A stretch of 64,000 nt of DNA, taken from assembly GCF_009363795.1 (NCBI RefSeq), contig NZ_CP045420.1, positions 2,089,001 to 2,153,000 on the forward strand. Reading direction: 5' to 3'. How positions within the stretch are numbered: the first letter of the stretch is position 1; each line of letters begins with the position of its first letter. Under the pieces are notes generated by a model. That model was not told the origin of the DNA. It was given only the letters and a program-made list of their open reading frames with translations, and searched no databases. This document shows positions 1 through 64,000 of the stretch, piece after piece. Source of the stretch: Palleronia sp. THAF1 (GTDB lineage: Bacteria; Pseudomonadota; Alphaproteobacteria; Rhodobacterales; Rhodobacteraceae). The translations under genes and the position numbers were made by a program.

Positions 1-1
1 C

Positions 2-541
2 AGCCTTGACCACATGACCCCGACCGAAACGCGCATGGTCGTGACCGACGCCGATCCAGAGGCGCGCATTGTCCGCCGGATTAACGGCGCACCCGCCGCT
101 GCCGAATACGCCCGCATCGTCAACCGCGATCCCGGCCAGTTGGACAGTTTTACCTTCGCCGCCCACCCTGTGGTCGTGCGCATGGGCGAACGGCACCACG
201 TTCGCTCGATCCAGCGGGTGACACCGGACGGCGCGCTAATCTTCTTTTCGGCCATCGACGAAGGCATGGTTCTGTCCGTCGCCACGTCAGAGCCGATCGC
301 GGCCCATCTGGACCGTGAACTCGCATCCCTGGCCATGGGCGATCAGATGCCCGACATCATCGCCTGCGACTGCATCCTGCGCCGGATCGAAGCCGAGGAG
401 CATCAGCAAAGCCGCTCTGTCAGCGATGTGCTGGCGCGCTACGGCGCAACCGGCTTTTCGACCTATGGCGAACAAATCGGGCGCATGCACATAAACCACA
501 CCATGACGGGCGTCGCCCTTTATCCCCCCGAACCACGATGA
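2..541 (+). CDS. FIST domain sensor protein, C-terminal part (cut by window edge)
   Basis: The frame is open to the left edge, so this is the 3' part of a longer gene. The methionine at 14 is probably internal. The visible ~179 residues match the FIST C-terminal domain: a beta-rich segment, then a closing block with YGEQIGRMHINHTMTGVAL, which resembles the conserved FIST_C ending. FIST proteins are predicted intracellular small-ligand sensors; in Pseudomonas the FIST protein NosP binds heme and senses nitric oxide through the kinase encoded beside it. Here the stop codon overlaps the start of a hybrid kinase by four bases (ATGA), which implies translational coupling and a shared pathway. The heme-ligand region cannot be checked because the N-terminus lies outside the window. 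Confidence 0.8.
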   Translation, partial: SLDHMTPTETRMVVTDADPEARIVRRINGAPAAAEYARIVNRDPGQLDSFTFAAHPVVVRMGERHHVRSIQRVTPDGALIFFSAIDEGMVLSVATSEPIAAHLDRELASLAMGDQMPDIIACDCILRRIEAEEHQQSRSVSDVLARYGATGFSTYGEQIGRMHINHTMTGVALYPPEPR

Positions 542-2727
542 CCAACACCTCTGCCTTGATCGACAACTCTGAACCGCTGGAGCAGCAGAACGCCCGCCTC
601 GTGCAGATCGCCGACGCACTGATGCGCAAGGTCGAGCGCGGCGAAGGCCCCGACGGTCTGGCCTACGCAGAGTTCGAGCGCGCGGCCCTTCTGGAAGCGC
701 AGGTGCGCCAGCGGACGACTGATCTGGAACGCACACTGCAGCTGCTGCACACAGCCAACGCCGCCGCCGAGACCGCCCGTTCCAACCTTGCCGAAGCGGT
801 CGAGTCCTTCTCGGAAGGCTTTGCGCTGTTCGATCAGGACGACCGGCTGGTTATGACCAACTCGCGCTTCTGCCGCGACCTGCGCGACGTGGCCCCGCGG
901 GTCGAGCCGGGCCTTGCCTTCGCCGACTACGTCGCCCTTGTGTCGCGCTCGATCTACCTTGATCTGTCGGACGATGGCAGCGCCACCGACTGGCGTCGAC
1001 ACCGGCTGGAACGCCACGCCGACACCAGCACCGTCTTCAACGTCCGCCTGACCCGCGACCGTTGGCTTCAGGTCGGCGAACACCGGACCGCATCCGGCGG
1101 CACCGTCATCCTGCAAACAGACGTGTCGGACATCATGCGCGCAGAACGCGCCAAGCGTGACCGGATCATGGACGAGCAGGCGCAGATGGTGCGCGCCACG
1201 CTCGATCACCTGAACCAGGGCGTGTGCATCTTCGACAATCGCCGCCGGCTGGCGGGATGGAACCGCCGAATGGAGATGTTGCTGGATCGCCCCTTCGACG
1301 GCCACGTCATCGGCATCAGCTTCGACGCGCTGCTGGCGCGGCTGGACGAGCAGATCAAGTTTTCCGGCCTCTTCACCCGCGATCACCTGATGACCTGGGC
1401 GCGCAACACACGCCCTCGACGCCCGATCAGCTTTGAAGTGGCGCGTGGCACCGACGATGTACTGTCCGTCTTCGCGCAGGAACTGCCGGATCAGGGCTTC
1501 GTGATCTCGTTCACCGACGTTTCCGCCGAACGCGCAGCCGAACGCGCCTTACGCGACATGAACGAGACGCTGGAGCGCCGCGTCGCAGATCGCACCGAAG
1601 AGCTGGGCGATGCGCTGGAGGAAGCGCGCCGGGCCAACCGATCCAAAACGCGCTTCGTTGCCGCCGCCGGTCACGACCTTTTGCAACCCCTTTCGGCGGC
1701 CAAGCTGTTCGTGTCCTATCTGGAAGAGCACGCCGACACCGATCTTGGTCGCAGCACCGCGACCAAGGCCGTCTCGGCGCTGGCTTCCGTCGAAGACATC
1801 ATCGAGGCGCTGCTGGACATCTCGAAGTTGGACTCCGGGCAGGCCGTGATGACCGTGCAGGACGTGCAGCTTGGCCGCATCCTGTCGTCCCTGCGCACCG
1901 AACTGACCCCGGCGGCAGAGGCGAAGGGCCTGGATCTGCGCATCGTCGACAGCACCCGAACCGTCCGCTCCGACCCGGTCTTCCTGCGCCGCATCCTGCA
2001 GAACCTTGTCACCAACGCGATCCGCTACACCGACGCGGGCCGCGTGTTGGTGGGTGCGCGCGCCGTTGGAGCGGATATGCGAATCGAGGTGCATGACACC
2101 GGTCCCGGCATTTCCTCCGAAGATCGGAAGGTGATTTTTCAGGAGTTCCGCCAACTCGGGCCGTCCGCCTCCGGCTCCAAGGGGCTGGGGCTGGGACTGA
2201 CCATCGTGGAACGCGCCTGCGCCATGCTGGATCACCCCCTGAACCTGCGCTCTGCCACCGGACAGGGAGCGTGCTTTTCCGTCACCGCCCCACGCAGCGG
2301 TCCGATGGAACAGGATGTGTCGGCGTCTCTTCCCGGCAGCCCCGCCCCGCAAAGTACGAACCTTGTCGTGCTGCTGGTCGAGAATGACCCCGACCTGACC
2401 GATGCGCTGGTTTTGATGATCGAAAGCTGGAAAAGCCATGTGATCCACGCCGAAACCGGCGCCGCAGCGCTGGAATTGCTGGACGAGATCGACATCGTGC
2501 CTGACCGCATGATCCTCGACTATCAGCTTGGGGAGGGCATGACCGGCGTGGAAACGCTGGCTGCCCTGCGCGCGCGTCACGGCGCGATTCCCGCGGCAGT
2601 TATCTCGGCCAGCCGGAAGGAAGAAATCCGCCACGACTGCACCCGCGCCGGTGTGCAGCTTTTGCCCAAACCACTGGATAAAACGCGGCTGATCGCCTTC
2701 CTCGATGGGTATGACGGCCCACTTTAG
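538..2727 (+). CDS. Hybrid sensor histidine kinase/response regulator, NahK-like
   Basis: A 729-residue cytoplasmic kinase with no membrane segment. In order it has an N-terminal coiled coil (about 1-90), two PAS-like segments (about 85-215 and 220-335), a second coiled coil (about 340-370), a HisKA dimerisation helix with the phospho-acceptor His379 in a GHDLLQPL motif, a HATPase_c domain (N-box around QNLVTNAIRY, G-boxes DTGPGIS and GLGLGL), and a C-terminal receiver domain with phospho-acceptor Asp661 in MILDYQLGEG. This is the architecture of NahK/ErcS'-type orphan kinases that are co-transcribed with FIST proteins. The natural inference is that the upstream FIST protein controls its autophosphorylation. 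The output partner (Hpt protein or regulator) is not visible here. Confidence 0.87.
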   Translation: MTNTSALIDNSEPLEQQNARLVQIADALMRKVERGEGPDGLAYAEFERAALLEAQVRQRTTDLERTLQLLHTANAAAETARSNLAEAVESFSEGFALFDQDDRLVMTNSRFCRDLRDVAPRVEPGLAFADYVALVSRSIYLDLSDDGSATDWRRHRLERHADTSTVFNVRLTRDRWLQVGEHRTASGGTVILQTDVSDIMRAERAKRDRIMDEQAQMVRATLDHLNQGVCIFDNRRRLAGWNRRMEMLLDRPFDGHVIGISFDALLARLDEQIKFSGLFTRDHLMTWARNTRPRRPISFEVARGTDDVLSVFAQELPDQGFVISFTDVSAERAAERALRDMNETLERRVADRTEELGDALEEARRANRSKTRFVAAAGHDLLQPLSAAKLFVSYLEEHADTDLGRSTATKAVSALASVEDIIEALLDISKLDSGQAVMTVQDVQLGRILSSLRTELTPAAEAKGLDLRIVDSTRTVRSDPVFLRRILQNLVTNAIRYTDAGRVLVGARAVGADMRIEVHDTGPGISSEDRKVIFQEFRQLGPSASGSKGLGLGLTIVERACAMLDHPLNLRSATGQGACFSVTAPRSGPMEQDVSASLPGSPAPQSTNLVVLLVENDPDLTDALVLMIESWKSHVIHAETGAAALELLDEIDIVPDRMILDYQLGEGMTGVETLAALRARHGAIPAAVISASRKEEIRHDCTRAGVQLLPKPLDKTRLIAFLDGYDGPL

Positions 2728-2867
2728 GTGACGCAGCGCTGTGACGCGCAGGCCACGCATTCCCGCTATCGTTCGGCCACGGACGCCAATCCCCCAAGAA
2801 CGCCGCGATTGCGCCGCATTTCGAAACCAACCTCGGAGAACCCCGTTTCTTCCGAAAGGACGATATC

Positions 2868-2954
2868 ATGAGCCGCAATCAACCCCGCCCGACGAAGCCC
2901 ATTCGTCCGCAGCCGCAAAAGCCCGTGCGCTTTACCGACTGGGCGGCCATCTAG
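2868..2954 (+). CDS. Possible 28-residue basic proline-rich peptide
   Basis: A short open frame starts at an ATG seven bases after a GAAAGGA ribosome-binding sequence and ends at TAG. The product is basic and rich in proline and glutamine (start MSRNQPRPTKPIRPQ, end FTDWAAI). I recognise no family. The well-placed ribosome-binding site, and a composition unlike random frames, are the only support. It lies between the kinase gene and the TfoX-like gene, in the same direction. Confidence 0.35.
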   Translation: MSRNQPRPTKPIRPQPQKPVRFTDWAAI

Positions 2955-2992
2955 TCTTGGACCCGTCGGCCTTCGCCCGCTAGACTGTCGGA

Positions 2993-3358
2993 ATGGGAAC
3001 ACCACTCGACAGCCTGCGCAACATCGGGCCCGCCATGACCGACCGCTTCGTGCGGATCGGCATTCGCGATGTCGAAGGCTTCCGGGCCATGGGCGCGGAT
3101 GCCGCCTACGCCCGGATGCTGACGGAAGGCGAGCGCCCGCATATCATGGTCTTTACCGCCATGGTGCTTGCCCTTCAGGGCCGCGACTGGCGCGCGCTTT
3201 CATCCGCCGACAAGGCAGACATCAAAGCGCGCTACACATCGTGTCGGACGTTGGTCGAAAAAGGCGAGCTGCCACCGCCCGCGCAAGACCCCGACGAGGC
3301 CGCCATCTCTCCTGAACTGTCCGCTTTTCTAGACCACATGGGCCTGTCGCCGCGCTAG
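2993..3358 (+). CDS. TfoX C-terminal-domain-like protein
   Basis: A 121-residue protein whose first 80 residues match the TfoX/Sxy C-terminal domain, including LRNIGPAMTDRFVRIGI followed by the GFRAMGADAAYARM helix, a helix-hairpin-helix-like fold. In gammaproteobacteria full-length TfoX regulates competence. Alphaproteobacteria usually carry stand-alone C-terminal domains of unknown role, as here. The tail after residue 95 is proline-rich and acidic. No competence genes are adjacent. Confidence 0.75.
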   Translation: MGTPLDSLRNIGPAMTDRFVRIGIRDVEGFRAMGADAAYARMLTEGERPHIMVFTAMVLALQGRDWRALSSADKADIKARYTSCRTLVEKGELPPPAQDPDEAAISPELSAFLDHMGLSPR

Positions 3359-3395
3359 GCTGGAACCCGCCAGCCCCTCGCGCCGTTCGGCTACC

Positions 3396-3821
3396 ATGAA
3401 CACGCATCCCAAACTCGCTCGGCTGGAAAAGCTGGACCGCCTCTCACGCCGCATGGACACGGCTTTCCGCATTCCGATCATCGGAAAGCGCGTCGGCTGG
3501 GACGGTATCCTTAGCATCCTGCCGGTCGTCGGTGACACCGTCGCCTTCGCGCCTGCCGCCTACATCGTACTGGAGAGCCACCGGATGGGCCTGCCTCGGC
3601 ACAAGGTCATCCGTCAGGGCATCAACGTGGGCATCGACTACCTTGTCGGCTCGATCCCCATCATCGGCACACTGTTCGACATCGGCTTCAAGGCCAACCG
3701 CGCGAACGTGGCTATCCTGCGCGACCATGTAGAGCGTGAGACGCAGGCCGAATTGAAGGACGTGACACCCGGCGGCGGTGCGCTGTCATCCCATCACCCT
3801 TCGATTGGCGACCGGGTGTAG
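3396..3821 (+). CDS. DUF4112 small membrane protein
   Basis: A 141-residue protein of the DUF4112 family, recognised by GKRVGWDGILSILPVVGDT in the first half and the repeated DYLVGSIPIIGTLFDIGFKAN pattern in the second. Two hydrophobic glycine/proline-containing stretches (about residues 35-60 and 85-105) suggest membrane association. The function of the family is unknown. It follows the TfoX-like gene by 37 bases in the same direction and may be co-transcribed with it. A stem-loop shared with the convergent ndk gene follows. Confidence 0.8.
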   Translation: MNTHPKLARLEKLDRLSRRMDTAFRIPIIGKRVGWDGILSILPVVGDTVAFAPAAYIVLESHRMGLPRHKVIRQGINVGIDYLVGSIPIIGTLFDIGFKANRANVAILRDHVERETQAELKDVTPGGGALSSHHPSIGDRV

Positions 3822-3873
3822 CGTCGAGTTCAAGCGAACGCCTGACGTCAAACTTCCTGATGCAAAATGCAAA

Positions 3874-3895
3874 CGGCCCGGACAATGCCGGGCCG
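3874..3895 (-). terminator. Stem-loop terminator of ndk
   Basis: CGGCCCGG and CCGGGCCG form a perfect 8-bp stem around a 6-base loop. In the minus direction it is followed by a T-rich stretch (TTTGCATTTT), so it fits as the ndk terminator. It also sits between the convergent DUF4112 gene and ndk. Confidence 0.6.
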
Positions 3896-3919
3896 CTGCG
3901 CAAATCTGTCTGAACCGGC

Positions 3920-4342
3920 TTAGCCGACCAGTTCGAGACCTGCGAAGAAGTAGGCAATCTCTTCCGCAGCGGTTTCCGGAGCATCGGATCCGTGAACCGA
4001 GTTTTCGCCAACGGATTCCGCATACTCGGCACGGATTGTGCCTTCATCGGCTTCGGCGGGGTTCGTCGCGCCCATGACTTCGCGGTTCTTGGCGATCGCG
4101 CCCTCACCTTCCAGAACCTGAACGACCACCGGCTCGGAAGCCATGAATTCGGTCAGTTCGTCGTAGAAGGGACGTTCAGCGTGGACCTTGTAGAACTCAC
4201 CCGCTTGCGCCTTGGTCAGGTGGATGCGCTTCTGTGCGACGATGCGCAGGCCGGCATCTTCGAACTTGGCGTTGATCTTGCCGGTCAGATTGCGGCGGGT
4301 GGCGTCGGGCTTGATGATGGAAAGCGTACGTTCGATGGCCAT
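3920..4342 (-). CDS. ndk: Nucleoside diphosphate kinase
   Basis: A 140-residue enzyme that transfers the gamma phosphate of ATP to nucleoside diphosphates through a phosphohistidine. It starts [14 protein letters not shown] and carries the catalytic His117 in the signature [10 protein letters not shown]; the length equals the family norm. The frame can be read 39 codons further upstream, but the start at 4342 fits the family and has a GAGG sequence just upstream. It is transcribed alone and converges on the DUF4112 gene. Confidence 0.97.
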
Positions 4343-4591
4343 AAGGTGCCTCATTTCTGTGCGGACCGCCCCATGCGATCCCGTTGTTTCGGCGCCGCGA
4401 TACCACGCACCCGCGCGGGTGAAAACCCGCTTCGCCCGTGTCGTACACCGCTTTCGCAATCGGCCCCTGGTTGCCCGTGCATCGGCAAGAGTGAGCCGAC
4501 CCTCACCCCGGCAGAGTCGCCGCCGCGATCCGACCCGCTACGTATCCATGCAGGCCAGACGGGCCGCCTTAGTCAGTAAAGGAAATTTATC

Positions 4592-4720
4592 ATGTCCATC
4601 AAAACCCTACCGATCGTTCTTCTCACGATGGTTCTGGGCCTTGCCGCCTGCCAAGAAAGCGACAGCGACGAAACAGAGACCGACACGGAAGTCGAAAGCT
4701 CAGAAGAGGCAGATAGCTGA
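4592..4720 (+). CDS. Small acidic lipoprotein (42 residues)
   Basis: The frame follows an AAAGGA ribosome-binding site by nine bases. A lysine and a hydrophobic helix lead into the lipobox LAAC, with the lipidated cysteine at residue 20. The mature part would be only 23 residues, almost all Asp, Glu, Ser and Thr. This resembles entericidin-like mini-lipoproteins in layout, though the strong acidity is distinctive. The aspartate-free linker after the cysteine is too short to decide between inner- and outer-membrane sorting with confidence. It is not obviously part of an operon. Confidence 0.65.
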   Translation: MSIKTLPIVLLTMVLGLAACQESDSDETETDTEVESSEEADS

Positions 4721-4884
4721 CCCTGTATCGGCGGCGCAGGATAAGCGTCGCCGAATACTCGATACTCGGCCTTGGCATAATTGAACCACCACTGATGTCC
4801 GACCCGCTTTATGAACGATGCCGGTTGGCCTTGGATACGTTTCCGGCCTAGCGTTCCCCGTTTACCAGTGCAGAGGGATGCTCA

Positions 4885-6324
4885 ATGACTGCCATCGTCG
4901 ATTTTCTGAATACCGTCCTTTGGGGCTATGTCCTCGTTTACGGACTACTGGCCGTTGGGATATTCTTCACTTGGCGCACCGGCTTCGTCCAGTTCCGCCA
5001 CTTCGGAGAATTCTTTCGCGTCATCGCCTCGTCGCGCTCGACCTCAAGCTCCGGTATCTCGCCATTCCAGGCCCTGACCATCAGCCTGGCCTCGCGCGTG
5101 GGCACCGGCAACCTCGCTGGTGTGGCGGTCGCGATCTATCTTGGCGGACCTGGTGCAATCTTCTGGATGTGGATGGTGGCCCTCGTAGGCATGGCGACGG
5201 CCTATGCCGAATCCTCGCTCGCCCAGCTTTACAAGACGCGCAACGCGGAAGAGCAGTATCGCGGCGGCCCCGCCTTCTACATGCACAAGGGCGTTGGATC
5301 GAAGGCCATGGGCTACGCCTTCTCCGTGGCGCTGATCCTGTCGTTCGGTCTGATCTTCTCTGCCGTGCAGGCCAATTCGATCTCGGTCGCCCTGGAAACC
5401 GCGTTCGAGGTGCCGCGCATCGTCACCGGCCTGATCGTGGCGGGCCTTGCGGGCGTCGTGATCTTTGGAGGCATCAAGTCTATCGCTCGTGTGGCCGAGA
5501 AAGTCGTGCCCGCCATGGCAGGCCTTTACATCCTCGTGGCGCTGTATGTGGTCGTGGTGAACATCACGGAAGTGCCCGGCGTGCTTGGCATGATCGTCGC
5601 CAACGCTTTCGGTTTCGAAGAGGCAGCAGGCGGTTTCGCGGGCGGCATAATGGTGGCCCTGCTGAATGGCGTGAAGCGCGGCCTCTTCTCGAACGAGGCT
5701 GGCATGGGCTCGGCGCCGAACATCGCCGCCGTTGCCGTTCCCGAACCTCACCACCCCTCGTCGCAGGGTCTTGTCCAGGGGCTTGGTGTCTTTATCGACA
5801 CGCTTGTGATCTGTACTGCCACCGCGTTGATGATCCTGCTGTCGGGCGTCGTGGACTACTCGGAAGGCGCGCCCACCGGCATGGCCCTGACGCAGATCGC
5901 GCTGGACAGCCACATCGGCGCATTCGGTCCGTGGTTCGTTGGTCTGGCGATCTTCTTCTTCGCCTTCACCTCGATCCTCGGCAACTACTCCTATGCCGAA
6001 AACGCGATGGAGTTCCTGGGGTTGGGCAATAGGACGGCATTGTTGATCCTGAAGGCCATCGTGATTGCGATGGTGCTGTGGGGGTCGTTGCAAGCCGTGA
6101 CGACGGTGTTCAACTTCGCCGACGCTTCCATGGCGGTGATGGCGACGATTAACCTCGTCGCGATCCTGATCCTCTCGAAGACGGTATTCAAACTGACCAA
6201 GGACTACTTTGGACAGCGTAAGTCCGGTCAGGAACCGATCTTCCGGGCATCAGAATACCCGGAACTCGGCGACGGCATCGACCGGACCATCTGGAACCGC
6301 GACGTGGCCGCCGAACGCGAATGA
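4885..6324 (+). CDS. Sodium/alanine (glycine) symporter, AGCS family
   Basis: A 479-residue inner-membrane transporter with about 11 hydrophobic segments. The family signature SRVGTGNLAGVAVAIYLGGPGAIFW (about residues 70-95) matches the GTGN(I/L)AGVA motif of AlsT/DagA proteins, and FSNEAGMGSAPNIAA (about 270-285) is the second conserved block. It imports alanine or glycine with sodium. A GAGGGA ribosome-binding site lies seven bases before the ATG. An isolated gene; the next gene converges on it 16 bases downstream. Confidence 0.92.
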   Translation: MTAIVDFLNTVLWGYVLVYGLLAVGIFFTWRTGFVQFRHFGEFFRVIASSRSTSSSGISPFQALTISLASRVGTGNLAGVAVAIYLGGPGAIFWMWMVALVGMATAYAESSLAQLYKTRNAEEQYRGGPAFYMHKGVGSKAMGYAFSVALILSFGLIFSAVQANSISVALETAFEVPRIVTGLIVAGLAGVVIFGGIKSIARVAEKVVPAMAGLYILVALYVVVVNITEVPGVLGMIVANAFGFEEAAGGFAGGIMVALLNGVKRGLFSNEAGMGSAPNIAAVAVPEPHHPSSQGLVQGLGVFIDTLVICTATALMILLSGVVDYSEGAPTGMALTQIALDSHIGAFGPWFVGLAIFFFAFTSILGNYSYAENAMEFLGLGNRTALLILKAIVIAMVLWGSLQAVTTVFNFADASMAVMATINLVAILILSKTVFKLTKDYFGQRKSGQEPIFRASEYPELGDGIDRTIWNRDVAAERE

Positions 6325-6340
6325 CGCGACCCGGGGCCGG

Positions 6341-6952
6341 TCACATCGGCATGATCGGCCCCGAGACCTCTATGGACCGGCGCAGCTCTGGCTGCGCCGC
6401 GATCCGCTGCCAATAGCCTTGCACGACAGGCCAATCTTCCAGCTCTCCTGCCATATTCAGCATCGCCAGCTGATACATGATCTGCATGTCCGCCAGGCAC
6501 AGCCGCTCTCCCATCAGCCAGTCGCGCCCTTCAAGCGTGTCCGACAGATAAGCCAGATGCGGTCGGATGGCGGCCCGATCATCGTCCGAAAGCGGTCGCC
6601 CTTTCAGCCTGTGCCAGAAGAACGGCCCCACCAGCCGCGCCAGCGTGCCTTCCGCGTAGTCCAGCCACTCATCGTGCCGTGCCTGCATCCGCGCGTCGCC
6701 TTCGGGCAGGAACCGCCCGTCTCCGTGGACGCGCTGCACATATCGCAGGATCGCCGCGCTCTCGGCCAATACGAAATCGTCATCCACCAACACCGGAGCC
6801 TTGCCCAAGGGATGCACCTGCGCCAACGCATCCGGCGCCTTGTAGGCCCCCGTCCGCTCGTAGCGCACCACCTTGTAAGGCACCTTCAGCGCCTCAAGCA
6901 GCCAGATCACCCGATGTGCCCGCGAAAAGGCAAGGCTATGAACAACGATCAT
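6341..6952 (-). CDS. Glutathione S-transferase family protein
   Basis: A 203-residue protein with an N-terminal thioredoxin-fold domain (MIVVHSLAFSRAHRVIWLLE, then VHPLGKAPVLVDDD and LAESAAILRYV, the glutathione-binding cis-proline and Glu-Ser elements) and an all-helical C-terminal domain. The active-site position near residue 9 is a serine, which fits the Ser/Cys classes of bacterial GSTs. I chose the start at 6952 because GGGAGA lies just upstream; the frame is open 34 codons further. The substrate is unknown. Confidence 0.87.
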   Translation of the reverse strand: MIVVHSLAFSRAHRVIWLLEALKVPYKVVRYERTGAYKAPDALAQVHPLGKAPVLVDDDFVLAESAAILRYVQRVHGDGRFLPEGDARMQARHDEWLDYAEGTLARLVGPFFWHRLKGRPLSDDDRAAIRPHLAYLSDTLEGRDWLMGERLCLADMQIMYQLAMLNMAGELEDWPVVQGYWQRIAAQPELRRSIEVSGPIMPM

Positions 6953-6984
6953 CGCATCTCTCCCTCGATCCGACGCGCCATGTA

Positions 6985-7035
6985 GCTCCTTCACCGTTCC
7001 GGCAAATACCTCCCCCGGAGGGTCGGCCCGCAACA
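6985..7035 (-). repeat. Dispersed GC-rich repeat, copy 1 (divergent)
   Basis: On the minus strand this reads a short GC-rich arm, then GGAGGTATTTGCCGGAACGGTGAAGG. It shares the tail GAGGTATTT..GGAACG.TGAAG with copies at 22845 and 36884. It sits in the divergent gap between the GST and ABC-F genes. Confidence 0.5.
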
Positions 7036-7074
7036 CGTCTTTCCGCCGGGCCAAAGCGGTGCTAGTGCGCGGCC

Positions 7075-8928
7075 ATGCTGCGCCTTACAAACATATCCTA
7101 TTCCGTCGCGGGCCGCCCGCTGCTTGAAAACGCCTCTGCCGACATCCCGGCGGGCCACAAGGTCGGCGTGGTCGGACGCAACGGCACCGGCAAAACGACC
7201 CTCTTCCGCCTGATCCGGGGCGAGCTGGCGCTGGAAGGCGGCACTGTGGAAATCCCCAAGCAGGCCGTCATCGGCGGCGTCCGGCAGGAAGTCCCATCGT
7301 CCGAGACCTCGCTGCTCGACACGGTGCTGGCCGCCGACACCGAGCGTGCGTCGCTGATGGCAGAGTCGGAAACCGCCACCGACCCCAACCGAATCGCCGA
7401 GATCCAGACCCGTCTGGCCGACACCGACGCCTGGTCGGGAGAGGCCCGCGCCACACGGCTTCTGCGCGGCCTTGGCTTCACGCAGGACGAAACGTTGCAG
7501 CCCTGTTCCGCCTTCTCTGGCGGTTGGCGGATGCGCGTGGCCTTGGCTGGCGTGCTCTTCGCCGCGCCCGATATTCTGCTTCTGGACGAGCCGACCAACT
7601 ACCTCGACCTCGAAGGGGCGCTCTGGCTAGAGGCTTATCTGGCCAACTACCCGAACACCGTCATCGTGATCAGCCACGACCGGGGCCTGCTGAACCGCTC
7701 TGTCGGGCATATCCTGCACCTCGAAGACAAGAAGCTGACGCTCTACGGCGGCAATTACGACACCTTCGCGCGCACCCGGTCCGCGCGTCTGGCGGCAGCG
7801 GAATCGCAGATCGCCAAGCAAGACGCCCGCCGCGCCCACCTGCAATCTTTCGTGGACCGCTTTCGCGCCAAGGCAACGAAGGCCAAGCAGGCCCAATCCC
7901 GCCTGAAGATGATCGAGAAGATGGAGTCGATCCAGACCCCGCAAGAAGCCGCCCTGCGCGCATTCTCGTTCCCCGAGCCGGAAGAGCTGTCGCCACCCAT
8001 TGTCAATTTGGAGAGCGCATCTACGGGTTACGGCGATACCGTTATCCTGTCCAAGCTGAACCTGCGCATCGACCAGGACGACCGGATCGCCCTTTTGGGC
8101 CGCAATGGTGAGGGCAAGTCCACCCTGTCGAAGATGCTGTCCCAGCGTCTTGAAGTGATGAACGGCCGCATGACGACCGCCGCCAAGCTGCGCGTGGGCT
8201 ACTTCGCACAGCATCAGGTGGACGAACTGCGCATCGACGAAACGCCACTGGATCACCTGCGCCGGATGCGCCCCTTGGAAACACCCGCGCGCGGTCGCGC
8301 GCGCCTTGCCGGTTTTGGCCTTGGTGCGGAACAGGCGGATACGCTGGTAAAGGGATTGTCCGGCGGCCAGAAAGCCCGCCTGTCCCTGCTGATCGCGACG
8401 CTCGACGCGCCGCACATGCTGATCCTTGATGAGCCGACGAACCACTTGGATATCGAGTCCCGCGAAGCGCTGGTCGAAGCGCTGACCGCCTACACCGGCG
8501 CCGTGATCCTCGTCAGCCACGACATGCACCTGCTGTCGCTGGTGGCCGATCGCCTATGGCTAGTCAAAGGCGGTCGCGTCGCGCCTTACGAGCACGATCT
8601 CGACACCTATCGCCAATCGCTGCTGCAGGGAGAGCCGAAGGCCGAGAAGCCGAAGAAAGCCGATCCGCCCAGCGCCCCCAAACCCAGCCGCGATCAGGTT
8701 ATGGCGCTGCGTTCGGAAGTGCGCAAAGCCGAGGCCCGCGTCGCCAAGATCGAAGAGATGCGCGATAAACTGGCCAAGAAGCTGGCCGATCCCGCGTTGT
8801 ATGAAGACGCTCGCGTCGGCGAGTTGGCCACCTGGAACAAGAAATACGCCGAGGTGCAGGAGGCAATGGACCGCGCAGAGGCGCTGTGGATGGCGGCGTC
8901 GGAAAAGCTGGAGCGTGCGGAGTCGTAA
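7075..8928 (+). CDS. ABC-F family ATPase (ribosome-associated type)
   Basis: A 617-residue soluble protein with two ATP-binding cassettes and no membrane domain. Walker A motifs are GRNGTGKTT (residues 34-42) and GRNGEGKS (342-349), signature motifs are FSGGWRMRVALA and LSGGQKARLSLL, and both Walker B segments read LLLDEPTN or LILDEPTN. A charged linker (about 230-290) joins the cassettes, and a Lys/Glu-rich coiled coil forms the C-terminus (about 540-617), as in Uup/YheS-type members. ABC-F proteins act on the ribosomal E site during translation stress; the exact subgroup is not resolved here. Confidence 0.93.
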   Translation: MLRLTNISYSVAGRPLLENASADIPAGHKVGVVGRNGTGKTTLFRLIRGELALEGGTVEIPKQAVIGGVRQEVPSSETSLLDTVLAADTERASLMAESETATDPNRIAEIQTRLADTDAWSGEARATRLLRGLGFTQDETLQPCSAFSGGWRMRVALAGVLFAAPDILLLDEPTNYLDLEGALWLEAYLANYPNTVIVISHDRGLLNRSVGHILHLEDKKLTLYGGNYDTFARTRSARLAAAESQIAKQDARRAHLQSFVDRFRAKATKAKQAQSRLKMIEKMESIQTPQEAALRAFSFPEPEELSPPIVNLESASTGYGDTVILSKLNLRIDQDDRIALLGRNGEGKSTLSKMLSQRLEVMNGRMTTAAKLRVGYFAQHQVDELRIDETPLDHLRRMRPLETPARGRARLAGFGLGAEQADTLVKGLSGGQKARLSLLIATLDAPHMLILDEPTNHLDIESREALVEALTAYTGAVILVSHDMHLLSLVADRLWLVKGGRVAPYEHDLDTYRQSLLQGEPKAEKPKKADPPSAPKPSRDQVMALRSEVRKAEARVAKIEEMRDKLAKKLADPALYEDARVGELATWNKKYAEVQEAMDRAEALWMAASEKLERAES

Positions 8929-8995
8929 TGCGCGAAATATGCAAATTGTCTGTTCTATTTCGGTGTGAAACCCACCCCGAATGCACGAAATTCGC

Positions 8996-9649
8996 ATGAC
9001 CGCAGATTTCCTTGTCACCGCCTTCGTCACGCTCTTCGTCGTGATCGACCCCATCGGCACTACTCCGATTTTCGTCGCGCTGACACGCGGTATGGCCCCT
9101 GCCCGCCGCCACGCCATCGCGCGCCGCGCCTGCGTGATCGGCCTTGTGATCCTTGCCGCCTTCGGCCTGTTCGGAGAGGCGCTTCTGGGCTTCGTCGGCA
9201 TTTCCATGCCCGCCTTCCGGATCGCAGGTGGCTTGCTGCTGTTCCTGACCGCGCTGGAGATGTTGTTCGGTCGGCGCACCGAGCGCCGCTCATCGCAGGC
9301 GGGCACATCGGAAGAAGATGACGATGAAGACGACACCCCCGAGGACGACCCTTCGGTCTTCCCGCTGGCGATCCCGCTTCTGGCCGGTCCCGGCTCTATC
9401 GCGTCGCTGATCCTGTTGATGGACCAATCGGGCGGCACGCCGCTGACACTAAGCAGCCTGTTTGCCGTGATCGCCCTGATCTACGCGATCTGCTACCTTT
9501 TGTTCAGGGCCGCGGGCCCCATCGAACGCGGCCTTGGCCCCACCGGCATCCTTGTCGTCACGCGTCTCCTGGGAATGCTACTGGCCGCACTCTCGGTGCA
9601 ATTCGTACTGGACGGCATAGCCAACGCGGGGCTGAGCATCGGCCCCTAG
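8996..9649 (+). CDS. MarC family integral membrane protein
   Basis: A 217-residue protein with six hydrophobic segments. Family marks are FVTLFVVIDPIGTTPIF near the N-terminus and FPLAIPLLAGPGSIASLI near residue 120. An acidic loop rich in Glu and Asp (about residues 100-118) separates the two halves. The family is widespread and its transport function is unresolved. An ATG five codons upstream (8981) is also possible; neither has a clear ribosome-binding site. Confidence 0.9.
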   Translation: MTADFLVTAFVTLFVVIDPIGTTPIFVALTRGMAPARRHAIARRACVIGLVILAAFGLFGEALLGFVGISMPAFRIAGGLLLFLTALEMLFGRRTERRSSQAGTSEEDDDEDDTPEDDPSVFPLAIPLLAGPGSIASLILLMDQSGGTPLTLSSLFAVIALIYAICYLLFRAAGPIERGLGPTGILVVTRLLGMLLAALSVQFVLDGIANAGLSIGP

Positions 9650-9681
9650 CCAACGGGCCTGCGCGCGCCCATATCAACGCC

Positions 9682-10260
9682 ATGACAGGCGACGATATCG
9701 GCAATTTCCTATACCTCGCGCTGCTTGGCGCAGCGATCTTCGGCTATTTCATCGCGGCGAACCGCCAGTCGATGGGCCGCACCCTGCGCTACCTAGCGCT
9801 GTGGGGCCTGATCTTCGTGGGGGTCATCGCTGCCGCCGGGCTGTGGCCCACCGTGCGCGACCAGATCGCCCCGCAACAGGTTCTGACCGCGAGCGGCGCG
9901 CTGGAAGTGCCTTTGGGCCCGGACGGTCACTACCACATGACGCTGGGCATAAACGGCGCGCCGATCCGCTTTGTCGTGGATACGGGTGCGACCGATCTGG
10001 TGCTTAGCCAAGACGACGCCCGACGCGCCGGGATCGAGCCTGATACGTTGGCCTATCTGGGCCGCGCGCAGACTGCGAACGGCACCGTGCCCATGGCGCA
10101 GGTGCGGCTTGAGACGGTGACGCTGGGCGAAACGGTCGAGCGCAACGTGCCTGCGTCCGTGAACGGTGGAGAGATGTTCGGCTCACTTCTGGGCATGAGC
10201 TATCTCTCGCGTTTTGGGCGTATCAGCATCGAAAACAACCGCTTGACGCTGGAACGCTAG
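9682..10260 (+). CDS. TIGR02281-type clan AA aspartic protease
   Basis: A 192-residue membrane-anchored protein: two predicted membrane helices (about residues 8-22 and 35-53), then a retropepsin-like domain with the catalytic motif FVVDTGATDLVLS (Asp near residue 100) and a later LLGMSYLSRFG segment typical of the flap and dimer core. Such proteins occur widely in alphaproteobacteria with unknown substrate. The stop codon TAG shares the palindrome CTAG with the stop of the convergent holC gene. Confidence 0.87.
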   Translation: MTGDDIGNFLYLALLGAAIFGYFIAANRQSMGRTLRYLALWGLIFVGVIAAAGLWPTVRDQIAPQQVLTASGALEVPLGPDGHYHMTLGINGAPIRFVVDTGATDLVLSQDDARRAGIEPDTLAYLGRAQTANGTVPMAQVRLETVTLGETVERNVPASVNGGEMFGSLLGMSYLSRFGRISIENNRLTLER

Positions 10261-10727
10261 TCCGGGGCCGGCGTCTCGGCCTTCTTTTCCCACTTGCCTG
10301 ATTCTTCGGACCAGTATTGCGCGGCTACGCCCGCCTTGGTCAGCGCACGCCACTGGCCGCGCGCGCGGTCGAGTGCGGCCCCGTCCATGCCGTCGAACAG
10401 CACGCACACGCGGGCCGACGCAGTCACCTCTTCCGGCGTCACCTCTGCGCCCTCGACACTTATCACGCAGTGGCGGCCATCGGCCCCCTGCCCGTCCAGG
10501 GCCAGAAGCACCGGCTGATCCGCATCTTGTGCGCCGCCCGCCATCCCATGCGGCAGGAAGCTGGTCGGATCGCCCGTCCACAGGCGCAGGTCCAGTTGCT
10601 CCATCGCGCGCGGATTGCGCCCGCGCACCAACACCCGCCAGCCTTGCGCCAGTGAGCGGTCAAGCAGTTGCGGCAGCACCTGATCCAAGGGCCGCCGCGT
10701 GAGGTGGTAGAAGTAGGCCGCGCCCAT
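10257..10727 (-). CDS. holC: DNA polymerase III subunit chi
   Basis: A 156-residue protein matching HolC: N-terminal YFYHLTRRPLDQVLPQLL, the middle RVLVRGRNPRAMEQLDLRLW with the family tryptophan, and TSFLPHGMAG. Chi links the clamp loader to single-stranded DNA-binding protein during replication. It begins one base after the pepA stop codon (TGAC-ATG), so the two are co-transcribed, which is the usual holC-pepA order in this bacterial class. Confidence 0.93.
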   Translation of the reverse strand: MGAAYFYHLTRRPLDQVLPQLLDRSLAQGWRVLVRGRNPRAMEQLDLRLWTGDPTSFLPHGMAGGAQDADQPVLLALDGQGADGRHCVISVEGAEVTPEEVTASARVCVLFDGMDGAALDRARGQWRALTKAGVAAQYWSEESGKWEKKAETPAPD

Positions 10728-10728
10728 G

Positions 10729-12192
10729 TCAGCTTTCGAACGCGTCGCGCACCAGCTGGTCCAGCGCGCGCACGCCCCAACCCGAAGCCCCTTTGGGGGC
10801 GTAGGGCGAATCGAACGAGGTCGAGGCGACGCCCGCAATGTCGATGTGCGCCCATTTCGTGCCGTCCTGCACGAAGCGGTGCAAAAATTCGGCCGCCGTG
10901 ATCGTACCCGCAGGCCGGCCGCCGACGTTCTTCACATCCGCGATGCGGGACTTCAGCTGGTCGGCGTACTCCTTGCCAAGCGGCAGACGCCATGCGCCTT
11001 CACCTGCCGTGCCAGCCGCTTTCAGCAGATCGCCACAGAAGCCATCGTCGTTGGACAAAACGCCCGCGTTGTGATGGCCCAGCCCGATGATGACGGCCCC
11101 GGTCAGCGTCGCCAAGTCGATCATCGCCGCCGGTTTGTAGGTTTCCTGCGCGTACCACATCACATCGCACAGGACCAAGCGGCCCTCTGCGTCGGTATTG
11201 ATAACCTCGACCGTGTCACCCTTCATGGAATGCACGACGTCGCCGGGACGCACGGCGTTCGGCCCTGGCATGTTCTCGACCAAGCCCACGAGACCCACAA
11301 CGTTCGCCTTCGCCTTCCGCATCGCCAAAGTCTGCATGACACCCGCGACGACGGCAGAACCGCCCATGTCCATCGTCATGTCTTCCATGCCGGCGGCGGG
11401 CTTGAGGCTGATGCCGCCGGTGTCGAACACGACGCCTTTGCCGACCAGCGCCAAGGGGGCCTCTTCACCGCCGCCCATCCACTTCATGACGACAACTTTC
11501 GACGGGCTATCGGAGCCTTGCCCCACGGACAGAAGCGCGCCCATCCCCAGTTCAGCCAGCATGTCCTCTTCCAGCACCTCGACCTCCAGTCCCAGATCGG
11601 ACAGAGCTTTCAGACGGTCTGCGTAGCTGGTGGTGGTCAGGACGTTGGCCGGAGCGTTCACAAGGTCGCGGCAGAAGAAGACGCCCGTGGCTTGTGCGGT
11701 CAGATCATCCGCGTCGATGGTCGCGGGATCAGAGACCATCACCGTCAGCCCACCGCGCTCGGCGGTGTCGGTCTTCGTCTTCTGGTCGGTGTAGTCATAG
11801 GCCCGCAGCGCTGCGCCCAGCGCCACCTCGGCGGCGTGCTTGCGGTTGCCAAGGCACAGTGTCATCGCGTTCGCCCCGCCTGCGCGGCCCACGGCGACAC
11901 CCGCCTTGCGCGCGTCTTCAGCACCCGCGCGCTTGGCCAGCTTTACGACGCAGATGGCTTCGGCGGCCATGCCCGTGGGCCAAGACAGCGTGACGGCGTC
12001 GCCCTCCGACGCCTTGCCCCAGGCCTCTGCTCCCACCGCGCGATCCACCGCGCCGCGTGTCAGCTTGTTCACGCGTTTGGCCGCCGGGTCCATGCTGCCT
12101 TCCGCGTCGACGAAGACGGCGACGATGCCGGTCGTATCGGCCAGGGCGTCGGTGGCGGTCTCGATGACGGTGATCGGTGCGGGGGTGGTCAT
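10729..12192 (-). CDS. pepA: Leucyl aminopeptidase
   Basis: A 487-residue M17 metallo-aminopeptidase. The C-terminal catalytic domain has the metal-binding and signature segments VGKGVVFDTGGISLKP and NTDAEGRLVL, plus the active-site lysine in LVGKG. It removes N-terminal residues from peptides in the cytoplasm. The gene leads a two-gene transcript with holC and is divergent from the lptF operon, with 121 bases between them that must hold both promoters. Confidence 0.96.
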   Translation of the reverse strand: MTTPAPITVIETATDALADTTGIVAVFVDAEGSMDPAAKRVNKLTRGAVDRAVGAEAWGKASEGDAVTLSWPTGMAAEAICVVKLAKRAGAEDARKAGVAVGRAGGANAMTLCLGNRKHAAEVALGAALRAYDYTDQKTKTDTAERGGLTVMVSDPATIDADDLTAQATGVFFCRDLVNAPANVLTTTSYADRLKALSDLGLEVEVLEEDMLAELGMGALLSVGQGSDSPSKVVVMKWMGGGEEAPLALVGKGVVFDTGGISLKPAAGMEDMTMDMGGSAVVAGVMQTLAMRKAKANVVGLVGLVENMPGPNAVRPGDVVHSMKGDTVEVINTDAEGRLVLCDVMWYAQETYKPAAMIDLATLTGAVIIGLGHHNAGVLSNDDGFCGDLLKAAGTAGEGAWRLPLGKEYADQLKSRIADVKNVGGRPAGTITAAEFLHRFVQDGTKWAHIDIAGVASTSFDSPYAPKGASGWGVRALDQLVRDAFES

Positions 12193-12313
12193 GGCGTTCT
12201 CCTGGAATGGGTCGGGACAGAGGTAGGGGCCTAGGCCGCCGATGACCAGAAGGCAGTTTGCCCCCGGCGCGCCATCGGCTAGGGTGTCGTAAGGGACAAG
12301 GGATAGGCACGGC

Positions 12314-13435
12314 GTGAGGACTTACGACAGATACCTGCTGTCCCAGCTTCTGACGCTGTTCGGCTTCTTCAGCATCGTGCTTGTCGCCGTCTACTGGGTG
12401 AATCGCGCCGTGTCGTTGTTCGACCGACTAATCGCGGATGGGCAATCGGCTATCGTCTTCCTGGAATTCTCGGCGCTGGCCCTGCCAAGCGTGATCCGGG
12501 TCGTCCTGCCCATCGCCGCCTTCGCCGCTGCCGTCTACGTGACGAACCGGATGCGCGGCGACAGTGAGCTTGTGGTGGCCAGCGCCGCAGGCCTGTCACC
12601 CTTGCGGTTGGCCCGCGCGGTTCTGGTCTTCGGCGCGATTGCAGCCGTTCTTACGGGCGTGATGACCCATGTGCTTACCCCCTTGGCCACCGCTCGGCTG
12701 GATCAGCGCAGCGCAGAGATTGCCCAGGACGTGACTGCGGGGCTGCTGAGTGACGGGCAGTTCCTGCATCCGGTGTCGGGCGTGACCGTCTTCATCGCCG
12801 ACATCACCGAACAGGGCGAGTTGAGCCAGGTCTTCCTGTCGGATCGTCGCGCCTCCGGCTCTGCAACGACCTACTCCGCCGAGCGCGCCGCCTTGGTGCG
12901 CCGCGAAGGCGCAGCGTTCCTTGTAATGTTCGACGGCATGGCTCAGACGCTCGCGACGGATACCCGGCAACTGTCCGTCACCCGCTTCGACGACTTCGCC
13001 TTCGATATCGGGACGATGACCGATCTGGGTGAAGCTGGGCCACGCGATCTGGACGCCGTGCCAAGCCTCGCCATCCTGACCGATACAACTACAATCGCCA
13101 CAGAGACTGATCTGCCCCGCCAGCGCGTCATCGTTGCGGTGCATGAGCGGATGACGGGCGCGCTCCAGAGCCTTGTGGCGCCGGTTCTGGGGATTGCCGC
13201 GATGTTGCTTGGCGGATTCTCGCGCTTTTCGGCTTGGCGGCAGGTAACGGCGGCCATCACGGCGTTGATCGGATACGAGCTGTTACAGAGGGTCGCCTTG
13301 GACGCGGTTCTGAATAGCGGTATTTCTGCCGCCGTCCTTTACGCTCCCACCTTGGTCTTCGCGCTACTGGCGTTGGTGTTCTTGTGGCTGGCCGGGCGCG
13401 GACGCAGCCCACGCGGGCGGGCGGTACCCGCATGA
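12314..13435 (+). CDS. lptF: LPS export system permease LptF
   Basis: A 373-residue inner-membrane protein of the YjgP/YjgQ family, starting at GTG. It has three N-terminal membrane helices, a periplasmic jellyroll-like domain (about 130-270) and three C-terminal helices. With LptG and the ATPase LptB it extracts LPS from the inner membrane. Its stop overlaps the lptG start by four bases (ATGA). lptB and lptC are not in the window. Confidence 0.94.
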   Translation: MRTYDRYLLSQLLTLFGFFSIVLVAVYWVNRAVSLFDRLIADGQSAIVFLEFSALALPSVIRVVLPIAAFAAAVYVTNRMRGDSELVVASAAGLSPLRLARAVLVFGAIAAVLTGVMTHVLTPLATARLDQRSAEIAQDVTAGLLSDGQFLHPVSGVTVFIADITEQGELSQVFLSDRRASGSATTYSAERAALVRREGAAFLVMFDGMAQTLATDTRQLSVTRFDDFAFDIGTMTDLGEAGPRDLDAVPSLAILTDTTTIATETDLPRQRVIVAVHERMTGALQSLVAPVLGIAAMLLGGFSRFSAWRQVTAAITALIGYELLQRVALDAVLNSGISAAVLYAPTLVFALLALVFLWLAGRGRSPRGRAVPA

Positions 13436-14526
13436 TCCTGCACCTGTATTTCGCCAGGCGTTTCGCGGGCACCTTCGTCTTCGTGCTGTCGATCTTCTTC
13501 GGCATTCTGCTGCTGATCGACCTTGTCGAGCAGGTTCGCCGGTTCGAGGGCGAAAACGTCGGCCTGATCCGGCTGATCGGCCTGACCCTGCTATCGGTGC
13601 CGGAAACACTCTACACGATCCTGCCCCTCATCACGATCATCGCTGCGCTTACGCTGTTCCTAAGCCTCGCGCGCACGTCAGAACTGGTCGTTAGCCGTGC
13701 GGCCGGGCGATCTGCGTTTCGCAGCCTTCTGGGCCCAGCGCTGGTGACCTTCCTGATCGGCGTCCTCGCGGTCGCCGCTCTCAACCCTATTGTCGCCGCC
13801 ACCTCCGGGCAGTTCGACCGAGTGTCCGATGAATTGCGGGGAGAGGTCACCTCTGCCCTGTCGCTGACGCGCAGCGGCGTTTGGCTGCGACAGGGCAATG
13901 GCGAAGGGCAGACGGTCATCCAGGCCGTCCGCTCGAACGAGGATGGCACGCGACTGACCGGCGTGACCTTCCTTGGGTTCGACGTGAAGGGCGCGCCGAC
14001 CTATCGTCTGGAAGGCGATAGCGCCCGGCTGGAGGATGGCGCGTGGCGGGTGCGGAACGCAAAGCGCTGGGACTTTGCCGACCAGAACCCCGAGCAGGAC
14101 GCGATCAGCGTGTCGCAGACGTCCGTCCCCTCCAGCCTGACCGCCAGTCGCATTGCCGATAGCTTCGGCGATCCATCGACCATCCCCGTATGGGAGCTTC
14201 CGGCGTTCATCTCTGACCTTCAAGCATCGGGCTTTTCGGCCCGGCGGCACATTGTTTTCCTGCAATCGCAACTGGCAATGCCCGTTCTTTTGGTTGCCAT
14301 GGTGCTCATCGGAGCAGCCTTCACGATGCGCCACACACGGCTGGGCCGTAGTGGCCCATCGGTGCTTGTGGCGCTTTCCATCGGGTTCGGACTTTTCTTT
14401 CTTGGCGATTTCGCGCAAATCCTAGGAGAGACTGGCCGCATCCCCGCGATGCTGGCCGCATGGGGACCGCCCGTGGCTGCATGCCTGCTGCCATTGGGCC
14501 TTATACTGCATTGGGAGGACGGTTGA
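13432..14526 (+). CDS. lptG: LPS export system permease LptG
   Basis: A 364-residue partner of LptF with the same six-helix plus periplasmic-domain layout. Marks include ARRFAGTFVFVLSIFFGILLLIDLVEQVRRF at the N-terminus and SELVVSRAAGRSAFR in the cytoplasmic coupling region. The start at 13432 was chosen because it overlaps the lptF stop and begins MILHLYFARRF as family members do. The stop overlaps the lptD start by one base (TGATG). Confidence 0.94.
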   Translation: MILHLYFARRFAGTFVFVLSIFFGILLLIDLVEQVRRFEGENVGLIRLIGLTLLSVPETLYTILPLITIIAALTLFLSLARTSELVVSRAAGRSAFRSLLGPALVTFLIGVLAVAALNPIVAATSGQFDRVSDELRGEVTSALSLTRSGVWLRQGNGEGQTVIQAVRSNEDGTRLTGVTFLGFDVKGAPTYRLEGDSARLEDGAWRVRNAKRWDFADQNPEQDAISVSQTSVPSSLTASRIADSFGDPSTIPVWELPAFISDLQASGFSARRHIVFLQSQLAMPVLLVAMVLIGAAFTMRHTRLGRSGPSVLVALSIGFGLFFLGDFAQILGETGRIPAMLAAWGPPVAACLLPLGLILHWEDG

Positions 14527-16664
14527 TGCGCGCGCTTCTTCTGGCCCTCTCGCTTGCGCTGGTCTCTCCTGTCGCAAATGCTCAGGACACTGCCGCGCTG
14601 GTCGCAGACAGCGTTCGAATCGAAGCTGAAAGCCGCCTGATCGCCGAGGGCGGCGTGCAGGTCGCGTATCAAGGCACCATCCTGACCGCGACGCGCGTGA
14701 TATATGACCGCGCGGCGGACCAGCTTAGCATCGTCGGCCCGATCAGCCTGAACGACGGCGCAGGTGCCGTGATCGTGGCTGACAGCGCCCAACTGGACGG
14801 CGACCTCCGCAACGGCATTCTGGAGTCGGCCCGCCTTGTTCTGGACCGTCAGCTGCAGCTCGCCGCCGGTCGGATCGCGCGCGTCGACGGGCGTTACACG
14901 CAATTGGCAAACACCGTCGTGTCAGCCTGCGAAATCTGCGCCGACAATCCGACGCCGACGTGGGAGATCCGTGCGCGCCGTGTCATTCACGACAATCAGG
15001 AAAACCTGATCTACTTCGACAACGCCACCTTCCGCCTGTTCGGCGTGCCCATCGCCTACTTTCCGAAGCTGCGCCTGCCGGATTCGACCCGCAAGCGCGC
15101 CACCGGCATCCTGATCCCCCGCATCGCGTCGAACACCCAGCTTGGCTTCGGAATCAAGCAGCCGATCTTCTTCGCTCTTGGCCCTCATGCTGACGTGACG
15201 CTGACACCCTACATCTCTTCCGAAACGACGACGCTGGAAGCCCGTTACCGCCAGACGTTCCGGCGTGGTGCGGTCAACATCTCTGGTGCGTTCTCTCGCG
15301 ATACCCTGCTGCCGGACGAGCTACGATACTACCTGATCGGGTCCGCTGGTGTGGTGATGCCCTATGGGTTCCGGCTGGAAGTCGATGTGCAGTCGGTGTC
15401 CGACGATTCCTATCTGGTGGACTACGACTACGCTGGTCTGGACCGCCTTCAGACAGAAGCGCGTCTGATCCGTGCCGACCGCGACCTGCTGATCCGCGGC
15501 AGTCTGACAGGATATGAGACTCTGCGTGGGGACGAATTCGCCATCCGGGACGAACTGCCGTCGCTGATTTCGGAATTTGTTGCAGAGCGTCGCATTCCGC
15601 TTCGCTTCGGCGAGTTGCGATTGGAGGCTTCTGCCGGAACCATCTATCGTGAAAGCGGTGTCCCAGGCGTGCCGGGCTCTGCCATCCCAGCCCAGCGCGT
15701 CGGCGGGCGCGATGTGGCTGAAGTCGGTCTGGCTGCTGAACTCTTCAACCGTCAGATCGCGGACTCCGGCCTTGTTTGGACAAACCGCGCGCGGATTTCC
15801 GGCCAAATCTTCGATACAGTCGACACGACTGAAGATTTCGACACCGGTCGCGTCACCGGCACCGTCTCGACTGAATTGCGACTGCCGCTGCAACGCACAA
15901 CGACCACGGCCCATCACGTGATAGAGCCTGTCGTGCAGCTGGCTTACACTGATACGTCCGGTCGCGATGTGCCCAACGAGGACAGCCTTCTGGTGGAATT
16001 CGACGAGGGTAATCTTTTGGCCCTGTCCCGCTTTCCCGGTGATGACGTGGTAGAGCAGGGTTTCCGCGGCAACGCGGCCTTAAATTACACCACGCTCGCA
16101 TCCGACGGCACCGGCATTTCGCTGACCTTCGGGCGTATCTTCCGCGCCGACGACGACACCCAATTCACCCCGGCCGCCGGCCTGCGCGGTCTTAGTTCCG
16201 ACTGGTTGGCGTCTGGGCAACTCTCGATGGGGCAGACGTTCGATGTGACCGCCCGCGCGATCTTCGACGACACCGACTTCTCTACCCGCAAGGGAGAGGC
16301 CAGATTCCGGTATTCGGACAACCGCTTCGGTTTCAATGGCTCTTACGTCTTCCTAGAGGCGGAACCGCTCGAAAATCGCCCCGACGACCTGCACGAATTG
16401 ATTGTGGACACCGATGTGCGCCTGTCCCGCCATTGGATCGGCAGTTTCGCCAGCCGCTATGACCTGGTCACTGACAGCACCGCGGAAGCCGCCTTGGGCT
16501 TGACCTACCGCACCGAATGCATCGAGGTCGACTTCAACGTCGCTCGCCGCTTCACCGAAACCGCGACCATTGAACCGTCCACATCCTTCGGCTTCTCTTT
16601 CAGCCTCGCAGGGTTCGGAACAGATCGCTACGACGACACCTATCGCAAGACCTGCAAGGGATGA
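14526..16664 (+). CDS. lptD: LPS assembly outer-membrane protein LptD
   Basis: A 712-residue protein with a signal peptide (cleavage expected after ANA at residue 19), an N-terminal OstA/LptA-like domain (about 25-130, ADSVRIEAESRLIAEGGVQV), and a C-terminal beta-barrel with IAYFPKLRLPDSTRKRATGILIP as the conserved linker and a terminal barrel repeat pattern. It forms the outer-membrane LPS translocon with LptE. Cysteines in ACEICAD (about residue 136) and near the C-terminus could form the disulfides needed for maturation. It is followed at once by surA, its chaperone. Confidence 0.95.
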   Translation: MRALLLALSLALVSPVANAQDTAALVADSVRIEAESRLIAEGGVQVAYQGTILTATRVIYDRAADQLSIVGPISLNDGAGAVIVADSAQLDGDLRNGILESARLVLDRQLQLAAGRIARVDGRYTQLANTVVSACEICADNPTPTWEIRARRVIHDNQENLIYFDNATFRLFGVPIAYFPKLRLPDSTRKRATGILIPRIASNTQLGFGIKQPIFFALGPHADVTLTPYISSETTTLEARYRQTFRRGAVNISGAFSRDTLLPDELRYYLIGSAGVVMPYGFRLEVDVQSVSDDSYLVDYDYAGLDRLQTEARLIRADRDLLIRGSLTGYETLRGDEFAIRDELPSLISEFVAERRIPLRFGELRLEASAGTIYRESGVPGVPGSAIPAQRVGGRDVAEVGLAAELFNRQIADSGLVWTNRARISGQIFDTVDTTEDFDTGRVTGTVSTELRLPLQRTTTTAHHVIEPVVQLAYTDTSGRDVPNEDSLLVEFDEGNLLALSRFPGDDVVEQGFRGNAALNYTTLASDGTGISLTFGRIFRADDDTQFTPAAGLRGLSSDWLASGQLSMGQTFDVTARAIFDDTDFSTRKGEARFRYSDNRFGFNGSYVFLEAEPLENRPDDLHELIVDTDVRLSRHWIGSFASRYDLVTDSTAEAALGLTYRTECIEVDFNVARRFTETATIEPSTSFGFSFSLAGFGTDRYDDTYRKTCKG

Positions 16665-16665
16665 T

Positions 16666-17991
16666 ATGCCCATGCCGATACTGCCTGACCCGAAGAAAGC
16701 CCGCGCCATGAAACATGCCCTTCGTACCCTTGCCGTCGCGGCCCTTCTTGCCCTTTCGCCCGCCGTGCCCGGCAGCGCGCAAAACATGTTTGCTCCGGCG
16801 GCTTCGGTCAACGACATGGTCGTGACGCAGTTCGAGGTCGAACAGCGCGCCCGGATGCTCGAAATCTTCCGCGCTCCGGACGCCTCTGCCGACTCGGCGC
16901 TCGACACGCTCATCAACGAGCGCCTCCAGCTGGCCGAAGCGGCGCGTCTTGGATTGACCGTCACGGACGAAGAGCTGATGGAAGGGATGACCGAATTTGC
17001 GGGTCGCGCAAATCTTGGAGTGGACGAATTTGTCGGAGAGCTTCAGCGCGCCGGCGTCGATCGCACCAGCTTCGAAGATTTCGTTCGCGCGGGCGTGGCG
17101 TGGCGCGAAGTCATCGTTGAACGCTTCGGCGGTGGGCAGATTTTCGTTCCCGAAGATGATGTCGAGCGGGCCGCCGACTCTCCGCCCGAGCCGGGGATCC
17201 GTTATCTTCTGAACGAAGTCATCCTGCCCGCAAACTCGCCACAGGCCGTCGCCCGCGCCGATGCGCTGACGCCACAAATTCTGGCCGCGCGTGATTTCGC
17301 CTCGTTCCAGGCCGCCGCGCGCACCTATTCCGCCTCGCCCTCTCGCGCACGCGGCGGAGCCATCGACTGGCTGGAAGCCGAAAACCTACCGCCGCAGATC
17401 CGCGCGCTGCTGAATGGCCTTGCCCCCGGTGAGGTCGCAGGCCCCGTTCCCTTGCCCAACGCCCGTGCATTCTTCCAGTTGCGCCAGATCGGCGAAGTGG
17501 CCGCAGACACACGGCCCGTCAAACTGGACTACGCCGCATTCTACATCCCTGGCGGCCAATCCCCGGAAGCCCTGTCGCGTGCCACGCAGCTGCGCGCCCG
17601 GATCGACACCTGCGATGACCTTTACTCCACCGCACAGGGCCTGCCGCCTGAGCAGCTGCAACGCGATGTGCTGCCGGTCGCCCAAGTGCCGCAGGATGTG
17701 GCACTGGAACTCGCCAAGCTCGACGAAAATGAGGTGTCGACGGCCCTCACCCGCGCCAACGGTCAGACGCTGGTCTTCCTGATGCTCTGCGATCGCTCCT
17801 ATTTCGAGCTGTCCGCCGAAGACGAAGAGCGTCTGCGCGCCCAGGCCGAAGAGGCGGGCGAGACCTTCGAACGTCCCGAAGGTCCCAACTTGGATGCGGT
17901 TCGTCGTGCGCTGCAGAACCAACGCGGCGGTCAGCAAGCACAGAACCTGCTGGCAGAGCTGCGGGCAAACGCGACCATCACACGCCAATGA
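16666..17991 (+). CDS. surA: SurA-like periplasmic peptidyl-prolyl isomerase/chaperone
   Basis: A 441-residue exported protein. A signal sequence ends near GSA-Q (about residue 38), the N-terminal chaperone region holds the SurA pattern VNDMVVTQFEVEQRARML and LINERLQLAEAARLG, and one parvulin domain (about 175-275) contains FASFQAAARTYSASPSRARGGAIDWL. It escorts outer-membrane proteins such as LptD, whose gene ends one base before. I chose the ATG at 16666 because AAGGG lies five to six bases upstream; the ATG at 16708 would give a tighter signal peptide and is an alternative. The stop overlaps pdxA (ATGA). Confidence 0.9.
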   Translation: MPMPILPDPKKARAMKHALRTLAVAALLALSPAVPGSAQNMFAPAASVNDMVVTQFEVEQRARMLEIFRAPDASADSALDTLINERLQLAEAARLGLTVTDEELMEGMTEFAGRANLGVDEFVGELQRAGVDRTSFEDFVRAGVAWREVIVERFGGGQIFVPEDDVERAADSPPEPGIRYLLNEVILPANSPQAVARADALTPQILAARDFASFQAAARTYSASPSRARGGAIDWLEAENLPPQIRALLNGLAPGEVAGPVPLPNARAFFQLRQIGEVAADTRPVKLDYAAFYIPGGQSPEALSRATQLRARIDTCDDLYSTAQGLPPEQLQRDVLPVAQVPQDVALELAKLDENEVSTALTRANGQTLVFLMLCDRSYFELSAEDEERLRAQAEEAGETFERPEGPNLDAVRRALQNQRGGQQAQNLLAELRANATITRQ

Positions 17992-18971
17992 CCCCGCGCG
18001 CTCCGGCGCCCATCGCACTGACCTGCGGAGAGCCCGCAGGCGTCGGGCCTGACATCGCCGTCACCGTCTGGCAGACGCTAGGCGACGCGATGCCGTTCTT
18101 TTTCATGGGCGATCCAGCGCATCTCAGCGGTCCCGTCGCATCCATCGAGCACCCGTCAGAGGCCGCATCCGCCGCGCGCCACGGCTTGCCTGTCCTACCC
18201 ACCGATATGGGGCCGCCCCGCGTGCCGGGAACACCCAATCCGGCCCACGCTCCGCATGTCGTGCGGATGATCGCCGAGGCCGTTGACTTGGTGCGCTGCG
18301 GCGATGCGTCTGCCATCTGCACTCTGCCGATTCACAAGAAAGCCCTGATCGACGGAGCAAATTTCGCCTATCCCGGCCATACCGAGTATCTCGCCGCGCT
18401 CGCAGGCGTGGATCGGGTGGTGATGATGCTGGCCTGCGATGCCCTGCGTGTCGTGCCCGCCACGATTCACATCCCGATCGCCGACGTGCCCCGCGCGCTA
18501 ACCGCAGAAGGGCTGGGAATCACCATCCGCATCACCCACGCCGCCCTCATCCGCGATTTCGGCATCCCGGCCCCCCGCATCGCCATCGCTGGGCTGAACC
18601 CCCACGCGGGCGAAGGGGGCGCCATCGGGACAGAGGAAATCGACTGGATCACCGCCTTGGTTGACCAATTGCGCGCAGAAGGCCTCGACCTGCGCGGCCC
18701 TGCATCCGCAGATACGATGTTCCACGCCGACGCTCGTGCGCGCTATGATGCCGCCATCGCCATGTACCACGATCAGGCGCTGATCCCGATCAAGACCATC
18801 GACTTCGCGGGCGGCGTCAACGTCACGCTCGGCCTGCCGTTCGTTCGAACCTCTCCCGATCACGGCACCGCCTTTGACATCGCGGGAACCGGCACCGCCG
18901 ATCCAACCAGCACGCTCGCCGCCCTGCGCATGGCCGCCCGAATGGCAGCCGCACGCGCCGCCGCCCAATGA
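17988..18971 (+). CDS. pdxA: 4-hydroxythreonine-4-phosphate dehydrogenase
   Basis: A 327-residue enzyme of the DXP-dependent pyridoxal phosphate pathway. Recognised by LTCGEPAGVGPDIA, the metal-binding YPGHTEYLAAL, LNPHAGEGG and the C-terminal MYHDQALIPIKTIDFAGGVNVTLGLPFVRTSPDHGTAFDIAG. Its place between surA and rsmA is conserved in proteobacteria. The overlap with surA indicates one operon. A copy of the dispersed GC-rich repeat separates it from rsmA. Confidence 0.96.
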   Translation: MTPRAPAPIALTCGEPAGVGPDIAVTVWQTLGDAMPFFFMGDPAHLSGPVASIEHPSEAASAARHGLPVLPTDMGPPRVPGTPNPAHAPHVVRMIAEAVDLVRCGDASAICTLPIHKKALIDGANFAYPGHTEYLAALAGVDRVVMMLACDALRVVPATIHIPIADVPRALTAEGLGITIRITHAALIRDFGIPAPRIAIAGLNPHAGEGGAIGTEEIDWITALVDQLRAEGLDLRGPASADTMFHADARARYDAAIAMYHDQALIPIKTIDFAGGVNVTLGLPFVRTSPDHGTAFDIAGTGTADPTSTLAALRMAARMAAARAAAQ

Positions 18972-19038
18972 CCCTCTTCTTTGTTTTTCCCAAAATACTC
19001 CGGGTGAGCCGCGCCAGCGGCGAGGGCAGAGCCCTTAG
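18972..19038 (-). repeat. Dispersed GC-rich repeat, copy 2 (degenerate)
   Basis: Read on the minus strand it has the stem GGGCTCTGCCC, a GC-rich middle, then CCGGAGTATTTTGGGAA, matching the order of elements in copies 3 and 4 with more divergence. It fills most of the pdxA-rsmA gap. Confidence 0.5.
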
Positions 19039-19068
19039 CGCCGCCAATCACAGGGAAGGCCCACGACC

Positions 19069-19911
19069 ATGAGCGCCATCGACGACCTTCCCCCCCTGCG
19101 CACCGTCATCGCCGAGCATCAGCTTTCGGCCAGGAAATCGCTCGGCCAGAACTTCCTTCTGGACTTGAATTTGACCGCCAAGATCGCGCGTCAGGCCGGC
19201 GATCTGACCGGCTGCGATGTGCTGGAAGTCGGCCCCGGTCCGGGCGGCCTGACGCGCGGCCTGCTGGCCGAAGGCGCGCGCCGTGTACTGGCGGTAGAAA
19301 AGGACGCGCGATGCCTGCCAGCCCTTGCCGAGATCGCGGCCAAATACCCGGATCGGCTGGACGTGATAAACGCCGACGCGCTCGACTTGAACCCGTTGGC
19401 GCATCTGACGCCGCCGATCCGAATCGTGTCGAACCTGCCCTACAACGTCGGCACAGAGCTTCTGACCCGCTGGCTCGACCCGCCCGAATGGCCACCCTTC
19501 TGGTCCAGCCTGACGCTGATGTTCCAGAAAGAAGTTGCCCAGCGAATCACCGCTGCCCCCGGATCGAAAGCCTACGGGCGCTTTGCGATCCTCTCACAAT
19601 GGCGCACGGACGCGCGCATCGTGATGGAGCTTCCGCCCGAAGCTTTCACCCCGCCGCCCAAGATCCATTCGGCGGTGGTGCACCTGCAAGCCCTTGATGC
19701 GCCACGGTTCCCGGCCTGCTCCAAGACGCTGTTCCGCATCACCGCAGCCGGCTTCAACCAGCGCCGCAAGATGCTGCGCGCATCGCTTAAAGGCACAGCA
19801 CCGGATATAGAAGATCGCCTTCTCGCCGCCGGGATAAAGCCGACCCAGCGCGCGGAAGAGCTGTCATTGGAACAGTTCTGCGCGCTGGCGCGAGAAATCG
19901 ACAAGACCTGA
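19069..19911 (+). CDS. rsmA: 16S rRNA dimethyladenosine transferase
   Basis: A 280-residue methyltransferase that dimethylates two adjacent adenines in helix 45 of 16S rRNA. Motifs: KSLGQNFL (residues 24-30), SAM-binding [10 protein letters not shown] (53-62) and catalytic SNLPYN (121-126). It ends the lptF-to-rsmA gene series and is followed by a strong terminator. Confidence 0.96.
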
Positions 19912-19926
19912 TCCAAAAAGAAAAAT

Positions 19927-19952
19927 GGCCGATCCCGCAGGATCGGCCTTTT
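19927..19952 (+). terminator. Bidirectional intrinsic terminator
   Basis: GGCCGATCC and GGATCGGCC form a 9-bp stem with loop CGCA. On the plus strand it is followed by TTTT; on the minus strand an A-rich stretch gives TTTTTC. It ends both rsmA and the convergent DUF4167 gene. Confidence 0.88.
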
Positions 19953-19954
19953 GA

Positions 19955-20740
19955 TTATTCAGCGGCTTGGTTCTCTCCGCCGCCACTGTTGTTTTCACCA
20001 CCGTCGTCCTGCGCCTTCGGCTTGCGCGGACGCCCCCGACGGGGCTTTTCGGCGGGCTTCTCTTCAGGTGTCTCGACCAGACCGCTGTCGGTGTCTGAGC
20101 CGCCTGAGTCCATCACATCGTCGGACTTCGGCGTGCGCGGACGGCGCGTGCGACGTGGCTTCGGCTGATCGCCTTCCCCGTCGGACTTGGCCTGCGTCTC
20201 CGGCTGAGTGTGGGTTTGCGGTTGGCTATCGCGCTGCTGGTCCGCGTCGCGCGACTGATTGCGCTGGCCATCGTCCCGCCGGTTCTGATCGCCACCACCA
20301 TGGCTTTGCTGATCACCGTTATTCTGGTTGCCCCGACTCTGATCGCCGTTGTTCTGGCCACCCTGGTTATCGTTGCCGCCCTGCGGGCCGCCGCCCTGCT
20401 GGCCGTTGTTCTGATTACCCTGCTGACCGCCGCCGTGTTGGCCTTCGTTCTGCTGGTTGTTCTGATTGTTCTGCTGCTGACGCTCGTTCATCTCGCGCGT
20501 CGCTTCGGCCAACATCCGCGTGTAATGCTCGGCGTGCTGGGCGAAGTTCTCGGCCGCCACTCGGTCGTTCGAGAGCTGCGCATCGCGGGTCAGCTGGTTG
20601 TATTTGTCGATGATTTGCTGCGGCGTACCGCGCACCTTGCCCTCTGGGCCCGAGCTGTCGAACACACGGTTGACGACGTTGCCGCCAGAGGGACGGTTGC
20701 GGTTCTTGTTGTTCCGCGAGCGCTTGTTGGAAGATCGCAT
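19955..20740 (-). CDS. DUF4167 protein with long disordered tail
   Basis: A 261-residue alphaproteobacterial protein. The N-terminal domain (about 1-90) begins MRSSNKRSRNNKNRNRPSGG and includes NVVNRVFDSSGPEGKVRGTPQQIIDKYNQLTRDA and AENFAQHAEHYTRML, the DUF4167 core. The remainder is low complexity: a Gln/Asn/Gly stretch (about 90-165), then an acidic-basic region with repeated PRR/PRK motifs such as PRRTRRPRTPKSDD and KPRRGRPRKPK resembling AT-hook-like basic patches. The function is unknown; nucleic-acid binding is an inference from composition. It lies 234 bases downstream of prmC in the same direction. Confidence 0.87.
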   Translation of the reverse strand: MRSSNKRSRNNKNRNRPSGGNVVNRVFDSSGPEGKVRGTPQQIIDKYNQLTRDAQLSNDRVAAENFAQHAEHYTRMLAEATREMNERQQQNNQNNQQNEGQHGGGQQGNQNNGQQGGGPQGGNDNQGGQNNGDQSRGNQNNGDQQSHGGGDQNRRDDGQRNQSRDADQQRDSQPQTHTQPETQAKSDGEGDQPKPRRTRRPRTPKSDDVMDSGGSDTDSGLVETPEEKPAEKPRRGRPRKPKAQDDGGENNSGGGENQAAE

Positions 20741-20974
20741 GTCGGAGATAGGTCCGGACTAATTGAAGATTAAAGTCTGACAGCCCTTGGGTATCCCGTG
20801 CCGCGGCGAGTGCGACAGTCAGAAGGGACGCTGTTGGCAGTGACAAAGGCGTGCGCCGAAGCAAGGCGCTCTGCCCTCTGCGACGACAGGCAGACCATGC
20901 CCTGCTGGGCTTGGCAACCCGTTTGTGCCGAAAACGACGGATTTTCCGACTATTTCGGTCTTTGCCCCTGAAAT

Positions 20975-21781
20975 TCAGCCGTTTGCCGCCGAAACTACAC
21001 GGTCGCGGCCGCCCAAATCAGCGTGTACGACCACATCGGCGAATCCAGCGGCGCGCAAAATATCGGCGACGGCAGCGCCCTGCGTCCAGCCGATTTCCAG
21101 AATCAGCCGCCCACCCGGCGTCATGTGGTCGGACGCATGGGCCGCAATTTTGCGATAGGCTTGCAGGCCGTCCTCACCGGGGGTCAGAGCGATGGTGGGG
21201 TCGTGGTCGCGCACCTCTGGGGCAAGGTCGGCCATTTCCGCCTGCGATATGTAGGGCGGGTTCGAGACGATCAGATCGAAGCGTCCGCCAACATCCGCGA
21301 ACCAGTCGGAGCGGATCAGCGTCAGCCTGTCGGCAACGCCGATGGCATCCGCGTTGCGCGCGGCCACCGCAAGCGCCGCTTCGCTTAGGTCCGTCGCCAC
21401 ACCCATCACATCGGATCGCTCTGCCAACAGCGTAATCGCGATGCAGCCGGAGCCGGTGCCCAAATCGAGGACCTTGGAGAAGGGCGTCTGCAGAGCCACC
21501 TCCACCAGCGTCTCGGTGTCGGGGCGCGGGTCCAGCACGTCTGGGGTGACCGCGAAGTCGTGGTTCCAGAAGGCGCGTATGCCCGTGATCTTCGACACCG
21601 GCTCTCGCGCGATGCGGCGCGCGATGGCGTCGTTCAGGACGCCCCAGCCGGGGTGGTCAGCGTCGCGGTCCGCGGTCGGCACGCCTGGAAACGCCCAATC
21701 GGTCAGGCGGCGCAGGTCGGTCTGCGCATCCGGTACGCCCGCGTCACGCAGTCGGCGGAGGTCGTCTTGAGGGTCGCTCAT
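20975..21781 (-). CDS. prmC: Release factor glutamine methyltransferase
   Basis: A 268-residue enzyme that methylates the glutamine of the GGQ motif in peptide release factors. It has the helical N-terminal domain, SAM motif DLGTGSG (residues 106-112) and catalytic NPPYIS (174-179). Its start overlaps the prfA stop (ATGA), so modifier and substrate are co-translated, the usual bacterial order. Confidence 0.96.
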
Positions 21782-22827
21782 CCGTCCAGTTCGGCCAGTC
21801 GCGCGGCCTGATCTTCCGAGATAAGGGCATCGATGATCTCGGTCAGGTCGCCCTGCATGACCTGATCCAGCTTATACAGCGTCAGGTTGATGCGGTGATC
21901 GGTGAGCCGTCCCTGCGGGAAATTATAGGTACGGATACGCTCGGACCTGTCGCCGCTGCCGACCTGCGCCTTGCGTGCGTCGGCTCGCTCACTGTCGGCG
22001 CGGTTGCGTTCCAGATCGAACAGGCGCGTGCGCAGAACCTGCATCGCGATCTCGCGGTTGCGGTGCTGCGACTTTTCACTGCTGACGACGACGAGGCCCG
22101 AGGGGATGTGCGTGATCCGCACCGCCGAGTCGGTCGTGTTCACATGCTGGCCACCCGCTCCGCTGGCGCGCATCGTATCGATGCGGATGTCCTGCGCGTC
22201 GATCTGAATATCGACCTCTTCGGCTTCCGGCAGAACAGCAACGGTGGCGGCTGAGGTGTGAATACGCCCACCCGATTCGGTGGAAGGTACGCGCTGGACA
22301 CGGTGGACGCCCGATTCGAACTTGAGCCGCGCGAATACACCGTCGCCCTTGATGTTGGCGACAAGTTCTTTCAGGCCGCCAAGCTCGGTCGTCGCCTCTT
22401 CGATCACGTCGAACTTCCAGCCCTGCGTTTCGGCGAAGCGCTGATACATGCGCTGCAGGTCAGCAGCAAAAAGCGCGGCCTCTTCTCCGCCTGTGCCGGG
22501 CCGGATTTCCAGGATCGCTGGGCGCGCGTCGGCAGAGTCCTTGGGCAGCAGCGCAAGGCGCAGCCGGTCCTCGATGGCGTCGCGACGGGCAATCAGGCCG
22601 GGAAGCTCGTCGTCCGCCAGCGCGCGCATCTCTGGATCGGCGCGCATGGCTTCGGTGTCGGTGATCTCGGCGCTCAGGTCCTGCCACTCGCGGGCGATCT
22701 CGACCACGGGGCGCAGCTCCGCATATTCGCGGCCCAACTGCGCGATATCGCCCTTCCCTTCGGACATGGCGGCTTCAAGATACTCGAACCGTTCGACGAT
22801 CTGGCGAAGTCTGTCCTGGGGGACCAT
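21778..22827 (-). CDS. prfA: Peptide chain release factor 1
   Basis: A 349-residue class I release factor for UAA and UAG. The codon-recognition tripeptide is PST (181-183, PxT type) within [11 protein letters not shown], and the catalytic GGQ lies at 225-227. It is translationally coupled to prmC. A GC-rich dispersed repeat lies just upstream. Confidence 0.97.
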
Positions 22828-22844
22828 GGGCGTGCAATCCTAAG

Positions 22845-22894
22845 CGCGGGGGCCCTGCCCCCGCACCCCCGAGGTATTTGGGGAACGATGAAGG
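22845..22894 (+). repeat. Dispersed GC-rich repeat, copy 3
   Basis: Stem GGGGGCCCTGCCCCC is followed by GCACCCCCGAGGTATTTGG and GGAACGATGAAGG. It is nearly identical in order and sequence to copy 4 at 36884. It lies between the DUF1499 gene and prfA. Confidence 0.6.
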
Positions 22895-22895
22895 T

Positions 22896-23324
22896 TCAAG
22901 ACGGCGTAAGGCCCGCTTCTTCAAGCCACCGCACGTTCCGCTTGGCGTTCACACCCGCATCGCCCTTACCGATCGTCAGGTGCCCGGAAATCGCCAGACG
23001 CCCGCCCTCGCGCCAGACATGGACGACATCGGGGAAGCCCATGACCTTGGTTCTGGTGACGAAAGAGCGGTGATCGGGGTCAGAGGCCATGCGCGTGGTG
23101 CGGTCGCTGTTCTGCACGACCTGGTGCAGCCGGTTGAAGGCAGCATCCAGATCCTTGGGCATAAGAACGGTCGTACTACCGCCCATGGTGGTATGAGTTC
23201 CAGGCTCTGGCATCGTGTCGGGGCGTTCCAGCCGCGCCGCATCCGGAGAGATCGTGCGAATCCAGAACGCAAGTCCGCCCCAAAAAAGCAGAAGGGCTGC
23301 GATGGCGATCAAGACGGAGTTCAT
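22896..23324 (-). CDS. DUF1499 membrane-anchored protein
   Basis: A 142-residue protein with one N-terminal membrane helix (MNSVLIAIAALLLFWGGLAFWI) and a periplasmic DUF1499 domain, including TRTKVMGFPDVVHVWREGGRLAISGHLTIGKGDAGVNAKRNVRWL. The family's biochemical role is unknown. The start at 23324 was chosen because it opens directly into the membrane helix; the frame runs 27 codons further upstream into the mazG promoter region. Confidence 0.85.
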   Translation of the reverse strand: MNSVLIAIAALLLFWGGLAFWIRTISPDAARLERPDTMPEPGTHTTMGGSTTVLMPKDLDAAFNRLHQVVQNSDRTTRMASDPDHRSFVTRTKVMGFPDVVHVWREGGRLAISGHLTIGKGDAGVNAKRNVRWLEEAGLTPS

Positions 23325-23383
23325 GGCGACCTCTGGCACTGGATTCGGTGGACATGTAGCCCGCACCGGGCCACATCCATCCC

Positions 23384-24205
23384 ATGACAGACCCCAATGA
23401 TCCAATCTTCGATGTGCCGGAGGGGATAGACCGGCTGCGCGCGGTCATGGCCCGCCTGCGCGACCCCGACACCGGCTGCCCGTGGGACCTGGAGCAGGAC
23501 TTCGCCACCATAGCGCCCTACACGATAGAGGAAGCCTACGAGGTTCACGACGCCATCCAACGCGGGTCGATGGATGACCTGAAGGGAGAGTTGGGCGACC
23601 TGCTGTTCCAGTCGGTCTTCCACGCGCAGATGGCCGAGGAAGCCGGGGCGTTCGACTTATTGGATGTGATCAAGGGCATCACGGACAAGATGATTGCGCG
23701 CCATCCGCACGTGTTCGGTGACCAATCGCGAGACAAGTCGGCGGATCAGCAAACCATGGACTGGGAGGCTGAGAAGGCGAAAGAGCGCGCGCGCCGGGCC
23801 GAAACGGGTGTGCTCGATGGTGTTGCGCTGGGTCTGCCGGCCCTGATGCGGGCCGAGAAGTTGCAGAAGCGGGCGGCGCGCGTAGGGTTCGATTGGCCCG
23901 TGACGGATCAGGTGGTGGACAAGATCGCCGAAGAAGCGCGCGAACTGGCCGAGGCGCGGGACACCCTGACCCCCGATAAGGTGGCCGAGGAGATGGGCGA
24001 CCTGCTGTTCGCGGTCGCCAATCTTGCCAGGCACCTTGGCGTCGACCCAGAGACCGCCCTGCGCGCAACGAACGACAAGTTCACGCGGCGTTTCGGCTTC
24101 ATCGAGGCTGCGCTGTCAGCGGCAGGCAAGACGCCAAAGGACAGCGATCTGGCAGAGATGGACGCCCTGTGGAACGCGGCCAAGGCAGCTGAGCGCGACG
24201 GATAA
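23384..24205 (+). CDS. mazG: Nucleoside triphosphate pyrophosphohydrolase MazG
   Basis: A 273-residue cytoplasmic enzyme that hydrolyses NTPs to NMP and pyrophosphate. It has two tandem MazG domains with EExxE...ExxD metal motifs: EEAYEVHDAI with GELGDLLFQ in the first and EEARELAEA with EEMGDLLFAVANLAR in the second. The N-terminal RLRDPDTGCPWDLEQDFATIAPYTIEEAYE is diagnostic. It is divergent from the DUF1499 gene. Confidence 0.95.
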   Translation: MTDPNDPIFDVPEGIDRLRAVMARLRDPDTGCPWDLEQDFATIAPYTIEEAYEVHDAIQRGSMDDLKGELGDLLFQSVFHAQMAEEAGAFDLLDVIKGITDKMIARHPHVFGDQSRDKSADQQTMDWEAEKAKERARRAETGVLDGVALGLPALMRAEKLQKRAARVGFDWPVTDQVVDKIAEEARELAEARDTLTPDKVAEEMGDLLFAVANLARHLGVDPETALRATNDKFTRRFGFIEAALSAAGKTPKDSDLAEMDALWNAAKAAERDG

Positions 24206-24211
24206 AATTAT

Positions 24212-24228
24212 CCGACTAGGTTTGTCGG
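24212..24228. promoter_or_regulatory. Inverted repeat upstream of iron-binding protein gene
   Basis: CCGAC and GTCGG flank a 7-base spacer, and the pairing extends imperfectly one or two bases on each side. It begins seven bases after the mazG stop and 68 bases before the iron-binding protein start, and no T-run follows. An operator for an iron-responsive regulator is plausible but unproven. Confidence 0.35.
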
Positions 24229-24295
24229 GTATTGACCTGACAAAAAAACTCGGATTTGTCTGGCGGTGTAGAAACCAAAGACGAAAGACGTCCTT

Positions 24296-25297
24296 ATGCG
24301 TAGCGTTCTCATCGCGACCCTTGCCGCCACCACCGCCCTGCCCGCACTGGCCGAGGTCAACATTTACTCCTACCGCCAGCCCGAACTGATCCAGCCGATC
24401 CTTGACGGCTTCACCGCCGAAACCGGTATCGAGACCAACACGGCCTATGTGGACAAAGGCTTGGTCGAGCGCCTTCAGGCCGAGGGCACGCGCAGCCCCG
24501 CCGATATCATCCTGACAACAGACGTATCGCGGCTGGAAGAAGCCAAGGCCGCCGGTGTGACGCAGGCGCTGGACAGTGATGTGGTGAACGAAGCCATCCC
24601 CGCTCGCCTGCGCGATCCCGAAGGCCAGTGGGTTGGCGTCACCACCCGCGGCCGCATCGTCTACGCCAGCAAGGAGCGCGTCGCCGAGGGCGAGATCACC
24701 ACGTACGAGGACCTTGCCGATCCCAAGTGGGAAGGCCGCATCTGCACCCGTTCCGGCACCCACCCCTACACGCTGGGCCTTGTGTCCGCGCTGATCGAGC
24801 ACAACGGCGTGGAAGAGACCCGCACCTGGCTGGAAGGCCTGAAGTCGAACCTTGCCAAGCAGCCCGAGGGCAACGACCGCGCGCAGGTGCGTTCGATCTG
24901 GGCGGGCGAGTGCGATATCTCGATCGGCAACACCTACTACATGGGCGCGATGCTGTCCGACCCCGAGCAGACCGAATGGGCGAACGCCGTACGGGTTGAA
25001 TTCCCGACGTTCGAGGACGGCTCCGGCACCCACGTGAACGTCTCTGGTGTGGCGCTGACCGCCAACGCGCCGAACAAGGACGACGCGGTGGCCTTCGTGG
25101 ACTATCTGGCGTCCGAGGAAGCGCAGCGGATCTACGCAGCGGAAGTGAACGAATACCCCGCCGACCCTGACGTGCCCGCCTCCGACCTGGTGCAAAGCTG
25201 GGGGGAGATCACGCCGGACGAGACCGATCTGGCCGCCATCGCATCACACCGCGCCGAAGCGTTGCGTCTGGTCGAAGAAGTGAACTTTGATGGGTAA
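24296..25297 (+). CDS. Iron(III) ABC transporter substrate-binding protein (FbpA/FutA type)
   Basis: A 333-residue periplasmic binding protein with a signal peptide ending ALA at residue 19 and mature start EVNIYSYRQPEL. The adjacent tyrosines in GNTYYMG (Tyr214 and Tyr215) correspond to the ferric-iron ligands of FbpA-type proteins. It delivers Fe3+ to an inner-membrane FbpBC permease, but no permease or ATPase gene is adjacent. It stands alone between mazG and a hairpin-rich region with a strong terminator. Confidence 0.9.
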   Translation: MRSVLIATLAATTALPALAEVNIYSYRQPELIQPILDGFTAETGIETNTAYVDKGLVERLQAEGTRSPADIILTTDVSRLEEAKAAGVTQALDSDVVNEAIPARLRDPEGQWVGVTTRGRIVYASKERVAEGEITTYEDLADPKWEGRICTRSGTHPYTLGLVSALIEHNGVEETRTWLEGLKSNLAKQPEGNDRAQVRSIWAGECDISIGNTYYMGAMLSDPEQTEWANAVRVEFPTFEDGSGTHVNVSGVALTANAPNKDDAVAFVDYLASEEAQRIYAAEVNEYPADPDVPASDLVQSWGEITPDETDLAAIASHRAEALRLVEEVNFDG

Positions 25298-25547
25298 GCC
25301 CTGATCCGCCAAAGGCGGCGGCCTCTCCGGTGGAGAGGCCGAAGGGCGAACGCGCGGAGCGCCGGGGGTGGCCATCGACGGGGCCATTCCAGTCAACCAT
25401 GGAAGAGCCGCAAGGATCGACCCGAAGAGACGCGGGCCAGCTAAACGCGGCAATGCCTTCGACGGAAAAGCCGTTCCACCCCAATAACGCGAAAAGGGCG
25501 ACACCAGACGGTGTCGCCCTTTTTCGTTTCACCCATCCGGGGGAAAG
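25298..25547. other. Hairpin-rich non-coding stretch after the iron-binding gene
   Basis: No convincing gene. It holds two close hairpins, CCGCC-AAA-GGCGG (25306-25318) and GGCCTCTCC-GGT-GGAGAGGCC (25320-25340), then a strong terminator at 25496-25524. Confidence 0.5.
25496..25524 (+). terminator. Intrinsic terminator
   Basis: GGGCGACACC and GGTGTCGCCC form a perfect 10-bp stem around AGAC, followed by TTTTT. An AAAA run precedes it, so it can also stop minus-strand transcripts from the tRNA-Asp genes. Confidence 0.88.
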
Positions 25548-25624
25548 TGGCGCGGTTGACGGGGCTCGAACCCGCGACCCCCGGCGTGACAGGCCGGTAC
25601 TCTAACCAACTGAGCTACAACCGC
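25548..25624 (-). tRNA. tRNA-Asp (GTC), copy 1
   Basis: On the minus strand this is a complete 77-base tRNA with acceptor stem GCGGTTG/CAACCGC, anticodon GTC in a CTGTCAC loop, GGTTCGAGCC T-loop region and an encoded CCA end. It is identical to the copy 22 bases away. Confidence 0.96.
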
Positions 25625-25646
25625 GTAGCACGTTCCGGGACGATGG

Positions 25647-25723
25647 TGGCGCGGTTGACGGGGCTCGAACCCGCGACCCCCGGCGTGACAGGCCGGTACT
25701 CTAACCAACTGAGCTACAACCGC
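25647..25723 (-). tRNA. tRNA-Asp (GTC), copy 2
   Basis: A 77-base tRNA identical to copy 1, with encoded CCA and anticodon GTC. It is the promoter-proximal copy of the tandem pair. Confidence 0.96.
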
Positions 25724-26044
25724 CCATCGTCGAAACGTGAGCGGCGTTCTAGGCAGAGGGTGGTGGGGCGTCAAGCGCGAAGGGAGGCCCAGACGAAATT
25801 CTATTTCGGGCGGCTGGCGATCCGAAATCGAAACGACGCTGGCGTGCGCACCTTGGCGTCACACGTAGAAGGTGCCGAAGCTTTCACCCTGCGGCTTTCC
25901 TTCATATTCGCGATTTATGTAAATCTCGAAATAAGCTCAAAAACTCCGCGGCTTATTCTTCTCATAAGGGAGTTCCGCCGCAATCGAGACACGTATGACG
26001 TGCAGAGTGTCCCCACGATAAGACAACTAGGGAAACACGATAAA
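25724..26044. other. Non-coding stretch between tRNA-Asp and the mini-pilin gene
   Basis: The right half (about 25890-26044) is notably AT-richer than its surroundings and probably holds the promoter of the small pilin-like gene. I see no gene; the frame open here from 25511 is chance. Confidence 0.45.
25746..25774 (-). promoter_or_regulatory. Candidate promoter of the tRNA-Asp pair
   Basis: On the minus strand TTGACG (-35) and TAGAAC (-10) are separated by exactly 17 bases. The -10 box ends 22 bases before the tRNA 5' end. Confidence 0.55.
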
Positions 26045-26260
26045 ATGCTTAAGCGTTTCAATACCTTCAAGGCTGACGAAGACGGTGCGGTGACGGTCGA
26101 TTGGGTGGTTCTGACCGCCGCAGTCGTCGGACTCGGGATTGCAGTCCTGACTTCGGTGACGAGCGGCACACAGGGTGTCACCGAAACGGTGTCCGGGCAC
26201 CTGGACGGCATCGAAATCGACACCACGTTCGGTGGCGCGGGCGGCGACAGCGACGGCTGA
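26045..26260 (+). CDS. Flp-like small prepilin-type protein (71 residues)
   Basis: A short basic leader ending in a glycine (MLKRFNTFKADEDG) precedes the hydrophobic segment AVTVDWVVLTAAVVGLGIAVL and a glycine/aspartate-rich tail. Flp pilins and TadE-type pseudopilins share this layout, with cleavage after Gly and an acidic residue at +5; here +5 is Asp rather than the usual Glu. I infer processing by a TadV/CpaA-type prepilin peptidase. No tad genes are nearby. A methionine before the leader follows an AGGGA-like sequence. A hairpin terminator follows. Confidence 0.65.
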   Translation: MLKRFNTFKADEDGAVTVDWVVLTAAVVGLGIAVLTSVTSGTQGVTETVSGHLDGIEIDTTFGGAGGDSDG

Positions 26261-26301
26261 ACCATACCAAACGGCCCGAGGAGCCGAACTTTAAGGTCAG
26301 C

Positions 26302-26330
26302 GGGGCGTCCGGGGTTGGACGTCCCGTCTT
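26302..26330 (+). terminator. Probable terminator of the mini-pilin gene
   Basis: GGGGCGTCC and GGACGTCCC pair over nine positions with one G-U wobble and a 6-base loop, followed by GTCTT and an AT-rich tail. Confidence 0.6.
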
Positions 26331-26334
26331 TATA

Positions 26335-26410
<76 letters not shown>

Positions 26411-26457
26411 CCGCCGTGCGATGTGCCGCGATGGCGCGCGCGATGCAAGCCCCTACC

Positions 26458-27387
26458 CTACCAATCGAACGGATCGCCTATGGTGCGGCGACCGATCAGG
26501 AAGGCATCGGCGACCATTTCCATGGGGCGCAGGTCGGTGTCGCTGTCGCCTGCCTTCACCAGTTCGGCCATCCGTGCATACAGCAGAGGGTATTCGTTGC
26601 TGCCCGCTTCATGGGTTTTCGCGCCGTCCGGCTCGATCAAGCGACTGCCAGATCCCGTAAGCGAGAAAGCGTCGCCTTTTGTCTCGATCTCCATGTCCCA
26701 GACTGGATCGCCCTCGTGACGCCAGTTCAGATGCGCAGTCATGTCTGGCTCGTCCGGATGTGCGAACACGATGTCCGAACAGATCGGCGTCTGGCGTCCG
26801 TCGGGCAACTCCATCGTGACTTCCGAGACGGAAGCAGGACGGTCGAGGATCTTGGCAAGGATAGAGAAAGCGTTGATGCCCGGATCGTAAACGCCCAGAT
26901 TGCCCGGCTCCCACAGCCAATCCTGATCGGGATGGGTCTGGCGCACGTCCTCGCACCAAGTGATCTTCAACTTCTTCAGCGTCTTGCCCTTCAGCCGATC
27001 CCGCGCCGCGTCGCAGGCATCGCCCATGCGGCTGTGCCATGTGAAGTAAAGGGACACGTCGTTGGCTTCCGCCTCCATGCACAGGTGCCGCGCGGCCCCC
27101 AGCGTGACCGAGGGCGGCTTTTCCAACATCACGTTCATCCCCGCCCGCATCGCCTTGATCGCGTAGTCGAAACGCGGACCGGGTGGCAGCGCGAGGGAGA
27201 CGGTGCGAATATCGCCGGGATCGCGCAGGAAGGCGTCCATGTCATGAAAACCGGGGACGCCGTCGATCCCGTCGTTGCGGCTGATGGTGGCGGCAAGGTG
27301 CCAGTCCTTGCTGGCCTCCAGCGCGGGAATGTGCTCGTCCTTGGCAATCTTGCCGATACCGGCAAAGGCGATGGGTGTGCTGGGCAT
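26458..27387 (-). CDS. Gfo/Idh/MocA family sugar dehydrogenase (galactose/arabinose 1-dehydrogenase-like)
   Basis: A 309-residue NAD(P)-dependent oxidoreductase. The N-terminal Rossmann domain starts IAFAGIGKIAKDEHIPAL, and the conserved MLEKPPSVTLGAA carries the catalytic-site EKP motif at about residue 92. The C-terminal half is the beta-sheet domain typical of the family. The length and the LEKPPSVTLG block resemble D-galactose/L-arabinose 1-dehydrogenases of the oxidative sugar pathways, but the substrate cannot be fixed from sequence alone. No other sugar-pathway genes are adjacent. It is divergent from the hydrolase-OsmC gene. Confidence 0.82.
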   Translation of the reverse strand: MPSTPIAFAGIGKIAKDEHIPALEASKDWHLAATISRNDGIDGVPGFHDMDAFLRDPGDIRTVSLALPPGPRFDYAIKAMRAGMNVMLEKPPSVTLGAARHLCMEAEANDVSLYFTWHSRMGDACDAARDRLKGKTLKKLKITWCEDVRQTHPDQDWLWEPGNLGVYDPGINAFSILAKILDRPASVSEVTMELPDGRQTPICSDIVFAHPDEPDMTAHLNWRHEGDPVWDMEIETKGDAFSLTGSGSRLIEPDGAKTHEAGSNEYPLLYARMAELVKAGDSDTDLRPMEMVADAFLIGRRTIGDPFDW

Positions 27388-27465
27388 GTGCGGTATCCTT
27401 CTTGGCGACGCAGGCGGGACATGGCCCCAAGCGCGGTCATTTCAATTGAACGGGGGGCGAGGCAG

Positions 27466-28665
27466 ATGGCCACAGAACGCTTGGATTTCACATCGAACGG
27501 CAAAGTGCTGGACGCACGGCTGGACAGGCCTGCGGGCCGTGTGCGTGCAACGGCGCTATTCGCGCATTGCTTCACATGCGGCAAGGATATCGCCGCGGCG
27601 CGTCGGATCGCCGCGCGGCTTGCAGCGCAGGGGATCGCTGTGCTGCGCTTCGACTTCACCGGGCTGGGCCGGTCGGAAGGTTCGTTCGAAGAGACGACCT
27701 TCGCCTCCAACGTCGATGATCTGGTCGCGGCGGCGGATGCGCTGGAACAGGCCGAGGCTCCGCCATCACTGTTGATCGGGCACTCGTTGGGTGGGGCCGC
27801 GATCCTGAAGGCCGCCGCGCGCCTCCCGTCCGCCAAGGCCGTCGCCACGATCGGAGCGCCCTTCGACCCCGGCCACGTTACCCACAACTTCGGCGATGCG
27901 CTGGACCGGATAGAGGCCGATGGCGTGGCCGAGGTGAACCTGGGCGGACGCCCCGTGCGGATCGGCCGCGACTTCGTGCGTGACGTTGACGGCACCGATC
28001 TGGCGCCGACGGTCGCCAATCTGAGCCGCGCGCTTCTGGTGCTGCATGCGCCGCGCGACCAGATCGTCGGGATCGACAACGCGACCGCCATTTTCTTAGC
28101 CGCCACGCACCCGAAAAGCTTCGTGACGCTCGACAGCGCCGACCACCTGATAAGCCGCGTGGCCGATTCTGACTACGCCGCCGACGTGATCGCGGCATGG
28201 TCTGCGCGCTACCTTGATCTGCCGCCCGAGCCGCAGGTGGATCCGACCCCAGAGGGCGTGGTGCGGACGACCCATGCCGAAGGTTTCCTGCACGACATCA
28301 CCACCCCCGATCACCATATCCAAGCGGACGAGCCGCTGTCGGTCGGCGGCACGAACCTTGGGATGACGCCCTACCAGTTGCTGGGCGCCGGGCTTGGTGC
28401 CTGCACGTCGATGACGCTTAAGATGTACGCCGACCGCAAGGGCATCGCGCTGACCGGCGTGACGGTGGATGTCAGCCACGCGAAGGCACACAAGGCCGAC
28501 GCGGAAACAGACGCCGATGCGAAGGCGGACGTTCTAAGCCGGACGATCACGTTGGAAGGCGATCTGACGGAGGCCGAGCGCGACAAGCTGATGGAGATCG
28601 CCGACAAGTGCCCGGTTCACCGCACACTGGAAGCCGGGGCGCGAATTGAAACGAAGCTGGCCTAG
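27466..28665 (+). CDS. Bifunctional alpha/beta hydrolase-OsmC family protein
   Basis: A 399-residue fusion. Residues 1-250 form an alpha/beta hydrolase with nucleophile motif GHSLGG (about residue 105) and HCFTCGKD near the start. Residues 270-399 form an OsmC-like peroxidase domain with LGAGLGACTSMTLKMYADRK and the C-terminal KCPVHRTLEAG, which supply the two redox cysteines. OsmC proteins reduce organic hydroperoxides; the attached hydrolase may act on acylated or peroxidised substrates, which is inference. The start ATG at 27466 follows a GGGGGCGAGG-type ribosome-binding region. Its TAG stop shares CTAG with the coaD stop. Confidence 0.9.
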   Translation: MATERLDFTSNGKVLDARLDRPAGRVRATALFAHCFTCGKDIAAARRIAARLAAQGIAVLRFDFTGLGRSEGSFEETTFASNVDDLVAAADALEQAEAPPSLLIGHSLGGAAILKAAARLPSAKAVATIGAPFDPGHVTHNFGDALDRIEADGVAEVNLGGRPVRIGRDFVRDVDGTDLAPTVANLSRALLVLHAPRDQIVGIDNATAIFLAATHPKSFVTLDSADHLISRVADSDYAADVIAAWSARYLDLPPEPQVDPTPEGVVRTTHAEGFLHDITTPDHHIQADEPLSVGGTNLGMTPYQLLGAGLGACTSMTLKMYADRKGIALTGVTVDVSHAKAHKADAETDADAKADVLSRTITLEGDLTEAERDKLMEIADKCPVHRTLEAGARIETKLA

Positions 28666-29159
28666 CCCTGCGCCAACTTCTCTTTCAACGCGCGCTCGAC
28701 CTGTTCGGGCACGAAGCGGGACACGTCGCCGTTCAGGCGCGCGATCTCTTTGACCAGCTTGGAGGCGACGGCCTGATGCTCGGCCTCGGCCATCAGGAAG
28801 ACCGTTTCGATGCTGTCGTCCAGCACGCGGTTCATGCCGACCATCTGGTATTCGTACTCGAAGTCCGCCACTGCGCGCAGGCCGCGGATGATGACCGACG
28901 CGCCCACATCGCGGGCGCAGTGGATCAGCAGGTTCTCGAACGGATGGGCGATGATCTCGCAACCCGTGTCCTCGGCGATATCGGCGCATTCGGCCTGTAT
29001 CATCGCGACCCGCTCTTCCAGCGAGAACAAGGGCCCCTTGTCACGGTTGATGGCCACACCGATCACCAGTTTATCCACCAGCGCGGTGGCGCGACGGATG
29101 ATATCAAGATGGCCTTCGGTCACCGGGTCGAAGGTGCCGGGGTATAGTCCTGTCCGCAT
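28662..29159 (-). CDS. coaD: Pantetheine-phosphate adenylyltransferase
   Basis: A 165-residue enzyme of coenzyme A synthesis. It starts MRTGLYPGTFDPVTEGHLDII with the nucleotidyl-transfer motif (GH at 16-17), and has IIRGLRAVADFEYEYQM and the C-terminal SKLVKEIARLNGDVSRFVP. The start at 29159 was chosen over an upstream in-frame ATG because it begins at the family N-terminus. Confidence 0.96.
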   Translation of the reverse strand: MRTGLYPGTFDPVTEGHLDIIRRATALVDKLVIGVAINRDKGPLFSLEERVAMIQAECADIAEDTGCEIIAHPFENLLIHCARDVGASVIIRGLRAVADFEYEYQMVGMNRVLDDSIETVFLMAEAEHQAVASKLVKEIARLNGDVSRFVPEQVERALKEKLAQG

Positions 29160-29223
29160 AGCGCCCTCCCGCTGCCGTTCGCGCACGCAACAATATTGCG
29201 CGCGATTTGGCAAGGGCGTGCTG

Positions 29224-29655
29224 TCAGAGGCCGCGCACCATGCCTTCAAGCGCGTCGCGTTCGTGCGCCAACTCGCCCAGACGGGACTTCACCACGTCCC
29301 CGATGGAAACCAGCGCGATCATCTTGCCGTCTTCCATCACCGGCATGTGGCGGAAGCGCCCGTCGGTCATCTTGGTCAGCACCTGATCCAAGGTGTCGTC
29401 CTTGGCGCAGGATTGCAGCTTGGTGGTCATCAGCTCGGAAACGGTCTGGTCCAGACAGGCGGCCCCGTTGGCCGACAGTTGCCGTACGATGTCACGCTCG
29501 GACAGGATACCTGCGGGCGACTGACCTTGTTCGCAAACGATCACCGCACCGATCTTGTTATCCGACAGCAGTTTTGCCGCTTCGGCCACGCTGGCCCCCG
29601 GCGCAATCGTGATGACGTCGCCGCCCTTGTCCTGGATGATCCGTTCGATGCGCAT
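29224..29655 (-). CDS. Tandem CBS-domain protein
   Basis: A 143-residue protein consisting of two CBS domains (about 10-65 and 75-130), with DNKIGAVIV and GILSERDIVRQL in the first and RHMPVMEDGKMIALVSIGDVVK in the second. Stand-alone CBS pairs bind adenine nucleotides and regulate partner proteins. GGGAGGA sits seven bases before the chosen ATG. The partner is unknown. Confidence 0.9.
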   Translation of the reverse strand: MRIERIIQDKGGDVITIAPGASVAEAAKLLSDNKIGAVIVCEQGQSPAGILSERDIVRQLSANGAACLDQTVSELMTTKLQSCAKDDTLDQVLTKMTDGRFRHMPVMEDGKMIALVSIGDVVKSRLGELAHERDALEGMVRGL

Positions 29656-29706
29656 CTGCGTCCTCCCTGTCTGTTGCCCCATTGGGCGACCCGACGGGCG
29701 CGTATG

Positions 29707-30585
29707 TCAACCATGACCTTCGGCGCGGGCGATTTCCGCCCGCACGCCCTGCACCAATGCGCGAGCCACGGCGTCCAGCCGCGCGGCACGCACGTCATCC
29801 AGTGGGCGCAGAAGCCAGAATGTTCGCGTCAGCCCGATCCGGTCGGCCAGCACGCGGCGCACGCCCGGCAAGCGGGACAGAACGAAATCATGCACGATGC
29901 CCACGCCTTCGGCCCGCGCGATCCATTCGGCCTGCACTACGACAGATGAGGACGCCAGATCGACGCGGGTGACGCCGATCTCTCCCAGATAATCGAGTTC
30001 GCGGTCATGAATCATGTCGGGCACGTAACCAACGATGCGATGGGCGTTCAGTTTGTTGGGATCGGTGACGGGATGTCGGTCCAGATAGTTGCCGTGCGCG
30101 GCAAGGCTTAGCCGGTAGTCGGCGATCTTCTGCGCCGCGATGCGGCCCGTCGTGGGGCGTGAGACGGCGATGGCCATGTCGACCTCTCGCCGGTTCAGGT
30201 CGAAGGTCCGGGACAGGGCGACGATCTCGATCTCCAGCCCCGGATTGGCCGATGCCATGGCGGCAGTCACTTGCGGCAGCAGATAGGTCGCGCAGCCCTC
30301 CGGCGCGCCGATGCGCACGGCACCGGACAGCGCGCCCATCACTTCCGCCTCTGCCGCCAGCATCGCTGATTCAGCGCGCTCTGCGTGGTCGAACAGCCTC
30401 ACGCCGCCTTCCGTCAATCGGTAGCCTTGCGGCCCTTTGACGAAGAGCGTCGTGCCCAGATCGGCCTCTAACCGCGCGATGCGGCGACCCAGCGTGGCTG
30501 GATCCAGCCGCGACGACCGCGCGCCACCGGTCAGGCCGCCCCCGCGCGTGACCGCCAAAAATACCCGCATATCGTCCCACTGCAC
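29707..30585 (-). CDS. LysR family transcriptional regulator
   Basis: A 292-residue regulator with an N-terminal winged helix-turn-helix (start VQWDDMRVFLAVTRGGG, then LGRRIARLEADLGTTLFV) and a substrate-binding domain. GTG at 30585 is the likely start: AAGGG lies just upstream, and the sequence then matches the usual LysR opening. It is divergent from mmsA with 98 bases between, so it probably regulates the valine cluster and itself. Confidence 0.88.
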   Translation of the reverse strand: MQWDDMRVFLAVTRGGGLTGGARSSRLDPATLGRRIARLEADLGTTLFVKGPQGYRLTEGGVRLFDHAERAESAMLAAEAEVMGALSGAVRIGAPEGCATYLLPQVTAAMASANPGLEIEIVALSRTFDLNRREVDMAIAVSRPTTGRIAAQKIADYRLSLAAHGNYLDRHPVTDPNKLNAHRIVGYVPDMIHDRELDYLGEIGVTRVDLASSSVVVQAEWIARAEGVGIVHDFVLSRLPGVRRVLADRIGLTRTFWLLRPLDDVRAARLDAVARALVQGVRAEIARAEGHG

Positions 30586-30598
30586 GCCGCTACCCTTG

Positions 30599-30613
30599 CA
30601 TTTTCGCAAAATG
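30599..30613. promoter_or_regulatory. Candidate LysR operator between regulator and mmsA
   Basis: CATTTT-CGC-AAAATG is a perfect inverted repeat in the divergent intergenic region, beginning 13 bases upstream of the regulator start. LysR-type proteins bind such T-rich/A-rich dyads. Confidence 0.45.
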
Positions 30614-30683
30614 ACTTTGCCACCTTGGCGCTGGTGCTGACAGCTTTGCAAGGTAGGATCAGGCAAACCTTGGGAGGATTACC

Positions 30684-32186
30684 ATGAGCGAAGAGCTGTA
30701 TCACTGGATCGACGGCAAGCGCGCGTCTGGCACATCGGGCCGGTTCGCCGATGTCTACCAACCCGCCACGGGCGAAGTGCAGGCGCGGGTGCCGCTGGCT
30801 TCGAACGACGAAATGGCCGCTGCCGTCGCCAGTGCCGCCGAGGCGCAGAAGGGCTGGGCCGCGACGAACCCACAGCGCCGCGCCCGCGTGATGATGAAGT
30901 TTGGCGCGTTGATCAACGCGCACATGGACGAACTGGCCGAACTGGTCAGCCGTGAGCATGGCAAGACCCTGCCCGACGGTGCCGGTGACGTGCAGCGCGG
31001 ACTGGAAGTGGTCGAGGTCTGCATGGGTGGACCGTCCCTGCTGAAGGGCGAGTTCACAGACGACGGTGGCCCCGGCATCGACCTGTACTCGATGCGTCAG
31101 CCGCTCGGTGTCGTGGCGGGCATCACCCCCTTCAACTTCCCCGCGATGATTCCGCTGTGGAAAATGGCCCCTGCCCTGACCTGCGGCAACGCGATGATCC
31201 TCAAGCCGTCCGAGCGCTGCCCGTCCACGTCGTTGCGTCTGGCCGAATTGCTGCAAGAAGCGGGCCTGCCCGACGGTGTGCTGCAGGTCGTGAACGGCGA
31301 CAAGGAAGCCGTCGACGCGATTCTCGATAACGAGACGATCCAGGCGGTCGGCTTCGTCGGCTCGACGCCCATCGCCCAGTACATCTACGGGCGCGCCTGC
31401 ACCAACGGCAAGCGCGCGCAGTGCTTTGGCGGCGCCAAGAACCACATGATCATCATGCCGGATGCGGACTTGGATAAGGCCGCCGACGCGCTGGTCGGGG
31501 CCGGTTTTGGCGCGGCTGGCGAACGCTGCATGGCGATTTCCGTTGCCGTTCCGGTCGGCAGGGAGACGGCGGACAAGCTGCGCGACAAGTTGATCCCGAA
31601 GATCGAAAAGCTGAAGGTCGGCCCCTATAGCGCCGGCACGGACGTGGACTACGGCCCCGTCATCACCGCGCAGGCTAAGCAGCGGATCGAACGGCTGGTG
31701 AACTCCGGCGTGGACGAAGGTGCCACTCTGGTCGTGGATGGACGCAACTTTTCGATGCAGGGCTACGAGGATGGCTTCTTCGTCGGCCCGTCCTTCTTCG
31801 ACGATGTGACGCCGGACATGGAGATCTACCGCGAAGAGATCTTCGGGCCCGTGCTGTCCCAGGTCCGCGCCGATACCTACGAAGACGCGTTGAACCTGAT
31901 CATCGACAACGATTACGGCAACGGCACCGCTATCTACACCGCCGACGGCGACACAGCGCGTGACTTCGCGCACCGGGTCAACGTGGGCATGGTCGGCATC
32001 AACTTCCCGATCCCGGTGCCGCTGTCCTACCACACCTTCGGCGGTTGGAAGAAATCGGCCTTCGGCGATCTGAACCAATACGGCCCCGACGCTTTCCGCT
32101 TCTACACAAAGACGAAAACAGTGACGGCGCGCTGGTTCTCTGGCATCAAGGACGGAGGGGAGTTCAACTTCAAAGCTATGGACTAG
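30684..32186 (+). CDS. mmsA: CoA-acylating methylmalonate-semialdehyde dehydrogenase
   Basis: A 500-residue aldehyde dehydrogenase that converts methylmalonate semialdehyde to propionyl-CoA in valine breakdown. Marks are ITPFNFPAMIPLWK, GFVGSTPIAQYIY, the catalytic Cys282 in GERCMAIS, and PIPVPLSYHTFGGWKKSAFGD. Length matches the family. It leads the plus-strand catabolic series; a hairpin (CCCGGG-AGCGAT-CCCGGG, 32230-32247) follows and may tune downstream expression. Confidence 0.95.
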   Translation: MSEELYHWIDGKRASGTSGRFADVYQPATGEVQARVPLASNDEMAAAVASAAEAQKGWAATNPQRRARVMMKFGALINAHMDELAELVSREHGKTLPDGAGDVQRGLEVVEVCMGGPSLLKGEFTDDGGPGIDLYSMRQPLGVVAGITPFNFPAMIPLWKMAPALTCGNAMILKPSERCPSTSLRLAELLQEAGLPDGVLQVVNGDKEAVDAILDNETIQAVGFVGSTPIAQYIYGRACTNGKRAQCFGGAKNHMIIMPDADLDKAADALVGAGFGAAGERCMAISVAVPVGRETADKLRDKLIPKIEKLKVGPYSAGTDVDYGPVITAQAKQRIERLVNSGVDEGATLVVDGRNFSMQGYEDGFFVGPSFFDDVTPDMEIYREEIFGPVLSQVRADTYEDALNLIIDNDYGNGTAIYTADGDTARDFAHRVNVGMVGINFPIPVPLSYHTFGGWKKSAFGDLNQYGPDAFRFYTKTKTVTARWFSGIKDGGEFNFKAMD

Positions 32187-32274
32187 CAGGGATCGGGCGG
32201 CCAGAACGCGGCCACCCGACGCGGGAGAACCCGGGAGCGATCCCGGGCCCGTGACAGGGGGAGGACCGTGTAGC

Positions 32275-32700
32275 ATGGCGATCAAGGTGGACGTGCTGCC
32301 TGAACGGGGTCTGGTCGTTGTCACCTATTGGGGATGCATGACAGTGGATGAGGGGCTGGATGCGTTTCGCAAGTTCGTCGAGCAGGGCCATGCGAAGACG
32401 ACACCTCGCCATCTGATCGACCTTTCTAGGATAGAATCCTTCGTGAACCCCTTTCCGAACATGCTTAGGTTGAACGCAGATATGGCCGCCGCCTTCCTTC
32501 CAAACGAGGGTCAGACCTACATGGCGTTCGTCGCCCCCCACCCCGAAGCCCAGCGCGCCGCGTCGTTCAGCATCCGGGCGTGGGAAGATCACTTGGATCG
32601 CGTTATCCCACGTATCTTCACATTACAGTCCGAAGCCTTGTCGTTCCTTGGAGTGCAGGAGGAAGCGCTCGCGGATCTAGCCCGTCAGCGACCCGCTTGA
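32275..32700 (+). CDS. Hypothetical SpoIIAA/STAS-like protein
   Basis: A 141-residue soluble protein. The alternating pattern at the start ([29 protein letters not shown]) and [11 protein letters not shown] resemble STAS/SpoIIAA-like domains of unknown role; no catalytic motif is visible. GGGGAGGA precedes the ATG by nine bases. It lies between mmsA and the carboxylate-amine ligase gene in the same direction, with no clear link to valine use. Confidence 0.65.
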
Positions 32701-32731
32701 CCGCATCCTCGCCGCTTCCCATGGTCACCGC

Positions 32732-33853
32732 ATGAACAGTCCGCCCTTCACCATCGGCATCGAAGAGGAATACCTTCTCGTGGATGCCGAGACATTCGAT
32801 CTGGCTGAAGCGCCAGAGGCGATGATCACGGCCTGTCAGGACCGCTTGGGCGATCAGGTCGCGCCGGAGTTCCTGCGCTGTCAGATCGAAGTGGGCACCA
32901 AGGTCTGCGACAATATCGATGTGGCGCGCGCCGACCTGTCGAACCTGCGCCGCGTCATCAAGGAGGTTGCGGCCGAGCACGGCCTTGCCCCCATCGCCGC
33001 GGCCTGCCACCCGACCGCGCAGTGGTCCGAACAGACTCACCGCGACCGCGAGCGCTACAATCAGCTGAAGGCCGATCTGGCCGGTGTGGGCGAACGGATG
33101 CTGATCTGCGGTATGCACGTCCACGTCGGCCTGCCCGATGACGACACCCGCATCGACCTGATGAACCAGCTGTCCTACTTCCTTCCACACCTGCTGGCCC
33201 TGTCCACCTCATCGCCCTACTGGCAGGGCCGCGATACGGGGCTGGCCAGCTATCGCATTGGCATCTTCGACAACCTGCCGCGCACCGGCCTGCCGCCGCG
33301 CCTGTCGTCCTGGTCCGAATACCAGCGGCTCGTCGACACTCTGATCGGCGCGGGCCTTATCGAGGACGCCAGCAAGATCTGGTGGGACCTGCGGCCCTCT
33401 GATGCCTTCCCCACCATCGAATCCCGCATCTGCGACGTCTGCCCCCGAATCGAGCACACGCTGTCCATCGCCGCGACGATCCAGGCCATCTGCCGCTACC
33501 TGTGGCGACTGAAGCGCAAGAACGGCCGCTGGCGCATCTACGAAAACACACTGCTGGATGAAAACCGCTGGCGCGCCCGACGCTACGGCACGACCGAGGG
33601 CCTGATCGACTTCGGGCGCGGTGAGGTGGTGCCGATGGCAGAGCTGGTGGACGAGTTGATCGACCTGATCGCAGAGGACGCAGAGGCGCTGGGCGGGCTT
33701 GATGCCGTCCAGGGATTGCGCGCTATCGTGACGGGCGGCACATCATCCGACCGGCAGCGTGCGGCTTTCGCGCGGGCCAAGCAGAACGGAAACGATGAAG
33801 CCACTGCGCTGCGCGCCGTCACGCGTGCGCTGGTGGACGACTTCATGGCCTAG
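32732..33853 (+). CDS. ybdK: Carboxylate-amine ligase, YbdK/GCS2 family
   Basis: A 373-residue enzyme of the glutamate-cysteine ligase 2 family. The N-terminus [42 protein letters not shown] (metal and substrate site) and [11 protein letters not shown] are diagnostic. YbdK members show weak gamma-glutamylcysteine synthesis in vitro; the native role is open. It is inserted in the valine series and separated from the next gene by 21 bases. Confidence 0.9.
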
Positions 33854-33874
33854 ATCGAACGGGGAGGAACCCAA

Positions 33875-35014
33875 ATGGATTTCGCGCTCAGCGAAGAACA
33901 GACCGCCATCTTCGACATGGCCCGCGCCTTCGGCGCCGACCACATCGCGCCGCATGCCCGCGACTGGGAGGCCGCGGGTACCATCCCCAAAGAGCTGTGG
34001 GGCAAGGCGGCGGAGCTTGGGTTCGGCGGGCTGTATGTATCAGAGGAGTCGGGCGGCACCGGCCTGACCCGGTTGGATGCGACGCTGGTGTTCGAAGCGC
34101 TGTCCATGTCCTGCGCGTCGGTCGCGTCGTTCCTGTCGATCCACAACATGTGCGCCGCGATGATGGATCGCTACGGGTCAGACGACTTCAAGGCGCGCTT
34201 CCTACCGCCCGTTTGTGCCATGGACACCGTCTTGTCCTACTGCCTGACCGAACCGGCTTCAGGTTCCGACGCCGCTGCTTTGAAAACCAAGGCCGTGCGC
34301 ACGAACGAAGGCTACAAGCTGACCGGCACAAAGGCGTTCATCTCGGGCGGTGGCTATTCCGACGCCTACATCGTGATGGCACGCACCGGCGACGCTGGCC
34401 CCAAGGGCATTTCTGCGATGGTCGTGGAAGATGGCGCCGACGGGCTGTCGTTCGGCGGGCTGGAAGACAAGATGGGCTGGCGCTCTCAGCCCACACGGCA
34501 GGTCCAGTTGGACGATTGCGGCATTTCGGCAGGCAATTTGCTGGGGGAAGAGGGCAAAGGTTTCACATATGCGATGTCCGGCCTCGACGGCGGCCGACTG
34601 AACATCTCGGCCTGTTCGCTGGGCGCCGCGCAATCCGCGTTGGATGCCACCATCGCCTACATGCGCGAGCGCGGGGCATTCGGACAGAAGCTGACCGACT
34701 TCCAGGCCCTGCAGTTCCGACTGGCGGAAATGGAGATCGAACTGCAAGCCGCCCGCACGTTCTTGCGCCAAGCCGCATGGATGCTGGATCAACAGCATCC
34801 GGAGGCGACGAAATACTGCGCCATGGCCAAGAAATTCGTGACGGAAGCCGGATCGAAGATCGCTGACCAGTGCCTGCAACTGCACGGCGGCTATGGCTAT
34901 CTGGCTGACTACGGGATCGAAAAGATCGTCCGCGACCTGCGCGTCCACCAAATCTTGGAAGGCACGAACGAGATCATGCGCCTGATCACCGCGCGTCACA
35001 TGCTGGCGTCATGA
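33875..35014 (+). CDS. Isobutyryl-CoA dehydrogenase-like acyl-CoA dehydrogenase
   Basis: A 379-residue FAD enzyme. It shows YCLTEPASGSDAAALKT (FAD/substrate signature), the C-terminal FAD-contact block QCLQLHGGYGYLADYGIEKIVRDLR, and HQILEGTNEIMRL with the glutamate in the usual catalytic-base position. Its place with mmsA, mmsB and a hydroxyisobutyryl-CoA hydrolase points to oxidation of isobutyryl-CoA to methacrylyl-CoA. The stop overlaps the next start by four bases. Confidence 0.88.
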   Translation: MDFALSEEQTAIFDMARAFGADHIAPHARDWEAAGTIPKELWGKAAELGFGGLYVSEESGGTGLTRLDATLVFEALSMSCASVASFLSIHNMCAAMMDRYGSDDFKARFLPPVCAMDTVLSYCLTEPASGSDAAALKTKAVRTNEGYKLTGTKAFISGGGYSDAYIVMARTGDAGPKGISAMVVEDGADGLSFGGLEDKMGWRSQPTRQVQLDDCGISAGNLLGEEGKGFTYAMSGLDGGRLNISACSLGAAQSALDATIAYMRERGAFGQKLTDFQALQFRLAEMEIELQAARTFLRQAAWMLDQQHPEATKYCAMAKKFVTEAGSKIADQCLQLHGGYGYLADYGIEKIVRDLRVHQILEGTNEIMRLITARHMLAS

Positions 35015-36012
35015 GCGATATTTCCATCCGCACCGAGGGCCGCGCCGGTCGCATCACCCTGACCCGTCCCAAAGCGCTGAACGCCATGTCCCACCAGATG
35101 GGGCTGGATATCGAAGCCGCTCTGAACATCTGGGAAACCGATGACGCGGTGGAAATCGTGCTGATCGACGCGGAAGGAGAAAAGGCCTTTTGCGCCGGCG
35201 GCGACATCCAGAAGATCTACCACGAGGGCAAGCAAGGCGACTTCGCCCCCACCCGTCAGTTCTGGCGCGATGAGTATCGCCTGAATGCGCGCATCCGCAC
35301 CTATCCGAAACCCGTCGTCACCTTCCTGCAGGGCTTTACGATGGGCGGCGGTGTAGGCCTTGGCTGCCACGCGGCGCATCGGGTCGTGGGCGAAAGCAGC
35401 CGAATCGCCATGCCCGAATGCGGCATCGGTCTGGTGCCCGACGCGGGCGGCTCTTTCATCCTTGCGCGCGCGCCAGGCCGCTTGGGCGAATACCTTGGCG
35501 TTACCGGCTACCGCATGGGCCCTGCCTGTGCGATCCACGCGGGCTTCGCGGATCGCTTTATCCCGGAAAAGGATTGGACTGAGCTAAAGAATGACCTGTC
35601 CAACAATGGCGACTTAACTGTTTTAAGGGACGCCAACGTCGATCACGGCGATAGCCCCCTAATCGCACGGGCGGATGCCATAGACGCGATGTTCGCCGCC
35701 CCGCGCGTCAGCGAGATCCAACCGGACGACGATACAGCCAAGGCCTTGTCCCGCATATCTCCGCTGTCTGGCGAGGTCGCCTTGCGCCTGATCCGCGAGG
35801 TGCGCACGCTGGACGGCATCGAGGCGGCGCTGGAACAGGAATACCGCGCCACCCATCGCTGTATCGAGCATGGCGACCTGATCGAGGGCATCCGCGCGCA
35901 GGTCATCGACAAGGATCGCACCCCGAACTGGCGGCACGACAGCTTCGCGGACGTGCCCGACACCCTGATCAACGCCTTTCTGGCCCCCATTGGAGCAGGA
36001 GACTTTCCATGA
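35011..36012 (+). CDS. 3-hydroxyisobutyryl-CoA hydrolase-like crotonase
   Basis: A 333-residue crotonase-fold protein with AFCAGGDIQKIY (oxyanion hole), GFTMGGGVGLGCHAAHRVV and MPECGIGLVPDAGGSF. The length and C-terminal extension match HIBCH-type hydrolases rather than shorter enoyl-CoA hydratases. It would release 3-hydroxyisobutyrate. It overlaps both neighbours by four bases, so the three genes form one coupled unit. Confidence 0.88.
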   Translation: MSDISIRTEGRAGRITLTRPKALNAMSHQMGLDIEAALNIWETDDAVEIVLIDAEGEKAFCAGGDIQKIYHEGKQGDFAPTRQFWRDEYRLNARIRTYPKPVVTFLQGFTMGGGVGLGCHAAHRVVGESSRIAMPECGIGLVPDAGGSFILARAPGRLGEYLGVTGYRMGPACAIHAGFADRFIPEKDWTELKNDLSNNGDLTVLRDANVDHGDSPLIARADAIDAMFAAPRVSEIQPDDDTAKALSRISPLSGEVALRLIREVRTLDGIEAALEQEYRATHRCIEHGDLIEGIRAQVIDKDRTPNWRHDSFADVPDTLINAFLAPIGAGDFP

Positions 36013-36878
36013 AGATCGCATTCATCGGCCTTGGAAACATGGGCTTGCCCATGGCGAAGAATTTGGCGGACGCAGGCCACGAGGTCACCGGCTTCGACAC
36101 CGCAACCGTTGATGCCCCCTTCCCCGTGGCCGACACCGCCGCGAAAGCGGTCGAGGGCGCGGATGTCGCCATATCCATGCTGCCCAACGGCTCCATTTTG
36201 CGCGCCGTCGCGGACGAGATCATCCCGGCGATGAAACCCGGCGCGGTGTTCCTCGACTGCTCTACCGTCGATGTGGAAAGCGCCCGTGCCGTTGCGGAAC
36301 AGGCAAATGCGGCCGGCCTTGGCGCGCTGGATGCGCCTGTCTCGGGCGGCATCGGCGGCGCGCAGGGCGGGACGCTGACCTTCATGATCGGCGGCGATCC
36401 GGCCGCGTTCAAGACCGCCACACCGCTGTTCGACATCATGGGTCAGAAGGCCGTGCACTGCGGGCAATCGGGCAACGGACAGGCGGCGAAGATCTGCAAC
36501 AACATGATCCTTGGGACCACGATGATCGTCACCTGCGAGGCCTTCGCGCTGGCCGACAAGCTGGGCCTCGACCGGCAGGCGATGTTCGACGTCGTCTCCA
36601 CCTCGTCGGGTTATTCGTGGTCCATGAACGCCTACTGCCCCGCGCCCGGCATCGGCCCGCAAAGCCCGGCGGACAACGACTACAAACCGGGCTTCGCCGC
36701 CGACCTGATGCTGAAGGACCTGTCGCTTGCCATGGATGCTGCAAAGAGCGCCGACGCAGATACGCCTTTGGGCCGTGCTGCACGCGAGCTCTATCGCACC
36801 TTCGTCGAGGAAGAGGACGGCAAAGGCCGCGATTTCTCAGCCATGCTGCCCAGATTGGAAAAGCGCGGCCATTCCTGA
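36009..36878 (+). CDS. mmsB: 3-hydroxyisobutyrate dehydrogenase
   Basis: A 289-residue NAD-dependent beta-hydroxyacid dehydrogenase. GLGNMG (7-12) binds the cofactor, DAPVSGGIGGAQGGTL is the substrate-binding signature, and the catalytic lysine lies in NGQAAKICNNM. It makes methylmalonate semialdehyde, the substrate of MmsA. Last gene of the series. Confidence 0.94.
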   Translation: MKIAFIGLGNMGLPMAKNLADAGHEVTGFDTATVDAPFPVADTAAKAVEGADVAISMLPNGSILRAVADEIIPAMKPGAVFLDCSTVDVESARAVAEQANAAGLGALDAPVSGGIGGAQGGTLTFMIGGDPAAFKTATPLFDIMGQKAVHCGQSGNGQAAKICNNMILGTTMIVTCEAFALADKLGLDRQAMFDVVSTSSGYSWSMNAYCPAPGIGPQSPADNDYKPGFAADLMLKDLSLAMDAAKSADADTPLGRAARELYRTFVEEEDGKGRDFSAMLPRLEKRGHS

Positions 36879-36883
36879 CCGCG

Positions 36884-36938
36884 CTCTTCACCGTTCTCGA
36901 AATACCTCGGGGTGTGGGGCAGAGCCCCACGATACCCC
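36884..36938 (-). repeat. Dispersed GC-rich repeat, copy 4
   Basis: On the minus strand: TGGGGCTCTGCCCCACA stem, then CCCCGAGGTATTTCGAGAACGGTGAAG. It lies between the convergent mmsB and dctM genes and aligns along its length with copy 3. Confidence 0.6.
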
Positions 36939-38387
36939 TTAGTTCGTAATGATCTCTGGCCCCATGAAGGTCGTCGGCAACCAGGTCGACAGGAACGGGA
37001 TGTAGGTCACCAGGATCAGGAACACGAAGAGTACCGCGAGGAACGGCAGGGCCGCGCGAACGACGCCCATCACCGGCATGTTCGCGACGCCGGAGGTGAC
37101 GAACAGGTTCAGGCCCACCGGAGGCGTGATCATCCCGATTTCCATGTTCACGACCATGATGATGCCCAAGTGGATCGGGTCGATCCCAAGCTGGATCGCG
37201 ATGGGGAACACCAGCGGGGCGACGATGACGATGAGGCCCGACGGCTCCATGAACTGACCGCCGATCAGCAGGATGACGTTCACGATCACAAGGAACATGA
37301 TCGGCCCGAAGCCCGCGTCCAGCATCGCGCCTGCGATATGCTGCGGGATCTGCTCATCCGTCAGAACGTGCTTCAGGATCAGCGCGTTGGCGATGATGAA
37401 CATCAGGGTGACGGTCAGCTTACCGGCCTCGAACAGCGTGTCTCGCGTGTCGGGGTGGAAGAAGGCCGTGATCAACGCCCAAGGCTTTTCCAGCAGCGTC
37501 GACTTCTCTTGCATCGGCACCTCGGCGGCGCCGACCGAGCGTGCGCCCGGCTCTTCGACCATTGCCGACATCGCCGGAGCGCCCGCGCGACCGGCGGCCA
37601 GCGGCCCCATGTCACGGTAGACGAAGCAGGCGATGAAGAAGGCGTAGACCGATGCGACGGCGGCGGCCTCGGTCGGGGTGAAGATACCGCCGTAGATGCC
37701 GCCCAGGATGATGACGATCAGGAACAGACCCCAAGCCGCTTCGCGGCCCGACTCCCAGACCTCTCCCCAGCCCTTCCACTCGCCCTTCGGCAGGTTCTTG
37801 ACCTTGGCGATGATGTAGATCGTGGTCATCAACATGAAGCCAGCCATCAGGCCCGGGATCACGCCCGCAAGGAACATGCGCCCGACGGAAACGTCAGTGG
37901 CGGATGCGTAGACCACCATGACAATGGACGGCGGGATCAGGATGCCCAGCGTGCCGGCGTTACAGATGACGCCTGCCGCAAAATCGCGGGAGTAGCCAAC
38001 CTGCCGCATGCCTGCGATCACGATCGTACCGATGGCGACGACGGTGGCGGGGGAAGAGCCGGACAGGGCCGCGAACATCATGCAGGCGAAGACACCCGCG
38101 ATGGCCAGCCCGCCCGGCAAGTGCCCGACAATGGCGATGGAAAAACGAATGATCCGCGCCGCCACACCGCCGGTGGACATGAAGCTGGAGGCCAAGATGA
38201 AGAACGGGATTGCGAGCAGCGTGTAATGGCCCGCCATCGCCTGATAGAAGCTTTGTGCAATGGACGCCAGCGAGGTGTCAGAGAAGGCCAGCAGGAACAG
38301 AATAGATGACAGACCCAGGCTGATGGCGATGGGCACGCCGATCAGAAGAAGACCGATCACCATGCTGAAAAGGATAATGACGTCCAT
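36939..38387 (-). CDS. dctM: TRAP transporter large permease
   Basis: A 482-residue inner-membrane protein with about 12 hydrophobic segments. DctM marks are GVPIAISLGLSSILFLL, SGSSPATVVAIGTI, and GMITPPVGLNLFV. A long cytoplasmic insert (about residues 235-300, EEPGARSVGAAEVPMQEKS) is unusual compared with the standard ~430-residue form. It forms the sodium-driven translocation subunit with DctQ. Last gene of dctPQM. Confidence 0.93.
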   Translation of the reverse strand: MDVIILFSMVIGLLLIGVPIAISLGLSSILFLLAFSDTSLASIAQSFYQAMAGHYTLLAIPFFILASSFMSTGGVAARIIRFSIAIVGHLPGGLAIAGVFACMMFAALSGSSPATVVAIGTIVIAGMRQVGYSRDFAAGVICNAGTLGILIPPSIVMVVYASATDVSVGRMFLAGVIPGLMAGFMLMTTIYIIAKVKNLPKGEWKGWGEVWESGREAAWGLFLIVIILGGIYGGIFTPTEAAAVASVYAFFIACFVYRDMGPLAAGRAGAPAMSAMVEEPGARSVGAAEVPMQEKSTLLEKPWALITAFFHPDTRDTLFEAGKLTVTLMFIIANALILKHVLTDEQIPQHIAGAMLDAGFGPIMFLVIVNVILLIGGQFMEPSGLIVIVAPLVFPIAIQLGIDPIHLGIIMVVNMEIGMITPPVGLNLFVTSGVANMPVMGVVRAALPFLAVLFVFLILVTYIPFLSTWLPTTFMGPEIITN

Positions 38388-38390
38388 GGC

Positions 38391-39080
38391 CTAACCCTCT
38401 TGTTCTTTGAGTTTGGCCTGCGCCTCTGCGACGTTGTCTTCGGCCTCGTGGCTGACGATGAAGCTTTGACGGGTGCCGCGTGCGACGCCGATGAAGGCCT
38501 GCACCAGACGGAAGATCAGCAGTGCCACGCCGACCGGCAGCATGGTGTAGCCAACTACCCGAGGCAGCTTCTCATACTCTTCACCCATGTTGATGAGCGG
38601 CTCCAACCAGTTGAACAGGCCGATCATCGGCACCTGATCGGTGATGTACCACGCTTGATCGCGGGTCTGCTCGAACCCTGTCGGAAACCAGCGGCCCGAC
38701 GTGCGATCCAGTGAGGCGTAAGGCGCCCAGTAGTCCCACGCGCCTTTCATCAGCAAAAGCGCGTAGATCAGGCAGACGACACCGGCCACGATGGTCAGGG
38801 CAAAGCGCGGCCCCTTGGGCATGACGTTCAACAAAGCGTCCACACCAAGGTGTGCGGTAACTTTCACGCAGTAGCTGATGCCGAACAGAACCAGCCACGC
38901 GAACAGGATCAGCGTCACTTCCAGTCCCCAGATGAGCGAGTCGTTGAAGACGTAGCGCAGCACGACGTTGATAAAGGTGACCATCGTCATCCCGCCCAAC
39001 AGGATCGCGATCATCGTGCGTTCGAAATTATCGACAGTGCGGGCAAAGCGACCCTGTGGCGGTACGTGTTTGCTGGACAT
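38391..39080 (-). CDS. dctQ: TRAP transporter small permease
   Basis: A 229-residue protein with four membrane helices of the DctQ type (RTMIAILLGGMTMVTFINVVLRYVF, ILFAWLVLFGISYCVK). It is longer than the usual 160-190 residues because of a hydrophilic insert around residues 125-165 (SLDRTSGRWFPTGFEQTRDQ) and a charged C-terminal tail. GGGAGGGAAAG precedes the chosen start. Three bases separate it from dctM. Confidence 0.9.
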   Translation of the reverse strand: MSSKHVPPQGRFARTVDNFERTMIAILLGGMTMVTFINVVLRYVFNDSLIWGLEVTLILFAWLVLFGISYCVKVTAHLGVDALLNVMPKGPRFALTIVAGVVCLIYALLLMKGAWDYWAPYASLDRTSGRWFPTGFEQTRDQAWYITDQVPMIGLFNWLEPLINMGEEYEKLPRVVGYTMLPVGVALLIFRLVQAFIGVARGTRQSFIVSHEAEDNVAEAQAKLKEQEG

Positions 39081-39190
39081 CTTTCCCTCCCCAAGGACCA
39101 ACCGTTGCGCCGGTCCGCGACGACACCCCGCACAAGGCGGGGCCACCACGGAAACCGGCCGCGCCCCGAAGGACGCGACCAATGATCAGC

Positions 39191-40207
39191 TTAAGAGCCG
39201 GAGACCTGCGCGTTGAACTCCTGCGCGGCATCGATGTTTTCCTGACCGACATCACCCACGAACTGCTCCCACACGGGCTTCATGGCATCGACCCAAGCCT
39301 GCCGCTGGGCATCGTCCAACTCGCGGATTTCGGCACCCGCATCCAGCGTGGCCTGACGGGCGTCGGCGTCCACCTGCGCCACGGCAGCGTTTCGTTCGTT
39401 CGTGACCTCGTCGAGGATCGTCACGAACTGATCGCGTACATCGGCATCAAGACCGTCCAGCCAGTCAACGGAAGCCACGACAAGATAGTCGATGATGCCA
39501 TGGTTGGTTTCGGTGATGCCGTCCTGAACTTCGAAGAACTTCTGGCCGTAGATGTTGGACCAGGTGTTTTCCTGACCGTCCACAACACCCTGCTGCAGGG
39601 CGCCGTACACTTCCGAGAAAGCCATTGGCTGAGGCGAGGCATCCAGCGCTTCCATCTGCGCGACCAGCACGTCAGAGGGCTGAACGCGGAACTTCAGGCC
39701 AGCGGCATCTTCGGGCATTTCCAGCGGCACGTTGGCAGAGAACTGTTTCATGCCATTATGCCAGAATTCCAGGCCCTGCAGGCCGCGGCGCTGCATGGAA
39801 TCAAGCATCGCCTGACCGGTGTCAGAGTTCTGGAAAGCATCGACCGCATCGATATTCGCGAACATGAACGGCAGGTCGAACAGACGGAATTCTTTGGTGA
39901 ACGCCTCGAACTTCGACAGCGAAGGGGCAGCCAGTTGAACGTCGCCCTGAAGCATCGCTTCCAGCACCTGGTCGTCGTTGTAGAGCGTGGAGTTCGGGTA
40001 GACCTCCATGCATGCGGTGCCGTCCATCTCGGTGTTCACGCGCTCTTGCAGAAGCGAGGCGGCGATGCCCTTGGGGTGGCGGTCGGTGTTGGTGACGTGT
40101 GCGAACTTGATGACCATCTCGCCATCATCGCAGCCCGCGCTCTCTTGTGCGAACGTCGCGGTTGCTGTCAGTGCCAGAGCCACGGCAGTAGTGGTGAAAA
40201 GCTTCAT
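39191..40207 (-). CDS. dctP: TRAP transporter substrate-binding protein
   Basis: A 338-residue periplasmic DctP-family protein with signal peptide ending TFA-Q (about residue 20). FRLFDLPFMFANIDAVDAF, GLKFRVQPSDVLVAQMEALDASPQPMAFSEVYGALQQGVVDGQENTWSNIY carry the carboxylate-binding arginine and the conserved family core. The ligand is likely an organic acid, exact identity unknown. GGGAGGAAACC precedes the ATG. An insertion sequence lies 203 bases upstream. Confidence 0.93.
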   Translation of the reverse strand: MKLFTTTAVALALTATATFAQESAGCDDGEMVIKFAHVTNTDRHPKGIAASLLQERVNTEMDGTACMEVYPNSTLYNDDQVLEAMLQGDVQLAAPSLSKFEAFTKEFRLFDLPFMFANIDAVDAFQNSDTGQAMLDSMQRRGLQGLEFWHNGMKQFSANVPLEMPEDAAGLKFRVQPSDVLVAQMEALDASPQPMAFSEVYGALQQGVVDGQENTWSNIYGQKFFEVQDGITETNHGIIDYLVVASVDWLDGLDADVRDQFVTILDEVTNERNAAVAQVDADARQATLDAGAEIRELDDAQRQAWVDAMKPVWEQFVGDVGQENIDAAQEFNAQVSGS

Positions 40208-40410
40208 GGTTTCCTCCCAGAAAATCAGCGCCGTCTTTTTTGCAGCGATGCGGTAAGATGCATCAATGGTTCTGCTTGGCGCAAGGAGGTTTCGCTAACA
40301 CTAGCGTCAGGACGTGTCTCAGGCTGGTTCAGAACGATCTCATGAAACTTCGCGAAATCACCATTTGTCATGCCGAAAGCCTTATAGGCTGGCCTTTTTT
40401 GCCGCAGACC
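40208..40410. other. Upstream region of dctP up to the insertion sequence
   Basis: No gene is supported. It must contain the dctP promoter unless transcription comes from the adjacent insertion sequence. A 79-codon minus-strand frame here starts inside the insertion sequence and has no recognisable family. Confidence 0.4.
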
Positions 40411-41462
40411 GGCTTTGTTGCGCAAAGGAGGTGAGGGGCGCACTTCCCCTTTCCCCAGACGCACTTATCCCACGGGCTCGGTGACAGGTATGCCGAGCGC
40501 GGTGTAGCCGTTCAGGACGGCAGCGCGGATCTGGAGCTCGGCGACTTGGCGATCGAAGTCGCGTGCCATGAGGCTCTGCCCCAGCAGCTTCACGCAATGC
40601 ATCTTCGTCTCGGCGCGGCTTCGGCGGTGATAGCCGGTCCATTTTCGCCAGATGGCGCGGCCGAGGTATCTCGAGGCGCGCAGAGCCTCGTTCCGGGCGA
40701 TGGCCCCCGCGGTCGACGGCTTCCACGGCTTGGCGTTCTTGCGTGGCGGTATGACAGCATCGGCGCCGCGGTCGGCGACGGCGTCGTGGCACCTGCGCGT
40801 GTCATAGGCTCCGTCTGCCGTGACTGAGCCGATCTCCACATCAGCGGGGATCTGGTCAAGAAGCTCAGGCAGCATGGGCGCGTCCCCGATGTGGCTACCG
40901 GTGATCTCGATGGCACGGATCTCCAGCGTCTGTTCATCGACACCGATGTGGATCTTGCGCCACAGACGGCGTTTCGCGCCGCCATGCTTGCGCGCATGCC
41001 ACTCGCCTTCGCCCTCGGCCTTGATGCCGGTGCTGTCGATCAACAGGTTCAGCGGTCCCTGCGAGCCGCGGTAGGGGATGGTCACGGCCAAGGTCTTCTG
41101 GCGTCGGCTCAGCGTGCTGAAATCCGGCACCGTCCAGTCGAGGCCGAGCAAGCGGAGCAGGCTCTCAACGAACCCGGTCGTCTGCCGGAGGGCCATGCCG
41201 AAGAGCACCTTCATCGTCAGGCACGTCTGGATCGCGGCATCGCTATACTGCGGCTGCCTGCCTCGCTTTCCGGTTGGCGGTGGCACCCAGACCATGCCCG
41301 GGTCGAACCAGATCGTCAGGGAGCCGCGCTGCTTCAGCGCTTCGTTGTAGGCCGGCCAGTTCTTGGTCTTGTAGGTCGGCGGGATAGGTCTGCTCATCCA
41401 GGCCAGCTACCACACTGGATTCACGAGATGAATCCCTCGCTCGACCTTTGCGCAACAAAGCC
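40411..41462 (-). mobile_element. Intact IS5 family element, IS903-like (1052 bp)
   Basis: Both ends carry the perfect 18-bp terminal inverted repeat GGCTTTGTTGCGCAAAGG (40411-40428 and 41445-41462), close to the IS903 type. One transposase fills the interior. The nine bases flanking each side (CCGCAGACC and GATCGGGAT) differ, so the expected 9-bp target duplication is absent. The right end interrupts an integrase gene. Confidence 0.93.
40465..41397 (-). CDS. IS5 family (IS903 group) transposase
   Basis: A 310-residue DDE transposase that appears intact. It has the N-terminal KTKNWPAYNEALKQRGSLTIWFD block, the first catalytic Asp in LLIDSTGIK, the second in VTADGAYDTRRCHD, and the glutamate-containing YHRRSRAETKMHCVKLLG. 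No internal stops or hairpin inserts, unlike the neighbouring elements. It points toward dctP. Confidence 0.94.
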   Translation of the reverse strand: MSRPIPPTYKTKNWPAYNEALKQRGSLTIWFDPGMVWVPPPTGKRGRQPQYSDAAIQTCLTMKVLFGMALRQTTGFVESLLRLLGLDWTVPDFSTLSRRQKTLAVTIPYRGSQGPLNLLIDSTGIKAEGEGEWHARKHGGAKRRLWRKIHIGVDEQTLEIRAIEITGSHIGDAPMLPELLDQIPADVEIGSVTADGAYDTRRCHDAVADRGADAVIPPRKNAKPWKPSTAGAIARNEALRASRYLGRAIWRKWTGYHRRSRAETKMHCVKLLGQSLMARDFDRQVAELQIRAAVLNGYTALGIPVTEPVG

Positions 41463-42156
41463 GATCGGGATGACCGATGTCGTCGTAGAAGCGCGAAAGC
41501 ATCCCAGAAAGATAGTGGAAATCTTTGTTTGCAGTCTGGCTCGTCTGGCCCTCCGCGGCGATGCGGTCTCGCCACCACTTGCGATGCTGGCGTGCCTCTG
41601 CCGGGCCGATCGAGACTACCGAACGGTCGCCGCCGATCGCCGCCATCAGGTTCTTCACCGCGCGCTTGCGAGGGTTCCGCCACAGTCGCATCTGCTGTCC
41701 ACTCTTGAAGCGGTTGTCGTGAGCGGAGATGGCCTCAACACGGTCCACGAGATCGGACAACCTCAGCTGCGGCTCTTCAGCGCCACCCAAAACGCCCACC
41801 GCCAGTTCGGTATCCGTCGATCCATCAGACCGCTGCGTGGCCTCAACCCGCGCGAGCATTTCCTGCAGCGGTCGCTCGGCGACTTGCGCCGCCGACACGA
41901 ACGAGAACCCGCGCATGTGCGCCAGATCCCGCGCTGCCCGGAAACGCGCTTCCGCATCCCCGTCACGTCCGGCCAGCCGCGCCTCCCACCCTTCGATATA
42001 GCCCGCCCAGACCGCCTCGGCCTTGCCAAGCGCCACGCTTCGTGAATCGGTCTTCAGACTTTCCCACAGAACCGGCCGCGACTCGACGCTCGCGTACCGC
42101 TTCGGCACCCGACGTTTGAGGTAGAAGGTTCGACCGCGAAGTATGACGTTCGACAT
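41463..42156 (-). pseudogene. Truncated tyrosine-type site-specific integrase
   Basis: The first 231 codons of a DUF6538-type phage/island integrase remain: N-terminal arm-binding region (MSNVILRGRTFYLKRRVPKRYASVE) and SAM-like core-binding domain (KRAVKNLMAAIGGDRSVVSIGPAEARQHRKWWRDRI). The frame then runs into the insertion sequence at 41462, and the catalytic domain with R-H-R-Y residues is missing; it is not found on the other side of the insertion. It lies 137 bases downstream of the 3' end of tRNA-Ser, the classic position of an integrase at its attachment site. Confidence 0.85.
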
Positions 42157-42293
42157 GACACATTCCGGCTTTTGGGTAGCAGAATGTGGTGCAGAATGGG
42201 TGGCAGATCAAGGGCGGCTGGGGGCCCTTCGCGGAGAAATAACCCTAAGTACTTGATCTTTAGCGGGCAGTAGAAGTCTGGATAAAGCCTTGG

Positions 42294-42383
42294 TGGCGGA
42301 GAGGAAGGGATTCGAACCCTCGAGACGGTTTCCCGCCTACACACTTTCCAGGCGTGCGCCTTCGACCACTCGGCCACCTCTCC
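42294..42383 (-). tRNA. tRNA-Ser (GGA)
   Basis: A 90-base class II tRNA: acceptor GGAGAGG/CCTCTCC, anticodon GGA in the CTGGAAA loop, long variable arm, GGTTCGAATCC T arm and encoded CCA. It is probably the attachment site for the element whose integrase remnant lies downstream. Confidence 0.96.
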
Positions 42384-42391
42384 GCCGGCGG

Positions 42392-42420
42392 GTCTAGCCG
42401 TTAGCGGTGGGGGAGTTCAA
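42392..42420 (-). promoter_or_regulatory. Candidate promoter of tRNA-Ser
   Basis: On the minus strand TTGAAC (-35) and CTAGAC (-10) lie 17 bases apart, and the -10 box ends eight bases before the tRNA 5' end. Confidence 0.5.
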
Positions 42421-42840
42421 GCGGTGTAGACTAGAAATCGTGCGACAAAATATGGCGCGGCGCGAGGTTCCGGACGTTTAGGCGAGACCTTCCGGACAGC
42501 CGCCCTACCTGGTCGCAGAAGACGGTGGCCATGCGGTCTACTCGTCATTGCATCGACACGGCATACTCGTACCAGACAAGCTGGATTCTCTGTTCCGTAG
42601 GTGAGCCCGCGTTTCGAATAACAGGGCACAGCAGTCCCTCAGTGACCGTATCCCACGAGAGATCAAAATTCGGCTCATACCCAAAGAGCCAGATGCGGGT
42701 GGGCGTCTGCCTCTGAGCTAGCTGGATCCGGGGGTAAATGGTGGGAAGCCCTTCCGCCGCCGCTACTGCCGATCGGTGAGATCGGCTTTGATCAAGGTTG
42801 GCGCAGAAATGCCTAGGCAAATCGCCGCGAGACGAACCGC
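42418..42840. other. Remnant block upstream of tRNA-Ser, unidentified
   Basis: No intact gene. A minus-strand frame ending at 42545 includes a protein-like stretch (TRIWLFGYEPNFDLSWDTVTEG, then SPTEQRIQLVWYEYAVSMQ) that I cannot place and may be the end of a degraded gene. A hairpin GCCGATC-GGTGA-GATCGGC lies at 42768-42786, just left of the IS5/IS427-type element. Confidence 0.35.
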
Positions 42841-42978
42841 TAGGGTCAGGACCCATAGCCAAAAGATGACGGTTGCTGCGAGGGCGATGGCTGAGAGGAA
42901 GACCGTGCGGCTTCTGTCGCAGCGGGTGGCGACGCGCCGCCAGTCTTTCAGACGACCGAACATGATCTCGCATCGCCG

Positions 42979-43015
42979 CCCGGCAGGGTTTTGCGAAGCA
43001 AAATTCCGAGAGGGG
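42979..43015 (-). repeat. Palindromic insert element, copy A
   Basis: 37 bases, on the plus strand CCCGGCAGGG then the hairpin TTTTGC-GAA-GCAAAATTCC and GAGAGGGG. It pairs over nine positions with one bulged T and one G-U. It shares both flanks and the length with copy B. Confidence 0.8.
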
Positions 43016-43049
43016 CGGCTGCGCTTTCGGTAGCGGCGCTGGTCCGTTG

Positions 43050-43086
43050 CCCGGCAGGGTCTTGCAAAGCAAGATCCCGAGAGGGG
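43050..43086 (-). repeat. Palindromic insert element, copy B
   Basis: 37 bases, on the plus strand CCCGGCA then GGGTCTTGC-AAA-GCAAGATCCC and GAGAGGGG. Nine pairs with one bulged T. It interrupts the transposase after TPVKY. Confidence 0.82.
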
Positions 43087-43463
43087 TATTTGACCGGGGT
43101 GTCGCGTGACCTCCGACTAGGGATGCAGGGCGTTATCTTCTTGTTGATAAGGCCTTCGCGGAACCAGTCCGCGTCGTAGCCCCGATCTCCCAAGAGCCAG
43201 TCGGCGTTGGGAAGGCTCCCCAGCAGCGCCCTTGCTCCGGTCTAGTCGCTGACCTGTCCCGCCGTCACGAAGAACCGAATGGGCCGCCCACCTGCGTCGG
43301 TAACAGCATGCAGTTTGGTGTTCCGTCCTCGGGCGAAACTGTCCCCGGACAGTTTCTTCACCCCTCGAACCCCTTCGTGCGGCCGATCAGGCGTCCACGC
43401 CCCCCTTTTTCGACCAAAGGCTTGAGGCCGTGCGGTGCGCCTTGAGATACGTCGCGTCCACTG

Positions 43464-43497
43464 CCGGCAGTGGTCTGTAAAGCAAACCACGAGAGGG
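43464..43497 (-). repeat. Palindromic insert element, copy C (diverged)
   Basis: On the plus strand CCGGCA then GTGGTCTGT-AAA-GCAAACCAC and GAGAGGG. The outer stem differs from copies A and B on both sides in a compensating way (GTGG with CCAC instead of GGG with CCC). It interrupts the transposase between NKTISI and DATYL. Confidence 0.75.
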
Positions 43498-43920
43498 ATG
43501 GAGATCGTCTTGTTGTCGGAGGCTTCCGCCGCCAGACCCGCCATTATCCGCGCGAACACGCCCATATCGCTCCACCGCTTCCAGCGGTTGTAGAAGGTCT
43601 TGTGCGGACCGTATTCCTCCGGGGCGTCCCTCCACCGCAAGCCATTCCGATTGATTAAGATAATCCCGCTCAGGACTCGCCGATCATCAACGCGGGGCAC
43701 GCCATGGCTCTTGGGAAAGTAAGGCCGCAGCCGCTCCATCTGAGCCTCGCTCAGCCAGTATAGATCGCTCATCTCGCCCCTTTTCGTTCAGGGGCGGTGA
43801 ATCACGCACGCCGCAGAGCCTCAAGCAGATCACTGGGTCCTGAACCTAAGAAGGAGCAGACGACATGAGGAAAAGCCGTTTCACCGAGGCCCAGATTATC
43901 GGGATGATCAAAGAGCAGGG

Positions 43921-43960
43921 TGAGGCGTGAGCCGCTACCGGTTCGAGGGCCACGCCGAAC
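43921..43960 (+). repeat. Hairpin-forming insert in IS3 orfA
   Basis: About 40 bases absent from normal IS3 orfA between KEQ and GLPTSE. GGCGTGAGCC (43924-43933) pairs with GGCCACGCC (43948-43956) over nine positions, leaving one bulged A, with a 14-base loop. It introduces a stop codon. Confidence 0.55.
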
Positions 43961-44562
43961 GGCTTGCCGACGTCCGAGCTTTGTCGGAAGCACGAGTTGA
44001 GCCCCGCGACGTTCTACAAGCTCAAGGCCAAGTATGGCGGGATGGACTTGTCGGACGCCAAGCGACTGAAGCAGATCGAGGACGAGAACGCGAAGTTGAA
44101 GCGGCTGCCGGCGGATGCGATGCTGGACAACGTGGTTCTGAAGGATCTTTTGGGAAAGCCCTGACGACACCGATGGTGCGGCGGGACGCGGTGCTGCGGG
44201 CGATGAACGATCATCCGATCTCTCAACGTCGCGCCTGTGTCCTGATCGGTGGCGACCCGAAGACGGCGCGGCGTGAACGACCGCCCGACAACCCGGAAAT
44301 CCGTGAGGAGATGCACAAGATCGCCGAGAAGCGCCGTCGCTTCGGCTACCGGCGCGTGGGTATCATGCTAGAGCGCAAGGGCATGATCATGAACGAGAAG
44401 AAGCTCTACCGCATCCACCGGGAAGAGGCCCTGTCGGTGCGCCGACGCCGTGGCCGCAAACGCGCGCGGGGCAGCCGAACCCCGATGCCGGTGCCATTGC
44501 CCCCGAACCAGCGGTGGTCCTTGGACTTCCTGTCCGACACGTTCGGGGCCTGCCGGAAATTC

Positions 44563-44604
44563 GCTCGCCATTGTTCTTGAACCAATGGCGCACAATGGCT
44601 CGCC
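44563..44604 (+). repeat. Hairpin-forming insert in IS3 orfB, flanked by 7-bp direct repeats
   Basis: The direct repeat GCTCGCC occurs at 44563-44569 and 44598-44604. Between and including part of the first is a hairpin: CGCCATTGTTC (44566-44576) pairs with GAA-C-CAATGGCG (44579-44590) over eleven positions with one bulged C and a TT loop. It shifts the orfB frame. Confidence 0.6.
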
Positions 44605-45169
44605 CTGGCAGCCAACGACGACTGCTGCCGCGAGAACCTTGCCCTGATTGCCGATACCAGCATCTCGGGGGCCAGAGTGGCGCGGGAACTCGATGCGCTG
44701 GTCAGGATCTACGGCAAACCGGCTTGCATCGTCTCTGACACTGGCACCGAGTTCACCAGCAAGGCCATCCTGAAGTGGGCGAACGACAACAGGGTCGAGT
44801 GGCATTACATCGATCCCGGCAAGCCGCAGCAGAATGGCTACATCGAGTCCTTCAACGGCAGCCTGCGGGATGAATGCCTGAGCGAAGAGATCTTCGACAG
44901 CCTGGCTGATACCCGCCGCAAGCTGGCCCTGTGGCGCTACGACTACAACAACGTCAGGCCGCATTCCTCGCTGGGCAACAAAACTCCCGCAGAAGCGCGC
45001 CGAGCGCTTGAGCAATCTGAGGGCTCCGCGCCCGGCGCGCGTGGCCACCCGAAACCGACGAATATCAAACCCAAGGACCCTCGTTATGAACGAGGGACGA
45101 CCGGGGGCAGGTCAGACCGATCATCTCCTATGTCCGGAATGTCTCACCCCCCCCACAGACGAAAGCAGG

Positions 45170-45877
45170 CTAATCGAGATGCACGTAGACGCGGCGGTTG
45201 CGGGCGCCCTTCTTCTCTACCTTTCCGATGCGCAGCGGCCCGATCTCGCCCGTGCGAGCGACGTGGGTGCCGCCGCAGGGCTGCAGATCGACCTGCGCCT
45301 CGCCCTGCCCGATCCGCACCAGTCGCACGCGGCCCGCGCCGCGGGGCGGTTGGACGGACATGGTCTTCACAAGGCCCGGATTGGCGTCCAGTTCGGTCTC
45401 ATCGATCCAGTCGGTGGTGACCGGCAGATCGCGCGTCACCAGGTCGTTCAGCGCGTCCTGCAGCGCCTGCTTGTCTTCGGGTGCATCCGGCATGTCGAAA
45501 TCCAGACGGCCCTTGGCCTCTGCAATCTGACCACCAGACACGGGCAGAGGGATGACGACTGACAGCAGATGCAGCGCAGTGTGTACACGCATGTGCCCCC
45601 AACGGCGATCCCAATCCAGAACCTGCCTGACCTCCACCCCGACCGTTGGCAGTTCGCCGTTACCCATCAAGCGAATGGCGCCGCCATCGCCCTTTACGGC
45701 TTCGGTCACGGTAAAGAAGCCGCCGTCCCATTCCAGCCTGCCGCTATCGCCCGGCTGACCGCCGCCAGTGGCGTAGAACAGGCTGCGGTCCAGAACGACC
45801 ACGCCGTCCTCGACAGACGCGACCACGCCCTCCGCGTCACGCGCGTAGGCATCGGCCAGAAAGAGCGGCTCAGTCAT
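45170..45877 (-). CDS. Alanyl-tRNA editing protein (AlaX type)
   Basis: A 235-residue trans-editing enzyme that hydrolyses mischarged Ser- or Gly-tRNA-Ala. The zinc-binding and catalytic motifs HTALH (99-103) and CGGTH (201-205) are intact, and the glycine-rich [15 protein letters not shown] is conserved. It overlaps the cysK stop by eight bases and ends 55 bases from the IS3 remnant, so the accessory block stops right after it. Confidence 0.92.
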
Positions 45878-46904
45878 CCGCGAAGACGACCGGCAAGCCC
45901 TTTGACGACGTGTCCTCTAGCCAGTCCGGGAACGGCAGGCCTTTTTCCTTCAGGAATTCAGGGTTATAGACTTTGGACTGATAGCGCGTGCCGTAGTCGC
46001 ACAGGATCGTCACGATGGTGTGGCCGGGGCCAAGATCTTTTGCCAAGCGCATCGCGCCCGCCACGTTGACGCCGGTCGAGCCGCCCATGCACAGACCTTC
46101 GTCCTGCAGAAGATCAAAGACGATGGGCAGTGCCTCGGCGTCCGGGATGCGGTAGCAGAAATCGGGGGTAAAGCCTTCAAGGTTCGCCGTGATGCGCCCC
46201 TGCCCGATCCCCTCAGAGATCGAGTCGCCCGTATTCTCTTCGCCGGTGTAGATCTTGAACAGGCCGGCACCCTCTGGGTCCGCCAAGCCGATCTTCACGC
46301 CCTTCGGCTGCAGCACCTCGGCCACGCCCGCGAGCGTTCCGCCAGAGCCGACGGCGCAGATGAAGCCGTCGACCTTGCCGTCGGTCTGCTCCCAGATCTC
46401 GGGCCCTGTGCCCTCGATATGAGCCTGCCGGTTGGCGACGTTGTCGAACTGGTTGGCCCAGATCGCGCCCTCGGGGATGCTCTGCGCCAATTCCTCGGCC
46501 AAACGGCCCGAGTACTTCACGTAGTTGTTCGGGTTTTTGTAAGGAACCGCAGGCACCTCAACCAAGGTGGCCCCGGCCAGCCGCAGCATGTCCTTCTTTT
46601 CCTGGCTCTGCGTCTCGGGGATAACAATCACGGACTTGAAGCCCATGGACGCGCCCACAAGCGACAGGCCGATGCCCGTATTGCCCGCCGTGCCTTCGAC
46701 GATGGTACCGCCGGGCTTCAGCAGTCCCTTTTCGACAGCATCGCGGATGATGAACAGCGCCGCCCGGTCCTTTACGGACTGGCCAGGGTTCATGAACTCG
46801 GCTTTGCCCAGAATTTCGCAGCCCGTGGCCTCCGAAGGGCCCTTCAGGCGGATCAGGGGCGTGTTGCCGACCGCTGCGGCCAGGTCGCTATGGATGGGGG
46901 TCAT
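45870..46904 (-). CDS. cysK: Cysteine synthase (O-acetylserine sulfhydrylase)
   Basis: A 344-residue PLP enzyme. The Schiff-base lysine is Lys45 in NPGQSVKDRAA, GTAGNTG (71-77) is the substrate loop, with Ala where most CysK have Ser, and GSGGT (186-190) binds the phosphate. The start at 46904 was chosen for homology; the frame is open 26 codons further. It follows trgB as in the Rhodobacter tellurite locus and overlaps alaX. Confidence 0.92.
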   Translation of the reverse strand: MTPIHSDLAAAVGNTPLIRLKGPSEATGCEILGKAEFMNPGQSVKDRAALFIIRDAVEKGLLKPGGTIVEGTAGNTGIGLSLVGASMGFKSVIVIPETQSQEKKDMLRLAGATLVEVPAVPYKNPNNYVKYSGRLAEELAQSIPEGAIWANQFDNVANRQAHIEGTGPEIWEQTDGKVDGFICAVGSGGTLAGVAEVLQPKGVKIGLADPEGAGLFKIYTGEENTGDSISEGIGQGRITANLEGFTPDFCYRIPDAEALPIVFDLLQDEGLCMGGSTGVNVAGAMRLAKDLGPGHTIVTILCDYGTRYQSKVYNPEFLKEKGLPFPDWLEDTSSKGLPVVFADD

Positions 46905-46959
46905 GTCCGCTCTCCTGAGACTATCCGTCAGCCTCAGGTAGGACGCAGCGCGCCAGACC

Positions 46960-48072
46960 TCAAGCGAAGACGCCCCGCTCACGCGCTCGGTCGAGCCACA
47001 GAAGGGATAAAAGCAGCGGTCCGGTGGCTGCCTCGCCCGTGTCGATCAGCGCCATGGCCGCATCGAAAGACAGAATGTGGCTTCGGATATCTTCCTGCTC
47101 GGTGTCGAGCCCGGCGACCCCGGTGGCCTCGTCCGGCAGGTCGGCGACACCGACATAGCTGACCAGATGCTCCGACAGAACACCGGGGCTGGGGTAGTAG
47201 GCGCCGATGCGGTGCAGCGCGCCAATGGTGATGCGCGCTTCCTCCTGCGCCTCTCGCCGGGCAGAGGTTTCCGCGTCTTCGCCGGGGTCTATCCGGCCCG
47301 CGATGGGTTCCAAATGCCACGGGTGCGGGTCGCCGCGCAGCCAAGGACCGTAGCGGAACTGTTCCACCAGCAAGACACGGTCGCGCGCCGGATCATAGGG
47401 CAGAACGGTGACCGCATCGCCGGTTCGAAAGCCCGCGCGGGTCATGGGCGCGCTGATGCCACCGTTGAACAGCGCGTGGGTCAGGGTCGTCTCGCCGACC
47501 TCGAAGAAGTGTTGATAGGGAACGGTATGCTTCTGGATCACCACATCCGCAGCCGCTGAATCGTGGCGCAGGGTCGTGGGGGCAGGAGACTGCGCTGCCC
47601 GTTCGGCCGAATGCGCCCGGATGCGGATCTGTGGCATTCGGAACTGCAGGTTCTCGATGCTGACCGTCCCGAAAAGCGCCATCGCCTCGCCCGCCGCGCG
47701 GCGGGTGAAGGGCGCATGAGTGGTCTGCCATTTCACCAGAGACCACGCCTGCCCACTGCCTGCACCACCCGGAGCGCGGTAGACTTGGGCGTTGGTCGTT
47801 TGCCCTTGGCGCTCGATCTGCATGACTTCGGCGACGTAGCCGAACGCCGCCTCGTAAAATGCGGCACGTTCCAGCGCGTTATCGTTCAGATTCAGCAGCA
47901 GGCCGTCGGCAACGCCGCCCGGCCGTGCAACAAGGATCGGCCAGTCGCCCCCATCCGCACGCTCTACCACGAAATCCGTAAGCTGCGCGGGCTGGCCTGC
48001 AACGGCCTGCCCCATGACGGTCGCGCGCAGATCGTCGTCAAGCAGCGTGCCGAAGATGAACAGCGCGGTCAT
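46960..48072 (-). CDS. trgB: TrgB-like gamma-glutamylcyclotransferase/NUDIX fusion
   Basis: A 370-residue two-domain protein. Residues 1-110 form a GGCT/AIG2-like domain (FIFGTLLDDDLRATVMG, LNLNDNALERAAFYEAAFGY). Residues about 170-365 form an ADP-ribose-pyrophosphatase-like NUDIX domain: VLLVEQFRYGPW, then the Nudix box around EPIAGRIDPGEDAETSARREAQEEARI. In Rhodobacter the homologous gene trgB contributes to tellurite resistance with trgA. It overlaps trgA by four bases. Confidence 0.88.
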   Translation of the reverse strand: MTALFIFGTLLDDDLRATVMGQAVAGQPAQLTDFVVERADGGDWPILVARPGGVADGLLLNLNDNALERAAFYEAAFGYVAEVMQIERQGQTTNAQVYRAPGGAGSGQAWSLVKWQTTHAPFTRRAAGEAMALFGTVSIENLQFRMPQIRIRAHSAERAAQSPAPTTLRHDSAAADVVIQKHTVPYQHFFEVGETTLTHALFNGGISAPMTRAGFRTGDAVTVLPYDPARDRVLLVEQFRYGPWLRGDPHPWHLEPIAGRIDPGEDAETSARREAQEEARITIGALHRIGAYYPSPGVLSEHLVSYVGVADLPDEATGVAGLDTEQEDIRSHILSFDAAMALIDTGEAATGPLLLSLLWLDRARERGVFA

Positions 48073-48524
48073 TCGCCGGGGCGGCGTTCTGCGAAGGGCT
48101 CGGACGCCAAACCACCGATGACACCCCCGACGGCAAGAACCACCGGAACCAACGGCTGTGACACCACGATGGCGCCGTATTCGATAGCGATCGAGATCGC
48201 GGCGAGGATCGCCTCGATCGCGTCGTCATAAGCCAATCGCAACGTGCGCTTCATCATCTGCGCCACCGCCCAAACCAGCAGCGACAGGACCGTCAGGCTG
48301 ATCGCGCTGGTCAGGCCGACGCCTATGGCTGTGACATAGCCCGCGCCTGATTTTGCGCCGCAGATCGTCCAGCCGATGAAGATGCCGATCAAGACGTTCA
48401 CAGGCACGAAATAGTCCGGCACGCGCATCACATCGGACGGCAACGCCGCTGCCACCATGCCGGACGCGATGAAAGCCACGGCGCCGAAGACCAGTGCGGC
48501 GACCAGTTTCGACAGCGTCGGCAT
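48069..48524 (-). CDS. trgA: TrgA family membrane protein
   Basis: A 151-residue protein with about four hydrophobic segments (AALVFGAVAFIASGMVAAALP, VNVLIGIFIGWTICG, GVGLTSAISLTVLSLLVWAVAQM, GAIVVSQPLVPVVLAVGGVIGGLAS) and a short charged cytoplasmic tail. It matches TrgA, the tellurite-resistance membrane protein of Rhodobacter. The biochemical role is unknown. Starts and stops overlap with cfa and trgB, so all are co-translated. Confidence 0.87.
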   Translation of the reverse strand: MPTLSKLVAALVFGAVAFIASGMVAAALPSDVMRVPDYFVPVNVLIGIFIGWTICGAKSGAGYVTAIGVGLTSAISLTVLSLLVWAVAQMMKRTLRLAYDDAIEAILAAISIAIEYGAIVVSQPLVPVVLAVGGVIGGLASEPFAERRPGE

Positions 48525-49735
48525 CAGGCGGGCCGCGTCACGGTGATCTGCGTCACGTCGCAGTTTTCACTGGCGAAAGTCGCGGCGCAGGCCGTCAGGT
48601 AGAAGTTCCACATACGCCGAAACCGCTCGTCGAAGCCCAGCGCCGAGACCTCGTCCCAGCGTGCGTTGAATGTGTCGTGCCAACGCCGCAGCGTCTGGCT
48701 GTAGCTTTCTCCAAACTCGATAGACCGCACGATGCCAAGCCGTGCGCGCGCGATTTCGGACTTCAAGGCAGAGGGGCTGGGCAGCATGCCGCCCGGAAAG
48801 ATGTATTTCTGGATAAAATCGGGCGCGCGTTTGTAGACCTTCCACCGACGGTCCTGAACGGTAATGATCTGCAAGGTGGCGTTGGCACCGGGTTTCAGCC
48901 GGTCGCGCAGGGTGTCGAAGTAAACGGGCCAGTATTTCTCGCCTACCGCCTCGAACATCTCGATGGACGCGATGCCATCGTAGGTGCCACTCTCATCGCG
49001 GTAATCCTGCATCTTGATCTCGACCTGCGCGCTCAGACCGGCATCCGCCATGCGCGCCTGAGCGTAGTCGTATTGCTCACGGCTGATCGTCAGGCCGGTG
49101 ACCTTCAGGCCGCGCTCCTTGGCGGCGTATTCGGCGAAGCCGCCCCAGCCGCAGCCGATCTCCAGCACATGATCCCCGGGCTTTACGCCCATCTGGTCCA
49201 CCATGCTGGCGTATTTCGCGATCTGCGCCGCCTCCAAGCTTTCTTGCCCGGTATCGAACTTTGCGGAAGAGTAGGTCATCGTGTCGTCCAGCCACAGGCC
49301 ATAGAACTGGTTGCCCAGATCATAATGCGCCGCGATGTTGCGGCGGGCCTGTGTCTTTGTGTTCCGGCGCAGCCAGAAGCGCGCCTTTTCGAACGCACGC
49401 AGCAGGGCCATGCCGGGATAGCCGTCATACATGTCGTCGCCGGCGACATGGACGAGATCCATGAACGCCTGCAGATCCGGCGTGGACCACCAACCGTCAA
49501 CGTAAGCTTCAGAGAAACCCAGATCGCCTTCCCGGATCAGCCGGGCGAACAAGTCGTCGTTGTGGATGTCCAACTCTGCCACCGGACCCGGCTCTGCCCC
49601 GTCGGCGCGGAACCGGCGACCGTCGGGCAGCACCATGTCCAGACGACCACGCTCCATCCCCTTGGCCATTGCGAAGACTTGCGCAAAGTAGCGTGGCAGG
49701 CCGGTATGGCCGTCTGTCGTGGTCAATACTGTCAT
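48524..49735 (-). CDS. cfa: Cyclopropane-fatty-acyl-phospholipid synthase
   Basis: A 403-residue SAM-dependent enzyme that adds a methylene bridge to unsaturated acyl chains of membrane lipids. It has AHYDLGNQFYGLWLDDTMTYSSAKF, SAM motif LEIGCGWGG (191-199), and C-terminal QKYIFPGGMLPS and GESYSQTLRRWHDTFNARW. The ATG at 49735 has GGGGAG six bases upstream; an in-frame GTG two codons earlier is less likely. It leads the cfa-trgA-trgB-cysK-alaX series. Confidence 0.94.
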   Translation of the reverse strand: MTVLTTTDGHTGLPRYFAQVFAMAKGMERGRLDMVLPDGRRFRADGAEPGPVAELDIHNDDLFARLIREGDLGFSEAYVDGWWSTPDLQAFMDLVHVAGDDMYDGYPGMALLRAFEKARFWLRRNTKTQARRNIAAHYDLGNQFYGLWLDDTMTYSSAKFDTGQESLEAAQIAKYASMVDQMGVKPGDHVLEIGCGWGGFAEYAAKERGLKVTGLTISREQYDYAQARMADAGLSAQVEIKMQDYRDESGTYDGIASIEMFEAVGEKYWPVYFDTLRDRLKPGANATLQIITVQDRRWKVYKRAPDFIQKYIFPGGMLPSPSALKSEIARARLGIVRSIEFGESYSQTLRRWHDTFNARWDEVSALGFDERFRRMWNFYLTACAATFASENCDVTQITVTRPA

Positions 49736-49828
49736 GGTCACTCCCCGGTCGACGGCAAAACTAATCGGGGAACGCGTTGGGCGCCATGCAAAAAAGGTCG
49801 CGGCGCGGCGTATGGTCCCCGACCGCCA

Positions 49829-50542
49829 TCAGTATATTCCTTCGAACCGCCCCGGTTTGACGGAAGGCAGGACAGTTACCGTCACACCGTCGGAGACACG
49901 CTCGAACAGATCGATCACATCCTGATCGAGCATCCGGATGCACCCGGCAGAGACGTTCTTGCCCAGATACTCCGGCTCGCAGGCCCCATGGACGCGGTAA
50001 AGCGTGTCGACACCGTCCTGAAAAATATACAGCGCGCGGCTGCCCAACGGATTGTCCGGCCCCGCATCCATCCCGCCATTGGCGATGGAGTACGGCTCAT
50101 ATTTCGGCTGGCGCGCCACGTATTCATCGGACGGTGTCCAGCGCGGCCACTTTCGTTTGTACTGGATGACGCCCTGCCCTGACCAGTCGAAGCCAGCAGC
50201 GCCCACGCCCACACCGTAGCGCATAGCCGTGCCACCCTCTTGAACCAGATACAGAAACGCATCGTCGGGATCCACAACCAGGCTGCCGGGCGCGTAGTCC
50301 CGATGCGGGTTCGCCACTTCGCGCCGCCACAGGCGCGGCTCGACCACGCCGGCGGGCACGGCTGGGATTGGGAAAGGTTCGGTCATCACCGCATTGTACA
50401 TCGCGGGCATTGGCGGTGGTGGTGGTGGGGCGACCGGTTCGACCGGGGCCATACGGCTGACGGCGGCTTCTGGCGATTGACTGGCGCAAGCCGTCAGCGA
50501 CATGGCAGAGGCGGTCAGCAGGAAGTGGCGACGGGTCAACAT
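49829..50542 (-). CDS. L,D-transpeptidase lipoprotein (YkuD)
   Basis: A 237-residue enzyme with a twin-Arg-like start (MLTRRHFLL), a lipobox LTAC (cysteine 19), a proline-rich linker (33-46) and a YkuD domain. Catalytic His185 and Cys201 lie in VHGACEPEYLGKNVSAGCIRM. It links or remodels peptidoglycan, or anchors lipoproteins, at the periplasmic face. Single gene. Confidence 0.92.
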   Translation of the reverse strand: MLTRRHFLLTASAMSLTACASQSPEAAVSRMAPVEPVAPPPPPPMPAMYNAVMTEPFPIPAVPAGVVEPRLWRREVANPHRDYAPGSLVVDPDDAFLYLVQEGGTAMRYGVGVGAAGFDWSGQGVIQYKRKWPRWTPSDEYVARQPKYEPYSIANGGMDAGPDNPLGSRALYIFQDGVDTLYRVHGACEPEYLGKNVSAGCIRMLDQDVIDLFERVSDGVTVTVLPSVKPGRFEGIY

Positions 50543-50646
50543 GGGCAAGCCTTTGGCAAACAAAGTTGCAAGCGCGTTACCCGCCACCCCGCCAACTTCC
50601 AAGCCACGCCCCTCATCACGTCTGCGTGGTTGCCGATAACCAGCGT

Positions 50647-52068
50647 TTAGAAGGTGCGATTCTCGTAGGCTTGCAATGCCCGCTCGCGCCCCTCTTTCGG
50701 GCCGACGATCGGCTTTTCTGGGTAGGCATCATCCGGCGACATTGCCCAACGCTTCGGGATGGCATCGTAGAACGCCAGAGCCGTCTCGGGCGGCTGGTCG
50801 CTCAGCTCTGCCAGATGAGCGGTGACGTAGGCGCGATCCTTGTCGAACTTGTCGAGCTGCGTAACTGGGTTGAAGATGCGAAAGTAGGGCGCCGCATCCG
50901 GCCCCGGTCCGCTGGCCCACTGCCAGCCCAGCGCATTCGACGCAGGATCCCAATCCACAAGACAATGTTCGAACCACTTTTGCCCGATCTTCCAATGGCA
51001 CATCAGGTTCTTGGTCAAGTAGTTCGCCACGATCATCCGCGCGCGGTTGTGCATCCGTCCTGTCGTGTAAATCTCGCGCATGGCCGTATCGACGAAACGG
51101 ATGCCGGTGCGCCCCCGCTTCCATGCCTTCACTTCCGAGAGGCGCTCATCCTCGTTCCACGGAAAGGCATCCCACTCGGGTCGCCAGTTGCCACTGGTCA
51201 GGCGCGGTGTGTGATAGACAAGATGATAGGCGAAGTCGCGCCAGACGAGTTCCTTCAGCCAGGTTTCGGCCCCGTCTTTGCCATCCTCCATCGCCCGCAC
51301 CCCGGCGTGCCAGCAGGCGCGGGGGCTGATCTCTCCATAGGTCAGATTTTCGGACAGGCCGCTGGTGCCCTCGACCCCCGGAAAATCACGCGCGTTGTCG
51401 TAGTCCCCGATCCGGTGCTGCACGAAGGTAGCCATGCGCTGCTGCGCCGCCTCTTCGCCCAGCGTCAGGTAGAGGCGCACCACGTCCGCGCCCCGGTCCA
51501 TGGCAGCGCCCATGCCCCAATCGGCAATCGCGTCGCTGTCGGGCCAGCTGTCGGGCGCTCGCAATTCAGTCGGCGCGGGCAAGGCCGCATCCTGCCCGCG
51601 ATCCTTCACCGCCCTCCAGTATGGCGTGTAGACCTTGTAATAGCCGCCCGTCTTCGTCTCGACGGTCCAAGGCTCAAACAGGATATGGCCGGGGTGGCTT
51701 TTCGCCTCGACCTCCTGACCTTCCAGCGCGGACTTCACGCCGGAGTCGCGCTCGATGCTGTCCGGATCATAGGCGCGGGTCCACCATACGGTCGTGGCCC
51801 CCGTCTCTTGCACCAAACCGTCCAGCACCACGCGCGCATCGCCGCGACGCAGGACCAGGCGGGAACCGATGCTTTCCAGCCGCTGGGCGAAGTGTTCGAC
51901 GCCCAGCCCCAAACGCCATTTCGGCGCGGCACCGTGGGTTTCGACCACCTCGTCATGGATGAAGACCGGGATGATCGGGCGTCCGGTCTCGACCGCGGCG
52001 CTCAGGGCGATGTGGTCCGAAAGGCGAAGATCGCGGCGGAACCACAGGATGATAGGTGCATCTGACAT
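50647..52068 (-). CDS. phrB: Deoxyribodipyrimidine photolyase
   Basis: A 473-residue FAD enzyme that repairs pyrimidine dimers with blue light. Start IILWFRRDLRLSDHIAL and the FAD-binding C-terminal region (WRDFAYHLVYHTPRL, RTGIRFVDTAMREIYTTGRMHNRARMIVANYLTKNLMCHWKIGQKWFEHCLVDWDPASNALGWQWASG) are complete. The start at 52068 fits the family. A surface-water lifestyle is consistent with it. Confidence 0.96.
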   Translation of the reverse strand: MSDAPIILWFRRDLRLSDHIALSAAVETGRPIIPVFIHDEVVETHGAAPKWRLGLGVEHFAQRLESIGSRLVLRRGDARVVLDGLVQETGATTVWWTRAYDPDSIERDSGVKSALEGQEVEAKSHPGHILFEPWTVETKTGGYYKVYTPYWRAVKDRGQDAALPAPTELRAPDSWPDSDAIADWGMGAAMDRGADVVRLYLTLGEEAAQQRMATFVQHRIGDYDNARDFPGVEGTSGLSENLTYGEISPRACWHAGVRAMEDGKDGAETWLKELVWRDFAYHLVYHTPRLTSGNWRPEWDAFPWNEDERLSEVKAWKRGRTGIRFVDTAMREIYTTGRMHNRARMIVANYLTKNLMCHWKIGQKWFEHCLVDWDPASNALGWQWASGPGPDAAPYFRIFNPVTQLDKFDKDRAYVTAHLAELSDQPPETALAFYDAIPKRWAMSPDDAYPEKPIVGPKEGRERALQAYENRTF

Positions 52069-52131
52069 GACGCGGGACTTAGGCCGCGGGCGGCTGGCGC
52101 AAAGGGCGCGCAGCACACCACCCTTCAAACG

Positions 52132-52154
52132 AAAAAGGCCCGGCGAACCGGGCC
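52132..52154 (-). terminator. Terminator of the BCCT gene
   Basis: GGCCCGG and CCGGGCC pair around CGAA; on the minus strand TTTTT follows. It lies 21 bases after the transporter's stop codon. Confidence 0.85.
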
Positions 52155-52174
52155 CATTCCAAACTGTCGTCAGA

Positions 52175-53839
52175 TCACTCGGCGGGTGTTGCCGGATCGT
52201 AAAGCGTCGCGACGCCGGCCTTCTCGCGGTAGTAATCGCGGAAGATCGCCTTGAAGAGCGAGAAGCACATCAGCACCATCACCACCGAGAACGGCAGCGC
52301 GCCGATCACCATCGCGGTCTGCACCGCGCCAAGGCCACCGCCCACCAGAAGCGAGCCGACGACCAGCGCCAGCGCCGCACCCCAAAAAATGATGTGCTTG
52401 CGTCCCTTCGGGCTTTCATCACCCGCCGCGTTGATCGTGTTGATGATCAGCACAGCCGAGTCGGCCGAGGTCACAAGATACGTCAGCAGCAGGATCACGA
52501 CGATGATCGAGAACAGGAACGCCAGCCACGGGGCCAGCATTACCGCCAGCATCGCGAACAGCTGATCTTCCTGACCGGCCCCGACGATAGCACCTTCGGC
52601 CACGCCGCTCAGCTCCAGATCGATCGCAGTGCCACCGACCATGGCGAACCAAACGAAGCACATCAGCGACGGCACGATCACCGCGCCCAGCACGTATTCG
52701 CGGATCGTCCGACCCTTCGAGATACGCGCAAGGAACAAGCCGACAAAGGGCGCGAAGGCGATCCACCAAGCCCAGTAGAAGACGGACCACGCGGCTTGCC
52801 AGCTGCCCAGCTCACCCTCGGTGCCGCCCGCATCCGCGCTCCAGATCGTGAACATCATGCCCGGAAGCGCGATGACGTAATCGACCACGCCGACGAAGAA
52901 CGCCGATAGACCGAAGAAGGTCGAGCCGAAGATCAGGAAGAAGGTCAGCAGGAAGAACGACAGGGCCATGTTGATATTTGATAGCCACTTGATACCCTTG
53001 CCGACGCCCGACAGCGCGGACAGCGTCGATGCGCCCATGATGATGACCAGCGCCACGATGATACCCAGCGTGGAGGACGTCGATCCACCCTCGCCGTCCG
53101 GTACCGTCAGCCAGCCGCCGAACCCGACACGTTCCAGACCCGCGATGAACTGCTCAACTCCGAAGCCCAGCGTCTGCGCCACACCCAGAACAGTTGCGAC
53201 GACCGCGACGATGTCCACGATGTGGCCCGTGCGCCCGGCCAAACGCTCACCGAACAGCGGCGTCAAAGAGGAGCGGATCGTCAGCGGCAGACCGCGACGG
53301 TAAGAGAAGAACGCCAGACCAAGACCGGCCAGCGCATAGGCGCCCCACGCGCCGAAGCCCCAATGCAGGAACGACCACTCATAGGCTGCCCGCACGTTTC
53401 CGGCGGAACTGCCTTCGGTCAGCCCGCGGATGGTGTCCGGGTTCGACTGCCAGTGATACAGCGGCTCTGCCGTCGCGAAGGTCAGCATCCCGATGCCGAT
53501 ACCCGCGCCGAACATCATCGAGAACCATGAAAACCTGTCAAATTCAGGCTCTTCGTGGTCTAGGCCCAGCTTAAGCCGCCCGCTGGTCGGAATGAGTGCC
53601 AGAGCGATGCAGGTGAACAGGAACAGCGCGATGGCGTAGATGTACCAGACATTGAAGAACGCCAGGATAAAGCTGTTGATCGAGCTTAAGAACGCGCCCG
53701 CCTGATCGGGAAAGGCGACGGCCCAGACGATCAACGTGCCGATGATCACCTTCGAGGTGATGGTGACGATCTTGGTAAAGCCCTCGTAGTAGCCACTATC
53801 GGCCGTATCGATGTCGAGTTCCGTAATAGGTGGTTTCAT
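52175..53839 (-). CDS. BCCT family transporter (second, diverged copy)
   Basis: A 554-residue sodium- or proton-coupled transporter with twelve membrane helices. The TM8 motif reads FYWAWWIAFAPFVGLFLARISKGRT: Trp356, Trp358 and Trp359 are kept, but the fourth aromatic-box tryptophan is Phe362. The TM3 glycine motif is GIGIG rather than GMGIG. Ligand preference therefore probably differs from its neighbour; a betaine-like compound is the family expectation. A long stem-loop separates it from the upstream BCCT gene, so it may share its transcript. Confidence 0.92.
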   Translation of the reverse strand: MKPPITELDIDTADSGYYEGFTKIVTITSKVIIGTLIVWAVAFPDQAGAFLSSINSFILAFFNVWYIYAIALFLFTCIALALIPTSGRLKLGLDHEEPEFDRFSWFSMMFGAGIGIGMLTFATAEPLYHWQSNPDTIRGLTEGSSAGNVRAAYEWSFLHWGFGAWGAYALAGLGLAFFSYRRGLPLTIRSSLTPLFGERLAGRTGHIVDIVAVVATVLGVAQTLGFGVEQFIAGLERVGFGGWLTVPDGEGGSTSSTLGIIVALVIIMGASTLSALSGVGKGIKWLSNINMALSFFLLTFFLIFGSTFFGLSAFFVGVVDYVIALPGMMFTIWSADAGGTEGELGSWQAAWSVFYWAWWIAFAPFVGLFLARISKGRTIREYVLGAVIVPSLMCFVWFAMVGGTAIDLELSGVAEGAIVGAGQEDQLFAMLAVMLAPWLAFLFSIIVVILLLTYLVTSADSAVLIINTINAAGDESPKGRKHIIFWGAALALVVGSLLVGGGLGAVQTAMVIGALPFSVVMVLMCFSLFKAIFRDYYREKAGVATLYDPATPAE

Positions 53840-53914
53840 TCTCTGGTTCCCCGTTTCGCTACGAAAAACGGCGCAAGAGGTGTCTCCGCGCCGTGCATAG
53901 CCATTATTTTTTAA

Positions 53915-53941
53915 GCGCCCCGCGGGTGACCCGCGGGGCGC
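53915..53941. other. 12-bp perfect stem-loop between two BCCT genes
   Basis: GCGCCCCGCGGG and CCCGCGGGGCGC pair around a three-base loop. In the transcribed (minus) direction TTAAAAAATAATGG follows, not a T-run, so an attenuator or RNA-stability element fits better than a full terminator. Confidence 0.55.
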
Positions 53942-53954
53942 TCTATGTCATTTA

Positions 53955-55601
53955 TTAACCGCTCTTGGGTTCAGTTCGCAAGCCTTCCCAGATCGACCAG
54001 CACAGGAACAGCAGGACGACCGTGAAGAAGATCCCGGTCGCGTTTACCATTGCTTGCAGGGCCGTCAGGCCTCCACCGATCAGCAGAACGATAGCCACGA
54101 TGCCTTCGGTCGTGCACCAGAAGATGCGCTGCGCGGTGGGCGCTTCGGTCTTGCCACCTGCCGTGATCGTGTCGATCACAAGCGAGCCGGAGTCCGACGA
54201 CGTGATGAAGAACACCAGAACCAGAATGATGCCAACAGTGGACAGGATCGAGGTTAACGGCAGTTCTCCCAACATCGCGAACATGGCGATGGAAGCGTCG
54301 TAGTTGGCGATCACGTTCTCATAGACTCCGCTTTCGGTGCCCATTCGGATCGCCTGATCGATGGCCGTGCCACCGAAGACCGACATCCAGAATACCGACA
54401 CGAGCGTCGGGATCAGGATGACGCAGGTGATGAACTCACGCACTGTGCGGCCCCGGCTGACGCGGGCGATGAACATGCCGACGAAGGGTGACCAGCTGAT
54501 CCACCACGCCCAGTAGAACGAGGTCCAGCCTTCGCGATAGCTATCGTCTTCACGTCCGAACGGGTTGGACAGCGGGATCACATCCTGCGCGTAAGTGAAC
54601 AGGCCCGTGCCGAAGTCCTGCAAGATACGCAGGGTCGGCCCGAAGATGAATACCGACAGAAGCAACAGCGCCGCAAAGCCCATGTTGATGTTCGACAGTA
54701 TCTTCACACCGCCATCAAGGCCCCGCACCACAGAGATCAACGCAACCGCCGTGACGCAGATGATTACGATGATCTGCGTGTTCAGCGTATCGGGAATGCC
54801 GTAGACGTAGCTCATGCCTGCCGTCGCCTGCTGCGCGCCAAGGCCCAGCGAGGTTGTCAGACCGAACAATGTGGCGAACACGGCGATGATGTCGATCACG
54901 TGGCCGGGCCAGCCCCAGACCTTGTCGCCCAGCAGCGGATAGAAGGCAGAGCGGATCGAAAGCGGCAGACCCTTGTTATACGTGAAAAGTGCAAGGCTGA
55001 GAGCGACGACCGCGTAGATCGCCCAAGGGTGCAGACCCCAGTGGAAGATCGTGGCAGCCAGACCGTGGGCACGCGCATCGGCGACCATATCCGGATTGAC
55101 GCTTCCGTCGTCGTTGAACGGCCCCTCAAGACCGAGAGGACCTGAAACCTGCATATGATACACCGGCTCGAGCACGCCGAAGAACATCAGGCCGATGCCC
55201 ATACCGGCGGCAAACAGCATCGCGAACCACGACAAATAGGTGTAGTCAGGCGTCGCTTCCGAACCGCCCAGCCTGACCTTTCCGTACTTCGAGACGCACA
55301 AGAACAGGCAGAAGACGACGAAAATGTTGGCCGCCATCAGGAAGAACCAGTCGAAGGTCGTCGTGACGAAAGTGAAAATCCAGTTGAACACCGCAGAAGC
55401 ACTGTCCTGGAAGATCAGGGTGACAAGCGTGAAGGCCACGACCGTCAAAGACGAAATCAGGAAGACCGGATTGTGAATATCGAACTTCAGTGGCCCAACC
55501 TTGCCTTCGAAGTTGTCATCGCCGACCGTGTAGTCCGTTTCGATCAGATTAACCCGACCGTCCGGTGTGGGGATATCCACCCCCGGGGAGTCTTCTGTCA
55601 T
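53955..55601 (-). CDS. BCCT family betaine/choline/DMSP-type transporter
   Basis: A 548-residue transporter with twelve membrane helices. The TM8 aromatic motif FYWAWWISWSPFVGMFIARVSRGRT has all four tryptophans (Trp364, 366, 367, 370) used by betaine transporters to hold the quaternary ammonium, and TM3 has GMGIG. GAGGGAAGGG precedes the ATG. In roseobacters such carriers import glycine betaine, choline or DMSP; the nearby acuI-like gene makes DMSP attractive. Confidence 0.93.
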   Translation of the reverse strand: MTEDSPGVDIPTPDGRVNLIETDYTVGDDNFEGKVGPLKFDIHNPVFLISSLTVVAFTLVTLIFQDSASAVFNWIFTFVTTTFDWFFLMAANIFVVFCLFLCVSKYGKVRLGGSEATPDYTYLSWFAMLFAAGMGIGLMFFGVLEPVYHMQVSGPLGLEGPFNDDGSVNPDMVADARAHGLAATIFHWGLHPWAIYAVVALSLALFTYNKGLPLSIRSAFYPLLGDKVWGWPGHVIDIIAVFATLFGLTTSLGLGAQQATAGMSYVYGIPDTLNTQIIVIICVTAVALISVVRGLDGGVKILSNINMGFAALLLLSVFIFGPTLRILQDFGTGLFTYAQDVIPLSNPFGREDDSYREGWTSFYWAWWISWSPFVGMFIARVSRGRTVREFITCVILIPTLVSVFWMSVFGGTAIDQAIRMGTESGVYENVIANYDASIAMFAMLGELPLTSILSTVGIILVLVFFITSSDSGSLVIDTITAGGKTEAPTAQRIFWCTTEGIVAIVLLIGGGLTALQAMVNATGIFFTVVLLFLCWSIWEGLRTEPKSG

Positions 55602-55717
55602 AGAGTTTCCCTTCCCTCGTTACGTTTCCAATCAAGTGGCGAAGTTCACATGAAGCGCGAGCAATGGCTACCTGATCGCAAAAGAATCTGTGCCAGACGT
55701 AGTCGCCTGACCGATCA

Positions 55718-56707
55718 TCACGCCCCGATCTCGACTAGAACGCGCCCTTTCACCTGTCCTTTCAATATCTTGGCGCCAAGGTCCGGCAGATCTTCCAGCT
55801 TGGCCGATTGCACCATCGACTCCAGCTTTTCCATGGGCAGATCGCTGGCGATCCGCTGCCAAGCCCGCAAACGGTTGTCGTAAGGCTGCATGACACTGTC
55901 GATTCCCAGAAGGTTCACGCCGCGCAGCAGGAACGGAATGACGGTCGCGGGCAGGTCCGCACCGCCCGCAAGTCCCACTGCAGAGACGCTGCCACCGTAG
56001 ACGATTTGCCCCAAGACGCGTGCCAGCATCGGTCCGCCAACCGCGTCCACACAGCCCGCCCAACGCTCGGACTCTAGCGGGCGTTTGACAGTTTCGGACA
56101 ATTCCGACCTGTCCACGATCTCTGTCGCGCCCAAATCTTTCAAATATTGTGCATTGTCCGAGCGACCCGTTACGGCGGCAACCTTGTAGCCCAAATTCGC
56201 AAGGATCGCGACGGCAACCGATCCGACGCCACCCGAAGCGCCTGTCACAAGCACTGGCTCTGGCGCATCCGGCGTCAGCCCGTGGTCTTCCAGCGCCATG
56301 ACCGCCAGCATCGCGGTGAATCCCGCCGTGCCAACCGCCATCGCCTGACGCGTCGTCAGACCGTCGGGCAACGGCACCAGCCACTCTGCCTTCACCCGCG
56401 CCTTTTCGGCATATCCGCCCCAATGCGCCTCGCCCACGCGCCAGCCGGTCAGTACAACGCGGTCGCCGGGCTTGTAGCACTCGTGTTCGCTACTTTCGAC
56501 GGTGCCCGCGAAGTCGATTCCCGGCACGTGGGGGTAGTTGCGAACCAAGCCGCCGCCCGGTCCCAAACACAGGCCGTCCTTGTAGTTCAGGGTCGAATAC
56601 TCGACCGCGACGGTCACATCCGCGTCCGGAAGGCGGCTTTCTTCGATGTCGTGCACGGCGGCATTGGTCTTGCCGTCCTCACCCTTCTCTACGATCAACG
56701 CTTTCAT
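55718..56707 (-). CDS. acuI: Acrylyl-CoA reductase-like MDR oxidoreductase
   Basis: A 329-residue zinc-free medium-chain reductase. It starts MKALIVEKGEDGKTNAAVHDIEE, has STLNYKDGLCLGPGGGLVRNYPHVPGIDFAGTV and the NADPH-binding VTGASGGVGS (154-163). This is the YhdH/AcuI family, which reduces acryloyl-CoA to propionyl-CoA during DMSP and 3-hydroxypropionate metabolism. It is 116 bases upstream of the BCCT pair in the same direction. Confidence 0.88.
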   Translation of the reverse strand: MKALIVEKGEDGKTNAAVHDIEESRLPDADVTVAVEYSTLNYKDGLCLGPGGGLVRNYPHVPGIDFAGTVESSEHECYKPGDRVVLTGWRVGEAHWGGYAEKARVKAEWLVPLPDGLTTRQAMAVGTAGFTAMLAVMALEDHGLTPDAPEPVLVTGASGGVGSVAVAILANLGYKVAAVTGRSDNAQYLKDLGATEIVDRSELSETVKRPLESERWAGCVDAVGGPMLARVLGQIVYGGSVSAVGLAGGADLPATVIPFLLRGVNLLGIDSVMQPYDNRLRAWQRIASDLPMEKLESMVQSAKLEDLPDLGAKILKGQVKGRVLVEIGA

Positions 56708-56833
56708 ATGATTGGCCCTTCGCATGTGTCCCGTTCACGCAAACGATAGGCCGAAGCGTCGCAGGGTCCATACGGGAACATCGCGTGCCCTGCGCGGTTG
56801 GCGCGCATACCCACCGCATATCGGAGCCTGCCC

Positions 56834-57184
56834 ATGGTCGACCTGCTGAATATCGTTTTCGCCCTCCTCTCCATCGGTTTCGGTGCCATCGGCTGGCTGG
56901 CACCGCGCTACACGATGGACATGCTGGACACGAAGGACACCGGCTCGACCATGGGCATTTCAGAGGTACGCGCCGCGTCCGGTGCGCTGTTCGTGGGCCT
57001 TGGCGTAGGTGCATTGCTGATGGGATCGCCTATCGCCTACGCGATGATCGGCTTTGCCTGGGGTGGCGGTGCCGTCGGGCGCGCAACCTCGCTGTTGTTG
57101 GATGGCGTGACGCGCAACAAACTCGTTTTCTTCGCGGTCGAAGCGATCGTCGGCGTGTTGGCAATCTCGATCAACCTGACTTGA
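56834..57184 (+). CDS. DUF4345-like small membrane protein
   Basis: A 116-residue protein with four hydrophobic helices (LLNIVFALLSIGFGAIGWLAP, AASGALFVGLGVGALLMG, IAYAMIGFAWGGGAVGR, VFFAVEAIVGVLAISINL) and the SEVRAASGALFVGLG motif of DUF4345-type proteins. Function unknown. The stop codon overlaps the -35 box of the tmRNA promoter. Confidence 0.75.
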   Translation: MVDLLNIVFALLSIGFGAIGWLAPRYTMDMLDTKDTGSTMGISEVRAASGALFVGLGVGALLMGSPIAYAMIGFAWGGGAVGRATSLLLDGVTRNKLVFFAVEAIVGVLAISINLT

Positions 57185-57209
57185 AATCGCGCGCGGTTCG
57201 GCACATATT
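57181..57209 (+). promoter_or_regulatory. Candidate promoter of the tmRNA gene
   Basis: TTGAAA (-35) and CATATT (-10) are 17 bases apart. Transcription would begin near 57216, a few bases before the acceptor piece. Confidence 0.55.
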
Positions 57210-57225
57210 CGTTGTGTCCTTCGGG

Positions 57226-57540
57226 ACTATGGACATAAACGCGCTCGTAATAAGCGGATCGGACCCGGGGGCGGTACCCGGCGACTCCACCAAATCACCC
57301 ATCGTTGGGGTGCATGGGGTCGAAACAGGATCGACGGACGTCTAAAGGGGTAGCTTTGTCTCGGTGAGGTACCACCGATATCGGTCCGAAAAAGTACAAT
57401 TGCCAACGACAATCGTGCTCCGGTCGCCCTTGCTGCGTAAGCAGTTCGGGATACCGAAACTTAAGTCCTTGCGCCTAGCAGCGTAAGGCGGGGTTCGCAG
57501 GCACCTGGCAACAGAAGCCTGCACTTTCACCCTTTTTTCA
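57226..57540 (+). ncRNA. ssrA: Circularly permuted two-piece tmRNA
   Basis: The acceptor piece comes first and ends CGACTCCACCA at 57292. A spacer to about 57315 follows, then the coding piece begins GGGGTCG at 57316. GGGGTCG pairs fully with CGACTCC (one G-U), rebuilding the alanine-tRNA-like acceptor stem, as in alphaproteobacterial two-piece tmRNA. The coding piece includes GGATCGACGG, the tag frame and a final hairpin GCAGGC...GCCTGC (about 57500-57525) with TTTTTT, which ends transcription near 57540. The exact 5' end of the acceptor piece is estimated. It rescues stalled ribosomes with SmpB. Confidence 0.93.
57402..57440 (+). other. tmRNA proteolysis-tag reading frame (ANDNRAPVALAA)
   Basis: Twelve codons and a TAA stop encode ANDNRAPVALAA. 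The AND... start and LAA end are the hallmarks of SsrA tags recognised by ClpXP. Confidence 0.95.
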
Positions 57541-57588
57541 TACCTTTCCTGCATATTGTTGCGACGTTGGCAGCGATGGGTATGTTCT

Positions 57589-58014
57589 ATGAATCACCAC
57601 ATTTTCCTCGTCGACTTTCTCGACAGCGTCTGGGCGAACGGCAACCCCGACGCCGCGACGGCCTATTTCGCGCCCGATGCCCGGATCGACGGTCTGGGCA
57701 GCGACGAAAGCCTGACACCGCAAGATCTGGTGACCTTCGCCGGTGCGATCCTGTTGCTTATCCACCCACCCCGATGGGAAGTGGAACGGGTTGTCGCACA
57801 AGGCGATTGGGCCTCTTACCTGATCCGCGGGCATGCGGTGTCCCGCAGCAGTGGCAATGACGTGACGATAACCGGGCAGGTGATGCTGCGCTTTCAAGAC
57901 GACCTGATCGCAGAGGCCTACAACAACTTCGACATGATCGGCCTGTTCACGGAACTCGGCGTGTTGCCGGATGATCTGCTGGAACAAGCGCTGGCGGGGA
58001 CGATGGCGGCTTAG
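57589..58014 (+). CDS. NTF2/SnoaL-like domain protein
   Basis: A 141-residue protein with the cone-shaped NTF2-like pattern: an N-terminal helix (FLVDFLDSVWANGNPDAATAYFAPDARIDGLG), a central strand segment (WEVERVVAQGDWASYLIRGHAV), and a closing strand and helix (QVMLRFQDDLIAEAYNNFDMIGLFTELGVLP). NTF2 folds act as binding or isomerase domains, so no reaction can be assigned. It follows the tmRNA by about 50 bases. Confidence 0.75.
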   Translation: MNHHIFLVDFLDSVWANGNPDAATAYFAPDARIDGLGSDESLTPQDLVTFAGAILLLIHPPRWEVERVVAQGDWASYLIRGHAVSRSSGNDVTITGQVMLRFQDDLIAEAYNNFDMIGLFTELGVLPDDLLEQALAGTMAA

Positions 58015-58037
58015 CACACATCAGGTGAAGGCGAAGA

Positions 58038-58910
58038 TCACCGGTCGGTCAGAAGTGGTGTTCTGGGCACTTGAACGGATGGGGCCCGGCGGTCGCGTCG
58101 AACCAACCGAACCACCCGAGCAGGCTCGATCAGCGCTCCGCAAGATTGCTTGAAGCGCCGCAGACCCGGCATGGACGTCGGGGCCATACCCAGATCGAAG
58201 ACCTGCACCCCCGCCTCTGCCGCACGGCGCATGGCGATGTCCAGCAACAGGTTGTGCGCGCCCAAGCGTCGACCCTCTGCACTCGTCCAGCCGATCTGGT
58301 AGGTCCAGCGCCGCCCGTGGCGCAGCATCGTGATCCCTGCCACCGGATCACCGCCCTGATACGCCGCTAGACTGCGGACGGTGCCGGGCGTCGCGCGTTC
58401 CATCGCGATCAACCACCGGCGCGGCAGACCCATGTAGCGTCGCGCCCTTGCCTGACGCACCTGCCCGCGCCACAGCCAATCCGGGCAACCGCCATGATCC
58501 ATGATGCAAAGCCCGCTACGCTCTGCCCGCGCAACGGCATTGCGCCACGGCTTGGGACGCGGAGCAGAGGGATCGCAGATTGCAATCTCTGGTGTGGTGC
58601 CCAGTCGAAGTCCGCTCGACGCGGGCGCAACGCAGATCGTGGGCTTGGAAAAACCCGCGATGATCGCCCGCAACACGGCATCGTCACCCTGCCAAACGCC
58701 GTTCGGGCTGTACAGAAACCTCAATGGGCCAAGACGCCGCTCTGTACATTGCACAGCACCAATAGGCCGTCCGCCGTCTTGCACCGCAAAGCGATGCACC
58801 CGGGCACCCAGCCTCTCTGCTGCTGCGCCATAGGCCCAGCTCTGCCCCAAAGGCGCCGGGGCAACCAGGTCACCCCAAGATGCCGCGTCAGTCACATGAT
58901 TTAGTTCCAT
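58038..58910 (-). CDS. GNAT/FemAB-like acyltransferase
   Basis: A 290-residue protein resembling tandem GNAT (BioF2/FemAB-like) acyltransferases: PLGQSWAYGAAAERLGARVHRFAVQDGGRPIGAVQ at the start, and GDPVAGITMLRHGRRWTYQIGWTSAEGRRLGAHNLLLDIAMRRAAEAGVQVFDLGM in the second half. Members move aminoacyl or acyl groups in envelope polymer assembly. The substrate is unknown. It is downstream of aglK with 35 bases between, possibly co-transcribed. Confidence 0.72.
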   Translation of the reverse strand: MELNHVTDAASWGDLVAPAPLGQSWAYGAAAERLGARVHRFAVQDGGRPIGAVQCTERRLGPLRFLYSPNGVWQGDDAVLRAIIAGFSKPTICVAPASSGLRLGTTPEIAICDPSAPRPKPWRNAVARAERSGLCIMDHGGCPDWLWRGQVRQARARRYMGLPRRWLIAMERATPGTVRSLAAYQGGDPVAGITMLRHGRRWTYQIGWTSAEGRRLGAHNLLLDIAMRRAAEAGVQVFDLGMAPTSMPGLRRFKQSCGALIEPARVVRLVRRDRRAPSVQVPRTPLLTDR

Positions 58911-58945
58911 CCAACCGAGCCTGCATCGGCCCGGTTAACACCGCA

Positions 58946-60055
58946 TTAAGCGTAGAGCATGGATCGTCCGTTGCGGAAGACATGCACCTTGCTGGGATCA
59001 GCCCCAAGCTTCACCGTATTGCCGCGCAGGTCCTTGTGGGTGCCCTGCAGCTTGGCGATCACCGCGGCGTCGCCCTTTTCCATGTCTTCCATGGATGCAT
59101 CGCCCGTTTCGAAATACAGCAGCGTCACCTCGCCCAGCGCCTCTACGATGTCGACCTTGCCTTCGAAGATGAAGTCGTCTTGGGCGGCCACGAAATCCTC
59201 TGGCCGCACGCCGACCTTCACCTTCGCGCCCTTGTCGGAATCCTTCGAAGGATAGTGCGACACGGCCGTACCACCGCCGTCCATCTTGATCGTTGTGCGC
59301 TGGCCCGTCTCGATGATCTCGCCCGGCAACAGGTTCATCGCCGGAGAGCCGATGAACTGTGCGACGAACTCGTTTTCAGGCTTCTCATACAGCTCCAGCG
59401 GCGTTCCGACCTGGCTGATCCCGCCGCCTGCCAGCACGACGATGCGCGAGGCCAGCGTCATCGCTTCGACCTGGTCGTGCGTCACGTAGACCATTGTGGA
59501 GTCCGGCATCTGCTCTTTCAACTGCGCGATCTCAATCCGTGTGGCGACGCGCAGGGCGGCATCGAGGTTCGAGAGCGGCTCGTCGAAGAGATACACCTTG
59601 GGGTCGCGCACGATGGCCCGCCCGATGGCGACCCGTTGCCGCTGGCCACCCGAAAGCGCCTTGGGCAGGCGGTCCAGATAGGGATCAAGCTGCAGGATCT
59701 TGGCGGCGTTGTTCACCCGCTCTTCAATCTCTTCCTTGGACTTTTTCGCGATCTTCAGCGCAAAGGCCATGTTGTCGCGCACGGTCATGTGCGGATAGAG
59801 CGCGTAGCTTTGGAAGACCATCGCGATACCCCGCTGGCTGGGCGGCACGTTGTTCACCACCTGCCCGTCGATCTCCAGCGTGCCAGCGGTGATCTTTTCC
59901 AGGCCAGCGATCATGCGCAAAAGCGTGGACTTACCGCAGCCAGAGGGGCCGACGAACACCACCAGTTCGCCCTGCGCGACATCGAGGTTGATGTTGTCCA
60001 GCACTTTGACGTTGCCATAGGCCTTGGCGACGTCCGTCAGTTTCACATTGGCCAT
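58946..60055 (-). CDS. aglK: Alpha-glucoside ABC transporter ATPase
   Basis: A 369-residue UgpC/MalK-type ATPase. Walker A GPSGCGKST (36-44), signature LSGGQRQRVAIGRAI, Walker B YLFDEPLSNLDA and a C-terminal TOBE domain (about 240-369). It energises the AglEFG transporter. The order aglF-aglG-aglA-aglK matches the rhizobial aglEFGAK operon. Confidence 0.92.
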   Translation of the reverse strand: MANVKLTDVAKAYGNVKVLDNINLDVAQGELVVFVGPSGCGKSTLLRMIAGLEKITAGTLEIDGQVVNNVPPSQRGIAMVFQSYALYPHMTVRDNMAFALKIAKKSKEEIEERVNNAAKILQLDPYLDRLPKALSGGQRQRVAIGRAIVRDPKVYLFDEPLSNLDAALRVATRIEIAQLKEQMPDSTMVYVTHDQVEAMTLASRIVVLAGGGISQVGTPLELYEKPENEFVAQFIGSPAMNLLPGEIIETGQRTTIKMDGGGTAVSHYPSKDSDKGAKVKVGVRPEDFVAAQDDFIFEGKVDIVEALGEVTLLYFETGDASMEDMEKGDAAVIAKLQGTHKDLRGNTVKLGADPSKVHVFRNGRSMLYA

Positions 60056-60067
60056 TGCGGTCTCTCC

Positions 60068-61723
60068 CTAGTGTCGCGGCGTCGCGAAGGCGCCCTGCCA
60101 TGCGGGCAGAACGACGGTGTCGTCGTCTTCTTGATGTGTGAATGGCGCGTCATCCAACAGGTCCCAATTCCCGTCGGGCAGCGCCACGGTCATGTCGCTA
60201 TCGGTCAGGTTGAAGGCGACCCAGACGGTCTGCCCGTCGTGTTCCCGTCGAAAGATCAGGCGGTCGTCGTCAGCCTCCAAGACCTTCAGATCACCCTTCG
60301 CCAGCGCAGGCTGCGTCCGCCGAAACGCAATAAAGGCGCGGTAGAACGACAGCACCGACCCCGGATCGCGCTCTTGCGACGAGGCTGCATTTTCAACGTG
60401 TTCCAGCGCCACCGGCAACCACGGTCGCACATCCGAGAAACCGCCGTGGTGGTCCCGGTTCCAGGCGATCGGTGTGCGGCATCCGTCACGGCCTTTGAAC
60501 TTTGGCCAGAAGCGTTTGCCGTAGGGGTCCTGCAGATCCTCGTAGCCGACGTAGGCCTCGGTGAACCCGAGTTCTTCCCCCTGATACAGGCACACGGTGC
60601 CCTTCAGCGTCATCAGGATCGCGGCATAGAGCTTGCGTTGCGAGACGTTCAGATCAAAACGCGTGGCGTGGCGCACGACGTCGTGGTTGGAAAACGCCCA
60701 GCAAGCCCAGCCTTCGGTCACGATACGGTCGAACTTTTCCAACACCTGCCGGATACGACCGCCGGATGGATAGACCGTCGACAGGAAGTCGAAGTCATAG
60801 GCCATGTGCAACCGCCCGTTCGATGTGTAGGCGTTCTGCGTTTCCATACCACGCTGGCTTTCACCGATCTCGCCCACACTGGTGATAGCGGGGTATTCGT
60901 CCATCACGCCGCGCAAGCGTTCCAGGAAGGCCAGGTTTTCGGGCTGGGTCTTGGAATACAGGTGATCCTGGAAATTGTAGGGGTTCACCGCGGGCGCGGT
61001 GTTGTCGTTGCGATCCTCTGGCTTCAGTGCCGGATTGTCACGCAATTGCGCGTCGTGGAAGTAGAAGTTCACCACGTCCAGACGGAAGCCATCCACGCCC
61101 CGATCCAGCCAGAACCGAGCGATGTTCAGCAGTTCGTCCTGCACATCCGGGTTATGGAAATTCAGGTCGGGCTGTTCGATCAGGAAGTTGTGCAGATAAT
61201 ACTGCATCCGCTCGCCTTCCCACTCCCACGCGGACCCGCCGAAGATCGACAGCCAGTTGTTGGGGGGCGAGCCGTCCGGCTTTGGATCGGCCCAGACGTA
61301 CCAATCCGCCTTGGGGTTGTCGCGGCTGGTGCGGCTTTCGCGGAACCAGCGATGCTCCATCGAGGTATGGGACAGCACCAGGTCGATCAGGATCTTGATG
61401 CCAAGGCTGTGTGCCCGTTCGATCAGCGCATCGAAGTCACCCATGGAACCGAACATCGGGTCAACATCGCGAAAGCCAGAGATGTCGTAGCCGAAATCCA
61501 GCATCGGGCTTTTGAAGAAGGGCGAAATCCAGATCGCATCAACACCGAGTTTCGACAGGTATTCCATCCGGTGGATGATGCCCGAAAGATCACCGATGCC
61601 GTCGTTGTTCGTGTCCTGGAAAGAGCGCGGGTAGACCTGATAGATCACCGCGCCCCGCCACCAATCCGGATCGCCAGCGGCGGCCACGACGGGCCGATCT
61701 TCGGTGGGTTCGACGAATGCCAT
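60068..61723 (-). CDS. aglA: Alpha-glucosidase, GH13
   Basis: A 551-residue cytoplasmic hydrolase. It starts with AVIYQVYPRSFQDTNNDGIGDLSGI, has the catalytic nucleophile region GVDGFRLDVVNFYF, the acid/base region ITSVGEIGE and transition-state Asp in FSNHDVVRHATRF. It splits maltose, sucrose, trehalose-like or other alpha-glucosides imported by the transporter. It begins directly after the aglG stop codon. Confidence 0.94.
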   Translation of the reverse strand: MAFVEPTEDRPVVAAAGDPDWWRGAVIYQVYPRSFQDTNNDGIGDLSGIIHRMEYLSKLGVDAIWISPFFKSPMLDFGYDISGFRDVDPMFGSMGDFDALIERAHSLGIKILIDLVLSHTSMEHRWFRESRTSRDNPKADWYVWADPKPDGSPPNNWLSIFGGSAWEWEGERMQYYLHNFLIEQPDLNFHNPDVQDELLNIARFWLDRGVDGFRLDVVNFYFHDAQLRDNPALKPEDRNDNTAPAVNPYNFQDHLYSKTQPENLAFLERLRGVMDEYPAITSVGEIGESQRGMETQNAYTSNGRLHMAYDFDFLSTVYPSGGRIRQVLEKFDRIVTEGWACWAFSNHDVVRHATRFDLNVSQRKLYAAILMTLKGTVCLYQGEELGFTEAYVGYEDLQDPYGKRFWPKFKGRDGCRTPIAWNRDHHGGFSDVRPWLPVALEHVENAASSQERDPGSVLSFYRAFIAFRRTQPALAKGDLKVLEADDDRLIFRREHDGQTVWVAFNLTDSDMTVALPDGNWDLLDDAPFTHQEDDDTVVLPAWQGAFATPRH

Positions 61724-62875
61724 TTACTTGACCGACCCCGCCAGCAAGCCACGCACAAGGAAGCGCTGCATTGAGAAGAACACGACCAGCGGCACCGCGA
61801 TGGACACGAAAGCGGCAGTGGCCAGGATGCCCCAGTCGCCGCCGCGCGAGCCGAGAAGATCGTCTGCAATCTTCACCGTCATCACCTTGCTTGCGTCATC
61901 GGACGGCAGGAAAACCTTGGCGACAAGCAGATCGTTCCACGTCCACAGGAACTGGAAGATGCTGAACGCAGCCAACGCGGGCAAAGACAGCGGCAGCACG
62001 ATGCGCAGGAACAGCTCGAAGTCGGTGGCCCCATCGACCTTGGCGCTTTCAATAATGTCGCGCGGCAGGCCGACCATGTAGTTGCGCAGCAGATACACGG
62101 CCAGCGGCATACCAAATGCCGTATGCGCGAACCAGATGCCCACGAAAGACTGCCCCACCCCGATGGCGTTGTGCAGGTTCAGCATCGGCACCAGAGCCAG
62201 TTGCAGCGGTACAACCAGCAGCCCCACGACCACGGCGATCAAGACACCCCGTCCGGGGAAATCCATCCAAGCCAAGGCATAGGCCGCGAAGGCCGCAATC
62301 AGGATCGGGATGATCGTCGCCGGGATCGTCACCGTCAGCGTGTTGATGAACGCGCGATCCATATTGTCCGCCGTCAGCACCTGCTCATAGTTCGCGGTCG
62401 TGAAGTTGGGCGGGCTCTCAGCCGCGAAATACACCCGCTGCCCCCGGTCGCCGGGATCCTCGGGTGAGCGGTATTCGTAAGACCCATCACTGTTGACAAC
62501 CAGTGTTTCACCGTCACCGATATCCACCGGTTCCCCCGCCGGAAACTCGCCGGGGTTGCGGCCAGAGGTGCCGAAGGCCACGATCTCTCCACCGCCGCCG
62601 GGGAAGTAACTTTGCGCCTCGGGGTCGTCGTAGATGTTGCCGGTCACGACATACATCCCGCCCTCCTGCGTTGCTTCTGTCCCGGTGCGTCCGCGCGCTG
62701 TCAGTTCAACCGCAAAAGGCGCTTCCCACCAACCCGATGCAGAGATCTGGTCACGATCCCGAAAGGACGACACGAACAGACCGATGGTCGGGATCAGCCA
62801 CAGCAGAACAAGAAACACGACAGAGATGTGCGTCGCCCAGGTCAGCGAGGACTTCGTTCCAGCAATGTTATCCAT
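61724..62875 (-). CDS. aglG: Alpha-glucoside ABC permease AglG
   Basis: A 383-residue inner-membrane permease with six core helices plus a periplasmic insert (about residues 55-150) rich in glycine and acidic residues, typical of AglG. The EAA loop motif is ESAKVDGATDFELFLRIVLPLSLPAL. Its start overlaps the aglF stop by one base. Confidence 0.93.
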   Translation of the reverse strand: MDNIAGTKSSLTWATHISVVFLVLLWLIPTIGLFVSSFRDRDQISASGWWEAPFAVELTARGRTGTEATQEGGMYVVTGNIYDDPEAQSYFPGGGGEIVAFGTSGRNPGEFPAGEPVDIGDGETLVVNSDGSYEYRSPEDPGDRGQRVYFAAESPPNFTTANYEQVLTADNMDRAFINTLTVTIPATIIPILIAAFAAYALAWMDFPGRGVLIAVVVGLLVVPLQLALVPMLNLHNAIGVGQSFVGIWFAHTAFGMPLAVYLLRNYMVGLPRDIIESAKVDGATDFELFLRIVLPLSLPALAAFSIFQFLWTWNDLLVAKVFLPSDDASKVMTVKIADDLLGSRGGDWGILATAAFVSIAVPLVVFFSMQRFLVRGLLAGSVK

Positions 62876-63855
62876 CAGCGCATCTCCTTGCGGGCTTCAC
62901 GGATGTTCCAGATCATCACCGGCAGCACCACGAGCATGATGATGAAGGCGATGGCGGTCGCGCGTCCGTCGTCGCGGAACATGAAGTCCATCATGTAACT
63001 GGGCAGGATTTCAGTCCCGAAATTGCCTCCGGTCATCGTGTAGACGATGTCAAAGACTTTCAGCACAAGGATCGTGATCGTCGTCCAGACCACCACGATC
63101 GTGCCCATGATCTGCGGCACCTTGATCTTGAAGAACAACTGCCACGGGTTTGCGCCGTCCAGGATGGCGGCCTCGATGGTTTCTTCGGGGATACCTCGCA
63201 GGGCGGCGGACAGGATGACCATGGCAAAGCCTGTCTGGATCCACACAAGGATTACCATCAGGAACAGGTTGTTCCAGAACGGGATCTGCAACACGTCGAT
63301 GGGATTGTCGAAGCCGAAAACACCCCGGATCGCGTTGATCAGGCCGATGTCACCGTCGTTGGCATAGACGAACTTCCAGATCAGCGAGGCGCCCACGAAG
63401 CTGATCGCCATCGGCATGAAGATCAGCGATTTCGCGAAGTTGCCCCAGCTGAGCTTGTCAGTCAGTTGCGCGACCAGAAGGCCGAAGAAGGTCGACAGCG
63501 CGGGCACGACGATGACCCACAGGAAGTTGTTGAAGAACGACACCCGGAAGTCGGATGATTGCGCCAAGGACATGTAGTTGCCGAGGCCGACGAAATCGTC
63601 CGGGTTCCGCCCGTAGAGCGAGCGGATGAAAGAGCCGATAACCGGATAGACCAGATACAGGCCCAGAACGAAGACCGCCGGGAACAGGAACAGCCAGGGC
63701 CGCACGGCATTGGCGCGGTTGATATTGCGACCGATGTTCTCGCCCTTGGCCGGGAAGATGACCTTATCCAGCAGAAGGTTCGAAAAGTAGAAGTAGCCGA
63801 CGCATCCCCCTACCCCGACCAGAATCGTGATCAATCCCTGTAGGATGACAGGCAT
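62875..63855 (-). CDS. aglF: Alpha-glucoside ABC permease AglF
   Basis: A 326-residue permease with eight predicted helices and the EAA motif EAAILDGANPWQLFFKIKVPQI. The N-terminal pair of helices before ANAVRPWLFLFPAVFVLGLYLVYP is normal for AglF. It is the first complete agl gene in the window. Confidence 0.93.
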   Translation of the reverse strand: MPVILQGLITILVGVGGCVGYFYFSNLLLDKVIFPAKGENIGRNINRANAVRPWLFLFPAVFVLGLYLVYPVIGSFIRSLYGRNPDDFVGLGNYMSLAQSSDFRVSFFNNFLWVIVVPALSTFFGLLVAQLTDKLSWGNFAKSLIFMPMAISFVGASLIWKFVYANDGDIGLINAIRGVFGFDNPIDVLQIPFWNNLFLMVILVWIQTGFAMVILSAALRGIPEETIEAAILDGANPWQLFFKIKVPQIMGTIVVVWTTITILVLKVFDIVYTMTGGNFGTEILPSYMMDFMFRDDGRATAIAFIIMLVVLPVMIWNIREARKEMR

Positions 63856-63952
63856 CGGCTTTCCCCTCCCTGGTTGCGGGTTTCCCCCGCGTTGAGATCA
63901 GCTTGCGCTAACAAAAGTGCCCTTGCAACCGCATCCGGCCAGTTATGAACGC

Positions 63953-63982
63953 AAAAAGGGCGCGCCGATCATAGGCGCGCCC
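63953..63982 (-). terminator. Terminator between the off-window gene and aglF
   Basis: GGGCGCGCC and GGCGCGCCC form a perfect 9-bp stem with a 7-base loop; on the minus strand TTTTTGCG follows. It probably sits behind aglE and lowers downstream transcription, so the binding protein is made in excess. Confidence 0.8.
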
Positions 63983-64000
63983 TTCGCTATCAAAGCCGAT

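Follow-up and report, generated by a model that had tools for sequence, protein, structure and literature searches.

Three related palindromic segments lie within one IS5 transposase gene of Palleronia sp. THAF1, and we read them as members of a previously unnamed, non-autonomous mobile hairpin family of ~41 bp; a search of the open-access literature did not find the family described. Its copies are inserted exactly, at a short fixed target and with zero duplication; they keep a conserved shape, recur at the same sites, and are concentrated in transposon genes. This pattern is probably that of non-autonomous hairpins which a trans-acting mover inserts preferentially into mobile DNA and which are lost elsewhere.

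Three inserts in one IS5 transposase gene

The window (the whole 64,000-nucleotide stretch of THAF1 DNA that was analyzed) contains an IS5 element whose transposase gene is a remnant holding copies A, B, and C (Table 1). An initial annotation had recognized the three related copies, and this is confirmed. In shuffled windows neither the end-to-end pattern nor its 20-base core had a match, giving a chance expectation of zero. No family covered the copies in an Rfam search of the window.

Table 1. Coordinates of the host element and its three inserts in the window
Feature	Position	Strand	Evidence
IS5 element, approximate extent	42841..43848	.	bounded by inverted repeat 42841-42855 / 43834-43848, 93% complementary
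IS5-family (ISPam4/IS427-like) transposase remnant holding copies A-C	42855..43772	-	alignment with L101-L106; ORFs
Copy A, 41 bp	42974..43014	+	empty sites in intact ISPam4-group relatives; covariance model E = 8.7e-9
Copy B, 41 bp	43045..43085	+	empty sites in relatives; genome's best covariance model match, E = 6.0e-12
Copy C, 39 bp	43459..43497	+	empty sites in relatives; covariance model E = 4.5e-7

The ends of the copies were defined as gaps of 41, 41, and 39 bp against six plasmid IS5 relatives (ISPam4 and others, L101 to L106). Intact relatives lack an insert at exactly these sites, so the segments are not a natural part of such transposases, and the comparison that had been proposed for fixing the ends and any target duplication yields exact ends and zero duplication. 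The lengths first given (37, 37, and 34 bp) are thus too short, the left ends having been placed 4 to 5 bp inward with the loss of the first bases, CRYT. Alignment with the intact relatives also confirms that the inserts disrupt the gene. The accompanying claim that deletion restores the expected transposase fails: removal of 37 bp leaves the frame unrestored, and the removal of all three inserts still leaves an in-frame TAG where relatives have TAC (GACTAG versus GACTAC), together with a fourth, unrelated palindromic insert, GAAACTGTCCCCGGACAGTTTC, at 43335-43356 within the same IS5.

The transposase is encoded on the minus strand, and its catalytic Glu lies a few codons downstream of copy A. 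The target of copy B reads GGTC/GTATTT (the slash marks the point of insertion), and the unoccupied site of relatives is GTC/GTATTTGAC. Copy C, which adjoins the catalytic Val-Asp codons, lacks a bulged T that is typical of the family, and its outer stem is altered on both arms, as had been noted from the start.

The site of the GAAACTGTCCCCGGACAGTTTC palindrome is also occupied in another THAF1 IS5 (L222), and Ponticoccus alexandrii has a palindrome of this type there as well, lying in frame within an annotated IS5 transposase (L208) and showing compensatory stem changes. An integrase-like gene fragment (41407-42207, minus strand) directly adjoins a tRNA gene (42297-42383), and for this reason the IS cluster of the window is probably part of a genomic island integrated at that tRNA gene. 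The window also contains a tmRNA gene of the alphaproteobacterial permuted type (57177-57525).

Structure of the family

The consensus is C-R-Y-T-G-CCCGGCAG, followed by a hairpin whose bulged T is invariant and then by GAGAGGG. Outside the stem, CRYTGCCCGGCAG is conserved at the left end and GAGAGGG at the right. The stem itself varies (GGGTCATGC, GGGCATTGC, GGCGATTGC, GGCGCATGC, GGGCATCAC, and others), with a 3' arm that always matches. Among 39 distinct 41-mers, 97.4% of the pair cells are paired (73.7% in shuffles) and 71 cells show changes on both sides (20 in shuffles); when the partner is displaced by one to three columns, pairing falls to 27-55%. This strong covariation supports a single hairpin and agrees with the earlier view that a structure rather than a fixed sequence is kept. 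The stem had been described as about nine pairs with a three-base loop. The loop stands; the uninterrupted stem does not, since in most copies an unpaired T that bulges from the 3' arm divides it into an outer part of 3 bp and an inner part of 6 bp next to the 3-nt loop. This T occurs in 55 of 56 distinct 41-mers. Of 88 copies, 69 are 41 bp long, and a second class of 37 to 39 bp, to which copy C belongs, has no bulge.

Additional end hairpins suggested by single-strand folding, CTGC(CCG)GCAG and CCC(GAGA)GGG, were rejected because they show zero compensatory change. Clustering of stem subtypes by genome was not found (p = 0.24, in a sample skewed by the search model). Half-motifs were used to look for a longer autonomous parent, and the matches checked were full elements or chance. 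Two copies run together, GTCCACTGCCCGGCAGTGCATCACGCAGTGATGT-ACTGCCCGGCAGTGCATCACGCAGTGATGTCACGGGAGGGG, at positions 1781-1850 of L200 (THAF1 genome, about 886278-886352), in what looks like a partial duplication or self-insertion of the element.

Insertion sites and mobility

Both the empty IS5 relatives and occupied/empty pairs of IS3 elements show that insertion is exact, without target-site duplication, at CRTC/G. At 112 independent sites from the GTDB and viral scans, the target positions are C (77), R (101), T (90), and C (87) before the insert and G (85) after it; an earlier set of 81 sites agrees with this target. When IS3 copies of G223 and THAF1 are compared (79% raw identity including gaps, about 88% of matched bases), they differ by three lineage-specific gaps, each exactly 41 bp, and share one older insertion.

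The sites occupied in the window are also used in other elements. Site A is reoccupied in L106, L173, L174, L177, and L199, of which L106 is an IS on a Leisingera plasmid whose copy has a different stem. Site B is occupied in another genome (L203), and site C in L171, L172, and L188. The elements in L174 and L177 differ at one base, whereas their ISs are only about 76% alike; repeated insertion is therefore favored over inheritance. As judged from these sequence comparisons, recent mobility of the element is favored.

Location in transposon genes

A Pfam scan of the ORF fragments flanking ~75 copies returned only transposase or transposase-HTH families, including rve, DDE_Tnp_1, HTH_21, HTH_Tnp_1, and IS66. 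As a control, 40 random loci of the same genomes gave over 39 Pfam families, with 2 transposases among the first 25 listed. In an independent set of 136 copies from pattern scans, 111 adjoin known IS proteins (tblastn). About 15 of the remaining 25 lie beside transposon or integrase genes recognized by Pfam (Tn3, IS30-like [rve], IS6/IS240, IS630-like [DDE_3], IS110, IS256 [Mutator], IS91, IS21 [IstB], IS5, IS66, and integrase), and a few more were recognized by eye. At least 127 of the 136 copies are thus in or beside transposon genes, which belong to a dozen unrelated families. The initial annotation had offered two possibilities, frequent insertion or a preference for the host sequence. The bias toward transposase genes goes well beyond what it supposed and is not limited to one IS group.

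The confinement is not absolute. Clear exceptions are a RelE toxin gene (on two contigs) and one intergenic site between selB and a redoxin gene, and three members of the 136-copy set (L258, L263, and L321) have no gene-context assignment. By eye, copies antisense to the transposase outnumber sense copies about two to one. Copies in L087, L274, L300, L355, and L364 share an insertion position (flank AGGGCCAGCGG) that lies immediately beyond the transposase end of IS110-like elements, and the IS110 domain was confirmed in L300 and L355; this site may lie near a possible guide-RNA-encoding region.

Consequences for host elements

The usual length of 41 bp is not a multiple of 3, and the inserts shift the reading frame and break the transposase. 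Three of them interrupt an otherwise single 399-codon IS3 frame in L084 (read after splicing them out). Since this frame is intact once spliced, insertion there outpaced ordinary decay. An IS5 with two inserts is present in G048 as three 100% identical copies at different places of one contig/replicon. It also carries a Trp-to-stop change and therefore moved in trans, not through bypass of the inserts, a role that was rejected for this element because of the nonsense codon.

Distribution

A 20-base search allowing ≤3 mismatches found 14 places in the THAF1 genome, several of which are clear copies. A covariance model built from ten copies found 23 copies in this genome at E <= 0.001 and about 24 altogether, so the motif does occur elsewhere, a point on which the initial annotation had staked its interpretation. 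With the same model, 8 of 14 genomes of the genus proved to have copies, as did 79 of the 296 Rhodobacteraceae genomes sampled. Only 2 of about 380 genomes from the rest of the class have the element; outside the family, G411 has two copies in an IS3 and G585 has one in an IS91 transposase. An exact-pattern scan of GTDB genomes gave at least 120 stretches, and among the matches listed nearly all are from Rhodobacteraceae or Rhodobacterales. Exact copies were also seen on two contigs (L326 and L329) of the actinobacterial assembly Enemella evansiae TN21-6, where they may represent horizontal transfer or contamination. A BLAST search of plasmids returned 70 records, and the matches listed are from Rhodobacterales. 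Four IMG/VR contigs have copies, and the phage records searched have zero.

Candidate mobilizers and proposed mechanism

The comparisons above show that the element enters as one exact block directly 3' of CRTC and before G, and that its ends and bulged-T hairpin are maintained while the letters of the stem drift in pairs. In the mechanism that we propose, an enzyme supplied in trans would recognize the hairpin by its shape and mobilize it, most likely in single-stranded form, much as HUH transposases (IS200/IS605 or RAYT/REP) act, an analogy suggested by the structured end, the tetranucleotide target, and the absence of duplication. A simple version of this proposal is weakened by the absence of a Y1 transposase (PF01797) or RAYT from the THAF1 genome, which is the most copy-rich, and by the finding of neither Y1 nor Y2 (PF04986) in G275 (20 copies) and G087 (11 copies). 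No mobilizer was found, and both of these were rejected because neither is in all of the high-copy genomes. Y1 and the element tend to occur together (15 of 26 versus 64 of 270 genomes; p = 7e-4), a tendency that may simply reflect an abundance of mobile DNA in those genomes. The Y1 genes of L107 to L116 are not flanked by element ends, and the single neighboring copy is in L109.

The near-confinement of the element would most likely result from preferential insertion into mobile DNA, reinforced by the loss of other insertions. An insert inactivates the transposase, and an IS so disabled can still be moved in trans, taking its hairpin with it. A 5-base target that is common everywhere fails to explain the targeting of unrelated transposases. 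As to why transposons are struck, insertion into transposition intermediates is our preferred speculation. It may be, and we advance this tentatively, that the element is a parasite of parasites, with insertion machinery specific to mobile DNA (for example, IS transposition intermediates or single-stranded IS DNA), such that one 41-bp element silences transposases of all families and rides between genomes.

Alternative explanations

Insertion could also be random at CRTC/G and survival biased, copies in useful genes and intergenic DNA being purged and those in dead or dispensable ISs being kept. Several host ISs do have other lesions, as in the window IS5 and the G048 IS5 with its stop codon, many insertions per IS fit a build-up in dead DNA, and rare copies do occur elsewhere, in the RelE gene and at the intergenic site. 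However, random loci are rarely in transposase genes (about 2 with 40 loci; 25 families listed), against at least 127 of 136 copies, and retention alone has to account for the near-emptiness of other DNA that is also dispensable, namely, intergenic DNA and hypothetical and phage genes. The three-insert IS3, which becomes one 399-codon frame after splicing, likewise acquired its inserts faster than ordinary decay. We find random insertion with biased survival possible but doubtful. A host or plasmid might instead direct the hairpins into active ISs as a weapon against transposases. Nearly all copies are in transposon genes, enzymes of the DDE, Mutator, IS110, HUH (IS91), and Tn3 types are covered, the 41-bp length is frame-breaking, and some host ISs are otherwise intact. 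Such a device is nonetheless improbable, given that a non-systematic search found no linked defense gene, that up to three copies occur per IS although one suffices, that disabled ISs still multiply in trans, and that we know of no guiding feature common to these unrelated genes.

A short palindrome with a structure-specific irregularity and tagged ends, without terminal repeats, is also what an element of the REP/RAYT type would look like. REPs, tagged by GTAG or CGTC, are dispersed palindromes of 20 to 40 bp that are presumed to be mobilized in trans and are mostly extragenic, although intragenic cases are known, some of them in repair genes (PMC3733652). The present copies are nearly all in transposon genes, are inserted exactly at CRTC/G, and have CRYTGCCCGGCAG and GAGAGGG as their tags; the end GTAG is found at 0 of 112 sites, and CGTC precedes the insert at only 17 of 112, as part of the CRTC target. 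With no RAYT in the most copy-rich host, membership in the GTAG or CGTC superfamily is unlikely. Even less probable is a silent insert that is removed or bypassed during expression, as with the byp hairpins of yeast mitochondria, leaving the transposase functional. ISs that hold two or three inserts occur in several copies, and excision yields an intact frame in some cases, but nonsense codons are present in the multicopy IS of G048 and in the window IS (TAG), copies occur in both orientations, and exact excision ranked as the best frame in just 31 of the 66 cases (by a longest-ORF test that is noisy in GC-rich DNA).

Comparison with other small mobile elements and significance

Rickettsia palindromic elements are about 100 to 150 bp and lie in frame within host proteins. 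They resemble the present family as palindromic inserts in coding genes of Alphaproteobacteria, and they differ from it in that the family is 41 bp long, breaks the frame, lies in transposases, and has another sequence. The ends of IS200/IS605 elements (IS608 and ISDra2) and their PATE-like derivatives would be analogous in having a hairpin read by shape, insertion 3' of a tetranucleotide, and zero duplication; here, in contrast, there is one hairpin in 41 bp total, THAF1 has no tnpA (Y1), and a full-length parent was not found. MITEs are likewise short, non-autonomous, and multicopy, whereas this family has neither terminal inverted repeats nor, at its empty sites, target duplication. The byp hairpins and the GC clusters of fungal mitochondria are also tiny mobile hairpins within genes, although the present elements are bacterial and confined to transposases, with no sign of bypass.

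Known small bacterial palindromes avoid genes or occupy host genes, whereas nearly every copy of this family is in a transposase gene, and the genes concerned are of a dozen unrelated kinds. Even if retention alone is responsible, the element is a precise marker of IS inactivation, it accounts for many broken transposases in Rhodobacteraceae annotations, and its occupied and empty sites can be used to measure the mobility of a mini-element. If it is a parasite of parasites, it would amount either to a hyperparasite or to a brake on transposons throughout the genome. Targeted insertion would mean that bacteria harbor an element which exploits and inactivates transposons generally, and why it recognizes mobile DNA would become testable.
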